55,139 bases of DNA from Campylobacteraceae bacterium. Its GTDB lineage: Bacteria; Campylobacterota; Campylobacteria; Campylobacterales; Arcobacteraceae. Where the stretch lies: positions 1 to 55,139 of the forward strand of contig JABJGE010000054.1 of assembly GCA_018662405.1 (NCBI GenBank), given 5' to 3'. The translations under genes and the position numbers were made by a program. The stretch's first letter is position 1, and each line of letters begins with the position of its first letter. The notes beneath the pieces were generated by a model that saw nothing but the letters and a program-made list of their open reading frames with translations, ran no database searches and had not been told where the DNA came from. Positions 1 to 55,139 of this stretch are shown in pieces.

Positions 1-311
1 GTATTTCCATCCATCAGATAATTGTCTGTATCTATATTAGACATGATTTCTATGATAGATTTTTTTATACAAGCACTAATACCAAATTCATCTATTTCTT
101 GTGCACTAGAAAATACAATATGATAATCTGAATTATTAATAATAATATCAAATAATTTTTCTCGTTTTTTTTCAGTTAATTTTTTAGAATCATTTAATTC
201 ATCTATTTGTTTGTGTAGTTTCACCCCTGCAACTACCATAGGTCCTGCAAATGGTCCACGACCAGCTTCATCTATGCCACAAAGTCCATTTGTCATTATT
301 AATTGTTCCAT
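1..311 (-). CDS. rnhB: Ribonuclease HII, 3' end cut off by the window edge
   Basis: The first 103 codons of ribonuclease HII are visible; the gene continues beyond the left edge. This enzyme removes ribonucleotides and RNA primers from RNA-DNA hybrids in the cytoplasm, using acidic residues that bind divalent metal. The N-terminal family motif GIDEAGRGPFAGP supplies the first Asp-Glu pair, DSKKL follows, and the LMDGN motif with the third catalytic Asp lies near the cut edge. The chosen ATG shares one base with the stop of the upstream ATPase gene (TAATG), so the two are probably translationally coupled. A second in-frame ATG five codons on is also possible. Identity is secure; the C-terminal half cannot be judged. 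Confidence 0.95.
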   Translation of the reverse strand, partial: MEQLIMTNGLCGIDEAGRGPFAGPMVVAGVKLHKQIDELNDSKKLTEKKREKLFDIIINNSDYHIVFSSAQEIDEFGISACIKKSIIEIMSNIDTDNYLMDGN

Positions 312-1369
312 TATTCTTCTACCGCCCATATATAAAAAGGATTTACTTCACATTCAATATTGTCTAAATAAATGTCATTGTCGTTACTTACTGTTACAAT
401 TGTGATTTTTTTTATATTATATTCTTCTATAAATGCAATGACTTTTGATGAAATTTGTGATCCAATAAAAAAAGGTTTTGATAATATAATTTCATTTGTA
501 GTAGGTATATAAAAATCAATATAATCATCATAATATATTTCATCATATTTGTTTTTTAACTCTAAAAATACCATATTTGTAAAAATATTATTAAAATTCT
601 TTTTAAAACTAACTTCACTAATTAGTGCATGATTATATGTATATATTTTTTTAGCTGCTTTTGAATGTTTATATTTTGGTAAAAATGTTATAGTTTGATT
701 TTCTTCTAAAATTCTACAATAATTATAAAATCTATCTTTTGAAATTTTAATCTCTTTTTTAAGTGCTAGGTATAATTGATTTTGTGATTTTATTTCACCA
801 CTATTTTTAATTAAATATCTTAATATAAAAAGGTCTGTTTCATTTGTTGCTAATAGTTTAATGTGATTTTGTATATTTATTGATTTATGTTTTTCATCTG
901 TTTGAATTGTTTCAATAAAATTTCCAAACTTTAGAAAATAGTTAAATGATGTTGTGATATTTTGATGTTTATCAAATAGTAAAAACTCTTCAAAGTCAGC
1001 AGGAGTTAATATTAGATTTGTAAAATTATTTAAATTGATATTTACATTTGTTGTAATGATAATTGAATTACATTGAGGTAAACCCAATGTAAAATCAAAA
1101 TTATCTAATGCTAAAATAGTTATGTTATTTATATTTATAAATTCTTGAATATCTTGATAAAATAAAATATCATTTATTTTTAGGTTATTAAAGTCTACAT
1201 ATAAGTAGTCATTAGTATTAAATTGAGATAAGTAATCATAAACTAAATAACTTTTCCCACTTTGACTTGGACCTTGGACAATAGTGTTTTTATTAGTAAT
1301 TGATTTTTTTCTTTCTTTAAAATCAATTTTAGAAAAGTCTAAGTCATAAAAACTATCTAGTATATCCAT
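311..1369 (-). CDS. P-loop ATPase-like protein of unknown function
   Basis: This 352-residue protein carries a clear Walker A loop, GPSQSGKS at about residues 33-40, and a possible Walker B strand, ILALDNFDF, near residues 84-92. The rest is Asn/Ile/Lys-rich and has no membrane segment. The overall plan, an N-terminal AAA-like ATPase with a helical winged-helix-like region near residues 175-225 and a mixed C-terminal domain, resembles the AAA_14/DUF4143 type of ATP-binding proteins, but that is an impression from layout. It lies two bases after the DUF1538 gene and overlaps rnhB by one base, so it belongs to the prmA-to-rnhB operon. The substrate is unknown. Confidence 0.75.
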   Translation of the reverse strand: MDILDSFYDLDFSKIDFKERKKSITNKNTIVQGPSQSGKSYLVYDYLSQFNTNDYLYVDFNNLKINDILFYQDIQEFININNITILALDNFDFTLGLPQCNSIIITTNVNINLNNFTNLILTPADFEEFLLFDKHQNITTSFNYFLKFGNFIETIQTDEKHKSINIQNHIKLLATNETDLFILRYLIKNSGEIKSQNQLYLALKKEIKISKDRFYNYCRILEENQTITFLPKYKHSKAAKKIYTYNHALISEVSFKKNFNNIFTNMVFLELKNKYDEIYYDDYIDFYIPTTNEIILSKPFFIGSQISSKVIAFIEEYNIKKITIVTVSNDNDIYLDNIECEVNPFYIWAVEE

Positions 1370-1371
1370 AA

Positions 1372-3309
1372 TTATTTTTTCTTGAGATTACTAATTTCTT
1401 CTTCAAAAGTTACTTCTTGTCGTAAACTAATACCTTTCATATGTGAAATAGGCATAGCAAATGCGATACCATCACCTGTACTTGTAATATGTAAGGAGTG
1501 GATAATACTTTCTAAAACTTTATTTACTAGTGATTCAGGGAGTATAAATAATAACACTTCATCATTTGCTTCAGGGCTAATTCTATAAATATTATCCATT
1601 TCTGAAAGTCCCATTCCATATGCATTAAAATGTGTCACACCTGTTGCTCCAGCTTGATGAGCTGCTTGTATTGCATCTTCTTTTTTATCTTGAGGGACAA
1701 TAACAACTACAGCACTAAAATTCATTTTTAATTTACTTGTAATAGTGTTAGCATTGAAATTTACTGATGCTAAGTATGTTTCATCAATTTCAGATATAAG
1801 CTTAGGTATATGTTCTTTTTCAATTTTTGTATCACTTTTTATACCGAACTTCACTGTTATGATACCATAAATCATTACTGTAATCATTGGGAATAATGAT
1901 GCAAAAGCAATAAGTCCAAAGCCATCAATTAAAGGACTTCTTCCATCAATATTTGTAGCAAGACCAATACCAAGTGCAGCTAAAAGTGGAACAGTTACAG
2001 TTGAAGTTGTTACTCCACCACTGTCATATGCTATAGGAATTATATATTTTGGAGCAATAAACGTTAATGCTATTACAATCATATATCCAACAATAATGTA
2101 GTAGTGAATATGTCCACCATCTACAATTCTAAATGCACCAAGTGCAATACCAATAGCAACACCAATAGCAACAAATAACCTTAATACAAAGTCATTAATT
2201 TTACCATCACTAATCTCTTTAGCTTTTTTTGCAATTGCCATAAGTGCTGGTTCTGCCATTGTTGTAGAAAAACCAATAGTAAAGGCAAAGCTATATATGA
2301 TCCAAACATTGCCATTTTGAGTAAGTTGATAAGCCATAGACTCACCTAAACTAAATAGTCCAAGTTCAAGTCCAAGGATAAATGCATAAAGACCAATAAT
2401 AACTAATATAAACCCTAGAAATACTATTTTTATATTTTCTATATTTTTTTTAATTACGCCATATTGAAAAAATAATATAATTGCTAATATGGGAAATACA
2501 TCTTTTACAACACTCATTATTCCATATATAATTGATTCTGCAGTAATTGTTGTTATTTCACTTACCTTAGCTTCAACTAAAATATTAGTAATCTCTTTAG
2601 CTTCTACAAAATTATATACAGCAATACCATATATCTGCACAAATATCATAGGTGTTAGTGATGCAAAAGCAATAAGACCAAAACCATCTATTACAGGGTT
2701 TCTCCCTTTTATAGATGATGCTAGACCAATACCAAGGGCAGCTACAAGAGGTACAGTAACAGTTGATGTAGTTACTCCTCCAAGATCGTAAGCAAGTCCA
2801 ATAATTTCAGCAGGAGCTGCAAATGTAACTGTTACTACTGCTATATATCCAGCAATGATATAATAGTGAATAGGGTGACCTTTAATAATCCTATAGACAC
2901 CAAGAAGTATTGCTAAACCTACTGAAATAGCAACTACAAAACGTAAAATATCAGCATCAATACGACCACTACTAATAGTTGAGGCTTTTTGTGCAATGAC
3001 GGATAGGGCAGGTTCAGCAATTGTAGTACCAAATCCTATCATAAAACCAAAAGTTAATACTAAAAATGTAGAATTTTTATTTGCAAAATCTTTAGCAAGA
3101 CTTTCCCCTACTGGAAATATACCAATTTCAAGTCCTTGTAGGAAAATTGCAAGACCAAATCCAACAATAATCATACCAATTGTTGTAGCTATCCAATTGT
3201 CTGGAATATTTTGTAATACAGCAATTTGAAAAAATAAAATTACTATAACAATTGGTAAAAGGTCTCTAAAAGATTCTTTTAAAAGCTTTATAAAAAAGTT
3301 AAATTGCAT
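1372..3309 (-). CDS. Double DUF1538 membrane transporter-like protein with C-terminal PII-like domain
   Basis: The 645 residues contain two homologous membrane halves (about 1-235 and 255-490), each with several hydrophobic helices. Each half repeats the signatures GFGTTIAEPAL / GFSTTMAEPAL and GGVTTSTVTVP (residues 177-187 and 431-441). Residues about 529-645 form a soluble domain whose strand pattern and STGDGIAFAMP segment look like the PII/GlnB fold. The family is DUF1538. Paralogous DUF1538 pairs (UmpA/UmpB) have been reported as two-component Na+/H+ antiporters; here both halves are on one chain with a possible ligand-sensing tail. The transport role is inferred from family knowledge. 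The gene starts seven bases after leuA and precedes the ATPase and rnhB in one operon. Confidence 0.85.
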   Translation of the reverse strand: MQFNFFIKLLKESFRDLLPIVIVILFFQIAVLQNIPDNWIATTIGMIIVGFGLAIFLQGLEIGIFPVGESLAKDFANKNSTFLVLTFGFMIGFGTTIAEPALSVIAQKASTISSGRIDADILRFVVAISVGLAILLGVYRIIKGHPIHYYIIAGYIAVVTVTFAAPAEIIGLAYDLGGVTTSTVTVPLVAALGIGLASSIKGRNPVIDGFGLIAFASLTPMIFVQIYGIAVYNFVEAKEITNILVEAKVSEITTITAESIIYGIMSVVKDVFPILAIILFFQYGVIKKNIENIKIVFLGFILVIIGLYAFILGLELGLFSLGESMAYQLTQNGNVWIIYSFAFTIGFSTTMAEPALMAIAKKAKEISDGKINDFVLRLFVAIGVAIGIALGAFRIVDGGHIHYYIIVGYMIVIALTFIAPKYIIPIAYDSGGVTTSTVTVPLLAALGIGLATNIDGRSPLIDGFGLIAFASLFPMITVMIYGIITVKFGIKSDTKIEKEHIPKLISEIDETYLASVNFNANTITSKLKMNFSAVVVIVPQDKKEDAIQAAHQAGATGVTHFNAYGMGLSEMDNIYRISPEANDEVLLFILPESLVNKVLESIIHSLHITSTGDGIAFAMPISHMKGISLRQEVTFEEEISNLKKK

Positions 3310-3316
3310 CTATTTA

Positions 3317-4873
3317 TTACACTTGATGTAGTGTCTTTTTATGATCTAATGTATGTTGCATAGATAAATAACTATTTAATGCACCTATATATGCTCTAGC
3401 ACTTGCTAGAATAGTATCAATATTTAATCCATGTCCTATCATTGAAGGTCCATCGTTATTAAATGTAACTTTACATGTAACTTTTGCTAATGCATCTTGT
3501 CCTTCACTAACAGCTGATACTTTATAATCATTAAGTTGTCCATTGTATCCTGTGATTCTATCAATTGTTTTAAATATTGCATCCATTGTACCATCACCAA
3601 TAGCAGCATCAGTTGTTTCTACACCATCAAACTTAATACAAATAGCAGAACTTGGAACTCCATTTGAACAATCTGATACTTGAAGTGAAATTAATTCATA
3701 CAACTTATTATCATTAAGCTTTTCATCTGCAATAATCATTCTAATGTCATCATCTAAAATGTCTTTCTTTTTATCACATAAAAGTTTAAATCTATTAAAT
3801 GCTTTTTTTAATTCATCATCACTTAAATTATCAAAACCTAATGACTTAACCTTATCATTAAATGCAGCACTTCCTGATAACTTTCCTAAAACTATTGTAT
3901 TGTTTTTTTCTAATCCTATATCACTAGGTTTCATTATTTCATAAGTTTCTTGATGTTTTAAAACACCATCTTGATGGATACCACTTTCATGAGAGAATGC
4001 ATTTTTACCTACAATTGCCTTGTTTGGTTGTGGTTCAATTCCTGTAATATTTGCTACAAGTTTACTAGCTCTAACAATTTCTGTTGTTTTAATATTTGTA
4101 GTATATCCTTCAAATTGATCTTGTCTAACCTTAAGTGCCATTACAATTTCTTCTAGTGCAGCATTCCCTGCTCTTTCACCTAGTCCATTAATTGTACATT
4201 CTACTTGTCTTGCACCTGCTGTAATTCCAGCAAGTGTATTTGCTACTGCTAATCCTAAATCATTATGATTGTGTAAAGATATAATAGCTTTATCATCTAC
4301 ATGTTTTACCATTTGATTAACCATATCAGCTATTTCGTTAGGTAATCTATATCCTACAGTATCAGGTAGATTTATAGTTGATGCACCAGCTTCAATTACT
4401 GCACTTGTTATCTCTTTCATAAAGCTAATTTCACTTCTTCCCGCATCTTCAAGTGAAAATTCAACATCATCAACAAAAGTTTTTGCGTATGTTATTGCAT
4501 CTACAGCTCTTTTTATAACTTGATCAGGAGTCATTTTTAATTTATATTGCATATGTATAGGACTTGTTGCAATAAATGTATGTATCCTATTCATCTTAGC
4601 TTTTGCAATTGCTTCACCTGCTGCTTTAATATCTCTATCAACTGCTCGAGCTAAAGAACAAATTTTACTTTTTTCAATTGTACTTGCAATTTGAGATATT
4701 GCATCAAAGTCACCAGGACTAGCTGCTGCAAATCCAGCTTCAATTACATCTACATTAAGTTTTTCAAGTTGCTGTGCAATTTGTATCTTTTCTGCAGTAT
4801 TCATTGAAGCACCAGGAGATTGTTCACCATCTCTTAGTGTTGTATCAAATATTATAATATTATTATTTTTCAT
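3317..4873 (-). CDS. leuA: 2-isopropylmalate synthase
   Basis: LeuA condenses acetyl-CoA with 2-oxoisovalerate, the committed step of leucine biosynthesis, in the cytoplasm. The 518-residue length is usual for the long bacterial form. The DRE-TIM metallolyase motif DTTLRDGEQ is at residues 10-18, and the metal-binding HNHND is at 201-205. The C-terminal third, after about residue 385, matches the leucine-sensing LeuA regulatory domain, so feedback inhibition is expected. It starts three bases after the PSD-like gene and is followed by the DUF1538 gene seven bases on. No other leu genes are in the window. Confidence 0.97.
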
Positions 4874-4876
4874 ATA

Positions 4877-5476
4877 TTATCCTTGATTTTTAAATGCGAT
4901 CACTGTTTGGCCAGCTTTTACTTTATCGCCTAAATTGATATTTAATTTTATATCTTTATTTTTAAATGTAAGAGTAACTACTCCATTTAAAAATAATCCT
5001 ATCTCATCACCTTTTACTACATTAGAACTATGTATGTCTAATTTATTATTACATATACCACTAAGTAAATTTACATTAATATTATCAAAATTCAAATCTA
5101 ATGATTCATTAAGTTTTGTAGCCTTAAAACTATTTGGATTTAAATTTAAACCATTAATATGATTTTGACTAATCATTTGTGCATCAATTGGTGCTCTTAA
5201 TATATGAGAATCTAAAATAGATACATTAATGTACACTTTAGTTGTTTCTATACTTTTATCTATTGCATCAACTGTGCCATCTATAATAGATAGTATCTCA
5301 GTACCATCTCTTTTTATTTCTCTTTTTGTATTTCTAAAAATAAACATGATAAATAGTGTAACAACTAATAATAAATTTCCAAGTGTATCTGAAATAAAAG
5401 AACTAGTAAGTACTGCTAAGATAAAGCTTATTACTATAGGTTTTATCCCTTGAGATAAAATTATAAAATTATTCAT
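4877..5476 (-). CDS. Phosphatidylserine decarboxylase-related membrane protein, probably non-catalytic
   Basis: This protein of about 199 residues has two N-terminal hydrophobic segments, a FRNTKREIKRDG stretch, a DGTVDAID motif and a DSHILRAPID motif. Together these give the layout of the short, archaeal-type phosphatidylserine decarboxylases. Where true enzymes cleave themselves at a Gly-Ser to make the pyruvoyl group, the chain here reads GLFLNGVVTLTF with no serine, so self-activation looks impossible. I chose the ATG eight bases inside the ftsH end. An alternative start 60 bases upstream would lie deep inside ftsH, while AAGGA sits just ahead of the chosen one. A PSD-like gene after ftsH is known in Campylobacter, where pssA follows; here leuA follows instead. 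Function unknown. Confidence 0.75.
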   Translation of the reverse strand: MNNFIILSQGIKPIVISFILAVLTSSFISDTLGNLLLVVTLFIMFIFRNTKREIKRDGTEILSIIDGTVDAIDKSIETTKVYINVSILDSHILRAPIDAQMISQNHINGLNLNPNSFKATKLNESLDLNFDNINVNLLSGICNNKLDIHSSNVVKGDEIGLFLNGVVTLTFKNKDIKLNINLGDKVKAGQTVIAFKNQG

Positions 5477-7433
5477 CATCTTCCTTTTTATCAGTATGTA
5501 ATTCTTCACCTTCAAATATTTTACCACCATTCTCAATGATGATTTCTTGAACTCTTTTTCCAGATATAACTTCTAATTCAAGTAATTCTGCAGTCATTTG
5601 TTCCATTGCATTATTATTATCCCTTAGGCTTTGAAGAACAGCTTTATATCTTTGATCTAATGTGTTTTTAATATGCATATCTAAATTATGTGCCATCTCA
5701 TCACTATAGTCTTTTGATGATTGACCGCCACCTAAAAATTGATTTTGTTGTTTGTGAAGAACCATAAGACCAGCAATATCAATATCGCTCATACCATAAA
5801 TAGTAGCCATTGATTTAATTATATCTGTTGCTCTTTCAAGGTCATTACCAGCACCTGTACTTACCTCTCCAATATAAATCTCTTCAGCTGCTCTACCACC
5901 TAAAAGTGTATCTACTTCAGCTATTAATTCATGTTTTTGCATAAGATACTTATTTTCTTCTGGAGTATTTAGAGTATAACCAAGTGCTGCAAGTCCTCTA
6001 GGAACAATAGAAACTTTATTTACTTTCTTAGCTCCTTTTGTAATTTCTGCAATTAAGGCATGACCAGATTCATGATATGCAACTATTCTTCTCTCTTTTG
6101 GAGATATTCTTCTACTTTTCTTTTCTAAACCAGCAATTTGTCTTTCAACTGCTTCTTTAAAGTGAGAAGGTCTAACTTCAGTGTCATTAGCACGACCAGC
6201 AAGAAGAGCAGCTTCATTGATGATATTTGCCAAGTCTGCACCAGCAAGACCAGCAGTCATTACTGCAACCTCTCTAAGATCAACATTATCAGAAATTTTT
6301 ACATCTTTAATATGTACATTTAATATTTCAATTCTACCTTCTAAGTCTGGCTTATCAACTAGCACTTGTCTATCAAATCTTCCTGGTCTTAATAATGCCG
6401 GGTCAAGTATTTCTGGTCTATTTGTAGCAGCAAGTATAATTACTGGAGCTTCTGCACTAGAAAATCCATCCATCTCTGCAAGTAATTGATTTAATGTTTG
6501 TTCTCTTTCATCATTACCACCCATATTACCTGCACTAGCTCTACTTTTACCAATAGCATCTATTTCATCAATAAATATAATTGAAGGAGCTGATTTTTGT
6601 GCTTGTTCAAAAAGATCTCTAACTCTACTAGCACCAACACCTACGAACATTTCAATAAATGATGATCCCGTTACACTTAGGAAGTTTACATCAGCTTCAC
6701 CAGCAACTGCTTTTGCAAGAAGTGTTTTTCCTGTACCTGGAGGTCCTACTAAAAGTACACCTTTTGGTATTTGTGCACCAAGATTCACATATCTATCTGG
6801 ATTTCTTAAAAATTCCACTATTTCAGATACTTCTTCTTTTGCTTCTTTATTTCCAGCCATATCTTTAAATTTTACATTTGGTTTTTCACTATTGATCATT
6901 TTTTTAGCATTACCCATACCAAGAAGACCTCCGCCTCCTCCACCCATAGAGCTTTGAATCTTTCTAGATAAAAACATCCAAATACCAATAAATATCATTA
7001 ATGGTAAGACCCATCCAAATAACATATCAGCTAAATAATTTTCTTCATTAATTCCACCATAAGCTATATTATATTGTTCTAATAATGCTATAAGTGTTTC
7101 ATCTGGAACTACTCTTCTTGTTGTGTAAGTAGTTTTTGCACCATGTTTTGCTTTTGTTGTTGCTTTGATTGTTGTATTACCAATTCCTACATAACCAATA
7201 GCACCATTTTTAAGTAAATCTTTAAAATCAGAATATGCTACTTTCTTTTGGATACTTTTACCGTATGCTGTTGCATTACCATCAACATTCATATCATCTT
7301 GTGGAAAAATATTTTTAAAAGCAAAAATTGTAACTAATGAAAATAATGCAAATGCAATAAGTGGATTTTTATTAAAAAAATTATTATTGTCTTGATTATT
7401 GTCTTGATTATTGTCTTGTTTCTTATTATTCAT
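5469..7433 (-). CDS. ftsH: ATP-dependent zinc metalloprotease FtsH
   Basis: FtsH is the membrane-anchored AAA+ protease that degrades misfolded membrane proteins and selected cytosolic regulators. The 654 residues show membrane helices at about 25-43 and 138-156 flanking a periplasmic domain, Walker A GPPGTGKT at 230-237, Walker B IIFIDEID, a second region of homology ending RPGRFDR, and the zinc site HESGH at 454-458. The extreme N-terminus contains three QDNN-type units encoded by a 12-bp tandem repeat. The start ATG shares one base with the prmA stop. Its 3' end overlaps the PSD-like gene by eight bases. Confidence 0.98.
7383..7418. repeat. Three tandem 12-bp units inside the 5' end of ftsH
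   Basis: The unit ATTATTGTCTTG (plus strand) occurs three times in perfect tandem. It is in frame with ftsH and adds Gln-Asp-Asn-Asn units to the cytoplasmic N-terminus before the first membrane helix. Copy-number change by slippage would lengthen or shorten the tail by four residues without a frameshift. Confidence 0.9.
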
Positions 7434-8266
7434 TAATTATTTACCTTTTTTAATGTAATTGTTACCCAATCACCTTTTTTAATTGTTTCTATTATATTAT
7501 ATTGTTTAAATTTCTTTAAAACTTTTTCTTCATATTTAGCTAATATTCCAGATAATATTAAAATACCATCATCTTTTACTGTTTCTTTCAAATCTTGTGA
7601 GATCATTACAAGAACATCTGCAACAATATTTGCTACTACTATATTATAGGTATTATTTGCTTTTGTTGCAGAACCAATCCAATGATTTTTTAAATCAACA
7701 TTATTTAATTTAAAATTATCAGCAGAGTTTTCTATTGATATTGGATCAGTATCACATATATCTACATACATACCTAATTTAGATGCTGCTATACCTAATA
7801 TACCACTTCCACAACCGACATCTAATAATGTTTGACCATTAGAACCATATTTACTAATTAAATCTAAGCATGAACTAGTTGTATCATGATGACCACTACC
7901 AAATGCTAATGCAGGATCAATTATTATATTGATTTTACCATCTTTATCATCATTCCAACTAGGATGTATATAAAACTCTCCAGCTTCTACAGGAGTGATT
8001 GAATCCTTATATTTGTTAATCCAATCTTCATTCTCTTTTTGTTCATAATTTAAATCACATTTAATTTGTGTATCAAAAGCTGAAGATAATTCAATTGTAA
8101 ATAATTCAATACCTTTTTTTATATTCTCTAGAGGTTCTTCGCTACGACAAATAATTGTACCATCTAATTCTTCTAATGCTTCAGTTGTTAAATCAGAAAT
8201 TAAATCTAAGTATAGTTCATAATACGTATCTGGTTTAATGCTAAGTTCATAATAGTGTTTTTGCAA
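7433..8266 (-). CDS. prmA: Ribosomal protein L11 methyltransferase
   Basis: PrmA uses S-adenosylmethionine to methylate lysines and the N-terminus of ribosomal protein L11. The 277-residue protein has AFGSGHHDTT at residues 121-130, the SAM-binding loop DVGCGSG at 149-155 and VVANIVADVL, which corresponds to the NPPY-like catalytic region typical of PrmA (NI-A-L). It is the first gene of a minus-strand operon continuing into ftsH, with a one-base TAATG overlap. The upstream region is shared with the divergent ribosomal operon. An AAAGG sequence lies seven to eleven bases before the ATG. Confidence 0.94.
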   Translation of the reverse strand: MQKHYYELSIKPDTYYELYLDLISDLTTEALEELDGTIICRSEEPLENIKKGIELFTIELSSAFDTQIKCDLNYEQKENEDWINKYKDSITPVEAGEFYIHPSWNDDKDGKINIIIDPALAFGSGHHDTTSSCLDLISKYGSNGQTLLDVGCGSGILGIAASKLGMYVDICDTDPISIENSADNFKLNNVDLKNHWIGSATKANNTYNIVVANIVADVLVMISQDLKETVKDDGILILSGILAKYEEKVLKKFKQYNIIETIKKGDWVTITLKKVNN

Positions 8267-8316
8267 TCTACTACCTTTATAATGTATGTAATTATATGAA
8301 TATTATCTAAAAAGAA

Positions 8317-8322
8317 ATTATA
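8317..8322 (-). promoter_or_regulatory. Possible -10 box for the prmA operon
   Basis: The minus strand reads TATAAT about 50 bases before the prmA ATG, in a very AT-rich stretch. I see no matching -35 hexamer at 16-18 bases. Sigma-70 promoters in Campylobacterota often lack one, so this is a weak call. Confidence 0.35.
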
Positions 8323-8354
8323 AAAAGTTAAATTATTAAATATGCTACATCATA

Positions 8355-8369
8355 TCCTTTTAAAAAGGA
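8355..8369. repeat. Short inverted repeat between prmA and rpsJ promoters
   Basis: TCCTTTT and AAAAGGA form seven-base arms separated by one base. It lies upstream of both divergent promoters and could be a protein-binding palindrome. The single-base spacer makes an RNA hairpin unlikely. No known operator was recognised. Confidence 0.3.
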
Positions 8370-8408
8370 AAGAAAATACATAACTTTTTATAAAGAACTC
8401 CTATCTTA

Positions 8409-8437
8409 TTGACATTGTTGAATAATTTGGGTAAAAT
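8409..8437 (+). promoter_or_regulatory. Sigma-70 promoter of the S10-spc ribosomal operon
   Basis: A perfect -35 TTGACA (8409-8414) and a -10 TAAAAT (8432-8437) are separated by exactly 17 bases. The bases after the -10 are GC-rich (TTCGCGTCC), a GC-rich discriminator as found at promoters under stringent (ppGpp) control. Transcription would start near 8444, leaving a leader of about 49 bases before rpsJ. Confidence 0.8.
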
Positions 8438-8453
8438 TCGCGTCCATACATTG

Positions 8454-8471
8454 GTTAGTGAGAAAACTAAC
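8454..8471 (+). promoter_or_regulatory. Leader hairpin before rpsJ
   Basis: GTTAGT and ACTAAC form a six-base stem around a GAGAAA loop in the short 5' leader, about 20 bases before the rpsJ start codon. It has no U-run and so is not an intrinsic terminator. Its role (mRNA stability, or a simple target for ribosomal-protein feedback) is open. Confidence 0.45.
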
Positions 8472-8492
8472 GTGTTCTTTAAAGGAAAAAAA

Positions 8493-8807
8493 ATGGAAAA
8501 AATTAGACTTAAATTACAAGCTTACGATCATAGAGTTCTAGATCGTTCAGTTGCTTCTATTGTTGAAGCTGTAAAACGAACAGGTGCTGAGTTAATAGGG
8601 CCAATCCCTTTACCAACAAAGCGAAGAAAGTACACAGTACTTAAATCTCCACACGTTAATAAAGACAGTAGAGAACAGTTTGAAATTAGAATTCATTCTA
8701 GAGTAGTAGATATTATTTCTTCAACTCCAGATACAGTTGATTCGTTAATGAAACTTGACTTAGCTCCAGAAGTTAATGTAGAAGTTAGATCAATGGGTCA
8801 AGAGTAG
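8493..8807 (+). CDS. rpsJ: 30S ribosomal protein S10
   Basis: S10, 104 residues, is a component of the 30S head and also the NusG/NusE antitermination partner. The chain beginning [13 protein letters not shown] is the standard family start, and an AAAGGA sequence lies just ahead. A longer in-frame start at 8409 lies within the promoter itself and is rejected. It is the first gene of the long ribosomal operon, ten bases before rplC. Confidence 0.98.
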
Positions 8808-8817
8808 GAAGGTAGTC

Positions 8818-9393
8818 ATGGAATTTATTGTAGAAAAAATTGGAATGAGTAGAACAATGACTGTACCAAGTACGCCAGTAACATTACTTAAAGTTTTAGA
8901 AACTAAAGTATGTGAAATAGCAGAAGATGGTAAGTCAATCGTTGCATATGCAGACGGTAAGAAAAATAATAAAACTATTGAAGGTAAACAATCTAAATAT
9001 AACTTATCAAAAGAGTTTAATAGATTTGCATCTTTAAATGTAGCTAACACTGAAGCTGGAGATATTGATACATCAGCATTAGTTGAAGGTGTAGTTTTAA
9101 AAACAACTTTTAACACTAAAGGTAGAGGTTTCTCTGGTGTTGTTAAAAGATGGAACTTTGCAGGTGGTAGAGCATCTCATGGTCATAGAATGGGTAGAAG
9201 AACTGGTTCTATTGGTAATGCAGAGTGGCCAGGTAGAGTACAACCAGGTAAGAAAATGCCAGGTCAGTATGGTAATGTTACGAACAGTGTTAAAAATGAT
9301 ATAGTTTCATTTGATGCAGCAACTGGAATCTTAGTTGTTAAAGGTTCAGTTTCTGGTGCAAATGGTGCATTAGGTAAAGTAAAGGTATCTTAA
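8818..9393 (+). CDS. rplC: 50S ribosomal protein L3
   Basis: L3, 191 residues, is an early 23S rRNA-binding assembly protein that reaches toward the peptidyl-transferase centre. The conserved internal loop is plain: [17 protein letters not shown], then [18 protein letters not shown] and [12 protein letters not shown]. The methylated Gln site family segment MPGQYG is present. It lies between rpsJ and rplD with a one-base gap to rplD. Confidence 0.97.
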
Positions 9394-9394
9394 T

Positions 9395-9982
9395 ATGAGT
9401 AAATTAGAATTAACAAATTACGAATTACCTGAGAAATTCAAGGGTATTAACTCTCATAACTTATATCTTTATGTTAAGTCATACATGGCTGGACTTAGAG
9501 CTAATACAGCTAGAGTTAAAAACAGATCTGAAGTAAGTGGTGGTGGTAAAAAACCTAAAGCTCAAAAAGGTTCTGGTGGAGCTAGATGGGGTTCAAAAAG
9601 ATCACCTTTATTTGTAGGTGGTGGACAAGTATTTGGACCAACTAAAAGAAACTATAATTTAAAAGTAAATACTAAGCAAAAAGTATTAGCACTTCAATAT
9701 GCTTTAAATGAGCAAGCTGAAAATAATACATTATTTGTTACTGATTCAATTGTTATTGAATCTGGTAAAACAAAAGATGCTAGAGAATTATTATCTAAAT
9801 TAGAGCAAAGAGATACATTAATAGTTGTAGATACAATGGATGAAAAAACTTATTTAGCATTCAGAAATATGAAAAACTGTTATATGATCGAAAAGCAAGA
9901 ATTAAATGCTTATGTTGTTGCAGCATATAGATCAGTATTGATTGAAAAATCTATACTTGATAACTTAACGAAAGAGGTATAA
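9395..9982 (+). CDS. rplD: 50S ribosomal protein L4
   Basis: L4, 195 residues, binds 23S rRNA and lines the exit tunnel; in Gammaproteobacteria it also represses its own operon. The tunnel loop is recognised by [21 protein letters not shown] followed by [12 protein letters not shown]. One base separates it from rplC and one from rplW. Whether L4 regulates this operon cannot be told from the sequence, because the leader is much shorter than the enterobacterial S10 leader. Confidence 0.97.
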
Positions 9983-9983
9983 A

Positions 9984-10265
9984 ATGGCTGATATTACTGA
10001 TATTAAATCGATTTTATATACTGAAAAAACAATTGACCTTCAAGAAAATGGGGTTGTTGTTGTTCAGACAAGTAGAAGAATGACTAAAAATAGTCTTAAA
10101 GAGGTTTTTAAAGAATACTTTGGAGTAACTCCATCAAAAGTTAATTCTTTAAATCAAAATGGTAAAGTTAAAAAATTTAAAGGTAAGCCAGGTAAAAGAC
10201 CTGATTTCAAAAAGTTTTATGTAACATTACCTGAGGGCGCAGAACTTGCGAACCTATCGGCATAA
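9984..10265 (+). CDS. rplW: 50S ribosomal protein L23
   Basis: L23, 93 residues, sits at the tunnel exit and docks trigger factor and the signal recognition particle. Family features are the [12 protein letters not shown] start region and the basic extended loop [20 protein letters not shown]. The short length matches other bacterial L23 proteins. It ends ten bases before rplB. Confidence 0.95.
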
Positions 10266-10275
10266 GGGGTAGAAA

Positions 10276-11103
10276 ATGGCAATTAAAAAATTTAGACCAA
10301 TAACACCTGCTAGAAGATTTATGGCAGTTATGGATTCTGGAGATATTACTTCAAAACCAACAGTTAGATCACTTTTAGTAAAAGTACCATCAACAGCTGG
10401 TAGAAATAATAATGGTAGAATTACATCTAGACATAGACAAGCTGGTGCTAAGAAGCAATACAGAATTATTGATTTTAAAAGAAATAAATTTGATATTCCT
10501 GGAATTGTATCTACAATTGAGTACGATCCGTACAGAAACTGTAGAATTTGTTTAGTTACATATGCAGATGGTGATAAGAGATATATCTTACAACCTACTG
10601 GATTAAAAGTTGGAGATGCTGTACAAGCTGCTGAATCTGGACTTGATATCTTACCTGGTAATGCAATGAGACTTATGAATGTACCAGTTGGTACAATGGT
10701 TCATAATATTGAAATGAAACCTGGAAAAGGTGGTCAAATCGCTAGATCTGCTGGTGGATATGCTCAAGTTATGGGTAGAGAAGACAAGTATGTTATCTTA
10801 AGATTACCATCTGGTGAAATGAGAAAAATCCTTGGTGTTTGTATCGCTACAATTGGTATTGTTGGAAATGAAGATTTCAAAAATACTGTAATTGGTAAAG
10901 CTGGTAGACAAAGACATATGGGTAAAAGACCTCAAACAAGAGGATCTGCAATGAATCCAATTGATCACCCTCATGGTGGTGGTGAAGGTAAGACTAACTC
11001 AGGTAGACATCCAGTTACTCCTTGGGGTATGCCAACTAAAGGTTATAAAACTAGAAAGAAAAAAGCTAGTGATAAACTAATCATTTCAAGAAGAAAGAAG
11101 TAA
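10276..11103 (+). CDS. rplB: 50S ribosomal protein L2
   Basis: L2, 275 residues, is essential for subunit association and peptidyl-transferase activity. Clear landmarks are [19 protein letters not shown] near the N-terminus and the highly conserved C-terminal [14 protein letters not shown] with its key histidine. An AGGGGTAG ribosome-binding region precedes the ATG. rpsS follows three bases later. Confidence 0.98.
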
Positions 11104-11106
11104 AAC

Positions 11107-11385
11107 ATGGCTAGAAGTATAAAAAAAGGTCCATTTGTTGATGCTCACTTAGCAAAAAAAGTTGCTAAAGCGATTGAAAGTGGAGAAAGAAAACCAATTA
11201 AAACTTGGTCAAGAAGAAGTATGGTATTACCTGATATGATCGGTCTTACATTTAATGTACATAATGGAAGAAATTTCATACCTGTAATTGTAACTGAGAA
11301 TCATGTTGGTTATAAGCTTGGTGAATTTGCACCAACTAGAACATTCAGAGGCCATAAAGGTTCTGTACAGAAGAAGGTAGGATAA
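11107..11385 (+). CDS. rpsS: 30S ribosomal protein S19
   Basis: S19, 92 residues, forms the 30S head with S13. The family sequence is unmistakable: [13 protein letters not shown] at the start, IKTWSRRS in the middle and [14 protein letters not shown] at the end. It lies between rplB and rplV with gaps of three and one bases. Confidence 0.98.
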
Positions 11386-11386
11386 T

Positions 11387-11716
11387 ATGAGTAAAGCTAC
11401 ATTAAAATTTATTAGATTATCTCCTAACAAAGCAAGATTAATTGCTAGAGAAGTTCAAGGTATGAATGCTGAATTAGCAATCGCATCTTTAGAATTTACT
11501 CCTAACAAAGCTGCTAAAGTTATTTCTAAAGTAGTTGCTTCTGCAGTTGCAAATGCTGGTTTAGAGCCAGAAGAAGCTATTGTTACTAGCTGTAGAGTTG
11601 ACAAAGGTCCTGTTCTTAAAAGATTTATTCCAAGAGCAAGAGGTAGTGCAACACCTATCCTTAAACCAACGTCACATGTTTATGTTACAGTTGCAAAAAT
11701 AGAAGGAGACAAGTAA
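11387..11716 (+). CDS. rplV: 50S ribosomal protein L22
   Basis: L22, 109 residues, spans the large subunit with a beta-hairpin into the exit tunnel, a site where macrolide-resistance changes can arise in many bacteria. Landmarks are [16 protein letters not shown] and the hairpin [18 protein letters not shown]. The stop shares one base with the rpsC start (TAATG). Confidence 0.97.
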
Positions 11717-12414
11717 TGGGTCAAAAAGTTAATCCAATTGGACTTAGATTAGGTATCAATAGAAACTGGGATTCAAGATGGTTCCCTTCTTTTAAAAACA
11801 TGCCTGCTAATGTTGCTGAAGATGATAAAATCAGAAAATTCGTTAAAAAAGAGCTTTACTATGCTGGTGTTGCTCAAACAATTATCGAAAGAACTGCTAA
11901 AAAAGTTAGAGTAACAATTGTTGCTGCTAGACCTGGTATCATTATTGGTAAAAAAGGTGCAGACGTTGAGAAATTAAAAGCAAATCTTGCTAAGTTAGTT
12001 GGTAGAGAAGTTGCTGTTAATATTAAAGAAGAAAGAAAACCTTTCCTTTCTGGTCAATTAGCTGCTGAAAATGTTGCTCAACAATTAGAAAGAAGAGTTG
12101 CATTTAGAAGAGCTATGAAAAGAGTTATGCAAAATGCTATTAAAGCTGGTGCAAAAGGAATTAAAGTTTCTGTTTCTGGTAGACTTGGTGGAGCTGAAAT
12201 GGCTAGAACTGAGTGGTACTTAGAGGGTAGAGTTCCTTTACATACTGTTAGAGCTAAAATCGATTACGGTTTTGCTGAAGGTCATACTACTTATGGTTGT
12301 ATCGGTATTAAGGTTTGGATCTTTAGAGGTGAAGTACTTGATAAAGGTGTACCTGTTGAGTCTACTGCTTCTGATAAGCCTAAGAGAGCTAATAATAAAA
12401 GAAGAGGTAACTAA
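11716..12414 (+). CDS. rpsC: 30S ribosomal protein S3
   Basis: S3, 232 residues, helps form the mRNA entry tunnel and its helicase activity. [13 protein letters not shown] opens the chain, the KH domain shows the loop [12 protein letters not shown], and the C-terminal domain carries [12 protein letters not shown]-type sequence ([13 protein letters not shown]) and GVIGIKVWI-type sequence (CIGIKVWIF). A lysine/arginine-rich tail ends the protein. The start overlaps the rplV stop by one base. Confidence 0.98.
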
Positions 12415-12416
12415 TT

Positions 12417-12842
12417 ATGTTAATGCCTAAAAGAACTAAATATAGAAAAGTAATGAAAGGCCGAAATAGAGGTAAGTCTTTTAATGCTAATACTTTAGCT
12501 TATGGTAGCATTGGTATCAAAGCTATTGAGCATGGTAGAATTGATTCTAGACAAATCGAAGCGGCTAGAATTGCTATGACTAGAAAGATCAATAGACAAG
12601 GTAAAGTTTGGATTATGGTATTCCCTGCTAAACCACTTACTGCTAAACCACTTGAAACAAGAATGGGTAAGGGTAAAGGTTCAGTTGATAAATGGGTTAT
12701 GAATATTAAGCCAGGTAGAATTTGTTTTGAAATTGCTGGTGTTGAAGATGAATTAGCAAGAGAAGCATTAACTTTAGCTAAGCATAAGTTACCATTCAAA
12801 ACTAAAATCGTTACAGTTGAGGGTGAAAATGAACTATACTAA
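12417..12842 (+). CDS. rplP: 50S ribosomal protein L16
   Basis: L16, 141 residues, contacts the A-site tRNA elbow. [19 protein letters not shown] at the N-terminus and RIWIMVFP-type sequence ([16 protein letters not shown]) with [11 protein letters not shown] are family hallmarks. I keep the first ATG because L16 proteins normally have two residues before the PKR motif. The last 14 bases overlap rpmC. Confidence 0.97.
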
Positions 12843-13014
12843 CATTAAAGAAAAAAGTTTAGCTGAGTTAAACGTTTTATTAAAAGAGAAAAAGGTGCTG
12901 CTATTTGAATTAACAATTAAGCAAAAGACTATGCAGCTAACAAATACAAGTGAATTAAGAGTAGTTAAAAAAGATATTGCAAAAATCAAAACTGCTATCA
13001 CTGCTGCAAGTTAA
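12829..13014 (+). CDS. rpmC: 50S ribosomal protein L29
   Basis: L29, 61 residues, is a small two-helix protein at the tunnel exit. The sequence [19 protein letters not shown] is a normal L29 start, preceded by GAGGGTGAAA as ribosome-binding site. A start four codons upstream is open in frame but would add residues not seen in the family. The gene overlaps rplP by 14 bases and so is probably translationally coupled to it. Confidence 0.95.
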
Positions 13015-13024
13015 GGGGTAGTAT

Positions 13025-13276
13025 ATGTCACAAGGTAGAGTTATCCAAGGTAAAGTAGTAGCAGTAGCTGGTTCTAAAACAGCAACAATTGTTGTTGAGA
13101 GAAAAGTTATGCACCCAAGATACCACAAAACTGTAAAAAGATTTAAGAAATATTTAATTCATGATGAAAAGTCTGAATTAAATGTTAATGATGTTGTAAC
13201 TGCAATTGAGTGTAGACCACTTTCTAAAAGAAAGTCGTTTAGATTAAACTCAATTATCACTACAGGAGTTAAATAA
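13025..13276 (+). CDS. rpsQ: 30S ribosomal protein S17
   Basis: S17, 83 residues, is a primary 16S rRNA-binding protein with an OB fold. The segments [23 protein letters not shown], seen here in pieces, and [19 protein letters not shown] are typical, as is [13 protein letters not shown] near the end. AAGGGGTAG precedes the ATG. The stop overlaps the rplN start by one base. Confidence 0.97.
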
Positions 13277-13644
13277 TGATTCAAGGTTTTACTAGATTAA
13301 ATGTAGCTGATAATACAGGTGCTAAAGAGATCATGTGTATTAAAGTTCTTGGTGGATCTAAGAGAAGATACGCAACAGTTGGTGATGTAATCGTTGCTTC
13401 TGTTAAAAAAGCTTTACCAGTTGGTAAAGTTAAAAAAGGTCAAGTAGTTAAAGCTGTTATCGTTAGAACTCATAAAGAAGTTCAAAGAGAAAATGGATCT
13501 TTAATTAGATTTGATGATAATGCAGCAGTAATTCTTGATGCTAAAAAAGAACCAATTGGAACAAGAATTTTTGGACCAGTTGCTAGAGAAGTTAGATACT
13601 CAGGATTCATGAAGATTGTTTCACTTGCACCGGAGGTATTATAA
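13276..13644 (+). CDS. rplN: 50S ribosomal protein L14
   Basis: L14, 122 residues, lies at the subunit interface and is the docking site of silencing factor RsfS in other bacteria. [33 protein letters not shown] and [13 protein letters not shown] are standard. Both ends overlap neighbours by a single base (rpsQ and rplX). Confidence 0.98.
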
Positions 13645-13883
13645 TGGCAAATAAATTAAAAATTAAAAAAGGTGATAATGTAAAAATTATCGCTGGAGAT
13701 GATAAAGGTAAGACTGGTGAAGTATTAAGAGTATTAACTGCAACTAGACAAGTAATCGTTAAAGATTGTAAAGTTGCTAAAAAGACTGTTAAGCCAGATC
13801 AAGAATCTAACCCAGAGGGTGGATTTGTAAATAAAGAGATGCCAATTGATATCTCTAACGTTACTAAAGTAGAAGGTGAATAA
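13644..13883 (+). CDS. rplX: 50S ribosomal protein L24
   Basis: L24, 79 residues, starts large-subunit assembly. The KOW motif is seen in [20 protein letters not shown]. At 79 residues it is shorter than the roughly 100 residues of Escherichia coli L24, which fits the short Campylobacterota form. The stop lies one base before the rplE ATG. Confidence 0.96.
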
Positions 13884-13884
13884 G

Positions 13885-14433
13885 ATGGCTGCAAGATTCT
13901 TTGATAAATATAAAAGTGAGATTGTACCAGTTTTAGAAACTGAGTTTGTTCAAAACAAAATGAAAACTGCTAAAATTGAAAAAATTGTAATTTCTGTTGG
14001 TACTGGATTTGCTATGACTGATAGTAAGTTAATACAAAACATTCAAGATACAATTTCTTTATTAGCTGGTCAAAAAGCTGTAGTAATTAAATCTAAAAAA
14101 TCTGTTGCAGGATTTAAAGTAAGAGAAGATATGCCAGTAGGTATTAAAGTTACTTTAAGAGCTGAAAGAATGTATGAATTTTTAGACAAATTAGTAACTA
14201 TTGCACTTCCAAGAGTAAAAGATTTCTCTGGATTAAATAAGAATGGTTTTGATGGTAGAGGAAACTTTAACTTTGGATTACAAGAACAATTAATGTTCCC
14301 AGAAGTTAACTTTGATGATGTTATTCAAACTCATGGTATGAATATTTCTATTGCTACAAGTACTGATAGTGATACTGAATCATTCAGATTATTAGAATTA
14401 TTTGGTGTACCATTTACTAAAGGAAATAACTAA
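13885..14433 (+). CDS. rplE: 50S ribosomal protein L5
   Basis: L5, 182 residues, binds 5S rRNA in the central protuberance. Landmarks are [18 protein letters not shown] and [21 protein letters not shown] start at MAARFFDKY, one base after the rplX stop. The longer frame adds only three residues reaching into rplX and is not supported. It overlaps rpsN by one base. Confidence 0.97.
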
Positions 14434-14618
14434 TGGCAAAAAAATCAATGATTGAAAAAGCTAACAGAAAACCTAAGTTTTCTGCTAGAGGATATACAAG
14501 ATGTTCTATTTGTGGTAGACCACACTCAGTTTTAAGAGACTTTGGAATTTGTAGAATTTGTTTTAGAAAAATGGCTAACGAAGGTTTATTACCTGGTGTT
14601 AGAAAATCTAGCTGGTAA
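14433..14618 (+). CDS. rpsN: 30S ribosomal protein S14, zinc-binding type
   Basis: This is the short, 61-residue S14. It has the zinc ribbon C24-x2-C27 ... C40-x2-C43 (CSIC and CRIC) and ends in GVRKSSW. Type-Z S14 needs zinc, unlike the longer zinc-free paralogue that some bacteria induce under zinc limitation. No second S14 copy is in the window. The ATG shares its first base with the rplE stop. Confidence 0.97.
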
Positions 14619-14648
14619 CCCCAGCTTATAATATAGGAGAAAAAGCCC

Positions 14649-15047
14649 ATGATGAATGATTTAATCGCAGACGCTTTGACTAGAATTAGAAATGCAGCAT
14701 CAAGAAAACTAGATGTTACAACTTTACTTCATTCAAACGCAGTTGAAGGTGTAGTTGGAGTATTACTTGAAAAAGAATACCTAGAAAGTTTTAATGTTGT
14801 TGAAGGTGATAACAACAAAAAGACTATTAATGTTGTATTAAAATATGATGATAATGAAAACTCAGTAATTAACGAACTTGTTAGAGTTTCTAAGCCAGGA
14901 AGAAGAGTTTATAAATCTTCTGCTGATATCAAAAATTTTAAAAACGGTTATGGTACTATTATTATTAGTACTAACAAAGGAATCATTGCTAACGATACTG
15001 CATTTGCAGCTAAAGTTGGTGGCGAAGTTCTTTGTACAGTTTGGTAG
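14649..15047 (+). CDS. rpsH: 30S ribosomal protein S8
   Basis: S8, 132 residues, is a primary 16S rRNA binder and, in enterobacteria, the repressor of the spc genes. [14 protein letters not shown] opens the chain and [10 protein letters not shown] plus STNKGII-type sequence close it; a typical C-terminus GGEVLCTVW follows. Two adjacent ATG codons are present. The first lies nine bases after AGGAG and is chosen, though the second is nearly as good. Gap to rpsN is 30 bases, the longest in this part of the operon. Confidence 0.97.
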
Positions 15048-15059
15048 TAGGAGTATTTT

Positions 15060-15593
15060 ATGTCAAGAATTGGTAAAAAAGAAATAACTATACCAGCTGG
15101 TATAGAAATAACTGAAGCAAATGGTATTGTATCTGTTAAAAAAGGTAACAAAACTATTGATGTAGATACTCATAATAGAGTTGGTATAGAAATTGCTGAA
15201 GGTAAAGTTTGTTTTACAAGAGTTGGAGATTCTTCTGAAGATTCTGCTTTCTGGGGAACATATAGAGCTTTAACTGCAAATGCAGTTGAAGGTTTAGATA
15301 AAGGTTTTTCAAAATCTTTAGAAATTAATGGTGTTGGTTATAGAGCTGCTGTAAAAGGTAAAGTTCTTGAGTTACAATTAGGTTACTCTCACCCAATTAA
15401 TTTTGAAATTCCAGAAGGTATCGAAATCTCAGTTGATAAGAATATTATCAATGTTAAGGGAGCAAGTAAGCAAGTAGTTGGACAAACTGCTGCAATCATT
15501 AGAGGCTACAGAAAACCAGAACCGTACAAAGGTAAAGGTGTTAAGTATACTGACGAGACAATCGTTAGAAAAGCCGGTAAAACTGCAAGTTAA
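15060..15593 (+). CDS. rplF: 50S ribosomal protein L6
   Basis: L6, 177 residues, binds near the sarcin-ricin loop and factor-binding site. [13 protein letters not shown] is the standard start, [13 protein letters not shown] marks the second domain, and [16 protein letters not shown] is the conserved C-terminal motif. It follows rpsH after twelve bases and precedes rplR by ten. Confidence 0.97.
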
Positions 15594-15603
15594 GGTGTAA
15601 AGA

Positions 15604-15966
15604 ATGAGTAGAGCAAAAGATATAGCAAAAAAGAATTCTTTAAGATTAAAAAGAAAAAGAAGAGTTAGAGGAAGTATCAATGCAGGAACTGCAGAGATGC
15701 CAAGAGTTACTGTTTTTAGATCAAATAAATACTTAACAGCACAGGCAATTAATGATACTACTGGTACTACATTAGCGTCAGTTAATAGTAAAACTATGAA
15801 TTTAAGTTCAAACAAAGCAAATGCAGCAGCAATTGCAGCTGAGTTTGCAAATAACTTAAAATCAGCAAATATTGAAACAATTGTATTTGATAGAAATGGT
15901 TATTTATATCATGGTGTAGTAGCAGCGTTTGTTGATGCACTTAGAGACAATGGAATAAAGGTTTAA
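15604..15966 (+). CDS. rplR: 50S ribosomal protein L18
   Basis: L18, 120 residues, binds 5S rRNA with L5. A basic N-terminus ([17 protein letters not shown]) leads into [15 protein letters not shown]. The C-terminus [24 protein letters not shown] matches the family. It is two bases from rpsE. Confidence 0.97.
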
Positions 15967-15968
15967 TT

Positions 15969-16409
15969 ATGGCAATCAATAGAGATGATTTCGAAGAAGC
16001 TATTGTAAATATCGGTAGAGTTACAAAAGTTGTTAAAGGTGGTAGAAGATTTAGATTTACTGCTTTAGTTGTTGTTGGTGATAAACAAGGTACAGTTGGA
16101 TATGGAACAGGAAAAGCGAAAGAAGTTCCTGATGCTATTAAAAAAGCACTTGATGATGCATTTAAAAGCTTAATTAAAGTATCTATTAAAGGTACTACAA
16201 TTGCTCATGATATTGAACATAAATGTAGTGCAAGTAGAATCTTATTAAAGCCAGCTAGCGAAGGTACAGGACTTATTGCCGGTGGTGCAGCAAGACCAGT
16301 TCTTGAGCTTGCAGGTGTTACTGATATTATTGCAAAATCTTTAGGATCTAATAATCCAAATAACCTTGTAAGAGCTACAGTACAAGCTCTATCAAGAATC
16401 AAAAGCTAG
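15969..16409 (+). CDS. rpsE: 30S ribosomal protein S5
   Basis: S5, 146 residues, is at the mRNA entry and decoding region, where mutations affect fidelity. The RNA-binding segment [21 protein letters not shown] and the [19 protein letters not shown] motif are clear. In many bacteria rpmD (L30) follows; here rplO begins nine bases later and no L30 frame exists. Confidence 0.97.
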
Positions 16410-16418
16410 GGGGCAATT

Positions 16419-16817
16419 ATGGCATTAGATAATTTACAACCAGCTGCTGGTAGTAGTAAGAATACTAAAAGAGTTGGTAGAGGTCAAGGTTCAGGAATGG
16501 GTAAGACTTCTACTAGAGGTCAAAAAGGTCAAAAATCTAGATCTGGTTATAAAATCAAAAGAAACTTTGAGGGTGGTCAACAACCACTTGCAAGAAGACT
16601 TCCAAAAGTTGGTTTCTTTTCTAGAGTTACAAAACCTTATTCAATTAATGTTGATAAAGTTAAACAAGTTGCTGAGCTTTCTGAGATTACATTAGAAACT
16701 ATTAAATCTGTTTACAAACTGTCTAAATCTGTTACAAAAGTAAAACTAGTTGGTTCTACTGCTAAAGATTTAGCATCTAAGATTAAAGACGAAAACATTA
16801 CAACTACTGGTAAATAA
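16419..16817 (+). CDS. rplO: 50S ribosomal protein L15
   Basis: L15, 132 residues, is a late assembly protein. The glycine/arginine-rich N-terminus contains [21 protein letters not shown] and is followed by [17 protein letters not shown], both characteristic. It leads directly into secY two bases later, so ribosome and translocase synthesis are linked. Confidence 0.97.
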
Positions 16818-16819
16818 TT

Positions 16820-18082
16820 ATGAGTAAAGATCTATTAAATAAAATTTTAATTACATTAGGTTTTATTTTACTATACAGAGTATTGGCATATGTGCCAGTA
16901 CCTGGTGTTAATATAGATGTTGTTAAAGAGTTTTTTGATACTAATTCAAGTAATGCACTTGGTATGATGAATATGTTTAGTGGTAATGCTGTTGAAAGAC
17001 TAAGTATTATCTCTTTAGGTATTATGCCATATATTACAGCTTCAATTATTATGGAGTTATTAGCAGCTACTTTCCCTTCTTTAGGTAAGATGAAAAAAGA
17101 GAAAGACGGTATGACTAAATATATGCAAATCATTAGATATGCAACTATTGTTATTACATTTATTCAAGCAATTGGAGTATCTATGGGTCTGAATTCACTT
17201 ACTGGTGGATCAGGACAAAGTGCTATTACAATTGATATGGATACATTTATAGCAGTTGCAGCTGTATCTATGGTTGCAGGTACTATCATGCTTGTATGGA
17301 TTGGTGAACAGATTACTCAAAAAGGTATCGGAAACGGTATTAGTTTAATAATCTTTGCTGGTATTGTATCTGCTATTCCAAGTGCAATAGGTGGAACAGT
17401 AGATTTAGTTAATAATGGACAACTTAGCTTTTTAACTGTAATTGCAATGCTTGCAGTTATTTTAGCTACAGTTGGTTTTATTATATATGTTGAATTAGGT
17501 GAGAGAAGAGTACCTGTTTCTTATTCTAGAAAAGTTATGATGCAAAATCAGAACAAAAGAGTAATGAACTATATTCCAATCAAAGTAAATCTAAGTGGAG
17601 TTATACCTGTAATTTTTGCTTCGGCAATATTAATGTTCCCTGGGACAATATTACAAGGTAGTCAAAATGAGTATTTAGTTATGATTGGTGACTTTTTAAA
17701 TCCAGCTAGTTTTTCATTTAATGTTGTTATGTTTTTATTTGTAATTTTCTTTGCATATTTTTATGCATCAATTACATTTAATGCAAAAGAGATTGCAGAA
17801 AATCTTAAAAGACAAGGTGGATTTATCCCTGGAGTAAGACCAGGTGGAAGTACATCAGAATTTTTAAATGAAACTGCAAGTAGATTAACATTCTTTGGTT
17901 CAATATATTTAGGATTTATTTCTACAGTTCCATTGCTTGTTGTTCAAGCTATGGGTGTTCCATTCTACTTTGGTGGTGTAGCTGTACTAATTGTAGTACA
18001 AGTTGCTATTGATACTATGAGAAAGATTGAAGCACAACAATATATGAATAAATATGACACAATATCTGCAGTAGGATTATAA
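16820..18082 (+). CDS. secY: Preprotein translocase subunit SecY
   Basis: SecY is the protein-conducting channel of the inner membrane. The 420 residues show about ten hydrophobic helices and the family signatures RVLAYVPVPGVN, ILLGIMPYI-like GIMPYITASIIM, GIGNGISLIIF and NLKRQGGFIPGVRPG. Partner genes secE and secG are not in this window. It lies in its usual place between rplO and map. Confidence 0.97.
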   Translation: MSKDLLNKILITLGFILLYRVLAYVPVPGVNIDVVKEFFDTNSSNALGMMNMFSGNAVERLSIISLGIMPYITASIIMELLAATFPSLGKMKKEKDGMTKYMQIIRYATIVITFIQAIGVSMGLNSLTGGSGQSAITIDMDTFIAVAAVSMVAGTIMLVWIGEQITQKGIGNGISLIIFAGIVSAIPSAIGGTVDLVNNGQLSFLTVIAMLAVILATVGFIIYVELGERRVPVSYSRKVMMQNQNKRVMNYIPIKVNLSGVIPVIFASAILMFPGTILQGSQNEYLVMIGDFLNPASFSFNVVMFLFVIFFAYFYASITFNAKEIAENLKRQGGFIPGVRPGGSTSEFLNETASRLTFFGSIYLGFISTVPLLVVQAMGVPFYFGGVAVLIVVQVAIDTMRKIEAQQYMNKYDTISAVGL

Positions 18083-18085
18083 TAA

Positions 18086-18850
18086 GTGGCTATACCTCTT
18101 AGAAAATCTAGTGAGATTGATATGCTTCGTAACAGTGGTTTAGCTGTTGCGAAGACATTATCTTATTTAGAAGAAAATGTTAAGGCTGGAATGAGCCTTT
18201 TAGAAGTTGATCGAATGGGCGAAGAGTATTTAAACTCTTTAGGATTTAGACCTGCTTTTAAAGGACTTTATGGTTTTCCAAATGCAATATGTACTTCATT
18301 AAATGAAGTAGTTATACATGGTGTACCAGACAGTACAATACTAAAAGATGGTGATATCTTAGGTATTGATATTGGAAGTGAAAAAGATGGTTGGTTTGGT
18401 GATGCTGCTATTACTATGCCAATTGGAACAATAAGTAAAGATGATGAAGCATTAATTGCGTGTAGCAAAGATGCTTTATATCATGCAATTGATATCATTA
18501 AAGATGGTATGAGATTTAAAGAACTGGCAATGCATTTAGAAGCATTTATACGAGATAGAGGATTTGTACCTCTTGTAAAGTTTTGTGGACATGGAATAGG
18601 TAGAGAACCTCATTGTGATCCAGAAGTTCCAAACTATTTTGAAGGTAAAAATCCAAAACAAGGACCAAAAATAAAAAATGGTATGGTGTTTTGTATTGAG
18701 CCAATGATTTGTCAAAAAGGACAAGAGCCTGTAATTGATAAAAAAGACGGTTGGAGTGTAAGAAGTGAAGATGGCTTAAGAGCTAGTCATTATGAGCACC
18801 AAGTAGCTATTGTAAATGGCAAAGCTGAAATATTAACAAAAATAAAATAA
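18086..18850 (+). CDS. map: Methionine aminopeptidase, type I
   Basis: Map removes the initiator methionine from nascent chains. The 254-residue enzyme has the metal ligands in IDIGSEKDGWFGDAA (two Asp), GHGIGREPH (His), FCIEPM (Glu) and a final Glu in RSEDGL-x-ASHYEHQ. The N-terminal zinc-finger extension of larger forms is missing, so this is the short bacterial type Ia. The start is GTG, three bases after secY, with no better ATG nearby. Confidence 0.96.
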   Translation: MAIPLRKSSEIDMLRNSGLAVAKTLSYLEENVKAGMSLLEVDRMGEEYLNSLGFRPAFKGLYGFPNAICTSLNEVVIHGVPDSTILKDGDILGIDIGSEKDGWFGDAAITMPIGTISKDDEALIACSKDALYHAIDIIKDGMRFKELAMHLEAFIRDRGFVPLVKFCGHGIGREPHCDPEVPNYFEGKNPKQGPKIKNGMVFCIEPMICQKGQEPVIDKKDGWSVRSEDGLRASHYEHQVAIVNGKAEILTKIK

Positions 18851-18868
18851 TTAACTAAAAGGAAATTA

Positions 18869-19087
18869 ATGGCAAAAGATGATGTAATTGTAATAGATGG
18901 AATAGTAAAAGAGGTATTACCAAATGCAACTTTTAATGTAGAATTGGCAAATGGACTTGTAGTACTATGTCATATCTCTGGTAAAATGAGAATGCACTAT
19001 ATTAAAATTTTACTTAATGATAAAGTGACAGTTGAAATTACACCATATAGCCTTGATAAGGGTAGAATTACTCATAGATTTAAATAA
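18869..19087 (+). CDS. infA: Translation initiation factor IF-1
   Basis: IF-1, 72 residues, blocks the ribosomal A site during initiation. The OB-fold sequence [28 protein letters not shown] and [13 protein letters not shown] is near consensus. An AAGGAAATTA site precedes the ATG. It is the last gene of the operon: a terminator follows, and the usual rpmJ-rpsM-rpsK-rpsD-rpoA-rplQ genes are absent. Confidence 0.97.
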
Positions 19088-19109
19088 GATATAAATTTTA
19101 TTAGACTAC

Positions 19110-19146
19110 AAAGGTATAATTCTTAATTGAGTTATGCCTTTTTTTA
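19110..19146 (+). terminator. Intrinsic terminator of the ribosomal operon
   Basis: AAAGGTATAA pairs with TTATGCCTTT (one T-G wobble) around a 12-base loop, followed by a run of T. It lies 23 bases after the infA stop. The opposite strand lacks a good U-run, so termination is mainly for plus-strand transcripts. Confidence 0.8.
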
Positions 19147-19216
19147 TTTATAACAATAGCTTTAATTGTATAGTTAAATATATGATTTTATTGATTTAAA
19201 TTGTTGAAAGTATTTA

Positions 19217-19292
19217 TGGAGCTGTTGAGAGGATTTGAACCACCGACCGCCTCATTACAAGTGAGGTGCTCTACCAACTGAGCTACAACAGC
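19217..19292 (-). tRNA. tRNA-Thr (anticodon UGU)
   Basis: Read on the minus strand, the gene folds into a full cloverleaf. The acceptor GCTGTTG/CAACAGC encloses D-arm AGCTCAGTTGGTAGAGC, an anticodon stem CCTCA/TGAGG with loop CTTGTAA giving anticodon TGT, and T-arm GGTTCAAATCC. The 3' CCA is encoded. It is the last of three tandem tRNA genes transcribed toward infA. Confidence 0.95.
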
Positions 19293-19307
19293 ATAAGTAC
19301 ATTTAAG

Positions 19308-19384
19308 TGGAGCGGGAGACCGGACTCGAACCGGCGACAATCTGCTTGGAAGGCAGAGGCTCTAGCCAACTGAGCTACTCCCGC
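19308..19384 (-). tRNA. tRNA-Gly (anticodon UCC)
   Basis: The minus strand gives acceptor GCGGGAG/CTCCCGC, D-arm AGCTCAGTTGGCTAGAGC, anticodon stem CTGCC/AGCAG region with loop CTTCCAA (anticodon TCC), T-loop GTTCGAGTC and an encoded CCA. It is 15 bases from tRNA-Thr and 7 from the CAU tRNA, clearly one transcript. Confidence 0.95.
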
Positions 19385-19391
19385 AATCACA

Positions 19392-19468
19392 TGGTGGGTC
19401 ATGAAGGACTCGAACCTTCGACCACTCGGTTATGAGCCGAGTGCTCTAACCAGCTGAGCTAATGACCC
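19392..19468 (-). tRNA. tRNA with CAU anticodon: elongator Met or Ile2
   Basis: The cloverleaf has acceptor GGGTCAT/ATGACCC, D-arm AGCTCAGCTGGTTAGAGC, anticodon stem ACTCG/CGAGT with loop containing CAT, and an encoded CCA after discriminator A. A fully paired first acceptor position excludes initiator tRNA. The anticodon stem-loop GGCTCATAACC resembles known Ile2 tRNAs, whose C34 is changed to lysidine by TilS to read AUA, but an elongator Met identity cannot be excluded. It is the first gene of the tRNA transcript. Confidence 0.9.
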
Positions 19469-19486
19469 TGGTTAAATGTGAGTGGA

Positions 19487-19492
19487 ATTATA
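19487..19492 (-). promoter_or_regulatory. -10 box of the tRNA promoter
   Basis: The minus strand reads TATAAT about 19 bases before the first tRNA base, placing the transcription start just upstream of it. No good -35 was found at 17 bases (GCTGTT). It is divergent from the guaA promoter. Confidence 0.55.
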
Positions 19493-19585
19493 ATGTGTAA
19501 CTACTTAGAAACAGCTTATATTATTTTATAAATAATATTGAAATATCAAGAAGTAATTTTCAGCAAAATAATACATTGCTTTAGA

Positions 19586-19591
19586 TACAAT
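19586..19591 (+). promoter_or_regulatory. -10 box upstream of guaA
   Basis: TACAAT lies 30 bases before the guaA ATG, within the tRNA-guaA divergent region. A -35 hexamer is not recognisable. The ribosome-binding site AAGGA is nine bases before the ATG. Confidence 0.45.
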
Positions 19592-19621
19592 GGGCATAGT
19601 AATTAAGAAGGATTATTTTAA

Positions 19622-21157
19622 ATGAAACATGTACCAATTTTAGTTTTAGATTTCGGAAGTCAATATACACAGTTAATTTCAAAAAGATTAAGAAATAGTG
19701 GATTTTATTCAGAAATTGTACCATATAATGAACCTATAGAAGATATTAAAGCAAGAAGTCCTAAAGGTATTGTATTAAGCGGTGGACCTGCATCAATATA
19801 CGCGGATGATGCTTATAAAGTTGATAGAGCTGTATTTGATTTAGGTTTACCAATTTTAGGTATTTGTTATGGTATGCAAACAATTGCACAATATTTAGGT
19901 GGTAGTGTAGTACCGGCAGATCATCATGAATATGGTAAAGCTAAACTTTCAATAGAATCTGATTCTGCAATTTTTAAAAATATTACAGATAATGAAATTG
20001 TTTGGATGTCTCATGGAGATAGAGTTGAATCTATTCCAGAAGGTTTTAAAACTATTGCTACTAGTGACAATTCACCATATGCTGCAATTGCAAATGAAGA
20101 TAAAAAAATATATGCATTTCAATATCACCCAGAAGTAACTCATAGTGTTGAGGGTGGAACAATGCTTGTTAATTTTGCAAAAGATATTTGTGAGTGTGAA
20201 AAAAATTGGAATATGGGTAATTTTGCAAAAGAACAAATTGCAAAAATCAAAGAACAAGTTGGTAACAAAAAAGTTTTATGTGGTGTAAGTGGTGGGGTAG
20301 ATAGCTCTGTTGTTGCTACTCTTTTATCTGAAGCTATAGGAGATCAGCTAGTACCGGTATTTGTTGATAATGGATTACTAAGAGGAAACGAAGTTGAAGA
20401 CGTTCAGAATATGTTTGCTAATAGAGGAATTGGACTAATTACTATTGATGCAAGTGAACAGTTTTTATCAAAATTAGCTGGTGTTACTGACCCTGAAACA
20501 AAAAGAAAAATAATTGGTGAAACATTTATTGAAGTATTTGACCAAGAAGCTAAAAAGCATGATGGTATTGAATTTTTAGCTCAAGGTACATTATATACTG
20601 ATGTTATAGAATCTGTATCTGTAAAAGGTCCTTCTAAGACAATTAAATCACATCATAATGTTGGTGGATTACCAGATTGGATGACTTTTGAACTTATTGA
20701 ACCTTTAAGAGAAATTTTTAAAGATGAAGTAAGAGAATTAGGACTTGAATTAGGACTTCCTTCTGTTATGATTGGTCGTCATCCTTTCCCTGGACCAGGA
20801 TTAGCTATTAGAATTATGGGTGATGTTAATTCTCCTGATTTAGAAATTTTAAGAAAAGCTGATATGATTATGCTTGATGTGTTAAGAGCAACAGGTTGGT
20901 ATAATAAAACATGGCAAGCATTTACAGTACTACTAAATGTAAAATCAGTAGGTGTTATGGGTGATAATAGAACTTATGATAATACTGCTTGTATTAGAAT
21001 TGTAAATGCTATTGATGGAATGACGGCAACATTTGCACATATTCCACATGATGTATTAGAAAATATGTCTAGAAGAATAATTAATGAAGTTGATGGAATT
21101 AATAGAGTTGTATACGATATCTCTTCTAAACCACCAGCAACAATAGAATGGGAATAA
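19622..21157 (+). CDS. guaA: GMP synthase (glutamine-hydrolysing)
   Basis: GuaA converts XMP to GMP using ATP and glutamine, the last step of guanine nucleotide synthesis. The 511 residues comprise a class I glutamine amidotransferase domain (nucleophile C82 in GICYG, with H169 and E171), an ATP pyrophosphatase domain with P-loop SGGVDSS at 223-229, and the C-terminal dimerisation domain ending IEWE. guaB, which makes its substrate, is 2.6 kb downstream on the same strand. No strong terminator separates it from the next gene. Confidence 0.98.
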
Positions 21158-21212
21158 AAGTTAAATTTTAGAACTTACTAAATTTTGATTTTTCTAACCT
21201 AGAAAGTTTGGA

Positions 21213-22364
21213 ATGAAACAACAAGATAATAACTTACCAATTAGTGAAGATATTAAATCTCTTAATGTAAATATATTAGACGATAATATTTTTCACTATG
21301 ATTACAATATTAGACATCTTTTAAAAATTCAGAAAAGTAATATGGATGTAGAATCACCAGAATATATAGGTACATTCAGTAGCTTTATTGGTGAAGTCTA
21401 TGAAAACGTCATCTATGAATTATTAATAAGATATGCGGCTAAAAATGATTATATCACTAAGTTTATAGTAAAAGGTCCTCATCAGGATAATCATCAAAAT
21501 ATAAAAAATGGATTTTTAATAGATAGAAAATCACAGATTGTATATAAATCAGGATATAAAGACATTAGTGAGTTTGATGGCTTATTCTTTACTAAAGATA
21601 GTGTGTATTTTGTTGAAAGTACAATTGTTAAAGATACAATGAGTTTACGAAAAAGACTTAAAAAGAAAAAATCTCTTTTAGAAATATTATTTCCAAAATT
21701 AAAAGTTAAAGCATTAGTAATATTAAGTAAAGAAGCAACTGGATTAAACGTATTTCCAAAATATTGTACTTTATGGATTACAGATATATTGGATGTTACT
21801 TCAATATTAGAAAGATTAAAAAGTTTAGATAGAAGTAAATGTCAAGAATTTGTAAATATAAAGCATAACAAAATGACGGAAGTTTATAATTTAGAAGTTT
21901 CTAATTTTAAGTATTTTGCTACAATTAACTGGATATTAAGAAAATTAAAATCAAATGATAATTCTGTGTTAGATATTGATTTTCTTAAATCAATTGATCT
22001 TGAAAGATATTTTGATATCTATACGAAAATATTTGTTGGATTTACAACAACAGATGAATTTAAAAAATTACATTCTAATACCAAAGATAATAGTTTAAAA
22101 GAAATTATTAATGCAAAAATTCAAGATGATAAGTATTACATAGCAATAGAGAAGACACATAGAGGACAATTTATAATTGTTTACTTTACTAAAATAAAAA
22201 ATGGAAAACTAAAAAGAATTGAAATTATTGGTAATAAGGTTTCTATTGCAAATAAAGACGCTAAAGGATTTACTTTTTCAGAAATTAAATACCTAAAATA
22301 TGTTTTTAAGCCATACCATAAGCTAGAAAGTACTGATATAAAATCTGTAATAAATTTAATATAA
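21213..22364 (+). CDS. Conserved-looking protein of unknown function, possibly PD-(D/E)XK nuclease-like
   Basis: This 383-residue soluble protein was not recognised by family. Residues 61-72 (EVYENVIYELL) could be an N-terminal helix with Glu. The strands around DISEFDGLFF (D122) and VYFVEST (E135) are spaced like the Asp and Glu of the PD-(D/E)XK nuclease core, with K140 nearby; this is a pattern match by eye only. A basic segment RKRLKKKKS follows. There are no membrane segments. The ribosome-binding site is poor. It is 55 bases after guaA and 57 before gatA, on the same strand. Codon usage looks like its neighbours. Confidence 0.7.
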   Translation: MKQQDNNLPISEDIKSLNVNILDDNIFHYDYNIRHLLKIQKSNMDVESPEYIGTFSSFIGEVYENVIYELLIRYAAKNDYITKFIVKGPHQDNHQNIKNGFLIDRKSQIVYKSGYKDISEFDGLFFTKDSVYFVESTIVKDTMSLRKRLKKKKSLLEILFPKLKVKALVILSKEATGLNVFPKYCTLWITDILDVTSILERLKSLDRSKCQEFVNIKHNKMTEVYNLEVSNFKYFATINWILRKLKSNDNSVLDIDFLKSIDLERYFDIYTKIFVGFTTTDEFKKLHSNTKDNSLKEIINAKIQDDKYYIAIEKTHRGQFIIVYFTKIKNGKLKRIEIIGNKVSIANKDAKGFTFSEIKYLKYVFKPYHKLESTDIKSVINLI

Positions 22365-22371
22365 TTTTAGA

Positions 22372-22377
22372 TATAAT
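22372..22377 (+). promoter_or_regulatory. -10 box upstream of gatA
   Basis: TATAAT occurs 44 bases before the gatA start, within the only gap between the unknown gene and gatA. Downstream, AGGGTTTACCCT (22395-22406) is a small palindrome in the leader. The -35 region is inside the preceding coding sequence and is not recognisable. Confidence 0.45.
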
Positions 22378-22421
22378 CTCCATAATTTACATATAGGGTT
22401 TACCCTCATTAGGAGACATAA

Positions 22422-25248
<2,827 letters not shown>

Positions 25249-25252
25249 AAAT

Positions 25253-25283
25253 AAATAAAAGAGGATTATTTCCTCTTTTATTT
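25253..25283. terminator. Bidirectional terminator between guaB and the NDH-2-like gene
   Basis: AAATAAAAGAGGA and TCCTCTTTTATTT form a 13-base stem around a TTATT loop, with T-runs on both strands. It serves the converging guaB (plus) and flavoprotein (minus) genes; its right arm overlaps the last codon and stop of the latter. Confidence 0.85.
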
Positions 25284-26459
25284 TCTTAGTTTATATCCAT
25301 TGTTTAATCTAAGTATTAATCCATAGTGATACATCTTTGTAATCACTTTTTTCAATAAATATGCTAAATAACCTTTTACTTTAAATTTATTTAAAATATT
25401 ACCAACGGCATAATGCCCACCAAGAGCTACAAACATACCATCTATATGCCCTTCATAAGCCTCTAGTTTTTTACCATTTATAGTAGCAATAATATTTTTA
25501 GCTACATTTTGTGCACATTGTTCAGCTATTTGAGATGTAGGAGGTAAAAAATTACCATTTTTATCTTGAATTTGAGCACAATCACCAATAGCATAAATAT
25601 CATGGTATCCATTAATATTTAAATATTTATTAACTATAAATTGATTTAATTTATTTTTTTCTACATCAAAAGTATCATTTAAACCATCTGCTTTAATACC
25701 ACCTGTAAATATCATAAAATCGTATTCTATTTCATCATTATTTTGTAGTATTACTTTATCTTTTTGTACACTTGATATAAATGATTTAGTCATAACATCT
25801 ACACCAAGAGACTTTAACCTTTTCATAGTATTATTAATAATATATTGATCCATTCCATTAAGTATTGAATCATATGCCTCAATCAAAATAATAGATATAT
25901 TACTATATTTTATACCACTACTTTTAGTAAATTTTTTAGAAATATATGCCATTTCAGCAGCAATTTCTACTCCACTTAGGCCTGCACCACCAATAATTAC
26001 ATTAAATTTTTTATCACCACTATGACGTACCTTTTTATAGATAATATGCTCAAACTTTGTTTTTAACTCATATGCTCTATCTAAAACTTTAACACCATAT
26101 GTATTTTCTTCTAATCCATCAATAAATATAGGAAAATTTGTCTTAGCTCCTGTTGCAATAATTAATTTATCGTACTTGATAGTTTGATTAGTAGTTTCTA
26201 TTTCATATTGTAATGGATCTATATTAATTGCTTCTTCATTGATAAATTTAATATCTTTTGAAAATCCAATACACCATTGTTTAATATCAACAGTAATATC
26301 ACAAATATCATATTTTCCAGCTATATACCCATAGGCTTCTGTTTGCATGTAATGGTAAGGGTTGGAGTCTATTAATGTAATATGAATATTTTTATTTTTT
26401 ATAAGTTTTTCTACAGCTCGTAGTCCACCATATCCAGCACCGATTATGACTATATTCAA
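25278..26459 (-). CDS. NAD(P)/FAD-dependent oxidoreductase, type II NADH dehydrogenase-like
   Basis: The 393-residue protein has the FAD Rossmann motif IIGAGYGGLRA at residues 4-14, ATGAKTNFP, a second nucleotide site with GGAGLSGVEIAAE, and the flavin motif AIGDCAQ. The arrangement matches NDH-2, which feeds electrons from NADH to quinone at the cytoplasmic membrane face without pumping protons. A basic, hydrophobic C-terminus (FKVKGYLAYLLKKVITKMYHYG) could anchor it to the membrane. It starts with TTG behind AAGGA. Sulfide:quinone reductase is an alternative family, but its catalytic cysteines are not evident. Confidence 0.85.
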   Translation of the reverse strand: MNIVIIGAGYGGLRAVEKLIKNKNIHITLIDSNPYHYMQTEAYGYIAGKYDICDITVDIKQWCIGFSKDIKFINEEAINIDPLQYEIETTNQTIKYDKLIIATGAKTNFPIFIDGLEENTYGVKVLDRAYELKTKFEHIIYKKVRHSGDKKFNVIIGGAGLSGVEIAAEMAYISKKFTKSSGIKYSNISIILIEAYDSILNGMDQYIINNTMKRLKSLGVDVMTKSFISSVQKDKVILQNNDEIEYDFMIFTGGIKADGLNDTFDVEKNKLNQFIVNKYLNINGYHDIYAIGDCAQIQDKNGNFLPPTSQIAEQCAQNVAKNIIATINGKKLEAYEGHIDGMFVALGGHYAVGNILNKFKVKGYLAYLLKKVITKMYHYGLILRLNNGYKLRK

Positions 26460-26579
26460 TTTTATTCCTTAAATAATAAATTTATAGTGTAATAATACAA
26501 TAATAATATAGCAATTAAGCAGTATATGTAATCATAATTTTTTAAAATATTAAAAAGCTTATTAAGTAAAATATTTTTT

Positions 26580-26623
26580 AGTATTTATAAACATAAATAC
26601 TGATATAATATATGCATAAATAC
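26580..26623 (+). promoter_or_regulatory. Repeated ATAAATAC motif around the metY promoter, candidate operator
   Basis: AGTATTTAT and ATAAATACT form a nine-base inverted repeat (26580-26601) with a four-base spacer. CATAAATAC occurs again at 26615-26623 as a direct repeat, 23 bases after the first. The repeats bracket the metY -10 box, as expected for a repressor or activator site controlling methionine synthesis. It is not a MetJ box, and no riboswitch fold was seen. Confidence 0.5.
26601..26609 (+). promoter_or_regulatory. Extended -10 promoter element of metY
   Basis: TGATATAAT provides the TG-n extension and a consensus -10 box. It is 26 bases before the chosen metY ATG. The -35 region is occupied by the inverted repeat and has no TTGACA-like sequence. 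Confidence 0.6.
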
Positions 26624-26635
26624 AAGGATAATATA

Positions 26636-27892
26636 ATGCATCAACAAACACTAGCTTTACACGCAGGATATGAAAAAGACACTCAAGGAACTATGGCTGT
26701 TCCTATTTATATGAGTACAGCTTATGAATTTAGAGATAGTGAGCATGCTGCTAATTTATTTGCTTTAAAAGAACTAGGTAATATTTATACTAGACTTATG
26801 AATCCTACAAGTGCAGTATTTGAAAAAAGATTTGCAGAACTTGAAGGTGGTGTTGCTGCTATTGCAACTGCTAGTGGAATGAGTGCAATATTTTCAACTA
26901 TTGTAAACCTTTGTGAAGTTGGAGATAATATACTTGTTGCAAATGCTGTTTATGGAGGTACATCAACATTAACTGATCACACTATAAAAAGATTTGGTAT
27001 TGAAACAAGAAAATTTGATGTTGCTAATCCGAGTAACTTAGAAGAATTAATTGATGAAGATACTAAGATGATTCTATTTGAATCATTATCAAATCCTAAT
27101 CTACAAGTTGCAGACTTTAAAACTATTGTTGATATTGCTAATAAACATAATATTATTACAGTTGTTGATAATACTGTAGCAACTCCAATTTTATGTAATC
27201 CTATTAAATTAGGTTGTGATATAGTTGTACATAGTACAAGTAAATATACAACTGGACAAGGTCTTGCTCTTGGTGGTATTATAGTTGATAGTGCTACAAG
27301 TGGTGAAAAAATTAAAGGGAACGATAGATATTCACATTTTAATGAACCAGATGATTCTTATCATGGACTAGTATATTCAGATCTTCCTTTTCCTCCATTT
27401 ATAATGAGAATATTATTAAGTGTCTTAAGAGATTTGGGTGCGGCACCATCTCCATTTAATTCATGGTTAATGATTCAAGGACTTGAAACATTAACATTAA
27501 GAATGAAAGAACATAGTGCTAGTGCATTAAAAGTAGCACAATACTTAGAATCAAATGAGAAAGTTAAAAAAGTAAATTACCCAGGTTTAGAATCTGATTC
27601 AAACTATACTAGAGCACAACAATATTTAATTGGTGGAAATAGTGGGTTGTTGAGTTTTGAGGTTGATTCATTAGAAACAGCAAAAACTATAGTAGATAAT
27701 ATAGAAATTTTTTCTTGTGTTGTAAATATTGGTGATTCAAAATCAATTATTACGCATCCTGCTTCTACTACACACCAGCAATTAAGTGCTCAAGAATTAG
27801 AACAATCAGGAATTGGAGCAGGACTTATTAGATTATCAATTGGTTTAGAAAATGCAGATGATTTAATAGAAGCATTAAAAAAAGTATTATAG
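26636..27892 (+). CDS. metY: O-acetylhomoserine sulfhydrylase
   Basis: MetY makes homocysteine directly from O-acetylhomoserine and sulfide, with pyridoxal phosphate. The 418-residue length and the internal insert after the PLP lysine separate it from the shorter cystathionine gamma-synthases. K203 in HSTSKYTTGQG binds PLP, and ASGMSAIF and YTRLMNPT are family signatures. I chose the ATG eight bases after AAGG; an upstream ATG at 26612 lacks such a site. metX, which makes its substrate, follows after 12 bases. Confidence 0.96.
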   Translation: MHQQTLALHAGYEKDTQGTMAVPIYMSTAYEFRDSEHAANLFALKELGNIYTRLMNPTSAVFEKRFAELEGGVAAIATASGMSAIFSTIVNLCEVGDNILVANAVYGGTSTLTDHTIKRFGIETRKFDVANPSNLEELIDEDTKMILFESLSNPNLQVADFKTIVDIANKHNIITVVDNTVATPILCNPIKLGCDIVVHSTSKYTTGQGLALGGIIVDSATSGEKIKGNDRYSHFNEPDDSYHGLVYSDLPFPPFIMRILLSVLRDLGAAPSPFNSWLMIQGLETLTLRMKEHSASALKVAQYLESNEKVKKVNYPGLESDSNYTRAQQYLIGGNSGLLSFEVDSLETAKTIVDNIEIFSCVVNIGDSKSIITHPASTTHQQLSAQELEQSGIGAGLIRLSIGLENADDLIEALKKVL

Positions 27893-27904
27893 GTATATTC
27901 TATA

Positions 27905-29011
27905 GTGATAATTGAGACAAAAAAAGCATCTTTTAATCAACCACTTTATCTTGAAAGTGGTAGAGTATTACAAGAGTATGAAGTTGCATATGAAACTTAT
28001 GGACATTTAAATAGTGATAAGTCAAATGTAATAATAATTACTCATGCTTTAAGTGGTTCGCATCATGCAGCAGGATATTATGAAGGTGATAGAAAGCCAG
28101 GCTGGTGGAATGATTTTATAGGTGATAATAAGCCAATAGATACAAATAAGTATTTTGTAATTTGTATGAATAATATAGGATCATGTTTTGGTTCGACTTC
28201 ACCACAAAGTATTGATCCTTCAACATCAGAAGCATATAGATTTAGATTCCCTGTATTAACTATTACAGATATTGTAAAAGCTCAAATTTCAGTTTTAAAA
28301 TCACTTGATATTCATAGTGTTCATGCAGTTATTGGTGGGTCAATGGGTGGAATGCAAGCTTTATGTTATGCTATTGAATATCCTGATTTTGCTAAACATA
28401 TAGTTGCCTTGGCAACTACTGCTTATACAAGACCTTGGGCAATTGCATTTAATAAAGTGGTTACAGAAGCAATACGAAAAGATCCTGATTTTAAAGATGG
28501 ATATTACAATACAGAAGATATAAAAGAAAATGGATTAAATGGCTTAGCTATTGGAAGAATGGCTGGACATATTTCATATTTAAGCCCTAGCAGTATGAAT
28601 GATAAATTTGGAAGAAAATATGTAAACCAAGATGGTTTATATGAATTATTTGGTAGGTTTGAAGTAGAACGATACCTTGAATATAATGGATATAATTTTC
28701 CACATAATTTTGATCCATTAAGTTATCTTTATATTATGAAAACAATGAATATATTTAATGCTTCAAGAGGTAGTGATACATTAGAGCAAAGTTTATCTAC
28801 AATTACATCTAAATTACATTTACTTTCATTTTCTGGTGATTTATTATTTAAGCCAGAAGAAATGGAAGAAATATATAATACAATGATCAATATTGGTAAA
28901 GAAGATTTAGTAACATATAAAATGATAGATAGTGATTATGGGCATGATGCTTTTTTAGTAGAAGTTGATAAATTTGGGGATTATATAAAAAATCTTATAG
29001 AGGATAATTAA
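27905..29011 (+). CDS. metX: Homoserine O-acetyltransferase
   Basis: MetX activates homoserine with acetyl-CoA for methionine synthesis. It is an alpha/beta hydrolase of 368 residues with the nucleophile S146 in GGSMGGMQ, and with Asp in SFSGDLLF and His in DYGHDAF completing the triad. Acetyl rather than succinyl specificity is inferred from the partner MetY. The start is GTG, and the stop overlaps the xseB ATG by one base. Confidence 0.96.
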   Translation: MIIETKKASFNQPLYLESGRVLQEYEVAYETYGHLNSDKSNVIIITHALSGSHHAAGYYEGDRKPGWWNDFIGDNKPIDTNKYFVICMNNIGSCFGSTSPQSIDPSTSEAYRFRFPVLTITDIVKAQISVLKSLDIHSVHAVIGGSMGGMQALCYAIEYPDFAKHIVALATTAYTRPWAIAFNKVVTEAIRKDPDFKDGYYNTEDIKENGLNGLAIGRMAGHISYLSPSSMNDKFGRKYVNQDGLYELFGRFEVERYLEYNGYNFPHNFDPLSYLYIMKTMNIFNASRGSDTLEQSLSTITSKLHLLSFSGDLLFKPEEMEEIYNTMINIGKEDLVTYKMIDSDYGHDAFLVEVDKFGDYIKNLIEDN

Positions 29012-29202
29012 TGAATGAAGAAAAAGATATTAATTTTGAGAATAAAATTAAATCAGCTAAAAATATATTAGATAAGTTGATTGATCCAGAAATTACATTG
29101 CAAAAAAGTGTAAATATATATAAAGATGGAATGAAAGAGTTAGAAGAGGCTCAAAAGTTACTTGATGATGCTAAGTTTAAATATGAAGAGTATGTAAAAT
29201 AA
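29011..29202 (+). CDS. xseB: Exodeoxyribonuclease VII small subunit
   Basis: XseB partners the catalytic XseA in degrading single-stranded DNA. The 63-residue helical chain has the family pattern NFENKIKSAKNILDKL, then ITLQKSVNIYKDGMKEL and LLDDAKFKYEEY. It is translationally coupled to metX through a TAATG overlap. xseA is not in the window. Confidence 0.88.
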   Translation: MNEEKDINFENKIKSAKNILDKLIDPEITLQKSVNIYKDGMKELEEAQKLLDDAKFKYEEYVK

Positions 29203-29204
29203 TT

Positions 29205-29894
29205 ATGATAGATTTTAATAGTTACTTTAATAGACAAATACAACTTTGGGGAGAAGATACACAAAGGTCTTTACAAAGTAAAAAAATAGCTATTATAGGC
29301 TGTGGTGGTTTAGGATGTAGTATTGCTATATCTCTCGGAGCTAGTGGAATAGGGCATATTGATTTAGTTGACTTTGATGAGGTTGGTGTACATAATATAC
29401 ATAGACAAATTGGATTCAAAGTAGGTGATGAAGGTTCTAAAAAATGTGATGTATTAGGTGCTCTTCTAAAAGACAGATGTCCCTTTGTAGAAGTAAATTC
29501 TTTTGATAGTGATTTTGAGAATTTTATTAAAGATAATAATACTAAATATGATTTAATCTTAGATGCTACAGATAATTTACCTGTAAGAGCTTTAATTAAT
29601 GAGTATTGTAAAGAAAATAGTATTCCTTGGATCTATGGAAGTGTTGAGCAGTTTCATGGTCAAGTTTGTTTCTTTAAAGATTCTAGTTTTAGTAGTGTTT
29701 TTACAATTAGTGATCATAAACCTGCTGGTATTACAGCACCAATAGTGATACATATAGCTTCATTGCAAGCAAACCTTGCATTAAGATATTTAGCTAATTT
29801 ATCAGTACAGGCAGATAAATTATATTATTTATCTTTTAATAACGAAGGCGAATTAGATACAAAAAAATTTAATTTACCTAAAGAGGAAGTATAA
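29205..29894 (+). CDS. ThiF/MoeB/HesA-family E1-like protein without the usual zinc cysteines
   Basis: The 229-residue protein has the E1-like adenylation fold: an NAD-like loop GCGGLGCSIAIS at 32-43, DFDEVGVHNIHRQIGF at 56-71 with the Asp and Arg that hold ATP, and DATDNLPVRALIN at 120-132. Canonical ThiF and MoeB have two CxxC pairs and an active cysteine near positions 165-240; here that region reads SSVFTISDHKPAGITAP, with no cysteine after C155. It probably adenylates a C-terminal Gly-Gly protein or another acid, but the usual sulfur transfer is doubtful. It lies two bases after xseB and directly abuts tyrA. Confidence 0.85.
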   Translation: MIDFNSYFNRQIQLWGEDTQRSLQSKKIAIIGCGGLGCSIAISLGASGIGHIDLVDFDEVGVHNIHRQIGFKVGDEGSKKCDVLGALLKDRCPFVEVNSFDSDFENFIKDNNTKYDLILDATDNLPVRALINEYCKENSIPWIYGSVEQFHGQVCFFKDSSFSSVFTISDHKPAGITAPIVIHIASLQANLALRYLANLSVQADKLYYLSFNNEGELDTKKFNLPKEEV

Positions 29895-30722
29895 ATGACT
29901 TTTGGAATTGTTGGATTGGGTCTAATGGGTGGCTCTTTTGGTAAAGCATTAAAGAAATATAATCTTGCAATAAATGTATATGGATATGATCATAATAAAG
30001 TGCATCAATCTCAAGCCTTAGAATTAGGTTTGGTTGATAAAATATGTACACTTGAAGAACTTAAAAAGTGTGATGTAATTATTTTAGCAATACCAGTTGA
30101 TGGAATAATTGCTTTTATGCAACATATAAAAGATATTGATATTAATACAACAGTAATTGATCTTGGTAGTACAAAAGAGATTATAGTAAATAATATACCT
30201 ACAAGTATAAGAAAAAACTTTATAGCTGCTCATCCTATGACAGGTACAGAAAAATTTGGTCCTAAATCTGCAATTGATAATCTTTATGAAGAAAAGATAG
30301 TTGTATTATGTAATCTTGAAGATAATAGTGCATTACATATAGAAAGAACTAAAAATATTTTTGAAAATATGAATATGAAGATTGTATATATGGATGCAAA
30401 AGAACATGACATACATGCTTGTTATATGAGTCATTTACCACATGCAATATCATTTGGATTAGCATATACTGTTATGGATCATGAAGCACCTAGAGAGATT
30501 ATTACATTAGCAGCGGGTGGATTTAGGGATATGAGTAGAATTGCTAAAAGTTCTGCTGATATGTGGAATGATATTTTTAGACAAAATAGGGATAATTTAA
30601 TTGAATCTCTTGGAATTTTTGAAAAAAATATGTCTGATGCTAAGCAGATGCTTATTGATGAAGATTATGAAAATTTATCAAAATGGATAAACAAAGCTAA
30701 CAATCTACATAAAATTTTGTAA
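29895..30722 (+). CDS. tyrA: Prephenate dehydrogenase
   Basis: TyrA oxidatively decarboxylates prephenate to 4-hydroxyphenylpyruvate in tyrosine synthesis. The 275 residues begin with the NAD loop GIVGLGLMGGSFG. They continue with DLGSTKEIIV, AAHPMTGTEKFGP and the catalytic SHLPHAISFGLA. It is monofunctional: no chorismate mutase or ACT domain is attached. It starts one base after the E1-like gene stop and converges on folP with only two bases between stops. Confidence 0.95.
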   Translation: MTFGIVGLGLMGGSFGKALKKYNLAINVYGYDHNKVHQSQALELGLVDKICTLEELKKCDVIILAIPVDGIIAFMQHIKDIDINTTVIDLGSTKEIIVNNIPTSIRKNFIAAHPMTGTEKFGPKSAIDNLYEEKIVVLCNLEDNSALHIERTKNIFENMNMKIVYMDAKEHDIHACYMSHLPHAISFGLAYTVMDHEAPREIITLAAGGFRDMSRIAKSSADMWNDIFRQNRDNLIESLGIFEKNMSDAKQMLIDEDYENLSKWINKANNLHKIL

Positions 30723-30724
30723 AA

Positions 30725-31861
30725 TTATATATTATTTATAGCCTCTTGTAATTTAATTGCCTGATTGTGTTCTTTAACATCATGGCATCTAATTATACTA
30801 GCACCTTTTGATAATCCATTTAGATGTATAGAAAGAGTACCAGGTAACCTATCTTCTGTTTTAGTAGGAATTATTTTATCTATCATAGATTTACGACTTG
30901 CTCCTAAAAGTATTTCATGTCCAAAGTGTTGAAAATGTTCAAGGTTTTTTAATAATATTAGATTATGTTCTAATGTTTTACCAAAACCTATGCCTACATC
31001 AAGAATTATTTTTTTAATACCAAAGCTTTTTGCTTTTATAATTCTATTTTTAAAAAAGTTATCAATATCTATTATTAGATCATTATATATTGGATTTTCT
31101 TGCATAGTATCAGGAGATCCATTCATATGCATTATTACAACTGTAGCATTATATTTTGCTACAAGCTTTGCTATTTTATCGTTCTCTAAACCTGTAATAT
31201 CATTCACTATATTAAATTTATTTTTTAAAGCATATTTTACTACTTTTGGTGAATATGAATCAATACTAAAATCAACTTCTTTATATAGTTTTTCTTGCTT
31301 AATCTGATCAATAATTGGTTTAACTCTTTGCAGTTCCTCTTTTTGGCTTATAGTTTTACTTCCTGGTTTACTTGAAACACCACCAATATCAATTATTGTA
31401 GCACCATCTTTAATCATTTGTCTGATTTTAGAAATTGCATTTGATCCCTCAAATCTACTGTTTTGATAAAAACTATCATCATTTGCATTTATAACACCCA
31501 TTATTCTTGTATTGTATTTCTTAGTATTGATGAATGATTTAAGATGTTTTGCTAATTCTTTTAATCCAAATGGTTGTGCTAATTCTTTTCGTGATAATAG
31601 TTTAAAATGTTTATTAGTACCTATTAATATTACATCTACATATTTTTCACGAGCAACAATAACTCCATGAGGTACTGCTAAATCAGCCCCTATTGATAGA
31701 GCATCTTGCTTTAATATATTTGCAGCACCCACATGTATATTTTTTATATATAATAAGTTTATATTTGTTTTATCAGACATAATCTTAGCACCAGTTTCAT
31801 CTGACCCTAATTTTTGAAATGCTTGTAAAGCATTTAATTTATCTAATTTATAAAAATTCAT
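30725..31861 (-). CDS. folP: Dihydropteroate synthase with a long N-terminal extension
   Basis: FolP joins p-aminobenzoate to the pterin precursor of folate and is the sulfonamide target. The catalytic TIM barrel starts near residue 119 (RIMGVINANDDSF). It includes the pterin loop DIGGVSSKPG, a VNDITG segment and LGASRKSMI. The first roughly 115 residues form an extra domain with no recognised function; long FolP proteins are known from Campylobacter and Helicobacter. It overlaps holB by one base and is the last gene of the rppH-lysC-hobA-holB-folP unit. Confidence 0.94.
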   Translation of the reverse strand: MNFYKLDKLNALQAFQKLGSDETGAKIMSDKTNINLLYIKNIHVGAANILKQDALSIGADLAVPHGVIVAREKYVDVILIGTNKHFKLLSRKELAQPFGLKELAKHLKSFINTKKYNTRIMGVINANDDSFYQNSRFEGSNAISKIRQMIKDGATIIDIGGVSSKPGSKTISQKEELQRVKPIIDQIKQEKLYKEVDFSIDSYSPKVVKYALKNKFNIVNDITGLENDKIAKLVAKYNATVVIMHMNGSPDTMQENPIYNDLIIDIDNFFKNRIIKAKSFGIKKIILDVGIGFGKTLEHNLILLKNLEHFQHFGHEILLGASRKSMIDKIIPTKTEDRLPGTLSIHLNGLSKGASIIRCHDVKEHNQAIKLQEAINNI

Positions 31862-32490
31862 TAAGAAATCCTATTTTTAATATTCAATATTGTTAGTAAA
31901 ACTGTAGTAAGTATATTTATAGGTTTCGAATTCAATTCTAGCAATTTAATAGATTTTGAGAATAATAATAATTCAGATTCTTCTAATTTTATATTTAAAG
32001 ATTTACTTTCATATAGTATTGATTGAATAATATCTTTTGCATCATTTTTTGAGATTCTTTGATTCTCTTTTAAAAATAGATATATATCTTTTAGATCTTT
32101 TTTAAATATATTATGATTACTATATTCTTTTTTATTTAATGACTTAATATACTTATGTGGTAATCTAGAAATTATTGTAGGTAAAAGGTTTGATTTTGAT
32201 GTTGTAATAATTATAAAAATAATATTTTTTGGTGGCTCTTCTAGTATTTTTAAAAGTTTATTCTGTGCTTCTAATTCAAATTTATTTCCACATAAAATAA
32301 TATACTTTGATTCAGATGAAGCTATATATGCTTCTTTTATAACTTTCTTTGCTTGTTCAATTTTAAAGTTGTCTTTGTTTTCTTCTTCGTTTTGAAATAT
32401 TCTGTGAGTATGTAATGGTAGAGTAGGAACTAATTCACTTAGATATAGATCAATATCTTTAGTGATTATGATCTGTGAATTAGTTATCAT
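31861..32490 (-). CDS. holB: DNA polymerase III delta' subunit, short form
   Basis: The 209-residue protein resembles the clamp-loader delta' subunit only in its central part: IEQAKKVIKEAYIASSES, then ALNKLLKILEEPP-type sequence (AQNKLLKILEEPPKN) and LLPTIISRL. The N-terminal nucleotide loop region and zinc module of full-length delta' are missing, and the C-terminal collar domain is reduced. Such short forms exist in Campylobacterota. It lies five bases after hobA, so DNA replication genes are adjacent, and overlaps folP by one base. Confidence 0.85.
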   Translation of the reverse strand: MITNSQIIITKDIDLYLSELVPTLPLHTHRIFQNEEENKDNFKIEQAKKVIKEAYIASSESKYIILCGNKFELEAQNKLLKILEEPPKNIIFIIITTSKSNLLPTIISRLPHKYIKSLNKKEYSNHNIFKKDLKDIYLFLKENQRISKNDAKDIIQSILYESKSLNIKLEESELLLFSKSIKLLELNSKPINILTTVLLTILNIKNRIS

Positions 32491-32495
32491 AATAT

Positions 32496-33047
32496 TTAGT
32501 CTGTAGTTACTTCTGCAAATAAAATTGCATTTAATGTTTTATTAAATAATTTATACATTTGAAGTAGCTTTATATCAAGTGTAGGATCATTTTCATTAAA
32601 TGTTAAACTACCTGGTAGTGTCTCATCAATAAGCCATAAAAAAGAGTTTGCATGGTATTTAGGTAAAATTGATTGCTTACTTTCACCTTTTCCAATATAC
32701 CAAAAAATATATCCATTTGGAAAAGATATATTTAGCATATCAATGATTAATTGAATATCTTCTTCTGAATTTATATTTTTATAATTGCTATATAATGATT
32801 TGAAATCATAGAATGGTAAATTTGGTCTACCATTTTTAATATGATTTATATTTGATAATATATATTCCCCAAACCAATCTCGATTATCATCTGTTAAAAT
32901 AAGAACAGTACAATTTTCATCTAATAAACTTTTTAATGATTTTACAACAAGAGGTGTCCATTCAAACTTTTGTTCTTCAAGCCAAGAAGAATCAACAATA
33001 TTCTCTTTTCTAATTGTATTAATTGTCCAGTTTAATATTTCTTGCAT
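32496..33047 (-). CDS. hobA: DnaA-binding initiation factor HobA
   Basis: HobA tetramers bind DnaA domain I and help it assemble at the origin; the protein is characteristic of Campylobacterota and is a functional analogue of DiaA. The 183 residues match by length and by the pattern LNWTINTIRKE, SWLEEQKFEW, LTDDNRDWFGEYIL and RPNLPFYDFKSL, with EVTTD at the C-terminus. This identification is from memory of the Helicobacter and Campylobacter proteins. It lies between lysC and holB. Confidence 0.85.
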   Translation of the reverse strand: MQEILNWTINTIRKENIVDSSWLEEQKFEWTPLVVKSLKSLLDENCTVLILTDDNRDWFGEYILSNINHIKNGRPNLPFYDFKSLYSNYKNINSEEDIQLIIDMLNISFPNGYIFWYIGKGESKQSILPKYHANSFLWLIDETLPGSLTFNENDPTLDIKLLQMYKLFNKTLNAILFAEVTTD

Positions 33048-33059
33048 ATAGTTATTTTA

Positions 33060-34271
33060 CTACTTATCTAGGTTGTACGCATCATGTAAGCTTCTTACTG
33101 CAAGCTCACTATATTTTTCTTCAATAATCATAGATATTTTGATTTCACTTGTACTAATAATTCTAATATTAATATTATTATTAGCTAATGCAGAAAATGC
33201 TTTACTAGCAACTCCTGTGTGTGATTTCATACCAACACCAACAATTGAAACTTTACAAATAGCATCATTATAATCAATATTTACACAATCATTTGTAAAC
33301 TTTTCCATAACTATTTTAGTAGCTTCTAAATCTGTTGTTGGAACTGTGAAGTCTAAATCAGTCTTGCCGTCAACACCTACAGTTTGAACAATCATATCAA
33401 CATTTATATTTTCATCTGCTAGGCTTGTAAAAATAGATGCAGCAATTCCAGGTTTATCAGATACTCCATACATTCCAACTCTAACTTGACTTTTATCTAG
33501 TGCAATACCACTTACAATTGGTTTTTCCATAATATTTTCTTCCTTTGTAATTAGTGTTCCCTCAACTTCTGGAGTGAAACTACTTCTTGATACTAAATTT
33601 ACATTTAATTTTTTTGCCATCTCTACTGATCTATTTTGTAAAACTTTTGCCCCAAGTGAAGCTAATTCTAACATCTCATCATAAGATATTTTTTCTAACT
33701 TTCTTGCATTTGGTTCAATTCTAGGATCAGTAGTATATATACCATCTACATCTGTATATATTTCACATACATCAGCTTCTAATGCTCCAGCAATTGCTAC
33801 AGCACTTAAATCACTACCCCCACGACCAAGTGTTGTTACTCTACCATTTTCAATATCTACACCTTGAAATCCTGCTACAATGATTATATTTCCATCATCT
33901 AAAGTAGTTTTCATTTTTTCTGTATCAATTCTTTCAATTCTAGCTTTAGTATGTGAAGTATCTGTAATAATTCCAGCTTCTCTACCACTCATAGATGTAG
34001 TTGGATAACCTTGTTCATTTAGTGCAATTGAAAGAAGTGCTGAAGTAACTCTTTCTCCTGAACTTAAAAGTGTATCCATCTCTTTTTCATTTGGTTTGGA
34101 ACTAAAAGTACTTGCGTATTCAATAAGTTTGTTTGTTTCTCCGCTCATTGCAGATACAACTGCTACTATTGAGTCACCATTGTCTTTTAGTTTTTTAATT
34201 ATATTAGCAACATTTTGGATTCTATCAAGTGATCCTACACTTGTACCACCAAATTTAAGTACTTTTAACAT
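33060..34271 (-). CDS. lysC: Aspartate kinase
   Basis: LysC phosphorylates aspartate, the first step toward lysine, threonine, methionine and diaminopimelate. KFGGTSVGS at residues 6-14 and the GREAGI and FTTLGRGGSDLSA-type motifs (VTTLGRGGSDLSA) define the kinase domain. Two ACT domains after about residue 260 should confer amino-acid feedback. The 403-residue length fits the monofunctional Gram-negative form. It lies between rppH (13 bases) and hobA (12 bases). Confidence 0.97.
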   Translation of the reverse strand: MLKVLKFGGTSVGSLDRIQNVANIIKKLKDNGDSIVAVVSAMSGETNKLIEYASTFSSKPNEKEMDTLLSSGERVTSALLSIALNEQGYPTTSMSGREAGIITDTSHTKARIERIDTEKMKTTLDDGNIIIVAGFQGVDIENGRVTTLGRGGSDLSAVAIAGALEADVCEIYTDVDGIYTTDPRIEPNARKLEKISYDEMLELASLGAKVLQNRSVEMAKKLNVNLVSRSSFTPEVEGTLITKEENIMEKPIVSGIALDKSQVRVGMYGVSDKPGIAASIFTSLADENINVDMIVQTVGVDGKTDLDFTVPTTDLEATKIVMEKFTNDCVNIDYNDAICKVSIVGVGMKSHTGVASKAFSALANNNINIRIISTSEIKISMIIEEKYSELAVRSLHDAYNLDK

Positions 34272-34284
34272 TTATACCTCTCCA

Positions 34285-34773
34285 TTATAAGTAACCTTCT
34301 TTTTTAAAGTATTGTAATACTTCTTTGTAAACTGTTCTTTTAAAATATGTTACATGATCAAAAATATTTTTTGATGGTACAAATTTATAATCATCAAATT
34401 CTGGTATTTCTGTATCAATATTTATTTTTGCACCACTATTTAATTTTACAAGAAAATATTGTTGCTTTTGTCCATCGTATGGAGCCATCTTTTTAGCAAC
34501 AGATTGTGGAAAATCATAGCTTACCCATTTTGGGTATTTTGCTACAATACTAACATCATCTGTACCAATTTCTTCTTTTAATTCTCTAAATAGTGCAGCT
34601 TCAACATCTTCACCTTCATCAATACCACCTTGCGGGAATTGCCAAGCATTTGTATCGACATCTATTCTAGATGCGATAAATACATCACAAGTTAATGGGT
34701 ATTTAGAAGATAAAACAATTGCAGCGACATTTGGTCTATAGTTTTTAGTATTTTTTTCTTTTTCTTCTATCAT
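34285..34773 (-). CDS. rppH: RNA pyrophosphohydrolase (Nudix family)
   Basis: RppH removes pyrophosphate from 5'-triphosphate mRNA ends, starting decay. The Nudix box spans residues 49-70, with G49, E55, R63, E64, E67, E68 and G70 in register. YRPNVAAIVLSSKYP and NAWQFPQGGIDEGED are typical of the family. At 162 residues it matches the Campylobacterota form. It heads the minus-strand lysC-hobA-holB-folP group and diverges from the catB-like gene. Confidence 0.92.
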   Translation of the reverse strand: MIEEKEKNTKNYRPNVAAIVLSSKYPLTCDVFIASRIDVDTNAWQFPQGGIDEGEDVEAALFRELKEEIGTDDVSIVAKYPKWVSYDFPQSVAKKMAPYDGQKQQYFLVKLNSGAKINIDTEIPEFDDYKFVPSKNIFDHVTYFKRTVYKEVLQYFKKEGYL

Positions 34774-34927
34774 TTAATTTAATCTTTTTTATTTATAATA
34801 TAACGGGATGATATCTAAAAAATATTTAAAAAGTGCTTTTGAAATATTTGTAGTATAGTCTTGTTTCCTTTCTTATGTTTAAAATTAAAATATATGATAA
34901 ACTACCAATATATAAACAGGAGTATAT

Positions 34928-35563
34928 ATGAAATCATTTCATTTTGAAAATCAGTTTTCTTCTCAACTATTACATGAAACAGTTAAACATCCTAATATAA
35001 GCATAGGTGTTTTTTCTTACTATTCAGGATATCACCATAAGCATGATTTTGTAGAGTGTGTAAGATACTTACATGATAAAAGAAAAGACGTAGATAGACT
35101 AATTATTGGTAGTTATTGCTCTATTGGTTCAGGGGCTGTATTTATGATGGCTGGTAATCAAGGTCATAATTCTCAATGGTTGAGTACATTTCCCTTTTAT
35201 TTTCAGGCAAATATTTTCAAAAAAGCAAAAAATGGCTTTGAAAGAGTAGGTGACACTACTATTGGAAATGATGTATGGATAGGCTCAGAAGCTATGATAA
35301 TGCCAGGTATAAAAATAGGAGATGGTGCTATTATTGCAGCACGTGCAGTAGTGACAAAAGATATTCCTCCGTACACAGTTGTAGGTGGGAATCCAGCTTT
35401 ATTTATAAGAAGTCGTTTTAATGAAAAAGAAATAGAACAATTACTTACTATGAAGTGGTGGAATTGGACAGAAGATAAAGTAAAAGAAAATATGCCTCTT
35501 ATTTGTAGTGCAAATATAGATGAGTTATATACATATTGGAATGATAATAAAAAAGATTTATAA
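34928..35563 (+). CDS. catB: CatB-like xenobiotic acetyltransferase (hexapeptide repeat)
   Basis: The 211-residue protein is a left-handed beta-helix acyltransferase of the CatB/Vat group, which acetylates chloramphenicol or streptogramin A from acetyl-CoA. Residues 56-150 carry hexapeptide repeats (LIIGSYCSIGSGAVF, GDTTIGNDVWIGSEAMIMPG). H80 in MAGNQGHNSQWLSTFPF is the expected catalytic base. The C-terminus RFNEKEIEQLLTMKWWNW is typical. CAGGAGT precedes the ATG, and TATGAT at 34893-34898 may be its -10. Substrate range cannot be read from sequence; it may be intrinsic or acquired. Confidence 0.85.
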   Translation: MKSFHFENQFSSQLLHETVKHPNISIGVFSYYSGYHHKHDFVECVRYLHDKRKDVDRLIIGSYCSIGSGAVFMMAGNQGHNSQWLSTFPFYFQANIFKKAKNGFERVGDTTIGNDVWIGSEAMIMPGIKIGDGAIIAARAVVTKDIPPYTVVGGNPALFIRSRFNEKEIEQLLTMKWWNWTEDKVKENMPLICSANIDELYTYWNDNKKDL

Positions 35564-35599
35564 TAATACAAGCACTAAAGTGTTAGCATATTACAATAT

Positions 35600-35623
35600 A
35601 GGTATTGATATAAATACCTTTTA
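35600..35623 (+). terminator. Possible terminator between catB and hemW
   Basis: AGGTATT and AATACCT make a seven-base stem around GATATA, followed by a short TTTT. It fits a weak intrinsic terminator for catB, just before the hemW ribosome-binding site. It could equally be a leader hairpin of hemW. Confidence 0.4.
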
Positions 35624-35637
35624 GAGGACTTATTAAA

Positions 35638-36705
35638 TTGCTTTTATATTTACACATACCATTTTGCGATAGCAAATGCAACTATTGTGCTTTCAACTCT
35701 TATGTAGGTTTATATACCCTTAAACAGTCATATATGGATGCACTATACAAGCAATTAAAATATGAATTAGAAAATAATAATATTAAAAAATTAGAATCAG
35801 TATTTATAGGTGGAGGAACACCATCATGTGTAGATACAAAGTATTATAAACCAATATTTGATTTATTAAAAGATTATATAGATGATAGTATTGAAATAAC
35901 TACTGAGGCTAATCCCAATTCAGCTACTTTTGAATGGTTACAAAATATGTATGCTTATGGTGTTAACCGTGTTAGTTTTGGTGTTCAAAGTTTTGATAAT
36001 GAAAAATTAGAGTTTTTAGCCAGAAATCATAATAAAAACCATGCAATTGATGCTGTGATGAATGCCCAAAAAATAGGCTTTGAAAGAATTAATTGTGATA
36101 TTATTTATGATACATTTGTAGATACAAAAGCTCTTATTAATAATGATCTTGAAGTTATAAAAACATTACCAATAGATCATATAAGTGTATATAGTTTAAC
36201 ACTAGAAGAGGGTACTAAATTTTATAATAAAAGTGAAGTGAAAGTTGAAGATGAAGATATGGCTAGGCATATTTTTGAAAAACTAACAGACTTTGGATTT
36301 AAACAGTATGAAATATCAAATTTTGCTAAAGATAAAAATAGTCAATGTAAACATAATATTGGGTATTGGAAATATGAAAACTATTTAGGTATTGGTTCTG
36401 GTGCTGTTGGATGTTTTGATAATAAAAGAACATATACAAATAAGGATGTGCAAAAATATATTGTTAATCCTATAGAGTATGAGTCTATTGAAAATTTAAG
36501 TGATGATGATATATTAATTGAAAAGACTTTATTAGGTTTAAGATCAACTATTGGATGTGATTTAAATTTATATAATAATACTCAATTAGAAAAGATTAAA
36601 ATATTAGAAGAAAATAAAAAAATACTTATTAAAGATTTTAGATTTTATAGTTATGACTTTATGCTTGCAGATGAGGTTTCATTGTTTATTGTAGATGATA
36701 TTTAG
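35638..36705 (+). CDS. hemW: Radical SAM heme chaperone HemW (HemN-like)
   Basis: HemW is a radical SAM protein that binds heme and delivers it to respiratory enzymes; it is often misnamed oxygen-independent coproporphyrinogen oxidase. The cluster motif C10-x3-C14-x2-C17 (CDSKCNYC) and the HemN-type FIGGGTPS and TTEANP segments are present. The 355 residues are shorter than true HemN and lack its N-terminal extension. The start is TTG behind AGAGG. The following TSUP gene begins eight bases later. Confidence 0.9.
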   Translation: MLLYLHIPFCDSKCNYCAFNSYVGLYTLKQSYMDALYKQLKYELENNNIKKLESVFIGGGTPSCVDTKYYKPIFDLLKDYIDDSIEITTEANPNSATFEWLQNMYAYGVNRVSFGVQSFDNEKLEFLARNHNKNHAIDAVMNAQKIGFERINCDIIYDTFVDTKALINNDLEVIKTLPIDHISVYSLTLEEGTKFYNKSEVKVEDEDMARHIFEKLTDFGFKQYEISNFAKDKNSQCKHNIGYWKYENYLGIGSGAVGCFDNKRTYTNKDVQKYIVNPIEYESIENLSDDDILIEKTLLGLRSTIGCDLNLYNNTQLEKIKILEENKKILIKDFRFYSYDFMLADEVSLFIVDDI

Positions 36706-36713
36706 AGGTTAAT

Positions 36714-37451
36714 ATGATTGAGTTAAGTATATTTGGAATATTAACTGGATTTATATCTGGATTTTTTGGTGTTGGTGGAGGGATGGTATTAGTTCCTATG
36801 CTTTTATATTATGGATTTAATATGAAAGAAGCAGTTAGTATATCTATTATGCAAATGGTTTTTTCTTCAATATTTGGATCTATTTTAAATACTCAAAAAA
36901 ATAAACAAATTTTAAAATATGGTACATTTTTAGGAATAGGTGGTTTTCTTGGTGGATTAAATAGTGGAAGTATTTTAGAAGTTACAGATGCTATATTTCT
37001 AGAATATTTATTCATTGTTATTGTTTGTTTTGCAATATATAGAGTAGCAAAAAGTAGTGTGATTGATGATGAAAATATTCCAGAGCAAAGTATTTTAAAA
37101 CTTTTAATTATAGGATTTTTTATTGGAATGATTGCTATGTCAATTGGAGTAGGGGGTGCAGTTATGCTTACGCCTATTTTAGCTACATATTTACATTATA
37201 ATTTAAAAATAGCAAGTGCTATGGGCTTGTTCTTTGTTATGTTTAGTTCATTAGCAGGTTTTATATCACTATCATTTAGTGGTCAAATGCTTTATAGTGA
37301 AGGCTTTACAGTAGGAATTGCATCATTAGTTGGTGTATACTTAGGAATAAAAGCTAAAAATATTGTACATATAAAATCATTTAAAAATTATATTTTAATT
37401 TTATATATAATCATTTTAGTTTCAATGATTTTTAAAATATTTACAGTATAA
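36714..37451 (+). CDS. TSUP-family (TauE/SafE) membrane permease
   Basis: The 245-residue membrane protein has two internal repeats, each with a glycine-rich re-entrant signature: GFISGFFGVGGGMVLVP at about 8-24 and GFFIGMIAMSIGVGGAVMLTP in the second half. About seven to eight hydrophobic helices are predicted by eye. TSUP members export sulfite, sulfoacetate or other organosulfur anions; the substrate here is unknown. It lies between hemW and a coiled-coil protein in a plus-strand gene run. Confidence 0.88.
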   Translation: MIELSIFGILTGFISGFFGVGGGMVLVPMLLYYGFNMKEAVSISIMQMVFSSIFGSILNTQKNKQILKYGTFLGIGGFLGGLNSGSILEVTDAIFLEYLFIVIVCFAIYRVAKSSVIDDENIPEQSILKLLIIGFFIGMIAMSIGVGGAVMLTPILATYLHYNLKIASAMGLFFVMFSSLAGFISLSFSGQMLYSEGFTVGIASLVGVYLGIKAKNIVHIKSFKNYILILYIIILVSMIFKIFTV

Positions 37452-37458
37452 TGAATCT

Positions 37459-37881
37459 ATGGAAAATAACAATCAAACAACAACTCAACAATTAGAAAAT
37501 GCGATAAATACATTATTAGATGCTTATGAAGTTCTACAAGAAGAAAATAATGAAAAAGATTTAACAATTCAAACCTTACAAGATAAAATACAATCTTTAG
37601 AAGATAATATAGAAAATATTGAAGATGATAATGGTAAACAAAATTCTACTCTTGGAAGTATGCTTGGTAAAATAGAATCTATACTTGGTGGTAATAAAAC
37701 AGAACTTTCAACTATAACTTCTGCTGCTTCTACGGATCAATCTACGCTTACATTTGAAGATAATAAAACAGAAGAGATAGATGCTATTAATATTGATGAT
37801 ATTATTGTAAATCCAGAAAGAACAGAAAAAAATGGATTTGATGAAGATAGAATGAATAAGCTTTTAGGTGGATTTAACTAA
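37459..37881 (+). CDS. Acidic coiled-coil protein of unknown function
   Basis: The 140-residue protein begins with a polar TTTQQ stretch. It then shows a heptad-patterned helix from about residue 10 to 58 (LLDAYEVLQEENNEKD, LQDKIQSLEDNIENIEDD). A flexible Ser/Thr-rich middle and an acidic C-terminus ending DRMNKLLGGFN follow. There is no signal peptide or membrane segment. The short N-terminal coiled coil recalls division-associated ZapB-type helices only superficially. It follows the TSUP gene by seven bases. Confidence 0.7.
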   Translation: MENNNQTTTQQLENAINTLLDAYEVLQEENNEKDLTIQTLQDKIQSLEDNIENIEDDNGKQNSTLGSMLGKIESILGGNKTELSTITSAASTDQSTLTFEDNKTEEIDAINIDDIIVNPERTEKNGFDEDRMNKLLGGFN

Positions 37882-37896
37882 GAAATTAGTATTTCA

Positions 37897-38175
37897 ATGA
37901 TTATAAATTTAGATAAAAATAAGCTATATTCAACTTTTAGTGTTTCAGATTTTTCTGAATTAGAAAATAGTTTTGAGACCCTTGCACCTTCTATGGTAGA
38001 GTATTATTTGTCTTCACTAAGTGGTGAAGATGAAACATATATAAATAGAAGTAAAATACAAAATACAGTTTATTTAGATGAATATACAATTTATTTAGAT
38101 TATGATGATAATACATACTTAGAAATCACTTCAAAAAATGAAGATGATGAATATTCTACTGGTTCTTTATGGTAG
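37897..38175 (+). CDS. Small acidic protein of unknown function
   Basis: The 92-residue protein is very rich in Asp, Glu, Ser and Tyr. It appears to form alternating strands near its C-terminus (NTVYLDEYTIYLDYDDNTYL). No cysteine, signal peptide or hydrophobic helix is present. Its last seven bases overlap the start of the methyltransferase gene, which favours it being a real, coupled gene. I do not recognise the family. Confidence 0.65.
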   Translation: MIINLDKNKLYSTFSVSDFSELENSFETLAPSMVEYYLSSLSGEDETYINRSKIQNTVYLDEYTIYLDYDDNTYLEITSKNEDDEYSTGSLW

Positions 38176-38918
38176 ATTCAAATAATACAATTACATTATA
38201 TCAACCAGAAAATGGATACTGTTATAATAGTGATACACATCTTCTATTTCAATTTATTTGTGATGGATTAGATAAATTTAAAAATATAAATGGCTCATTA
38301 TTAGATATAGGTAGTGGTAGTGGCATATTAGGCTTACTTGTAGCAAGAGAGTTTAGTAAACTATCGTTAAATCAATGTGAAATTCAAGATATATTTGAAT
38401 TTTTATCACTCAAAAATTCACAAATAAATAATATATCTACTACAATGCATAAAGGTTCTATTTTAGATATGGAATTTGATAAACAGTTTGATATTATAGT
38501 TTCTAATCCCCCATTCTATCATAGTCAAGTAGTAAAGTCACAAAATGAAAATATTAAAATTGCTAGGTATAATGATAATATGCCTTTAAAAAATTTCATA
38601 ATGAAAACATCAAAAATATTAACTGCAAATGGTAAGTTTTTCTTTTGCTATGATGCTAAACAGATTAATGAAATAATATCAATATGTAAAGATGTAAATT
38701 TAAATATTGAAGCTATAAAATTTTTACATCCTAAGGATAATAAGAACGCGACAATAGTAATGATTTATGCAAGAAAAAATTCAAAATCATTAATGCAAAT
38801 TTATCCTCCATTTATTATGTTTGATAATGGTGGAGAATTTAAACAAGAGATATTAGATATTTATGTAAAATGTTCGACACATAGTATTAAGGTAAATATG
38901 GAGCTAGTAAATGATTAG
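38169..38918 (+). CDS. TrmN6-like tRNA adenine-N6 methyltransferase
   Basis: The 249 residues have the SAM-binding motif LDIGSGSGILG at 45-55 and the catalytic NPPF at 113-116, which is typical of N6-adenine and related amino methyltransferases. The N-terminal YQPENGYCYNSDTHLL resembles YfiC/TrmN6, which modifies A37 of tRNA-Val(1). It overlaps the small acidic gene by seven bases and the YkgJ gene by eight, so the three are probably translated together. Which RNA it modifies is uncertain. Confidence 0.85.
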   Translation: MVDSNNTITLYQPENGYCYNSDTHLLFQFICDGLDKFKNINGSLLDIGSGSGILGLLVAREFSKLSLNQCEIQDIFEFLSLKNSQINNISTTMHKGSILDMEFDKQFDIIVSNPPFYHSQVVKSQNENIKIARYNDNMPLKNFIMKTSKILTANGKFFFCYDAKQINEIISICKDVNLNIEAIKFLHPKDNKNATIVMIYARKNSKSLMQIYPPFIMFDNGGEFKQEILDIYVKCSTHSIKVNMELVND

Positions 38919-39282
38919 TCATAATGAATTTAATTATAAATTCGATGAATTAAAATGCAAAGAGTGTGAGGGTAATTGCTGTATTGGAGAATCAGGATAT
39001 ATTTGGATTACAAATGATGAAATTACATTTTTAGCAGATCATTTAGGGATAAGTCAAAAAGAGACAATCGATAAATACTTGTTTAAAGCTAGATATAAAT
39101 ATTCAATTAAAGAGAAACAACTACCAGAAAATAATTATGCTTGTGTATTTTTTGACTTAGATAAAAAACAATGTAGTATATATGATGCACGACCAAAACA
39201 ATGTAGAACATTTCCTTTTTGGGATTATTTTAAAGAAAAACTAGATGAGGTAAAGCAAGAATGCCCGGCTATAGTAGACTAA
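38911..39282 (+). CDS. YkgJ-family cysteine-cluster protein
   Basis: The 123-residue protein has the CxxC-x3-CC arrangement at C16, C19, C23 and C24 and later C78, C88 and C98 (YDARPKQCRTFPFWD). This is the pattern of the UPF0153/YkgJ family thought to bind a metal or iron-sulfur cluster. The biochemical role is not established. It overlaps the methyltransferase by eight bases and the TPR gene by 22. Confidence 0.88.
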   Translation: MISHNEFNYKFDELKCKECEGNCCIGESGYIWITNDEITFLADHLGISQKETIDKYLFKARYKYSIKEKQLPENNYACVFFDLDKKQCSIYDARPKQCRTFPFWDYFKEKLDEVKQECPAIVD

Positions 39283-40526
39283 TAATATTTATAATTAGTT
39301 TTTTAATAACTATAAATATTTATGCAAAAGAAAATAAAGGGAATATAGATCAAACATCTTTAATGCTTCTTGCTATTGATTATGAGAATAAAGAACAGTT
39401 TAAAAAAAGTAAAGATGCATATTTATTATTATTTAAATTAGATGAAAAATATGAATATTTAAAACATGGATTATCTTTATGTTTAAAAACAAAAGATTTT
39501 GACAGTATTCTTCCATTGACAGCAAAATATAAGCATATATTTAAAGAACATGAAGAAAAATTAAGTCGATTAGAAATAATGGCTTTAATAAATATTGGAC
39601 AAAAAAATTTGGCTTTAAAATTTGCATACGAATTATTAGAAAAATTCAATAATGCAGATAATTATGAAACAGTAGCAACAATTTTATATTCTCAAAACAA
39701 ATATAAAGAATCATTAAAATACTTTGAGAGTGCATATGCTTCTAATAAAAAAGCAAAAACATTATTGAACTTAGCAAATGTTTTATATACATATATGGAT
39801 AATAAAAAAACTGCTATTTCTTATTTAGAAACATATATTGCATTGAATGGTTGTTCTCCTATTGTGTGTGATAGATTGTTAGTTTATTATCAGGAAGATC
39901 AAAATCTTGATGGTATGGTATCAATATTGAAAAAAGTTTATAAAAAATATAAAAATAATGGAAAAAAATATAAATCATTAGATAAAATAACGAATACTAT
40001 TGTAGATATATTAAAATTAAAAGATATAAATAATGCTATAAAGTTTTTAGAAGAAAATAAGATATTAGATATTAGATTATTAACTTTATATCATCAGTCA
40101 AAACAATACGATAAAGCATTAAAACTAACGAGAACTTTATATCTAAAAACAAAAGATGTAAATTTTTTAGCGCAATTAGCAATACTTGAGTATGAGATGG
40201 CAGAAAATAAAGCTGATATTTTAGATACAGTTATAGCAAATTTTACTATTGCATTAGAAAGTATTGATAGCCATACATATCAAAATTATTTTGGTTATAT
40301 TTTAATTGATCATGATGTAGATGTGAAAAAAGGTATAAAGTTTGTAAAAAAGGCACTTGAAAAAGAGCCAAATAGTATTGCATATAGAGATTCTCTAGCA
40401 TGGGGATATTATAAACAGCATGATTGTAAAAAAGCAAAAACTATAATAGAAAAATTAAAAGATGAAATAGGCTTAGAAGATTTAGAAATGAAAAAACATT
40501 ATGATGCAATTAAGGAGTGTAAGTAG
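39261..40526 (+). CDS. Exported TPR-repeat protein
   Basis: The 421-residue protein has an N-terminal signal peptide (RLIIFIISFLITINIYAKE), so most of it should be periplasmic or membrane-attached. The rest is helical with TPR-like units, for example YKESLKYFESAYASNKKAKT and YDKALKLTRTLYLKTKDV. TPR proteins of this type act as assembly scaffolds, and no partner is evident. Its start lies 22 bases inside the YkgJ gene and its stop immediately precedes the trpC ATG. Confidence 0.8.
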   Translation: MPGYSRLIIFIISFLITINIYAKENKGNIDQTSLMLLAIDYENKEQFKKSKDAYLLLFKLDEKYEYLKHGLSLCLKTKDFDSILPLTAKYKHIFKEHEEKLSRLEIMALINIGQKNLALKFAYELLEKFNNADNYETVATILYSQNKYKESLKYFESAYASNKKAKTLLNLANVLYTYMDNKKTAISYLETYIALNGCSPIVCDRLLVYYQEDQNLDGMVSILKKVYKKYKNNGKKYKSLDKITNTIVDILKLKDINNAIKFLEENKILDIRLLTLYHQSKQYDKALKLTRTLYLKTKDVNFLAQLAILEYEMAENKADILDTVIANFTIALESIDSHTYQNYFGYILIDHDVDVKKGIKFVKKALEKEPNSIAYRDSLAWGYYKQHDCKKAKTIIEKLKDEIGLEDLEMKKHYDAIKECK

Positions 40527-41336
40527 ATGGGAAATAATATGATACTAGATGAGATAATAAGAAAAACAAAAGATGATTTAGAGAAGAGAAAACTAGAATA
40601 TGATTTAGATTGGTTAGGGAGAAGTTTATCATATAATCCATATCCTCCAAGAGATGTAAAGCCATATTTAACTGCTACTAAAGAAGACCCAATTAAAATT
40701 ATTGCAGAAGTTAAAAAAGCAAGTCCTAGTAAGGGTATTATTAGAGAAGATTTTGAACCAGTTTTAATTGCTGAGGAATATGCAAAAGGTGGAGCTAGTG
40801 CAATTTCAGTATTAACTGAGCCACATTGGTTTAAAGGGAATCTTGAATATCTTACACAAATTAGAAGATATAATGAAACACCACTTTTAAGAAAAGACTT
40901 TATTATTGATAAGTATCAAATAGTTGAAGCATTAGTATATGGTGCTGACTTTATCCTACTTATTGCTAAAGCGCTTAGTACAAAAGAATTAAAAGAATTA
41001 TATGAATATGCATTACATGTTGGTCTTGAAGTACTTGTAGAAATACATGATAAAGAAGATCTAATGAAAGCTATGAAGTGTGGAGCAACTATTATTGGTA
41101 TTAATCATAGAAATCTTGATACATTTGAGATGGATATGGAATTATGTGATAAATTAATTCCAATGATACCAAATGGCAAAATTATAGTAGCAGAAAGTGG
41201 AGTTAGTAATAGAGAAACAATTGAAAGATTAAGTTCAATTGGTGCTGATGCATTCTTGATTGGTGAACACTTTATGAGACAAGGTGATGATATAGCTAAA
41301 GAAGTTCAATACCTAAAGACAGGTATAAGAAGCTAG
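40527..41336 (+). CDS. trpC: Indole-3-glycerol phosphate synthase
   Basis: TrpC closes the indole ring in tryptophan biosynthesis. The 269-residue TIM barrel has [10 protein letters not shown] near residue 52, [23 protein letters not shown] and [12 protein letters not shown]. It is monofunctional, not fused to TrpF. An AAGGAG site nine bases upstream supports the first ATG, which follows the TPR stop directly; an ATG four codons on is possible. No other trp genes are nearby, and a bidirectional terminator follows. Confidence 0.95.
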
Positions 41337-41349
41337 ATTATAGTAGATT

Positions 41350-41378
41350 AAAATACCAATTAAATTAATTGGTATTTT
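41350..41378. terminator. Bidirectional terminator between trpC and ftsZ
   Basis: AAAATACCAATT and AATTGGTATTTT form a near-perfect 29-base palindrome with T-runs on both strands. It ends trpC (plus) and ftsZ (minus). The ftsZ stop codon lies at its centre, so one arm encodes the last residues of FtsZ. Confidence 0.85.
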
Positions 41379-42487
41379 AGTTGATAGTTTCTCATTAGAG
41401 GTGGTATCTCATAATCATCTACTTTAACAGGTTTAGATAATGATGTTTCACTTAAAGATTCTTCTGTGTTTTCAACTTCGTCTGTTGCTGCATCAAATCC
41501 AGTTGCAACAATAGTAATTTTAACTTCATCATTTTCAAGACTTGTATCAGTTGTTGTTCCAAAAATAACTTCAGCATTACCATCTATTGTAGAATGAAGT
41601 TGTGTCATGACATCATTTATTGCAAATAATGATATTTCTGGATGAATGTGGAAGTGTATTAGCATACCTTTTGCACCTGAAAGAGACATCTTATCTAGTA
41701 GTGGTGAATCAATAGCACTTTCTAATGCTTTCATAGCAGCATCTTCACCTTTTGCTTTTCCAATTCCCATTAATGCCATACCTCTATGTTGCATAACAGT
41801 TTGTACATCAGCAAAATCGGTATTTACATCTCCATTACCATGATTTAAAATAACTTCGCTCATACCATTTACTGCTTGGTATAAAACATTATCTACAATT
41901 TTAAAGGCATCTTTAAATCCAGTATTTTTGTCAATAATAGCTAAAAGTCTATCATTAGGAATTACAATTATTGAATCACTAACTCTTTTTAACTCTTCTA
42001 ATCCTATATTAGCAAGACCGGCTCTTTTTGGTCCTTCCCATGAGAAAGGTTTTGTAACTACAGACACAGTTAAAGCTCCAACTTCTTTTGCAGCTTTTGC
42101 TACAACTGATGCTGCACCAGTACCAGTACCACCACCAAGTCCAGCAGCTACAAATACAATATCAGCACTTCTTAGTGATTCAACAATTTCATCATAGCTT
42201 TCAATTGCAGAATCCCTACCTTTATCTGGTTTCATTCCTGCACCCAAGCCTTTTGTTAGCTCTTGTCCTAGTTGAATTGTTTTAGGTGCTTTAGAAGTTT
42301 GTAATACTTGTAAATCAGTATTTGCAGCAATAAGATTAATCTTATGGATACCTTCATTGATCATATGATTAATCATATTGCATCCGCCACCACCAACACC
42401 AATTACAGTTACTTTAGCAGCATTTCCAATTAACCCATCTGCTGGCATTGTTACTTCTATATTTGAAGGATCAAATAAATTTTCCAT
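41360..42487 (-). CDS. ftsZ: Cell division GTPase FtsZ
   Basis: FtsZ polymerises into the division ring. The 375-residue form starts at MENLFDPSN, its ATG overlapping the ftsA stop by one base with AAGGA nine bases before. A TTG three codons upstream is rejected. The tubulin-like GTP signature GGGTGTG is at 118-124, and NTDLQVL and GIGKAKGEDA are conserved. The C-terminal partner-binding peptide is recognisable as DYEIPPLMRNY, followed by seven residues encoded within the terminator palindrome. Confidence 0.97.
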   Translation of the reverse strand: MENLFDPSNIEVTMPADGLIGNAAKVTVIGVGGGGCNMINHMINEGIHKINLIAANTDLQVLQTSKAPKTIQLGQELTKGLGAGMKPDKGRDSAIESYDEIVESLRSADIVFVAAGLGGGTGTGAASVVAKAAKEVGALTVSVVTKPFSWEGPKRAGLANIGLEELKRVSDSIIVIPNDRLLAIIDKNTGFKDAFKIVDNVLYQAVNGMSEVILNHGNGDVNTDFADVQTVMQHRGMALMGIGKAKGEDAAMKALESAIDSPLLDKMSLSGAKGMLIHFHIHPEISLFAINDVMTQLHSTIDGNAEVIFGTTTDTSLENDEVKITIVATGFDAATDEVENTEESLSETSLSKPVKVDDYEIPPLMRNYQLKYQLI

Positions 42488-43872
42488 TAAAACCAATCCT
42501 TCATATTTGATAATGTTTTAGAAATAAAAGACTCTTTCTTATTTTTTTCTAATGCAACTAGTAGTTCATCTTTTGGAGGAACTATCTCCTCTATAATAGA
42601 ATCAGAAGAAGTCATTTGAATATTATCTACTTCATCATTATAAGTAATATTTTCTTTTACGTCATCTGCTATATTTATATTTAATCTTAATTGTTTTTTT
42701 GAATCAAGTTCATAAGAATTATTAGTATTAAGTGCATATAATATAAGTCCTACAATTGTAGATTTAGAATTGTCATTAAAATCAATATATTCATTTTGTA
42801 TGTTTTGTACAATACCTATTTTAACGTTAAAATTTTTAAATATTTGTTCTGCTAATTCTTTAATACCAGGAAGTTTACTCATCCCTCCTGTTAATACAAT
42901 ACCTGCTTTTACTTTACTTTCAAGCTCACTTTGTAGGAATTTATTAAGAGTTATTATTAAAGTCTCTTCAACTCTAGCATGAACAACAGGTTGTATTCTA
43001 TCAAGAGTTATTTCATTAGTTTCTGATTCATTACCTAAAATTGGTACCTTAATTCTCTTGTATAATAAAGGATCATCTTCTTTAAAGGGAATAAGTGTTG
43101 CATATTGATTTTTAATCATTTCAGCAGCTATTTTTGGAGTATTAAATGTTTGAGATATATCATTTGTAATATATTCAGATCCTAATGCTATAAAATCATT
43201 AAATAATACAGAGCCTTGACTATATAATGTCATATTTATAGAACTAGCACCCATATCAAGTATTAGTGCTCCAAATGTTTTTTCATCTTTATTTAAAGTT
43301 GATATACTTGATGCATAACCTGATAGTACAAAGTTTTCAACTTCAAGTCCTGATGGCTTAAGTGCATTTTCTATATTAACTAAAGTTGACTTTCTAGCTA
43401 TTATTATTGAAACAGAAACTTCTAATCTACTACCTGTCATATGCAGTGGAGCATCACTTTGTACATCGTCAATTTTAAAAAATAGAGGTAAAATATGAAT
43501 CACTTCATATTCTGGAATCATACTTGCATTATGATATGCCATTTCTAAAACTTTTTTTATTTCGGCATCACTAATATAGCCAGTAGGAGTAGATATTGAG
43601 CCACTACTTCTGATAGTTCTAGTGTATGAATCTGATATTGAAACTGTAGCACTTTTGATATCTTCATTTGATGTTCTATTAGCACTAACTACAGCTTTTT
43701 TTATTGCAGTTCCTAAAAGGTCAAGATTTGTAATTGATCCCTTATTGATCCCTTCAGATTTTGTCATGCCTGACCCTAGTATATTTATTGTACCATCATT
43801 TGCTTTTTTTGCAATAATAGCATCTATATTAGATGAACCAATATCAATTACTAAAGTAGTCGCATTACTCAT
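42487..43872 (-). CDS. ftsA: Cell division protein FtsA
   Basis: FtsA is the actin-like protein that tethers FtsZ to the membrane. The 461 residues begin with the phosphate-1 motif VIDIGSSNIDAII and contain the ATPase signatures ALILDMGASSINMTLY and IVLTGGMSKLPGI. The C-terminus SFISKTLSNMKDWF is a plausible amphipathic membrane-targeting helix. It lies 12 bases after ppiD and overlaps ftsZ by one base, the usual ftsA-ftsZ order. Confidence 0.97.
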   Translation of the reverse strand: MSNATTLVIDIGSSNIDAIIAKKANDGTINILGSGMTKSEGINKGSITNLDLLGTAIKKAVVSANRTSNEDIKSATVSISDSYTRTIRSSGSISTPTGYISDAEIKKVLEMAYHNASMIPEYEVIHILPLFFKIDDVQSDAPLHMTGSRLEVSVSIIIARKSTLVNIENALKPSGLEVENFVLSGYASSISTLNKDEKTFGALILDMGASSINMTLYSQGSVLFNDFIALGSEYITNDISQTFNTPKIAAEMIKNQYATLIPFKEDDPLLYKRIKVPILGNESETNEITLDRIQPVVHARVEETLIITLNKFLQSELESKVKAGIVLTGGMSKLPGIKELAEQIFKNFNVKIGIVQNIQNEYIDFNDNSKSTIVGLILYALNTNNSYELDSKKQLRLNINIADDVKENITYNDEVDNIQMTSSDSIIEEIVPPKDELLVALEKNKKESFISKTLSNMKDWF

Positions 43873-43884
43873 TATTTACCTTTT

Positions 43885-45219
43885 TTAATATTTTGTAATT
43901 TCATATTTTGTTTTAATATTTGTAATAAAATTATTCATTGCTGCTTGATATTTAATATTACTCATTGTACTTTTTACAACGCTATCTTTTTTAGTGTCAT
44001 ATTTTGCTAGTTTACTTGCATTTATTTTATATACAACAGATTTGTTTTTTAATTTAATAATACCTTTTTCTGATGTTGTTAAAAATAATTGATTTAAAAA
44101 ATCCATAGCTTCTTGATCCGATAGTCCAGTTACATTATTAATTGACTCACGACTAACATATCCTATATCTTTACCTTTAAAATTATTAAGTGAATTTTGT
44201 GCTGTTTGATCTAATAGAATAGTTTTCTGATTGTTTTTATAGTCAACAGTAACTAGTTCTTTAGCATCTACGAATGATAATGGTTTTGGATCAACTTTTT
44301 GTAAAATTTTAGCAATTATATATTCTTTATTCTCAAGCATAGGCTTTATTGCTTTACCAATTTCTGCTTCTTTAAATTTTGTTAAATTTTCTTGGCTAAA
44401 TGGTAAGTTACTTTCAGTAATAGTTTTTTTATTATCAAATTGAAGCTCACCTTTTTTAAGTTTTAAATATTTTTTAAGAGCTTGAGTTTTACTTTTTTTA
44501 GTATCATTTTCTACTTTTATATTTGTAGTTTCGATTATATATGAAACTTCAGATAAGTAGTTTGATTTGTTCTTTTCCCAATAAGTTTTTAAATCAGCTT
44601 CTTTGATACTTAAATCTAATTTATCAGCATCAATGATATTGATTGAAAGTTTATCTTGAGAAAATAATATTGATTGGATATCTTTTAACTCTTGAGATGA
44701 TGTCGTTGTAAACTTATTAAGTAGTGTTTTTACTTTTTGAATTAGTAAATCTTGCTTAATACTATCTTCAAATTCTATAGGAGTTTTTCTATTCTGAGCT
44801 AAAACTTGTATGTAAATTTCTTTATTGAATTTACCATCTTTTAAAAATGATTTTATTTTTACTAATTCAGTTGCTACTTCATTATCTGTAACTGCAAGTC
44901 CTAGTTCATTTGCATAATTAACTAGCATTGCATTACTTATTGCATTACTAAGTGCAGCTTCTTCTAGGTTTAGATTTTTTGCCATCTCATTATTAAACTT
45001 TTCACCAAACATTTGCTTGTATTGTGAGTATAAATTATTATATTGGTTCTGAAGATCTTTTACTTTAACAATTGTATCTCCAACCTTTGCTACATCGCCA
45101 CCTTTTTTACCAAAGTCATAAGAACCCCAGCCAACGAAACCAGCTCCTACAAACGCTATTGTACTTATCCAGATTGTTGTAATTAGCCATTTTTTGTGTC
45201 TTTGCATCCAAGTTATCAT
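43885..45219 (-). CDS. ppiD: PpiD/SurA-type periplasmic folding factor
   Basis: The 444-residue protein has one N-terminal membrane anchor (WLITTIWISTIAFVGAGFVGWG) followed by a periplasmic SurA_N-like domain (about 40-180). PpiD helps newly exported proteins fold near SecYEG. I cannot see a clear parvulin catalytic domain in the middle, where IIETTNIKVEND would begin it, so it may be chaperone-only. A ppiD-like gene ahead of ftsA-ftsZ is also the Campylobacter order. The ribosome-binding site lies in one arm of a long inverted repeat. Confidence 0.85.
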   Translation of the reverse strand: MITWMQRHKKWLITTIWISTIAFVGAGFVGWGSYDFGKKGGDVAKVGDTIVKVKDLQNQYNNLYSQYKQMFGEKFNNEMAKNLNLEEAALSNAISNAMLVNYANELGLAVTDNEVATELVKIKSFLKDGKFNKEIYIQVLAQNRKTPIEFEDSIKQDLLIQKVKTLLNKFTTTSSQELKDIQSILFSQDKLSINIIDADKLDLSIKEADLKTYWEKNKSNYLSEVSYIIETTNIKVENDTKKSKTQALKKYLKLKKGELQFDNKKTITESNLPFSQENLTKFKEAEIGKAIKPMLENKEYIIAKILQKVDPKPLSFVDAKELVTVDYKNNQKTILLDQTAQNSLNNFKGKDIGYVSRESINNVTGLSDQEAMDFLNQLFLTTSEKGIIKLKNKSVVYKINASKLAKYDTKKDSVVKSTMSNIKYQAAMNNFITNIKTKYEITKY

Positions 45220-45223
45220 TTAA

Positions 45224-45263
45224 TAATATCCTATATAATTTATTTGTATTTTATAGGATATTA
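45224..45263 (-). promoter_or_regulatory. 12-bp inverted repeat covering the ppiD ribosome-binding site
   Basis: TAATATCCTATA and TATAGGATATTA are exact reverse complements separated by 16 bases, immediately before the ppiD ATG. In mRNA made from upstream, the AGGA ribosome-binding site would be paired in the stem. A TATAAT box on the minus strand (45260-45265) overlaps the distal arm, so it could instead be a DNA operator over a local promoter. Confidence 0.6.
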
Positions 45264-45291
45264 TATACAAATATGACTTAAAATTAATTTG

Positions 45292-46593
45292 TTAAAGGAT
45301 CCTAGATTTGAACTTTTTATATCCAAATTCTTTAAGTGTCAAATGTAACAATATAAAGCCACTTAGAGTACTAGCAAATGCTAAGCCTGCAGCTTGAAAA
45401 GGTATGATAAAGATCAGAGAAAGGACTATATTCCATCCTAATGATATTGCGGTTATCTTAGCTGCCTTCCCTTGTTGATGTTTTGAATATAACCATAAAG
45501 AGAATATTTTAGAAATACCAAATGGAACTAATCCAATTAAATACATTGATAATATAAGGGCTGTATTATCAGCATCAATTTGAGTAAATGCACCACGTAA
45601 AAATAGTAGTTCCACAATAAAGTTGTTAAATATAATACCAATTAAGGAAGCTGTGATAAGAAGTATCGATAATATATAAAATGATTTTTTTAGTATTTGT
45701 AATGCTTTGTCTTCATTGTCATGTTTTAATGCTTTGGCAATTGTAGGAAATAAAGCTATAGAAGTTGCAATAGCAAATAATGCTAATGGTAGCTGAAATA
45801 CTCGATTTGCATAGTATAAATAACTAATTGTACCACTAACTAAAAAAGAGGCTAGCCATGTATCTAAAAATGCAGCTATATGGGCAGAACTACTACCAAA
45901 TACAGCTAAATAAAATTGATTGTAGAATTTACTTTCTTTAAAAGTATTTTTACTTTTTTTAATACTTTTAGTTAAAAATTTAATTTTGAATTTTTTAATA
46001 GCAATTAAATGTACAATAACTTGTAGAATACCACCAATAATAACTGCCCAGCTTAAATAATAAGCAATATCATATTTTTCTAAATTAGCTGTAAGTAAAA
46101 GAGATGTTATTAATGATATATTTAAGAGTGAGGTACTAAATGCAGTAGTAGAAAAATGATTTTTATATTGTAGTAATGCAGCTAAAAATGTAACTATAAA
46201 TATTAATGGTAAATAATAAAAACATATTGCAACTAGTGGTGCTGCTAGATCTATAGTACTTGTATCAAAGCCAATTGCAATTACTTTTGTAATTAAAGTA
46301 GAAAATAATGTAACTATAAGACTTAGTATAATTATAAATATTAAAAATTGTGAAAATAGTATTGTTGAAAATTGTATTTTATGATTTGTTTTTGCATAGG
46401 AAGGTATAAAGCTTTGAGTAAAAGCACCTTCTGCAAATATACGACGAAATAGGTTTGGTAGTTTAAATGCTACAAAAAATATATCACTATATATATTTGC
46501 TCCTAAAATAGAAGCAGTAAGTAGATCTCTAATGAAACCTAAAATACGAGATATTAAAATACCAAAACTATTTGTAAAAATGTGTCTTATCAT
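45292..46593 (-). CDS. murJ: Lipid II flippase MurJ
   Basis: MurJ moves lipid II across the inner membrane for peptidoglycan synthesis. The 433-residue polytopic protein shows the MOP-family N-terminus (GILISRILGFIRDLLTASILG), then FRRIFAEGAFTQSFIPSY and the later FLRGAFTQIDAD. It is shorter than the roughly 500 residues of enterobacterial MurJ, missing the last one or two helices. It sits between the sensor kinase and ppiD-ftsA-ftsZ, so wall synthesis and division genes are grouped. Confidence 0.94.
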   Translation of the reverse strand: MIRHIFTNSFGILISRILGFIRDLLTASILGANIYSDIFFVAFKLPNLFRRIFAEGAFTQSFIPSYAKTNHKIQFSTILFSQFLIFIIILSLIVTLFSTLITKVIAIGFDTSTIDLAAPLVAICFYYLPLIFIVTFLAALLQYKNHFSTTAFSTSLLNISLITSLLLTANLEKYDIAYYLSWAVIIGGILQVIVHLIAIKKFKIKFLTKSIKKSKNTFKESKFYNQFYLAVFGSSSAHIAAFLDTWLASFLVSGTISYLYYANRVFQLPLALFAIATSIALFPTIAKALKHDNEDKALQILKKSFYILSILLITASLIGIIFNNFIVELLFLRGAFTQIDADNTALILSMYLIGLVPFGISKIFSLWLYSKHQQGKAAKITAISLGWNIVLSLIFIIPFQAAGLAFASTLSGFILLHLTLKEFGYKKFKSRIL

Positions 46594-46626
46594 AGTGAAA
46601 AGTATATCTAACTTTATCTCAATATT

Positions 46627-47871
46627 TTAATTTGTAGTGGAGAATATATAAGTAAATATATTTTGATTATTTTCATAACTTATATCATATAAAATATTAT
46701 ATTTATCACAGATTTCCTTTACTATAAATAGTCCAATACCTGTACCTTTTTCCACTGTGTTTTCTCTATAACATTTCTGAAATATTTTTTTTGATTCTTT
46801 AATAGCGTCACCGTATGTTTTAAATTCTAAAGTAGTTATATTGTCTTTTTTATATAATAAAATCTCAATAGGTTTATTTTTCGCACCGTATCGTAAAGCA
46901 TTTGAAATATTATTATCAATAAGTCTTTCTAACTCTATATGACTAATAGTGTATTGATATTCTTCATCTTTTGTAGAAATATAAATAGGTTTTGTATTGA
47001 TATTAGCAATAGTACTGTGAAATGTAATTCTATTTTTTAAAAACTTATCTAATAAAATATTGGCTACTGGATAGTCTAATGATTTATCACCAATTAAGTA
47101 TGATAAATCTTCATAGTGATTATTGAGCACACTAATTGATGCATTAATACTATTAATACACTCTATAGAGTTTGTATCTTTTGTTTGCATTTTTAATAAA
47201 TCAGCATTAAGCATAATAATTGAAAGTGGTGTTCTAAGTTGATGAATTGTAGTAGTGACAAACTCTTGATTGTCTGCTAAAAGAGTTTTGTTTTTCTCTA
47301 ATGAAGTAGATAATTGTTTTTGTTGATCTTTAATAGTTTTAAAAGATTTCTCTTTTTCTTTTTCAAAGAGATAAGCAAGATATGTAAATAATACTAATCC
47401 TAGAGAAATATTTAAAAAGCCACCAAGGTCTGTAAAGTTTCCAATACCCAGATAAGAATCAATAATTATAATAAGAGCATAAATTATAGAAGAATATAAA
47501 CCTATTTTTATACCATTGAGCATAAATACTACAAAAGGAAAAAAGAATAACCAAAGTGAAGAAAATAGTACTTTTGCACTATTAAGATAAAATGCTAATG
47601 ATATTATAAAAAGTAAAATAGTAGTTGTTAATAAAAAAAATTCAATATTTCGATATTTTTTAAAGTAAAGTAATGAAAATAAGATAATAGATGAAAATGA
47701 AAGCTCAATAATAGCTAATGTGCTGTTATTAAATTGTATCATATTCATAATACCAAAGAATGTTATAATACAAAAAAGTGCAATATTGGAAATAATTGCA
47801 AATTTGTAAATATTTTCATCTCTGTTATGTAAGTCAATTTCAAAAGTTAAGAAGTTAATATTTTGTACCAA
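46627..47871 (-). CDS. Membrane sensor histidine kinase without an adjacent response regulator
   Basis: The 414 residues start with about six hydrophobic helices (residues 23-168) with no large periplasmic loop, then a short coiled coil. A HisKA domain has the phospho-acceptor H210 in TIHQLRTPLS, and a HATPase domain has N-box LIDNNISNALRYG (318-329) and G2 box KGTGIGLFI. The expected G1 box DxGxG is degenerate (TYGDAIKE), although the F-box IFQKCYR remains. It begins with TTG seven bases after AAGG. No response regulator lies within the window. It heads the murJ-ppiD-ftsA-ftsZ group. The signal is unknown. Confidence 0.88.
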   Translation of the reverse strand: MVQNINFLTFEIDLHNRDENIYKFAIISNIALFCIITFFGIMNMIQFNNSTLAIIELSFSSIILFSLLYFKKYRNIEFFLLTTTILLFIISLAFYLNSAKVLFSSLWLFFFPFVVFMLNGIKIGLYSSIIYALIIIIDSYLGIGNFTDLGGFLNISLGLVLFTYLAYLFEKEKEKSFKTIKDQQKQLSTSLEKNKTLLADNQEFVTTTIHQLRTPLSIIMLNADLLKMQTKDTNSIECINSINASISVLNNHYEDLSYLIGDKSLDYPVANILLDKFLKNRITFHSTIANINTKPIYISTKDEEYQYTISHIELERLIDNNISNALRYGAKNKPIEILLYKKDNITTLEFKTYGDAIKESKKIFQKCYRENTVEKGTGIGLFIVKEICDKYNILYDISYENNQNIFTYIFSTTN

Positions 47872-47896
47872 TTGTTTACCTTATAAGTAGAGAGTT

Positions 47897-47902
47897 ATTA
47901 TA
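47897..47902 (-). promoter_or_regulatory. -10 box before the sensor kinase
   Basis: TATAAT on the minus strand lies 26 bases before the kinase TTG start, just downstream of the groEL terminator. No convincing -35 is seen. It may drive the kinase-murJ-ppiD-ftsAZ group. Confidence 0.5.
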
Positions 47903-47921
47903 TCTATTTAATGATAAAAAC

Positions 47922-47953
47922 AGAAAAAGAAAGCCGATTTTATTGGCTTTCTT
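47922..47953 (-). terminator. Intrinsic terminator of groES-groEL
   Basis: On the minus strand AAGAAAGCC and GGCTTTCTT form a nine-base stem around a nine-base loop, followed by TTTTTCTG. It lies about 23 bases after the groEL stop. Confidence 0.85.
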
Positions 47954-47975
47954 AAGTGAATTACAGGAGAGGAAA

Positions 47976-49876
<1,901 letters not shown>

Positions 49877-49910
49877 AATTTTCCTTTTGAGTTTATCTTA
49901 ATCATTTTGA

Positions 49911-49937
49911 TTAGCACTCTTTTTATTTAAGTGCCAG
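49911..49937. promoter_or_regulatory. CIRCE-like HrcA operator
   Basis: TTAGCACTC, nine bases, then AAGTGCCAG: the left half is a perfect CIRCE half-site, and the right half matches GAGTGCTAA at six of nine positions. It overlaps the expected transcription start of groES, as for HrcA-repressed operons. hrcA is not in the window. Confidence 0.8.
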
Positions 49938-49938
49938 A

Positions 49939-49967
49939 ATTGTATATAATTTTTGCTTTTTTGTCAA
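49939..49967 (-). promoter_or_regulatory. Sigma-70 promoter of groES-groEL
   Basis: On the minus strand TTGACA (49962-49967) and TACAAT (49939-49944) are separated by exactly 17 bases. Transcription would start around 49932, within the CIRCE-like operator. Together they imply housekeeping transcription controlled by heat-sensitive repression. Confidence 0.85.
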
Positions 49968-49999
49968 GTAGGATGAGTGAATTTAACTCAAGTTTTATA

Positions 50000-50027
50000 A
50001 CTACTTATTTATGTCTATATAAGTAGT
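50000..50027 (-). terminator. Possible weak terminator at the end of ispA
   Basis: ACTACTTAT and ATAAGTAGT form a nine-base stem with a ten-base loop across the ispA stop codon. The following minus-strand sequence is only modestly T-rich (TTATAAAACTT), so termination may be inefficient. Confidence 0.35.
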
Positions 50028-50871
50028 GTGAAAGTAAGGGTTTAAGACTGTTTTGTAAGTTGATATCAAAACTATTTAAATTGTTTTCACATTTTGAAGC
50101 TAATGTATTCGCACTATCTAATGCACCATTAAGACCAAGTAAATTAACAAATGAATTCTTTGCTTCATCATTTGCAGTAGTTTTTCCAGCTTCTTCTTCT
50201 GTGGCAGTTTCATCAATAATATCATCTTGAATTTGAAATAATAATCCAATATCTATACCAAAATTATAAAGTTTATTTTGTGTATCAATATCAAGATTAC
50301 ATATAATTGCACCCATTTTTAAAGATCCAGCAATAAGCTTTGCTGTTTTATGTATATGTAAAAATTCTAATTGATTTAACTCTAGTTTTTGATTTTCAAA
50401 GAAGCAATCAATTGCTTGACCAATAATCATACCATCAATTCCACCGTCACTACTAAGTGTTTTAATTAGTTCAATTTTAATATCATTACTAAGTGGAGCA
50501 TTAGCAATCAGATTAAAACTGTGTGTATTTAAAGCATCACCTACTAGTATTGCTGTAACTTCATCATATGATTTATGTAAAGTAGGGTGTCCTCTTCTTA
50601 AATCCGCATTGTCCATTGCAGGAAGATCATCATGAACGAGAGAATATGTATGTAGAAATTCAACACCAAGTGCTACAGGCATTGAATTTTTTAGCAATAG
50701 AGGTTGTAAAGACTGAACAATAGAAAGTATTAGCATTGGTCTAAATCTTTTTCCTCCAGCATTTAGCATATCTTGAAGTGCTTCTTCAAATATTGGATGA
50801 AAAGTTTTTGATTGAGGAAGATTATTATTTAAATAATCTTCAAAATTAGCTAAAAGTGTATTATTTTGCAA
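50005..50871 (-). CDS. ispA: Farnesyl/geranyl diphosphate synthase (polyprenyl synthetase)
   Basis: The 288-residue enzyme condenses isoprenyl diphosphates for quinone and undecaprenyl carrier synthesis. The first Asp-rich motif DDLPAMD is at 81-87 with DLRRGHPT following, and the second is QDDIIDET. GGKRFRPML near residue 40 binds substrate. Length and motifs fit the short-chain IspA type. The start is TTG, overlapping the ybaB end by 11 bases, so translation is probably coupled. Confidence 0.92.
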   Translation of the reverse strand: MQNNTLLANFEDYLNNNLPQSKTFHPIFEEALQDMLNAGGKRFRPMLILSIVQSLQPLLLKNSMPVALGVEFLHTYSLVHDDLPAMDNADLRRGHPTLHKSYDEVTAILVGDALNTHSFNLIANAPLSNDIKIELIKTLSSDGGIDGMIIGQAIDCFFENQKLELNQLEFLHIHKTAKLIAGSLKMGAIICNLDIDTQNKLYNFGIDIGLLFQIQDDIIDETATEEEAGKTTANDEAKNSFVNLLGLNGALDSANTLASKCENNLNSFDINLQNSLKPLLSHYLYRHK

Positions 50872-51178
50872 AAGGGTTCATCCCGCCCATCATATTCATG
50901 GCCATTGCTTTTTTACTATCATCTGATTGTTTAATCACATCATTCATAGCTGATATCAGTAAAATTTGTAAAGAATCTTTATCTTCTAATAATGAATTAT
51001 CAATTTGAAGATCAATTACTTCACTATTTCCATTTATAGATAGTTCAATCATACCACCACCAGCTTTAGAAGTGAATATTTGATTTGAACCATTTTCTTT
51101 CGCTTTTTCAGCCATTTCTTGAACTTGACCCATCATGTCATTTAGATTAATTTTACTTAAATCTATACCATCAAACAT
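50861..51178 (-). CDS. YbaB/EbfC-family nucleoid-associated protein
   Basis: The 105-residue protein has the family plan: an N-terminal helix NDMMGQVQEMAEKAKE, a central sheet with AGGGMIELSINGNSEVIDLQID and a C-terminal helix, ending in a Met/Gly-rich tail. YbaB proteins bind DNA as dimers. In many bacteria the gene pairs with recR or dnaX; here it lies between panD and ispA, overlapping both. Confidence 0.88.
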   Translation of the reverse strand: MFDGIDLSKINLNDMMGQVQEMAEKAKENGSNQIFTSKAGGGMIELSINGNSEVIDLQIDNSLLEDKDSLQILLISAMNDVIKQSDDSKKAMAMNMMGGMNPFAK

Positions 51179-51558
51179 TAGTAGTCACTTCCAATTAATT
51201 CATTTGTAACTTCAGTTATATCGTTATTTTCATCAACATGAACTACAATTGGATTATGAGTTTCTAATTCTTGCTCATTATAAGATCCATATGCAATTAC
51301 AATAATTTTATCACCAATTTCAACTTTTCTTGCAGCTGCACCATTTAGGCACATCTCTTTTAAGCCTCTTTTCCCTTTTATTACATAAGTAGAAAATCGT
51401 TCACCATTATTAACATTTACAATTTCAACTTTTTGTCCAACTCTTAAAGCTGATGCATCTAATAAGTCTTGATCAATTGTGATTGAACCAACATAATTAA
51501 GATTTGCATCTGTTACCGTAGCTCTATGGATTTTACTATAAAGCATATCAATATTCAT
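51178..51558 (-). CDS. panD: Aspartate 1-decarboxylase
   Basis: PanD makes beta-alanine for pantothenate and coenzyme A. The proenzyme of 126 residues self-cleaves at G24-S25 in YVGSITID to form the pyruvoyl cofactor. [12 protein letters not shown] and the [10 protein letters not shown] and [19 protein letters not shown] segments match the family. The stop overlaps the ybaB start by one base. Confidence 0.97.
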
Positions 51559-51576
51559 TTGTTATGTCCTACTTAA

Positions 51577-51939
51577 TTATTTTGATATATCTTGAGCTTC
51601 ACCCCAGAATTGCTCTGGAATTAAATATTCGTCAACTGGATTACCACCAATCATATGCTCATCAATAATTCTATCTATTTTTTCTTTTGTAAGATGTACA
51701 TACATATGGTGACCTGGTTCCATCATCATTACTGGACCCATTTGACATCTACCCATACAGCTAGTTCTAATTGGTTGTACTGGACCCATAATACCTTTTT
51801 GCATTAGTGATTGAGCCATATGATTAAATAGATCTCTTGTTTGTTCACTTACACATGAAGGTTTTGGCATACCTGGAGGTGAAGATTGTTCACACTTAAA
51901 GATATAGAATGTTGGTTGTGGCATTTCTGGCATTTGCAT
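51577..51939 (-). CDS. Thioredoxin-like [2Fe-2S] ferredoxin
   Basis: The 120-residue protein carries four cysteines at C16, C29, C61 and C65 (CEQSSPPGMPKPSC and SCMGRCQMGPV). That is the pattern of the thioredoxin-fold 2Fe-2S ferredoxins. Such proteins carry electrons in the cytoplasm, and the partner is unknown. The Met/Pro-rich N-terminus is unusual for its short length. It is the first gene of the group ahead of panD, 18 bases away. Confidence 0.88.
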   Translation of the reverse strand: MQMPEMPQPTFYIFKCEQSSPPGMPKPSCVSEQTRDLFNHMAQSLMQKGIMGPVQPIRTSCMGRCQMGPVMMMEPGHHMYVHLTKEKIDRIIDEHMIGGNPVDEYLIPEQFWGEAQDISK

Positions 51940-51970
51940 AGTTGTTCCCTTTATTTATTAATATTCGCAG

Positions 51971-51976
51971 ATTTTA
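51971..51976 (-). promoter_or_regulatory. -10 box before the ferredoxin gene
   Basis: The minus strand reads TAAAAT followed by CTGCG, similar to the rpsJ promoter -10 and its GC-rich discriminator. It is 32 bases before the ferredoxin ATG, in the only sizeable gap of this group. No clear -35 was found. Confidence 0.45.
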
Positions 51977-52026
51977 TCTAAGTATGTTTAAATATAATCT
52001 TATATGTAAAAATTACTATTAGATAA

Positions 52027-53205
52027 TTACTTTACTATATGTCCTACAAATTTAGAATAATTATCTAAAATTATTCCACCTTTTCTAAACCCAAGACCAC
52101 AAGCTTCATATGCGTAGAATACACCTGCTTGATAAAAATCACCATTATTATCTTTTGGAAACTCTACATATTCTTGATATATTGGTTTGAAATTGTCATA
52201 TTCACCATCAGTTTTAATTTCTAATGAATTATCAGCATTAATAATTGCTGTATTTGCTCCTTCTCTCCCAAAGCACATCTTCTCTACTTGTTTTTTACTA
52301 TTAAGTGGTTCAAAAGATGTTTCAAGAAGAAGAGGGTGATTTGGATATAGATCCCAAAGTATTTTCATAAATCCTTTACTTTGAAACATCACTGTATATG
52401 CAGGATTAACAATAATAGCTTTTTTGTTATTTATTATATCTGTCAATAAGACAGCTAATTCACCTTCATCAATAGCAATATCTTCCCATGGAATTAATTT
52501 AAACCAAAATTCAAATATTTTATCTTTTTTAGAAATACCATCATTACTAAACTCAACATCTTCCATATATTCAAAGTCAGTAATATATCCAGCTTCATTA
52601 GCTATATGTTGTAATAGTTTTACTGTATTTTCATCTTCAATAGATTCAGAAATTGAAGAAAATAATATTTTAAAATTCAAATCTTTATAATATTTTTCAA
52701 AATCTTCAATTGGAGTATTTAAAGTTACAAATCTTTTAAAATTATCTTTTAATGATTCATATAATGAATTGAATTGACTTGACTCTTCAAGGTCATTAAA
52801 TTTCAACATAGCCCATTGAATAATTGCAGTTTCAAATACAGAAGTTGGAGTATCTGCATTAAATTCAATTAATTTAATAGGCTTTCCATCTATTCCACCT
52901 GCAAGATCAAATCTACCATATAAATGCCAGTGAACATCATCTTCCCATGATTGTTTAATTAATTCTACTAGATTAAAAGGTATATTTAATTCATGAAATA
53001 GATTATTTTCTATTACATGTTCTCCAGCTTCACAATACATCTCATATAGTTCATTTGTAGCTTCATAATATGCTGTTGCTTCATCTTCTGTGATTTCTAC
53101 AACTTCATCGCTTATATATGAAGTATTGTCATCATCTGTATGCCAATGAAATCCAATAGATTCAAGATATTCATTTGTTAATGGTTTTAATTTTTTTAGT
53201 TGCAT
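52027..53205 (-). CDS. Glutathionylspermidine synthase-like ATP-grasp protein
   Basis: The 392 residues correspond to the C-terminal synthetase domain of glutathionylspermidine synthetase. The substrate/ATP motifs are YGRFDLAGG (R98, D100) and LIEFNADTPTSVFE (112-125). A C-terminal EACGLGFRKGG with a final VGHIV is typical of the YgiC/YjfC group. The amidase domain is absent, and glutathione is generally not made by these bacteria, so true glutathionylspermidine synthesis is doubtful. It lies six bases after the UPF0323 lipoprotein gene, a conserved pairing. Confidence 0.88.
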   Translation of the reverse strand: MQLKKLKPLTNEYLESIGFHWHTDDDNTSYISDEVVEITEDEATAYYEATNELYEMYCEAGEHVIENNLFHELNIPFNLVELIKQSWEDDVHWHLYGRFDLAGGIDGKPIKLIEFNADTPTSVFETAIIQWAMLKFNDLEESSQFNSLYESLKDNFKRFVTLNTPIEDFEKYYKDLNFKILFSSISESIEDENTVKLLQHIANEAGYITDFEYMEDVEFSNDGISKKDKIFEFWFKLIPWEDIAIDEGELAVLLTDIINNKKAIIVNPAYTVMFQSKGFMKILWDLYPNHPLLLETSFEPLNSKKQVEKMCFGREGANTAIINADNSLEIKTDGEYDNFKPIYQEYVEFPKDNNGDFYQAGVFYAYEACGLGFRKGGIILDNYSKFVGHIVK

Positions 53206-53211
53206 ATTGGC

Positions 53212-53829
53212 TTATCCACCGAAACGACTACTAGATCCAGTTCTTGATCCACTTTTATTTCCAAAGAAACCACTTTTTCTAGATGCTTTAGCAGCTTTTG
53301 CTTTTTTAAAACTATTTACACTTTTTGAGTAAGTAGATGGTGATTTGTAATTTCTTGAACGATTATTTTTAAAATTATTATTATTAAATAGTTTATTTCC
53401 AATATAGCTACCTATCATAGCTCCAGCAATTGAGCTTAGTAGAACTTCTCCTAATCCCATTCCTCCATTTGATATTGACTCTTGTGGTTTTGTTAGGTTT
53501 GATGTTCCATTATCTATTTTTATTGCTTCTTGTTGTACAAATTGATCAATTTGGGCTTGTGTTAGAATTCTTTCAGTTCCATCTAGTTCTCTTAAAACAA
53601 TTCTTGTAGAACTGCTTGGAAATTCATCTACAATTGTATATCCACCAGTAGATTGTTTTTCTATGATTACAAATGCATTTTGTTTTTCATTAGCTTGTGT
53701 AAATGATGAATCTTGGCCTGAACCATCTTGAGGTTTTTGTTCACATCCTGTGAACCCTGTTAATAAAACAGCACTTACTCCACCTAAAACAGCAAAGTCA
53801 GATAGTTTTTTAATATATTTTTTACTCAC
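53212..53829 (-). CDS. UPF0323-family lipoprotein with Ser/Gly/Arg-rich C-terminal tail
   Basis: The 205-residue precursor has an N-terminal signal with lipobox FTGC, the lipidated cysteine being C29. A folded middle region follows (AFVIIEKQSTGGYTIVDEFP, about 51-95), then a glycine-rich helix that could insert in a membrane (GLGEVLLSSIAGAMIGSYIG). The basic, low-complexity tail ends SRTGSSSRFGG. Comparable lipoproteins (YgiB type) accompany YgiC-like ATP-grasp proteins in other bacteria. The GTG start lies eight bases inside murE. Function unknown. Confidence 0.88.
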   Translation of the reverse strand: MSKKYIKKLSDFAVLGGVSAVLLTGFTGCEQKPQDGSGQDSSFTQANEKQNAFVIIEKQSTGGYTIVDEFPSSSTRIVLRELDGTERILTQAQIDQFVQQEAIKIDNGTSNLTKPQESISNGGMGLGEVLLSSIAGAMIGSYIGNKLFNNNNFKNNRSRNYKSPSTYSKSVNSFKKAKAAKASRKSGFFGNKSGSRTGSSSRFGG

Positions 53830-55111
53830 CTAATATCTCCATAATAACTTTTTGATCACTAAATGGTAATTTTTGATCATAAATTATTTGATTTTCTTCA
53901 TCACCTTTTCCTAATACTAAAACTACTGGATTCTTAAATTCTTTTGCTTTTTGTATTGCTTGTGAGATTGCAGATTTTCTATTTAAGTCTAAAGTGATCT
54001 TTTCTTTATCATTCATTCCCGAAAGTATATCTTCACAAATAGTATCCGGATCTTCAAATCTAGGATTATCTGCTGTAATGAAAATATGTTTTGCATATTC
54101 ATTAGCTACTCTTCCCATTGCAGGTCTTTTAGTTCTATCTCTATTACCACCTGCTCCAAATACAACAATTATCTCTTTATCTAAAAAGGAATCAAATACT
54201 TTTTTCATAGCATCTGGGGTATGTGCAAAATCGACAACAATGAATGGATCATAATTTACTATTTCCATTCTTCCACTTACACCTGCAAAGTTTTCTAATG
54301 TATCACAAATGTCTTGTAGTGGTTTATTAGTTACTATATGAACAGCAGCAATCGCAGCTGTCATATTATATACATTGAACAATCCAACTAATGTTGAAGA
54401 AAAATTAACCATCTCTTGAAAATATTGTACAGCAACATTCATACCCATATTAAAATTGTAAGCTTGAACTTTATACGTTGCATTATTATCTAATCCATAT
54501 GCAAAACCATTTTTCATATTGAATTTTATTTTTGGATCGTCTTTATTAATTAATTTTTTTGAATCATCATTAAAAAATGAATTTTTAACATCAATATATT
54601 CTTGTAGTGTTTTGTGATAATCAAGGTGATCTTGGGTGATATTTGTATGAACTTTTAATTCAAAGTTCAGCCCTTCTATTCTATTTTGTGATATTGAATG
54701 TGAACTTACTTCCATTACGAAAAAATCACAACCATTATCAATAGCTTTTTGAATATGTTCAAAATTACCTAGTTGTACAGGTGTTGTAAGAGTATAGTCT
54801 TCAAGTCTTTCATCATTTATGAAAAAACCTCGAGTCCCTTGAAGCGCTACTTTATAGCCTAAATCTAAAAGCATAGAATATATTGCAGCAGCAGTTGTTG
54901 TTTTACCATTTGTTCCTGTAATACCAATTATTTTAATTTTTTCAAAATTAAAATAATTTTTCAATTCATTGGAGTTTATAAAATGTGTACACCCATTACT
55001 TTTGGCATTTTCTTTGTATTGTTTATTTGTTTTTGAACATACAAAAGTGGTATTTATATTTGCATCATTTGAATTATCTGTAAATGTTTGATTATTGATT
55101 GATATTGTCAA
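53822..55111 (-). CDS. murE: UDP-MurNAc-L-Ala-D-Glu:meso-diaminopimelate ligase
   Basis: MurE adds the third residue to the peptidoglycan stem peptide. The 429-residue chain has the ATP loop GTNGKTTT at 66-73, the Mur ligase segments NVYNMTAAIAA and ASTPDA-like FAHTPDAM, and DNPRFEDP at 348-355. The Asn-Pro-Arg motif indicates meso-diaminopimelate rather than lysine. The start is TTG; an in-frame stop lies a few codons upstream, so the N-terminus is complete. It is short compared with the roughly 490-residue enterobacterial enzyme, because of a reduced N-terminal domain. Confidence 0.95.
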   Translation of the reverse strand: MTISINNQTFTDNSNDANINTTFVCSKTNKQYKENAKSNGCTHFINSNELKNYFNFEKIKIIGITGTNGKTTTAAAIYSMLLDLGYKVALQGTRGFFINDERLEDYTLTTPVQLGNFEHIQKAIDNGCDFFVMEVSSHSISQNRIEGLNFELKVHTNITQDHLDYHKTLQEYIDVKNSFFNDDSKKLINKDDPKIKFNMKNGFAYGLDNNATYKVQAYNFNMGMNVAVQYFQEMVNFSSTLVGLFNVYNMTAAIAAVHIVTNKPLQDICDTLENFAGVSGRMEIVNYDPFIVVDFAHTPDAMKKVFDSFLDKEIIVVFGAGGNRDRTKRPAMGRVANEYAKHIFITADNPRFEDPDTICEDILSGMNDKEKITLDLNRKSAISQAIQKAKEFKNPVVLVLGKGDEENQIIYDQKLPFSDQKVIMEILGE

Positions 55112-55139
55112 GTTTTTTACTTTCTAGTATTTTATAATA

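Follow-up and report, generated by a model that had tools for sequence, protein, structure and literature searches.

What does an ATP-grasp ligase act on when it is encoded directly behind a lipoprotein whose basic tail ends in Gly-Gly? The question is raised by two neighboring genes in a 55,139-nucleotide stretch of DNA from a Campylobacteraceae bacterium (contig JABJGE010000054.1), which was analyzed as a whole and is referred to here as the window. Following the ligase and the tail through the phylum, other bacteria, and phages, we argue that the tail is likely the substrate of the ligase and a polyamine the likely amine.

Gene layout

The ligase gene follows the lipoprotein gene behind murE (Table 1). 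As stated in the original prediction, the ORF coordinates place the ligase six bases after the lipoprotein (spacer 53206-53211, minus strand) and show an overlap of eight nucleotides between murE and the lipoprotein start. The lipoprotein gene begins with GTG, its product has the C-terminus SRKSGFFGNKSGSRTGSSSRFGG, and the basic tail said to end in SRFGG is indeed present (KSGFFG...SRFGG), its last 45 residues having a net charge of +11. Immediately after the pair, positions 51577-51939 of the window encode a small protein with a weak match to 2Fe-2S thioredoxin-like ferredoxins.

Table 1 Features of the ligase-lipoprotein pair and its context in the window
Feature	Position	Strand	Basis
ATP-grasp ligase, YgiC/YjfC-type, 392 aa, synthetase domain only	52027..53205	-	PF03738
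R98, D100, E114, N116 of the ligase (GspSA R316, D318, E330, N332)	52858..52914	-	10-sequence alignment
GGTGGATAA and spacer: Gly-Gly codons and stop at the expected Shine-Dalgarno position of the ligase gene	53206..53220	-	Sequence; comparison of linked and unlinked genes
Lipoprotein, NF003146/PRK04081 family, 205 aa, proposed substrate	53212..53829	-	NCBIfam score
Gly204-Gly205 C-terminus, proposed ligation site	53215..53220	-	G204 at least 90% conserved
Acid-free tail, residues 129-205, without Asp or Glu	53215..53445	-	Sequence
Internal box KSGFFG, residues 185-190	53260..53277	-	F188 and F189 at least 90% conserved (51-sequence alignment)
Gly-rich, moderately hydrophobic segment, residues 125-143, possible membrane-associated glycine zipper	53401..53457	-	Kyte-Doolittle
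Cys29, predicted lipidated cysteine, TGFTGC lipobox	53743..53745	-	Invariant in 51-sequence family alignment
murE (context, not part of the system)	53822..55111	-	Mur ligase domains

Family, active site, and fold of the ligase

The window ligase matches GSP_synth (PF03738) along the whole profile (404.8 bits, E-value 5e-121, cut-off 29.3, profile positions 3-371 of 371). Neither a domain search nor an alignment with GspSA found an amidase domain, leaving one domain only, in agreement with its earlier description as a YgiC/glutathionylspermidine synthase-like ATP-grasp protein without amidase. GspSA links spermidine to a C-terminal glycine whose carboxylate it has activated, and its catalytic residues are intact in the window enzyme. 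In an alignment of 10 sequences comprising the window enzyme, E. coli GspSA, YgiC, and YjfC, and distant plasmid and phage enzymes, the residues corresponding to GspSA R316, D318, E330, N332, K498, K533, and R538 are invariant, and R598 is nearly so. The AlphaFold model of the window enzyme (pLDDT 83.2) has TM scores of 0.84 to YjfC and about 0.77 to GspSA, and its fold also matches YgiC. The enzyme is very probably active, with a peptide-amine ligase as our best guess of its activity, and it carries no signal peptide. The nearest solved structures are those of YgiC (7uk8; ~31% identity to the window enzyme) and YjfC (7uk6), both named peptide-spermidine ligases in RefSeq after Pederick et al. 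(2023). ATP-dependent ligation of spermidine to a peptide is published for these E. coli enzymes only (doi 10.1021/acs.biochem.2c00592, cited in PMC12568646), and a literature search found no natural substrate for this in vitro activity.

The lipoprotein and its conserved tail

The lipoprotein scores 266.8 bits against NF003146/PRK04081 (NCBIfam cut-off 194), a family of unknown function, and no Pfam family exceeds its cut-off with the lipoprotein as query. A literature search likewise found no known function for NF003146 or for YgiB and YjfM, the E. coli partners of YgiC and YjfC. The sequence has a signal peptide and a lipobox cysteine, as in bacterial lipoproteins, and lipidation is predicted. 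In the 51-sequence family alignment, where mean column identity is 37%, this cysteine, the Phe pair of KSGFF, and the penultimate Gly are strongly conserved (Table 1). The Gly-rich segment has a mean Kyte-Doolittle value of 1.36 (family mean 1.50), with 1.6 or more reached in only nine of the 51 sequences. The single-sequence structure model is poor (pLDDT 43), and the tail is without predicted structure.

As the last 77 residues hold neither Asp nor Glu, the C-terminus is the only carboxylate of the tail. Its internal KSGFFG box corresponds to the RGGFG of partner proteins in Proteobacteria and phages. Of the 57 window ORFs with 110 amino acids or more, none but the lipoprotein ends in GG. 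For the phylum, 108 lipoproteins were picked with a body-only profile from which the last 60 residues were left out, one frameshifted sequence being set aside. The last residue is Gly, Ser, or Ala in all 108 (Ser in 43, Ala in 4). Endings of the form G-[GSA] occur in 100 and GG in 61, where 2000 within-tail shuffles reach at most 17 and 9, respectively, and with one lipoprotein per genus GG is found in 39 of 51. The GG ending is thus more than chance. Other endings also occur among the partner proteins, GS in many cases, GA, NS, IS, AS, or SS in some, and GGE in a few viral ones. The tail ends of one genus, g28 (L023, L027, L030, L093-L097), are unusually variable (NIS, AIS, AAS, FNS, FNA, FGA, FGG), though each of them still closes with Gly, Ser, or Ala. 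In one further locus (L045 810-1412, genome G122), the tail reads ...KKSGFFWRRKFF, with an apparent frameshift within the tag and an intact ligase, and in two loci (L061 and L062, genomes G113 and G156), a single ligase is preceded by a tandem pair of tagged lipoprotein paralogues. The inference in the original prediction that the tail could be the substrate is largely supported, with a refinement: the tail end is conserved, but Gly-Gly is not obligatory, and the constraint lies on the [RK]xGF[FG] box and a small C-terminal residue, in most cases a Gly that follows another Gly. The window protein fits the resulting tag class ([RK]xGF[FG] box, Gly/Ser linker, small last residue, acid-free end), a class whose search rules were set after the first families had been seen and in which sequences with common ancestry do not count as independent. 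The tests on viral loci, DSS3_VP1, and distant partners described below postdate the refinement of these rules.

Ligase and lipoprotein also occur together across the phylum: of 397 surveyed genomes, 355 have the former and 358 the latter. Among the genomes listed, three have the lipoprotein only (G086, a weak match; G232, a contig-end fragment; and G212), and none has the ligase only. In some genomes, e.g., G020, G046, G012, and G180, the two genes lie far apart, and since both are kept when unlinked, their association is more than inherited adjacency.

The same tail beside ligases in other bacteria

As the original prediction noted, comparable enzyme-lipoprotein pairs exist in other Proteobacteria, as YgiB/YgiC and YjfM/YjfC in E. 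coli and in 80 proteobacterial loci where the gene upstream of the ligase was taken by position alone. The upstream proteins end in GG in 75, GS in 4, and SS in 1 of these loci, all 80 have an RGGFG-like box, and none of the 80 has an acidic residue in its last 20 positions. The E. coli partners follow the same scheme, YgiB ending in SRSMGG and YjfM in GHWGG. The linker between box and end ranges from ~9 to 34 residues, and this variable spacing indicates that the C-terminus itself is what is kept.

Beyond these loci, the tail recurs on other proteins, as distant ligases often have an unrelated exported protein with such an end for a neighbor. In Arthrobacter, the ligase neighbor is an unrelated exported protein ending in SRGGFGSGAKGGSVGG, and the tails of the neighbors in Deinococcus, Jeotgalibacillus, Acinetobacter, and Leptolyngbya end in SRGGLTSTARGALSSGG, SKGFGSSGMSSGG, SRGGFGGAVSSGG, and ...GSSRSGGASS, respectively. 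Several carrier bodies belong to no Pfam family and do not match one another, whereas the DUF1190 group does cohere. Homology to DUF1190 (PF06693) was considered as the source of the common tail and was not demonstrated, as tail-less bodies gave an hhalign probability of 22%; a Pfam search likewise gave no DUF1190 match for the window lipoprotein. For ten bacterial loci in which no partner lay close by, the examined region was widened to about 13 kb. Eight of them proved to have a tagged ORF, always within about 6 kb of the ligase and in six cases on the opposite strand. Whole genomes were also scanned with a codon-restricted, in-frame RGGFG...GG-stop pattern of low sensitivity. Of 40 genomes with a ligase and 40 lacking one, only the former contained true matches; there were five, each close to the ligase gene, and four other matches read as out of frame. 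The end of the tail is thus conserved wherever the ligase gene is kept, on unrelated carriers and non-adjacent genes as well, which is the outcome that the original prediction had named as its check. In one bacterial locus (L288), the tagged partner ends in GGE or VGE, a Pup-like C-terminus.

Tagged proteins in phages

Viral ligase loci were scored with an automatic rule for a tagged ORF on the same strand, using the opposite strand as control. A tagged ORF was found in 61 of 76 loci (control, 3 of 76) and, after clustering of the ligases, in 45 of 59 clusters. Among the misses, several do contain an RGGFG-like box but end differently, for instance in GGE; in three, the ligase lies at a contig edge. 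Tagged partners ending in GGE or VGE, reminiscent of Pup, were seen in L357, L372, L374, and L386. In several phages, a tagged lipoprotein gene lies close to that of the ligase, at times with intervening genes, as in Konradin and 44RR2.8t. In DSS3_VP1, the side shown has no tagged neighbor, and a genome scan gave one implausible ORF and one convincing tagged ORF, gp001 (TGGFGRSATASRGGSFGG), which adjoins the ligase across the record ends. As gp001 (L326 170-424) has 84 residues and no evident signal peptide, the tag may function on proteins that are not exported as well. Single-protein scans of Virgibacillus and 44RR2.8t viral records gave nothing new.

Achromobacter phage Motura (L316 1192-4017) encodes a homospermidine synthase, a tagged lipoprotein, and an ATP-grasp ligase in a row, a trio that we read as a putative phage-borne polyamine module. 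Acinetobacter and Aeromonas phages likewise have both lipoprotein and ligase, and enterobacterial phages carry a tagged DUF1190 lipoprotein without ligase (L328 1441-2055, L329 1477-2055, L330-L337). Among viral records, 126 match the tagged DUF1190 lipoprotein and 136 are ligase records, and the lipoprotein-only phage groups, Salmonella entries excepted, are absent from the organisms named for the latter. All eight loci of the enterobacterial-phage type that were inspected end in FGG. These phages apparently rely on the YgiC or YjfC of their hosts.

Proposed mechanism and alternatives

The sequences show the gene pairing, the conserved tail, and the intact catalytic residues; we infer that the tail is a covalent substrate and that its partner is a polyamine, along with the timing and purpose of the modification. 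In this scheme, the ligase probably produces a C-terminal polyamine amide on a dedicated lipoprotein substrate before or during export. The cytoplasmic enzyme would turn the C-terminal carboxylate of the lipoprotein into an acyl phosphate, which would then be condensed with an amine, in all likelihood spermidine or another polyamine. The internal [RK]xGF[FG] box is probably what docks the tail, and a flexible Gly/Ser linker would let the small last residue reach the active site, like the glycine of glutathione in GspSA. Modification would take place before or during Sec export, and the exported lipoprotein would then display a strongly cationic, carboxylate-free end in the envelope.

Given an acid-free tail and a family that joins spermidine to C-terminal glycine carboxylates, polyamine ligation to the C-terminus before export is the simplest reading, and the amine is likely a polyamine because the closest characterized enzymes are peptide-spermidine ligases. 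A common tail on unrelated carriers, kept without adjacency, is also what would be expected of a ligase substrate. Operons with polyamine genes have been published (PMC11237479), and the homospermidine synthase of Motura was counted for a polyamine. Polyamines are available in the phylum, as nspC is present in 392 of 394 genomes; being near-universal, it is uninformative as a discriminator by co-occurrence. Counted against the proposal were the last residue, which is not always Gly, the GGE ending of some viral tails, and the tagged lipoproteins without a ligase of their own in G212 and the enterobacterial phages, although the hosts of the latter presumably have YgiC and YjfC. For the wider system, we lean towards a portable tag ([RK]GGFG box, Gly/Ser linker, small C-terminal residue) that is found on diverse exported lipoproteins in several phyla and large phages and would be capped with polyamine by dedicated ATP-grasp ligases, the enterobacterial phages using the host enzyme.

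The tail could also be a covalent substrate for an amine other than a polyamine, e.g., a peptide, an amino sugar, or a lipid amine, leading to envelope attachment. ATP-grasp enzymes use many amines, and the pairing of tail and ligase does not itself name one. However, the nearest characterized relatives use spermidine, a homospermidine synthase adjoins the Motura pair, and the ligase is without signal peptide, whereas cell-wall attachment would occur outside the cytoplasm. We consider this unlikely, and nothing was found that points to the covalent envelope attachment suggested in the original prediction. A non-covalent role is doubtful as well, in which the tail would be a docking or regulatory element, or an independent envelope-binding element, and the ligase would modify small peptides or glutathione-like molecules. 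Conservation of the internal RGGFG box at least as strong as that of the last residue speaks for docking, yet the very C-terminal residues are also constrained despite the range of linker lengths, and there are almost no other carboxylates in the tail.

That Gly-Gly merely reflects a ribosome-binding site for the ligase, with GGNGGN-stop just before the ATG, is in our view highly improbable. In linked lipoproteins of the phylum, GGAGGN codons are common, and GG ends 48 of 78 of them compared with 2 of 13 unlinked ones. Yet G-[GSA] still ends 11 of the 13 unlinked proteins, and GG is also found in tail genes that come after the ligase gene (Sulfitobacter, Roseomonas), that have other genes in between (phages Konradin and 44RR2.8t), or that lie kilobases away on the opposite strand. 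The downstream, distant, and opposite-strand genes refute a Shine-Dalgarno overlay as the sole cause of GG, and together with the unlinked endings they place the signal mainly at the protein level, the ribosome-binding site probably contributing in part by favoring Gly over Ser at the last position in linked genes. Equally little weight is given to the idea that lipoprotein and ligase only belong to a common pathway, such as a polyamine or envelope stress response, and make no direct contact. PspA, DUF350, and channel genes do recur nearby in some lineages (see also PMC11237479), but only the ligase and the tail recur throughout, and the common tail on unrelated carriers would be left unexplained.

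Comparison with known systems

The proposed polyamine capping of the tail points to a defined substrate and ligation site and can be carried over to E. coli K-12. For spermidine minus water, it would imply a mass shift of exactly 127.147 Da, the value used in PMC12270671. YgiB/YgiC and YjfM/YjfC share gene order and ligase family with the window pair at similar spacing (5 and 2 nucleotides), and YgiB and YjfM, like the window partner, are lipoproteins with an RGGFG or RGGYG box and a GG end. They differ in that YgiB and YjfM belong to DUF1190, while the window lipoprotein is not detectably a member, and in that YjfMC lies in a PspA/DUF350 operon, whereas the window pair follows murE. GspSA has the synthetase fold and catalytic residues in common with the window enzyme, but it carries an N-terminal amidase domain that the window enzyme lacks, and its substrate is glutathione instead of the proposed protein tail.

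In LysW/LysX and Pup/PafA, a small protein with a conserved C-terminus is modified by a dedicated ATP-dependent ligase. Ligase folds or substrates differ from those of the window pair, for which no carrier or degradation role is indicated. Pup ends in GGE or GGQ, whereas the window protein ends in FGG, and GGE occurs only in a few other loci, some viral tails included. In GlyGly-CTERM/rhombosortase systems, exported proteins have GG close to their C-terminus, where it is followed by a membrane helix and a basic end and undergoes cleavage; in the window protein, GG forms the last two residues, with no helix after it. For the beta-grasp domain that precedes GG in ubiquitin-like modifiers, the window lipoprotein offers only its poor single-sequence model (pLDDT 43). 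The closest chemical parallel may be the SUMO- and ubiquitin-spermidine conjugates, which have a spermidine amide on the C-terminal Gly-Gly carboxylate of a protein and arise in eukaryotes through E1 and E2 enzymes instead of an ATP-grasp ligase (PMC12270671). If the proposed mechanism is true, bacteria have a C-terminal protein polyamination that formally resembles these eukaryotic conjugates, and phages carry parts of the system.
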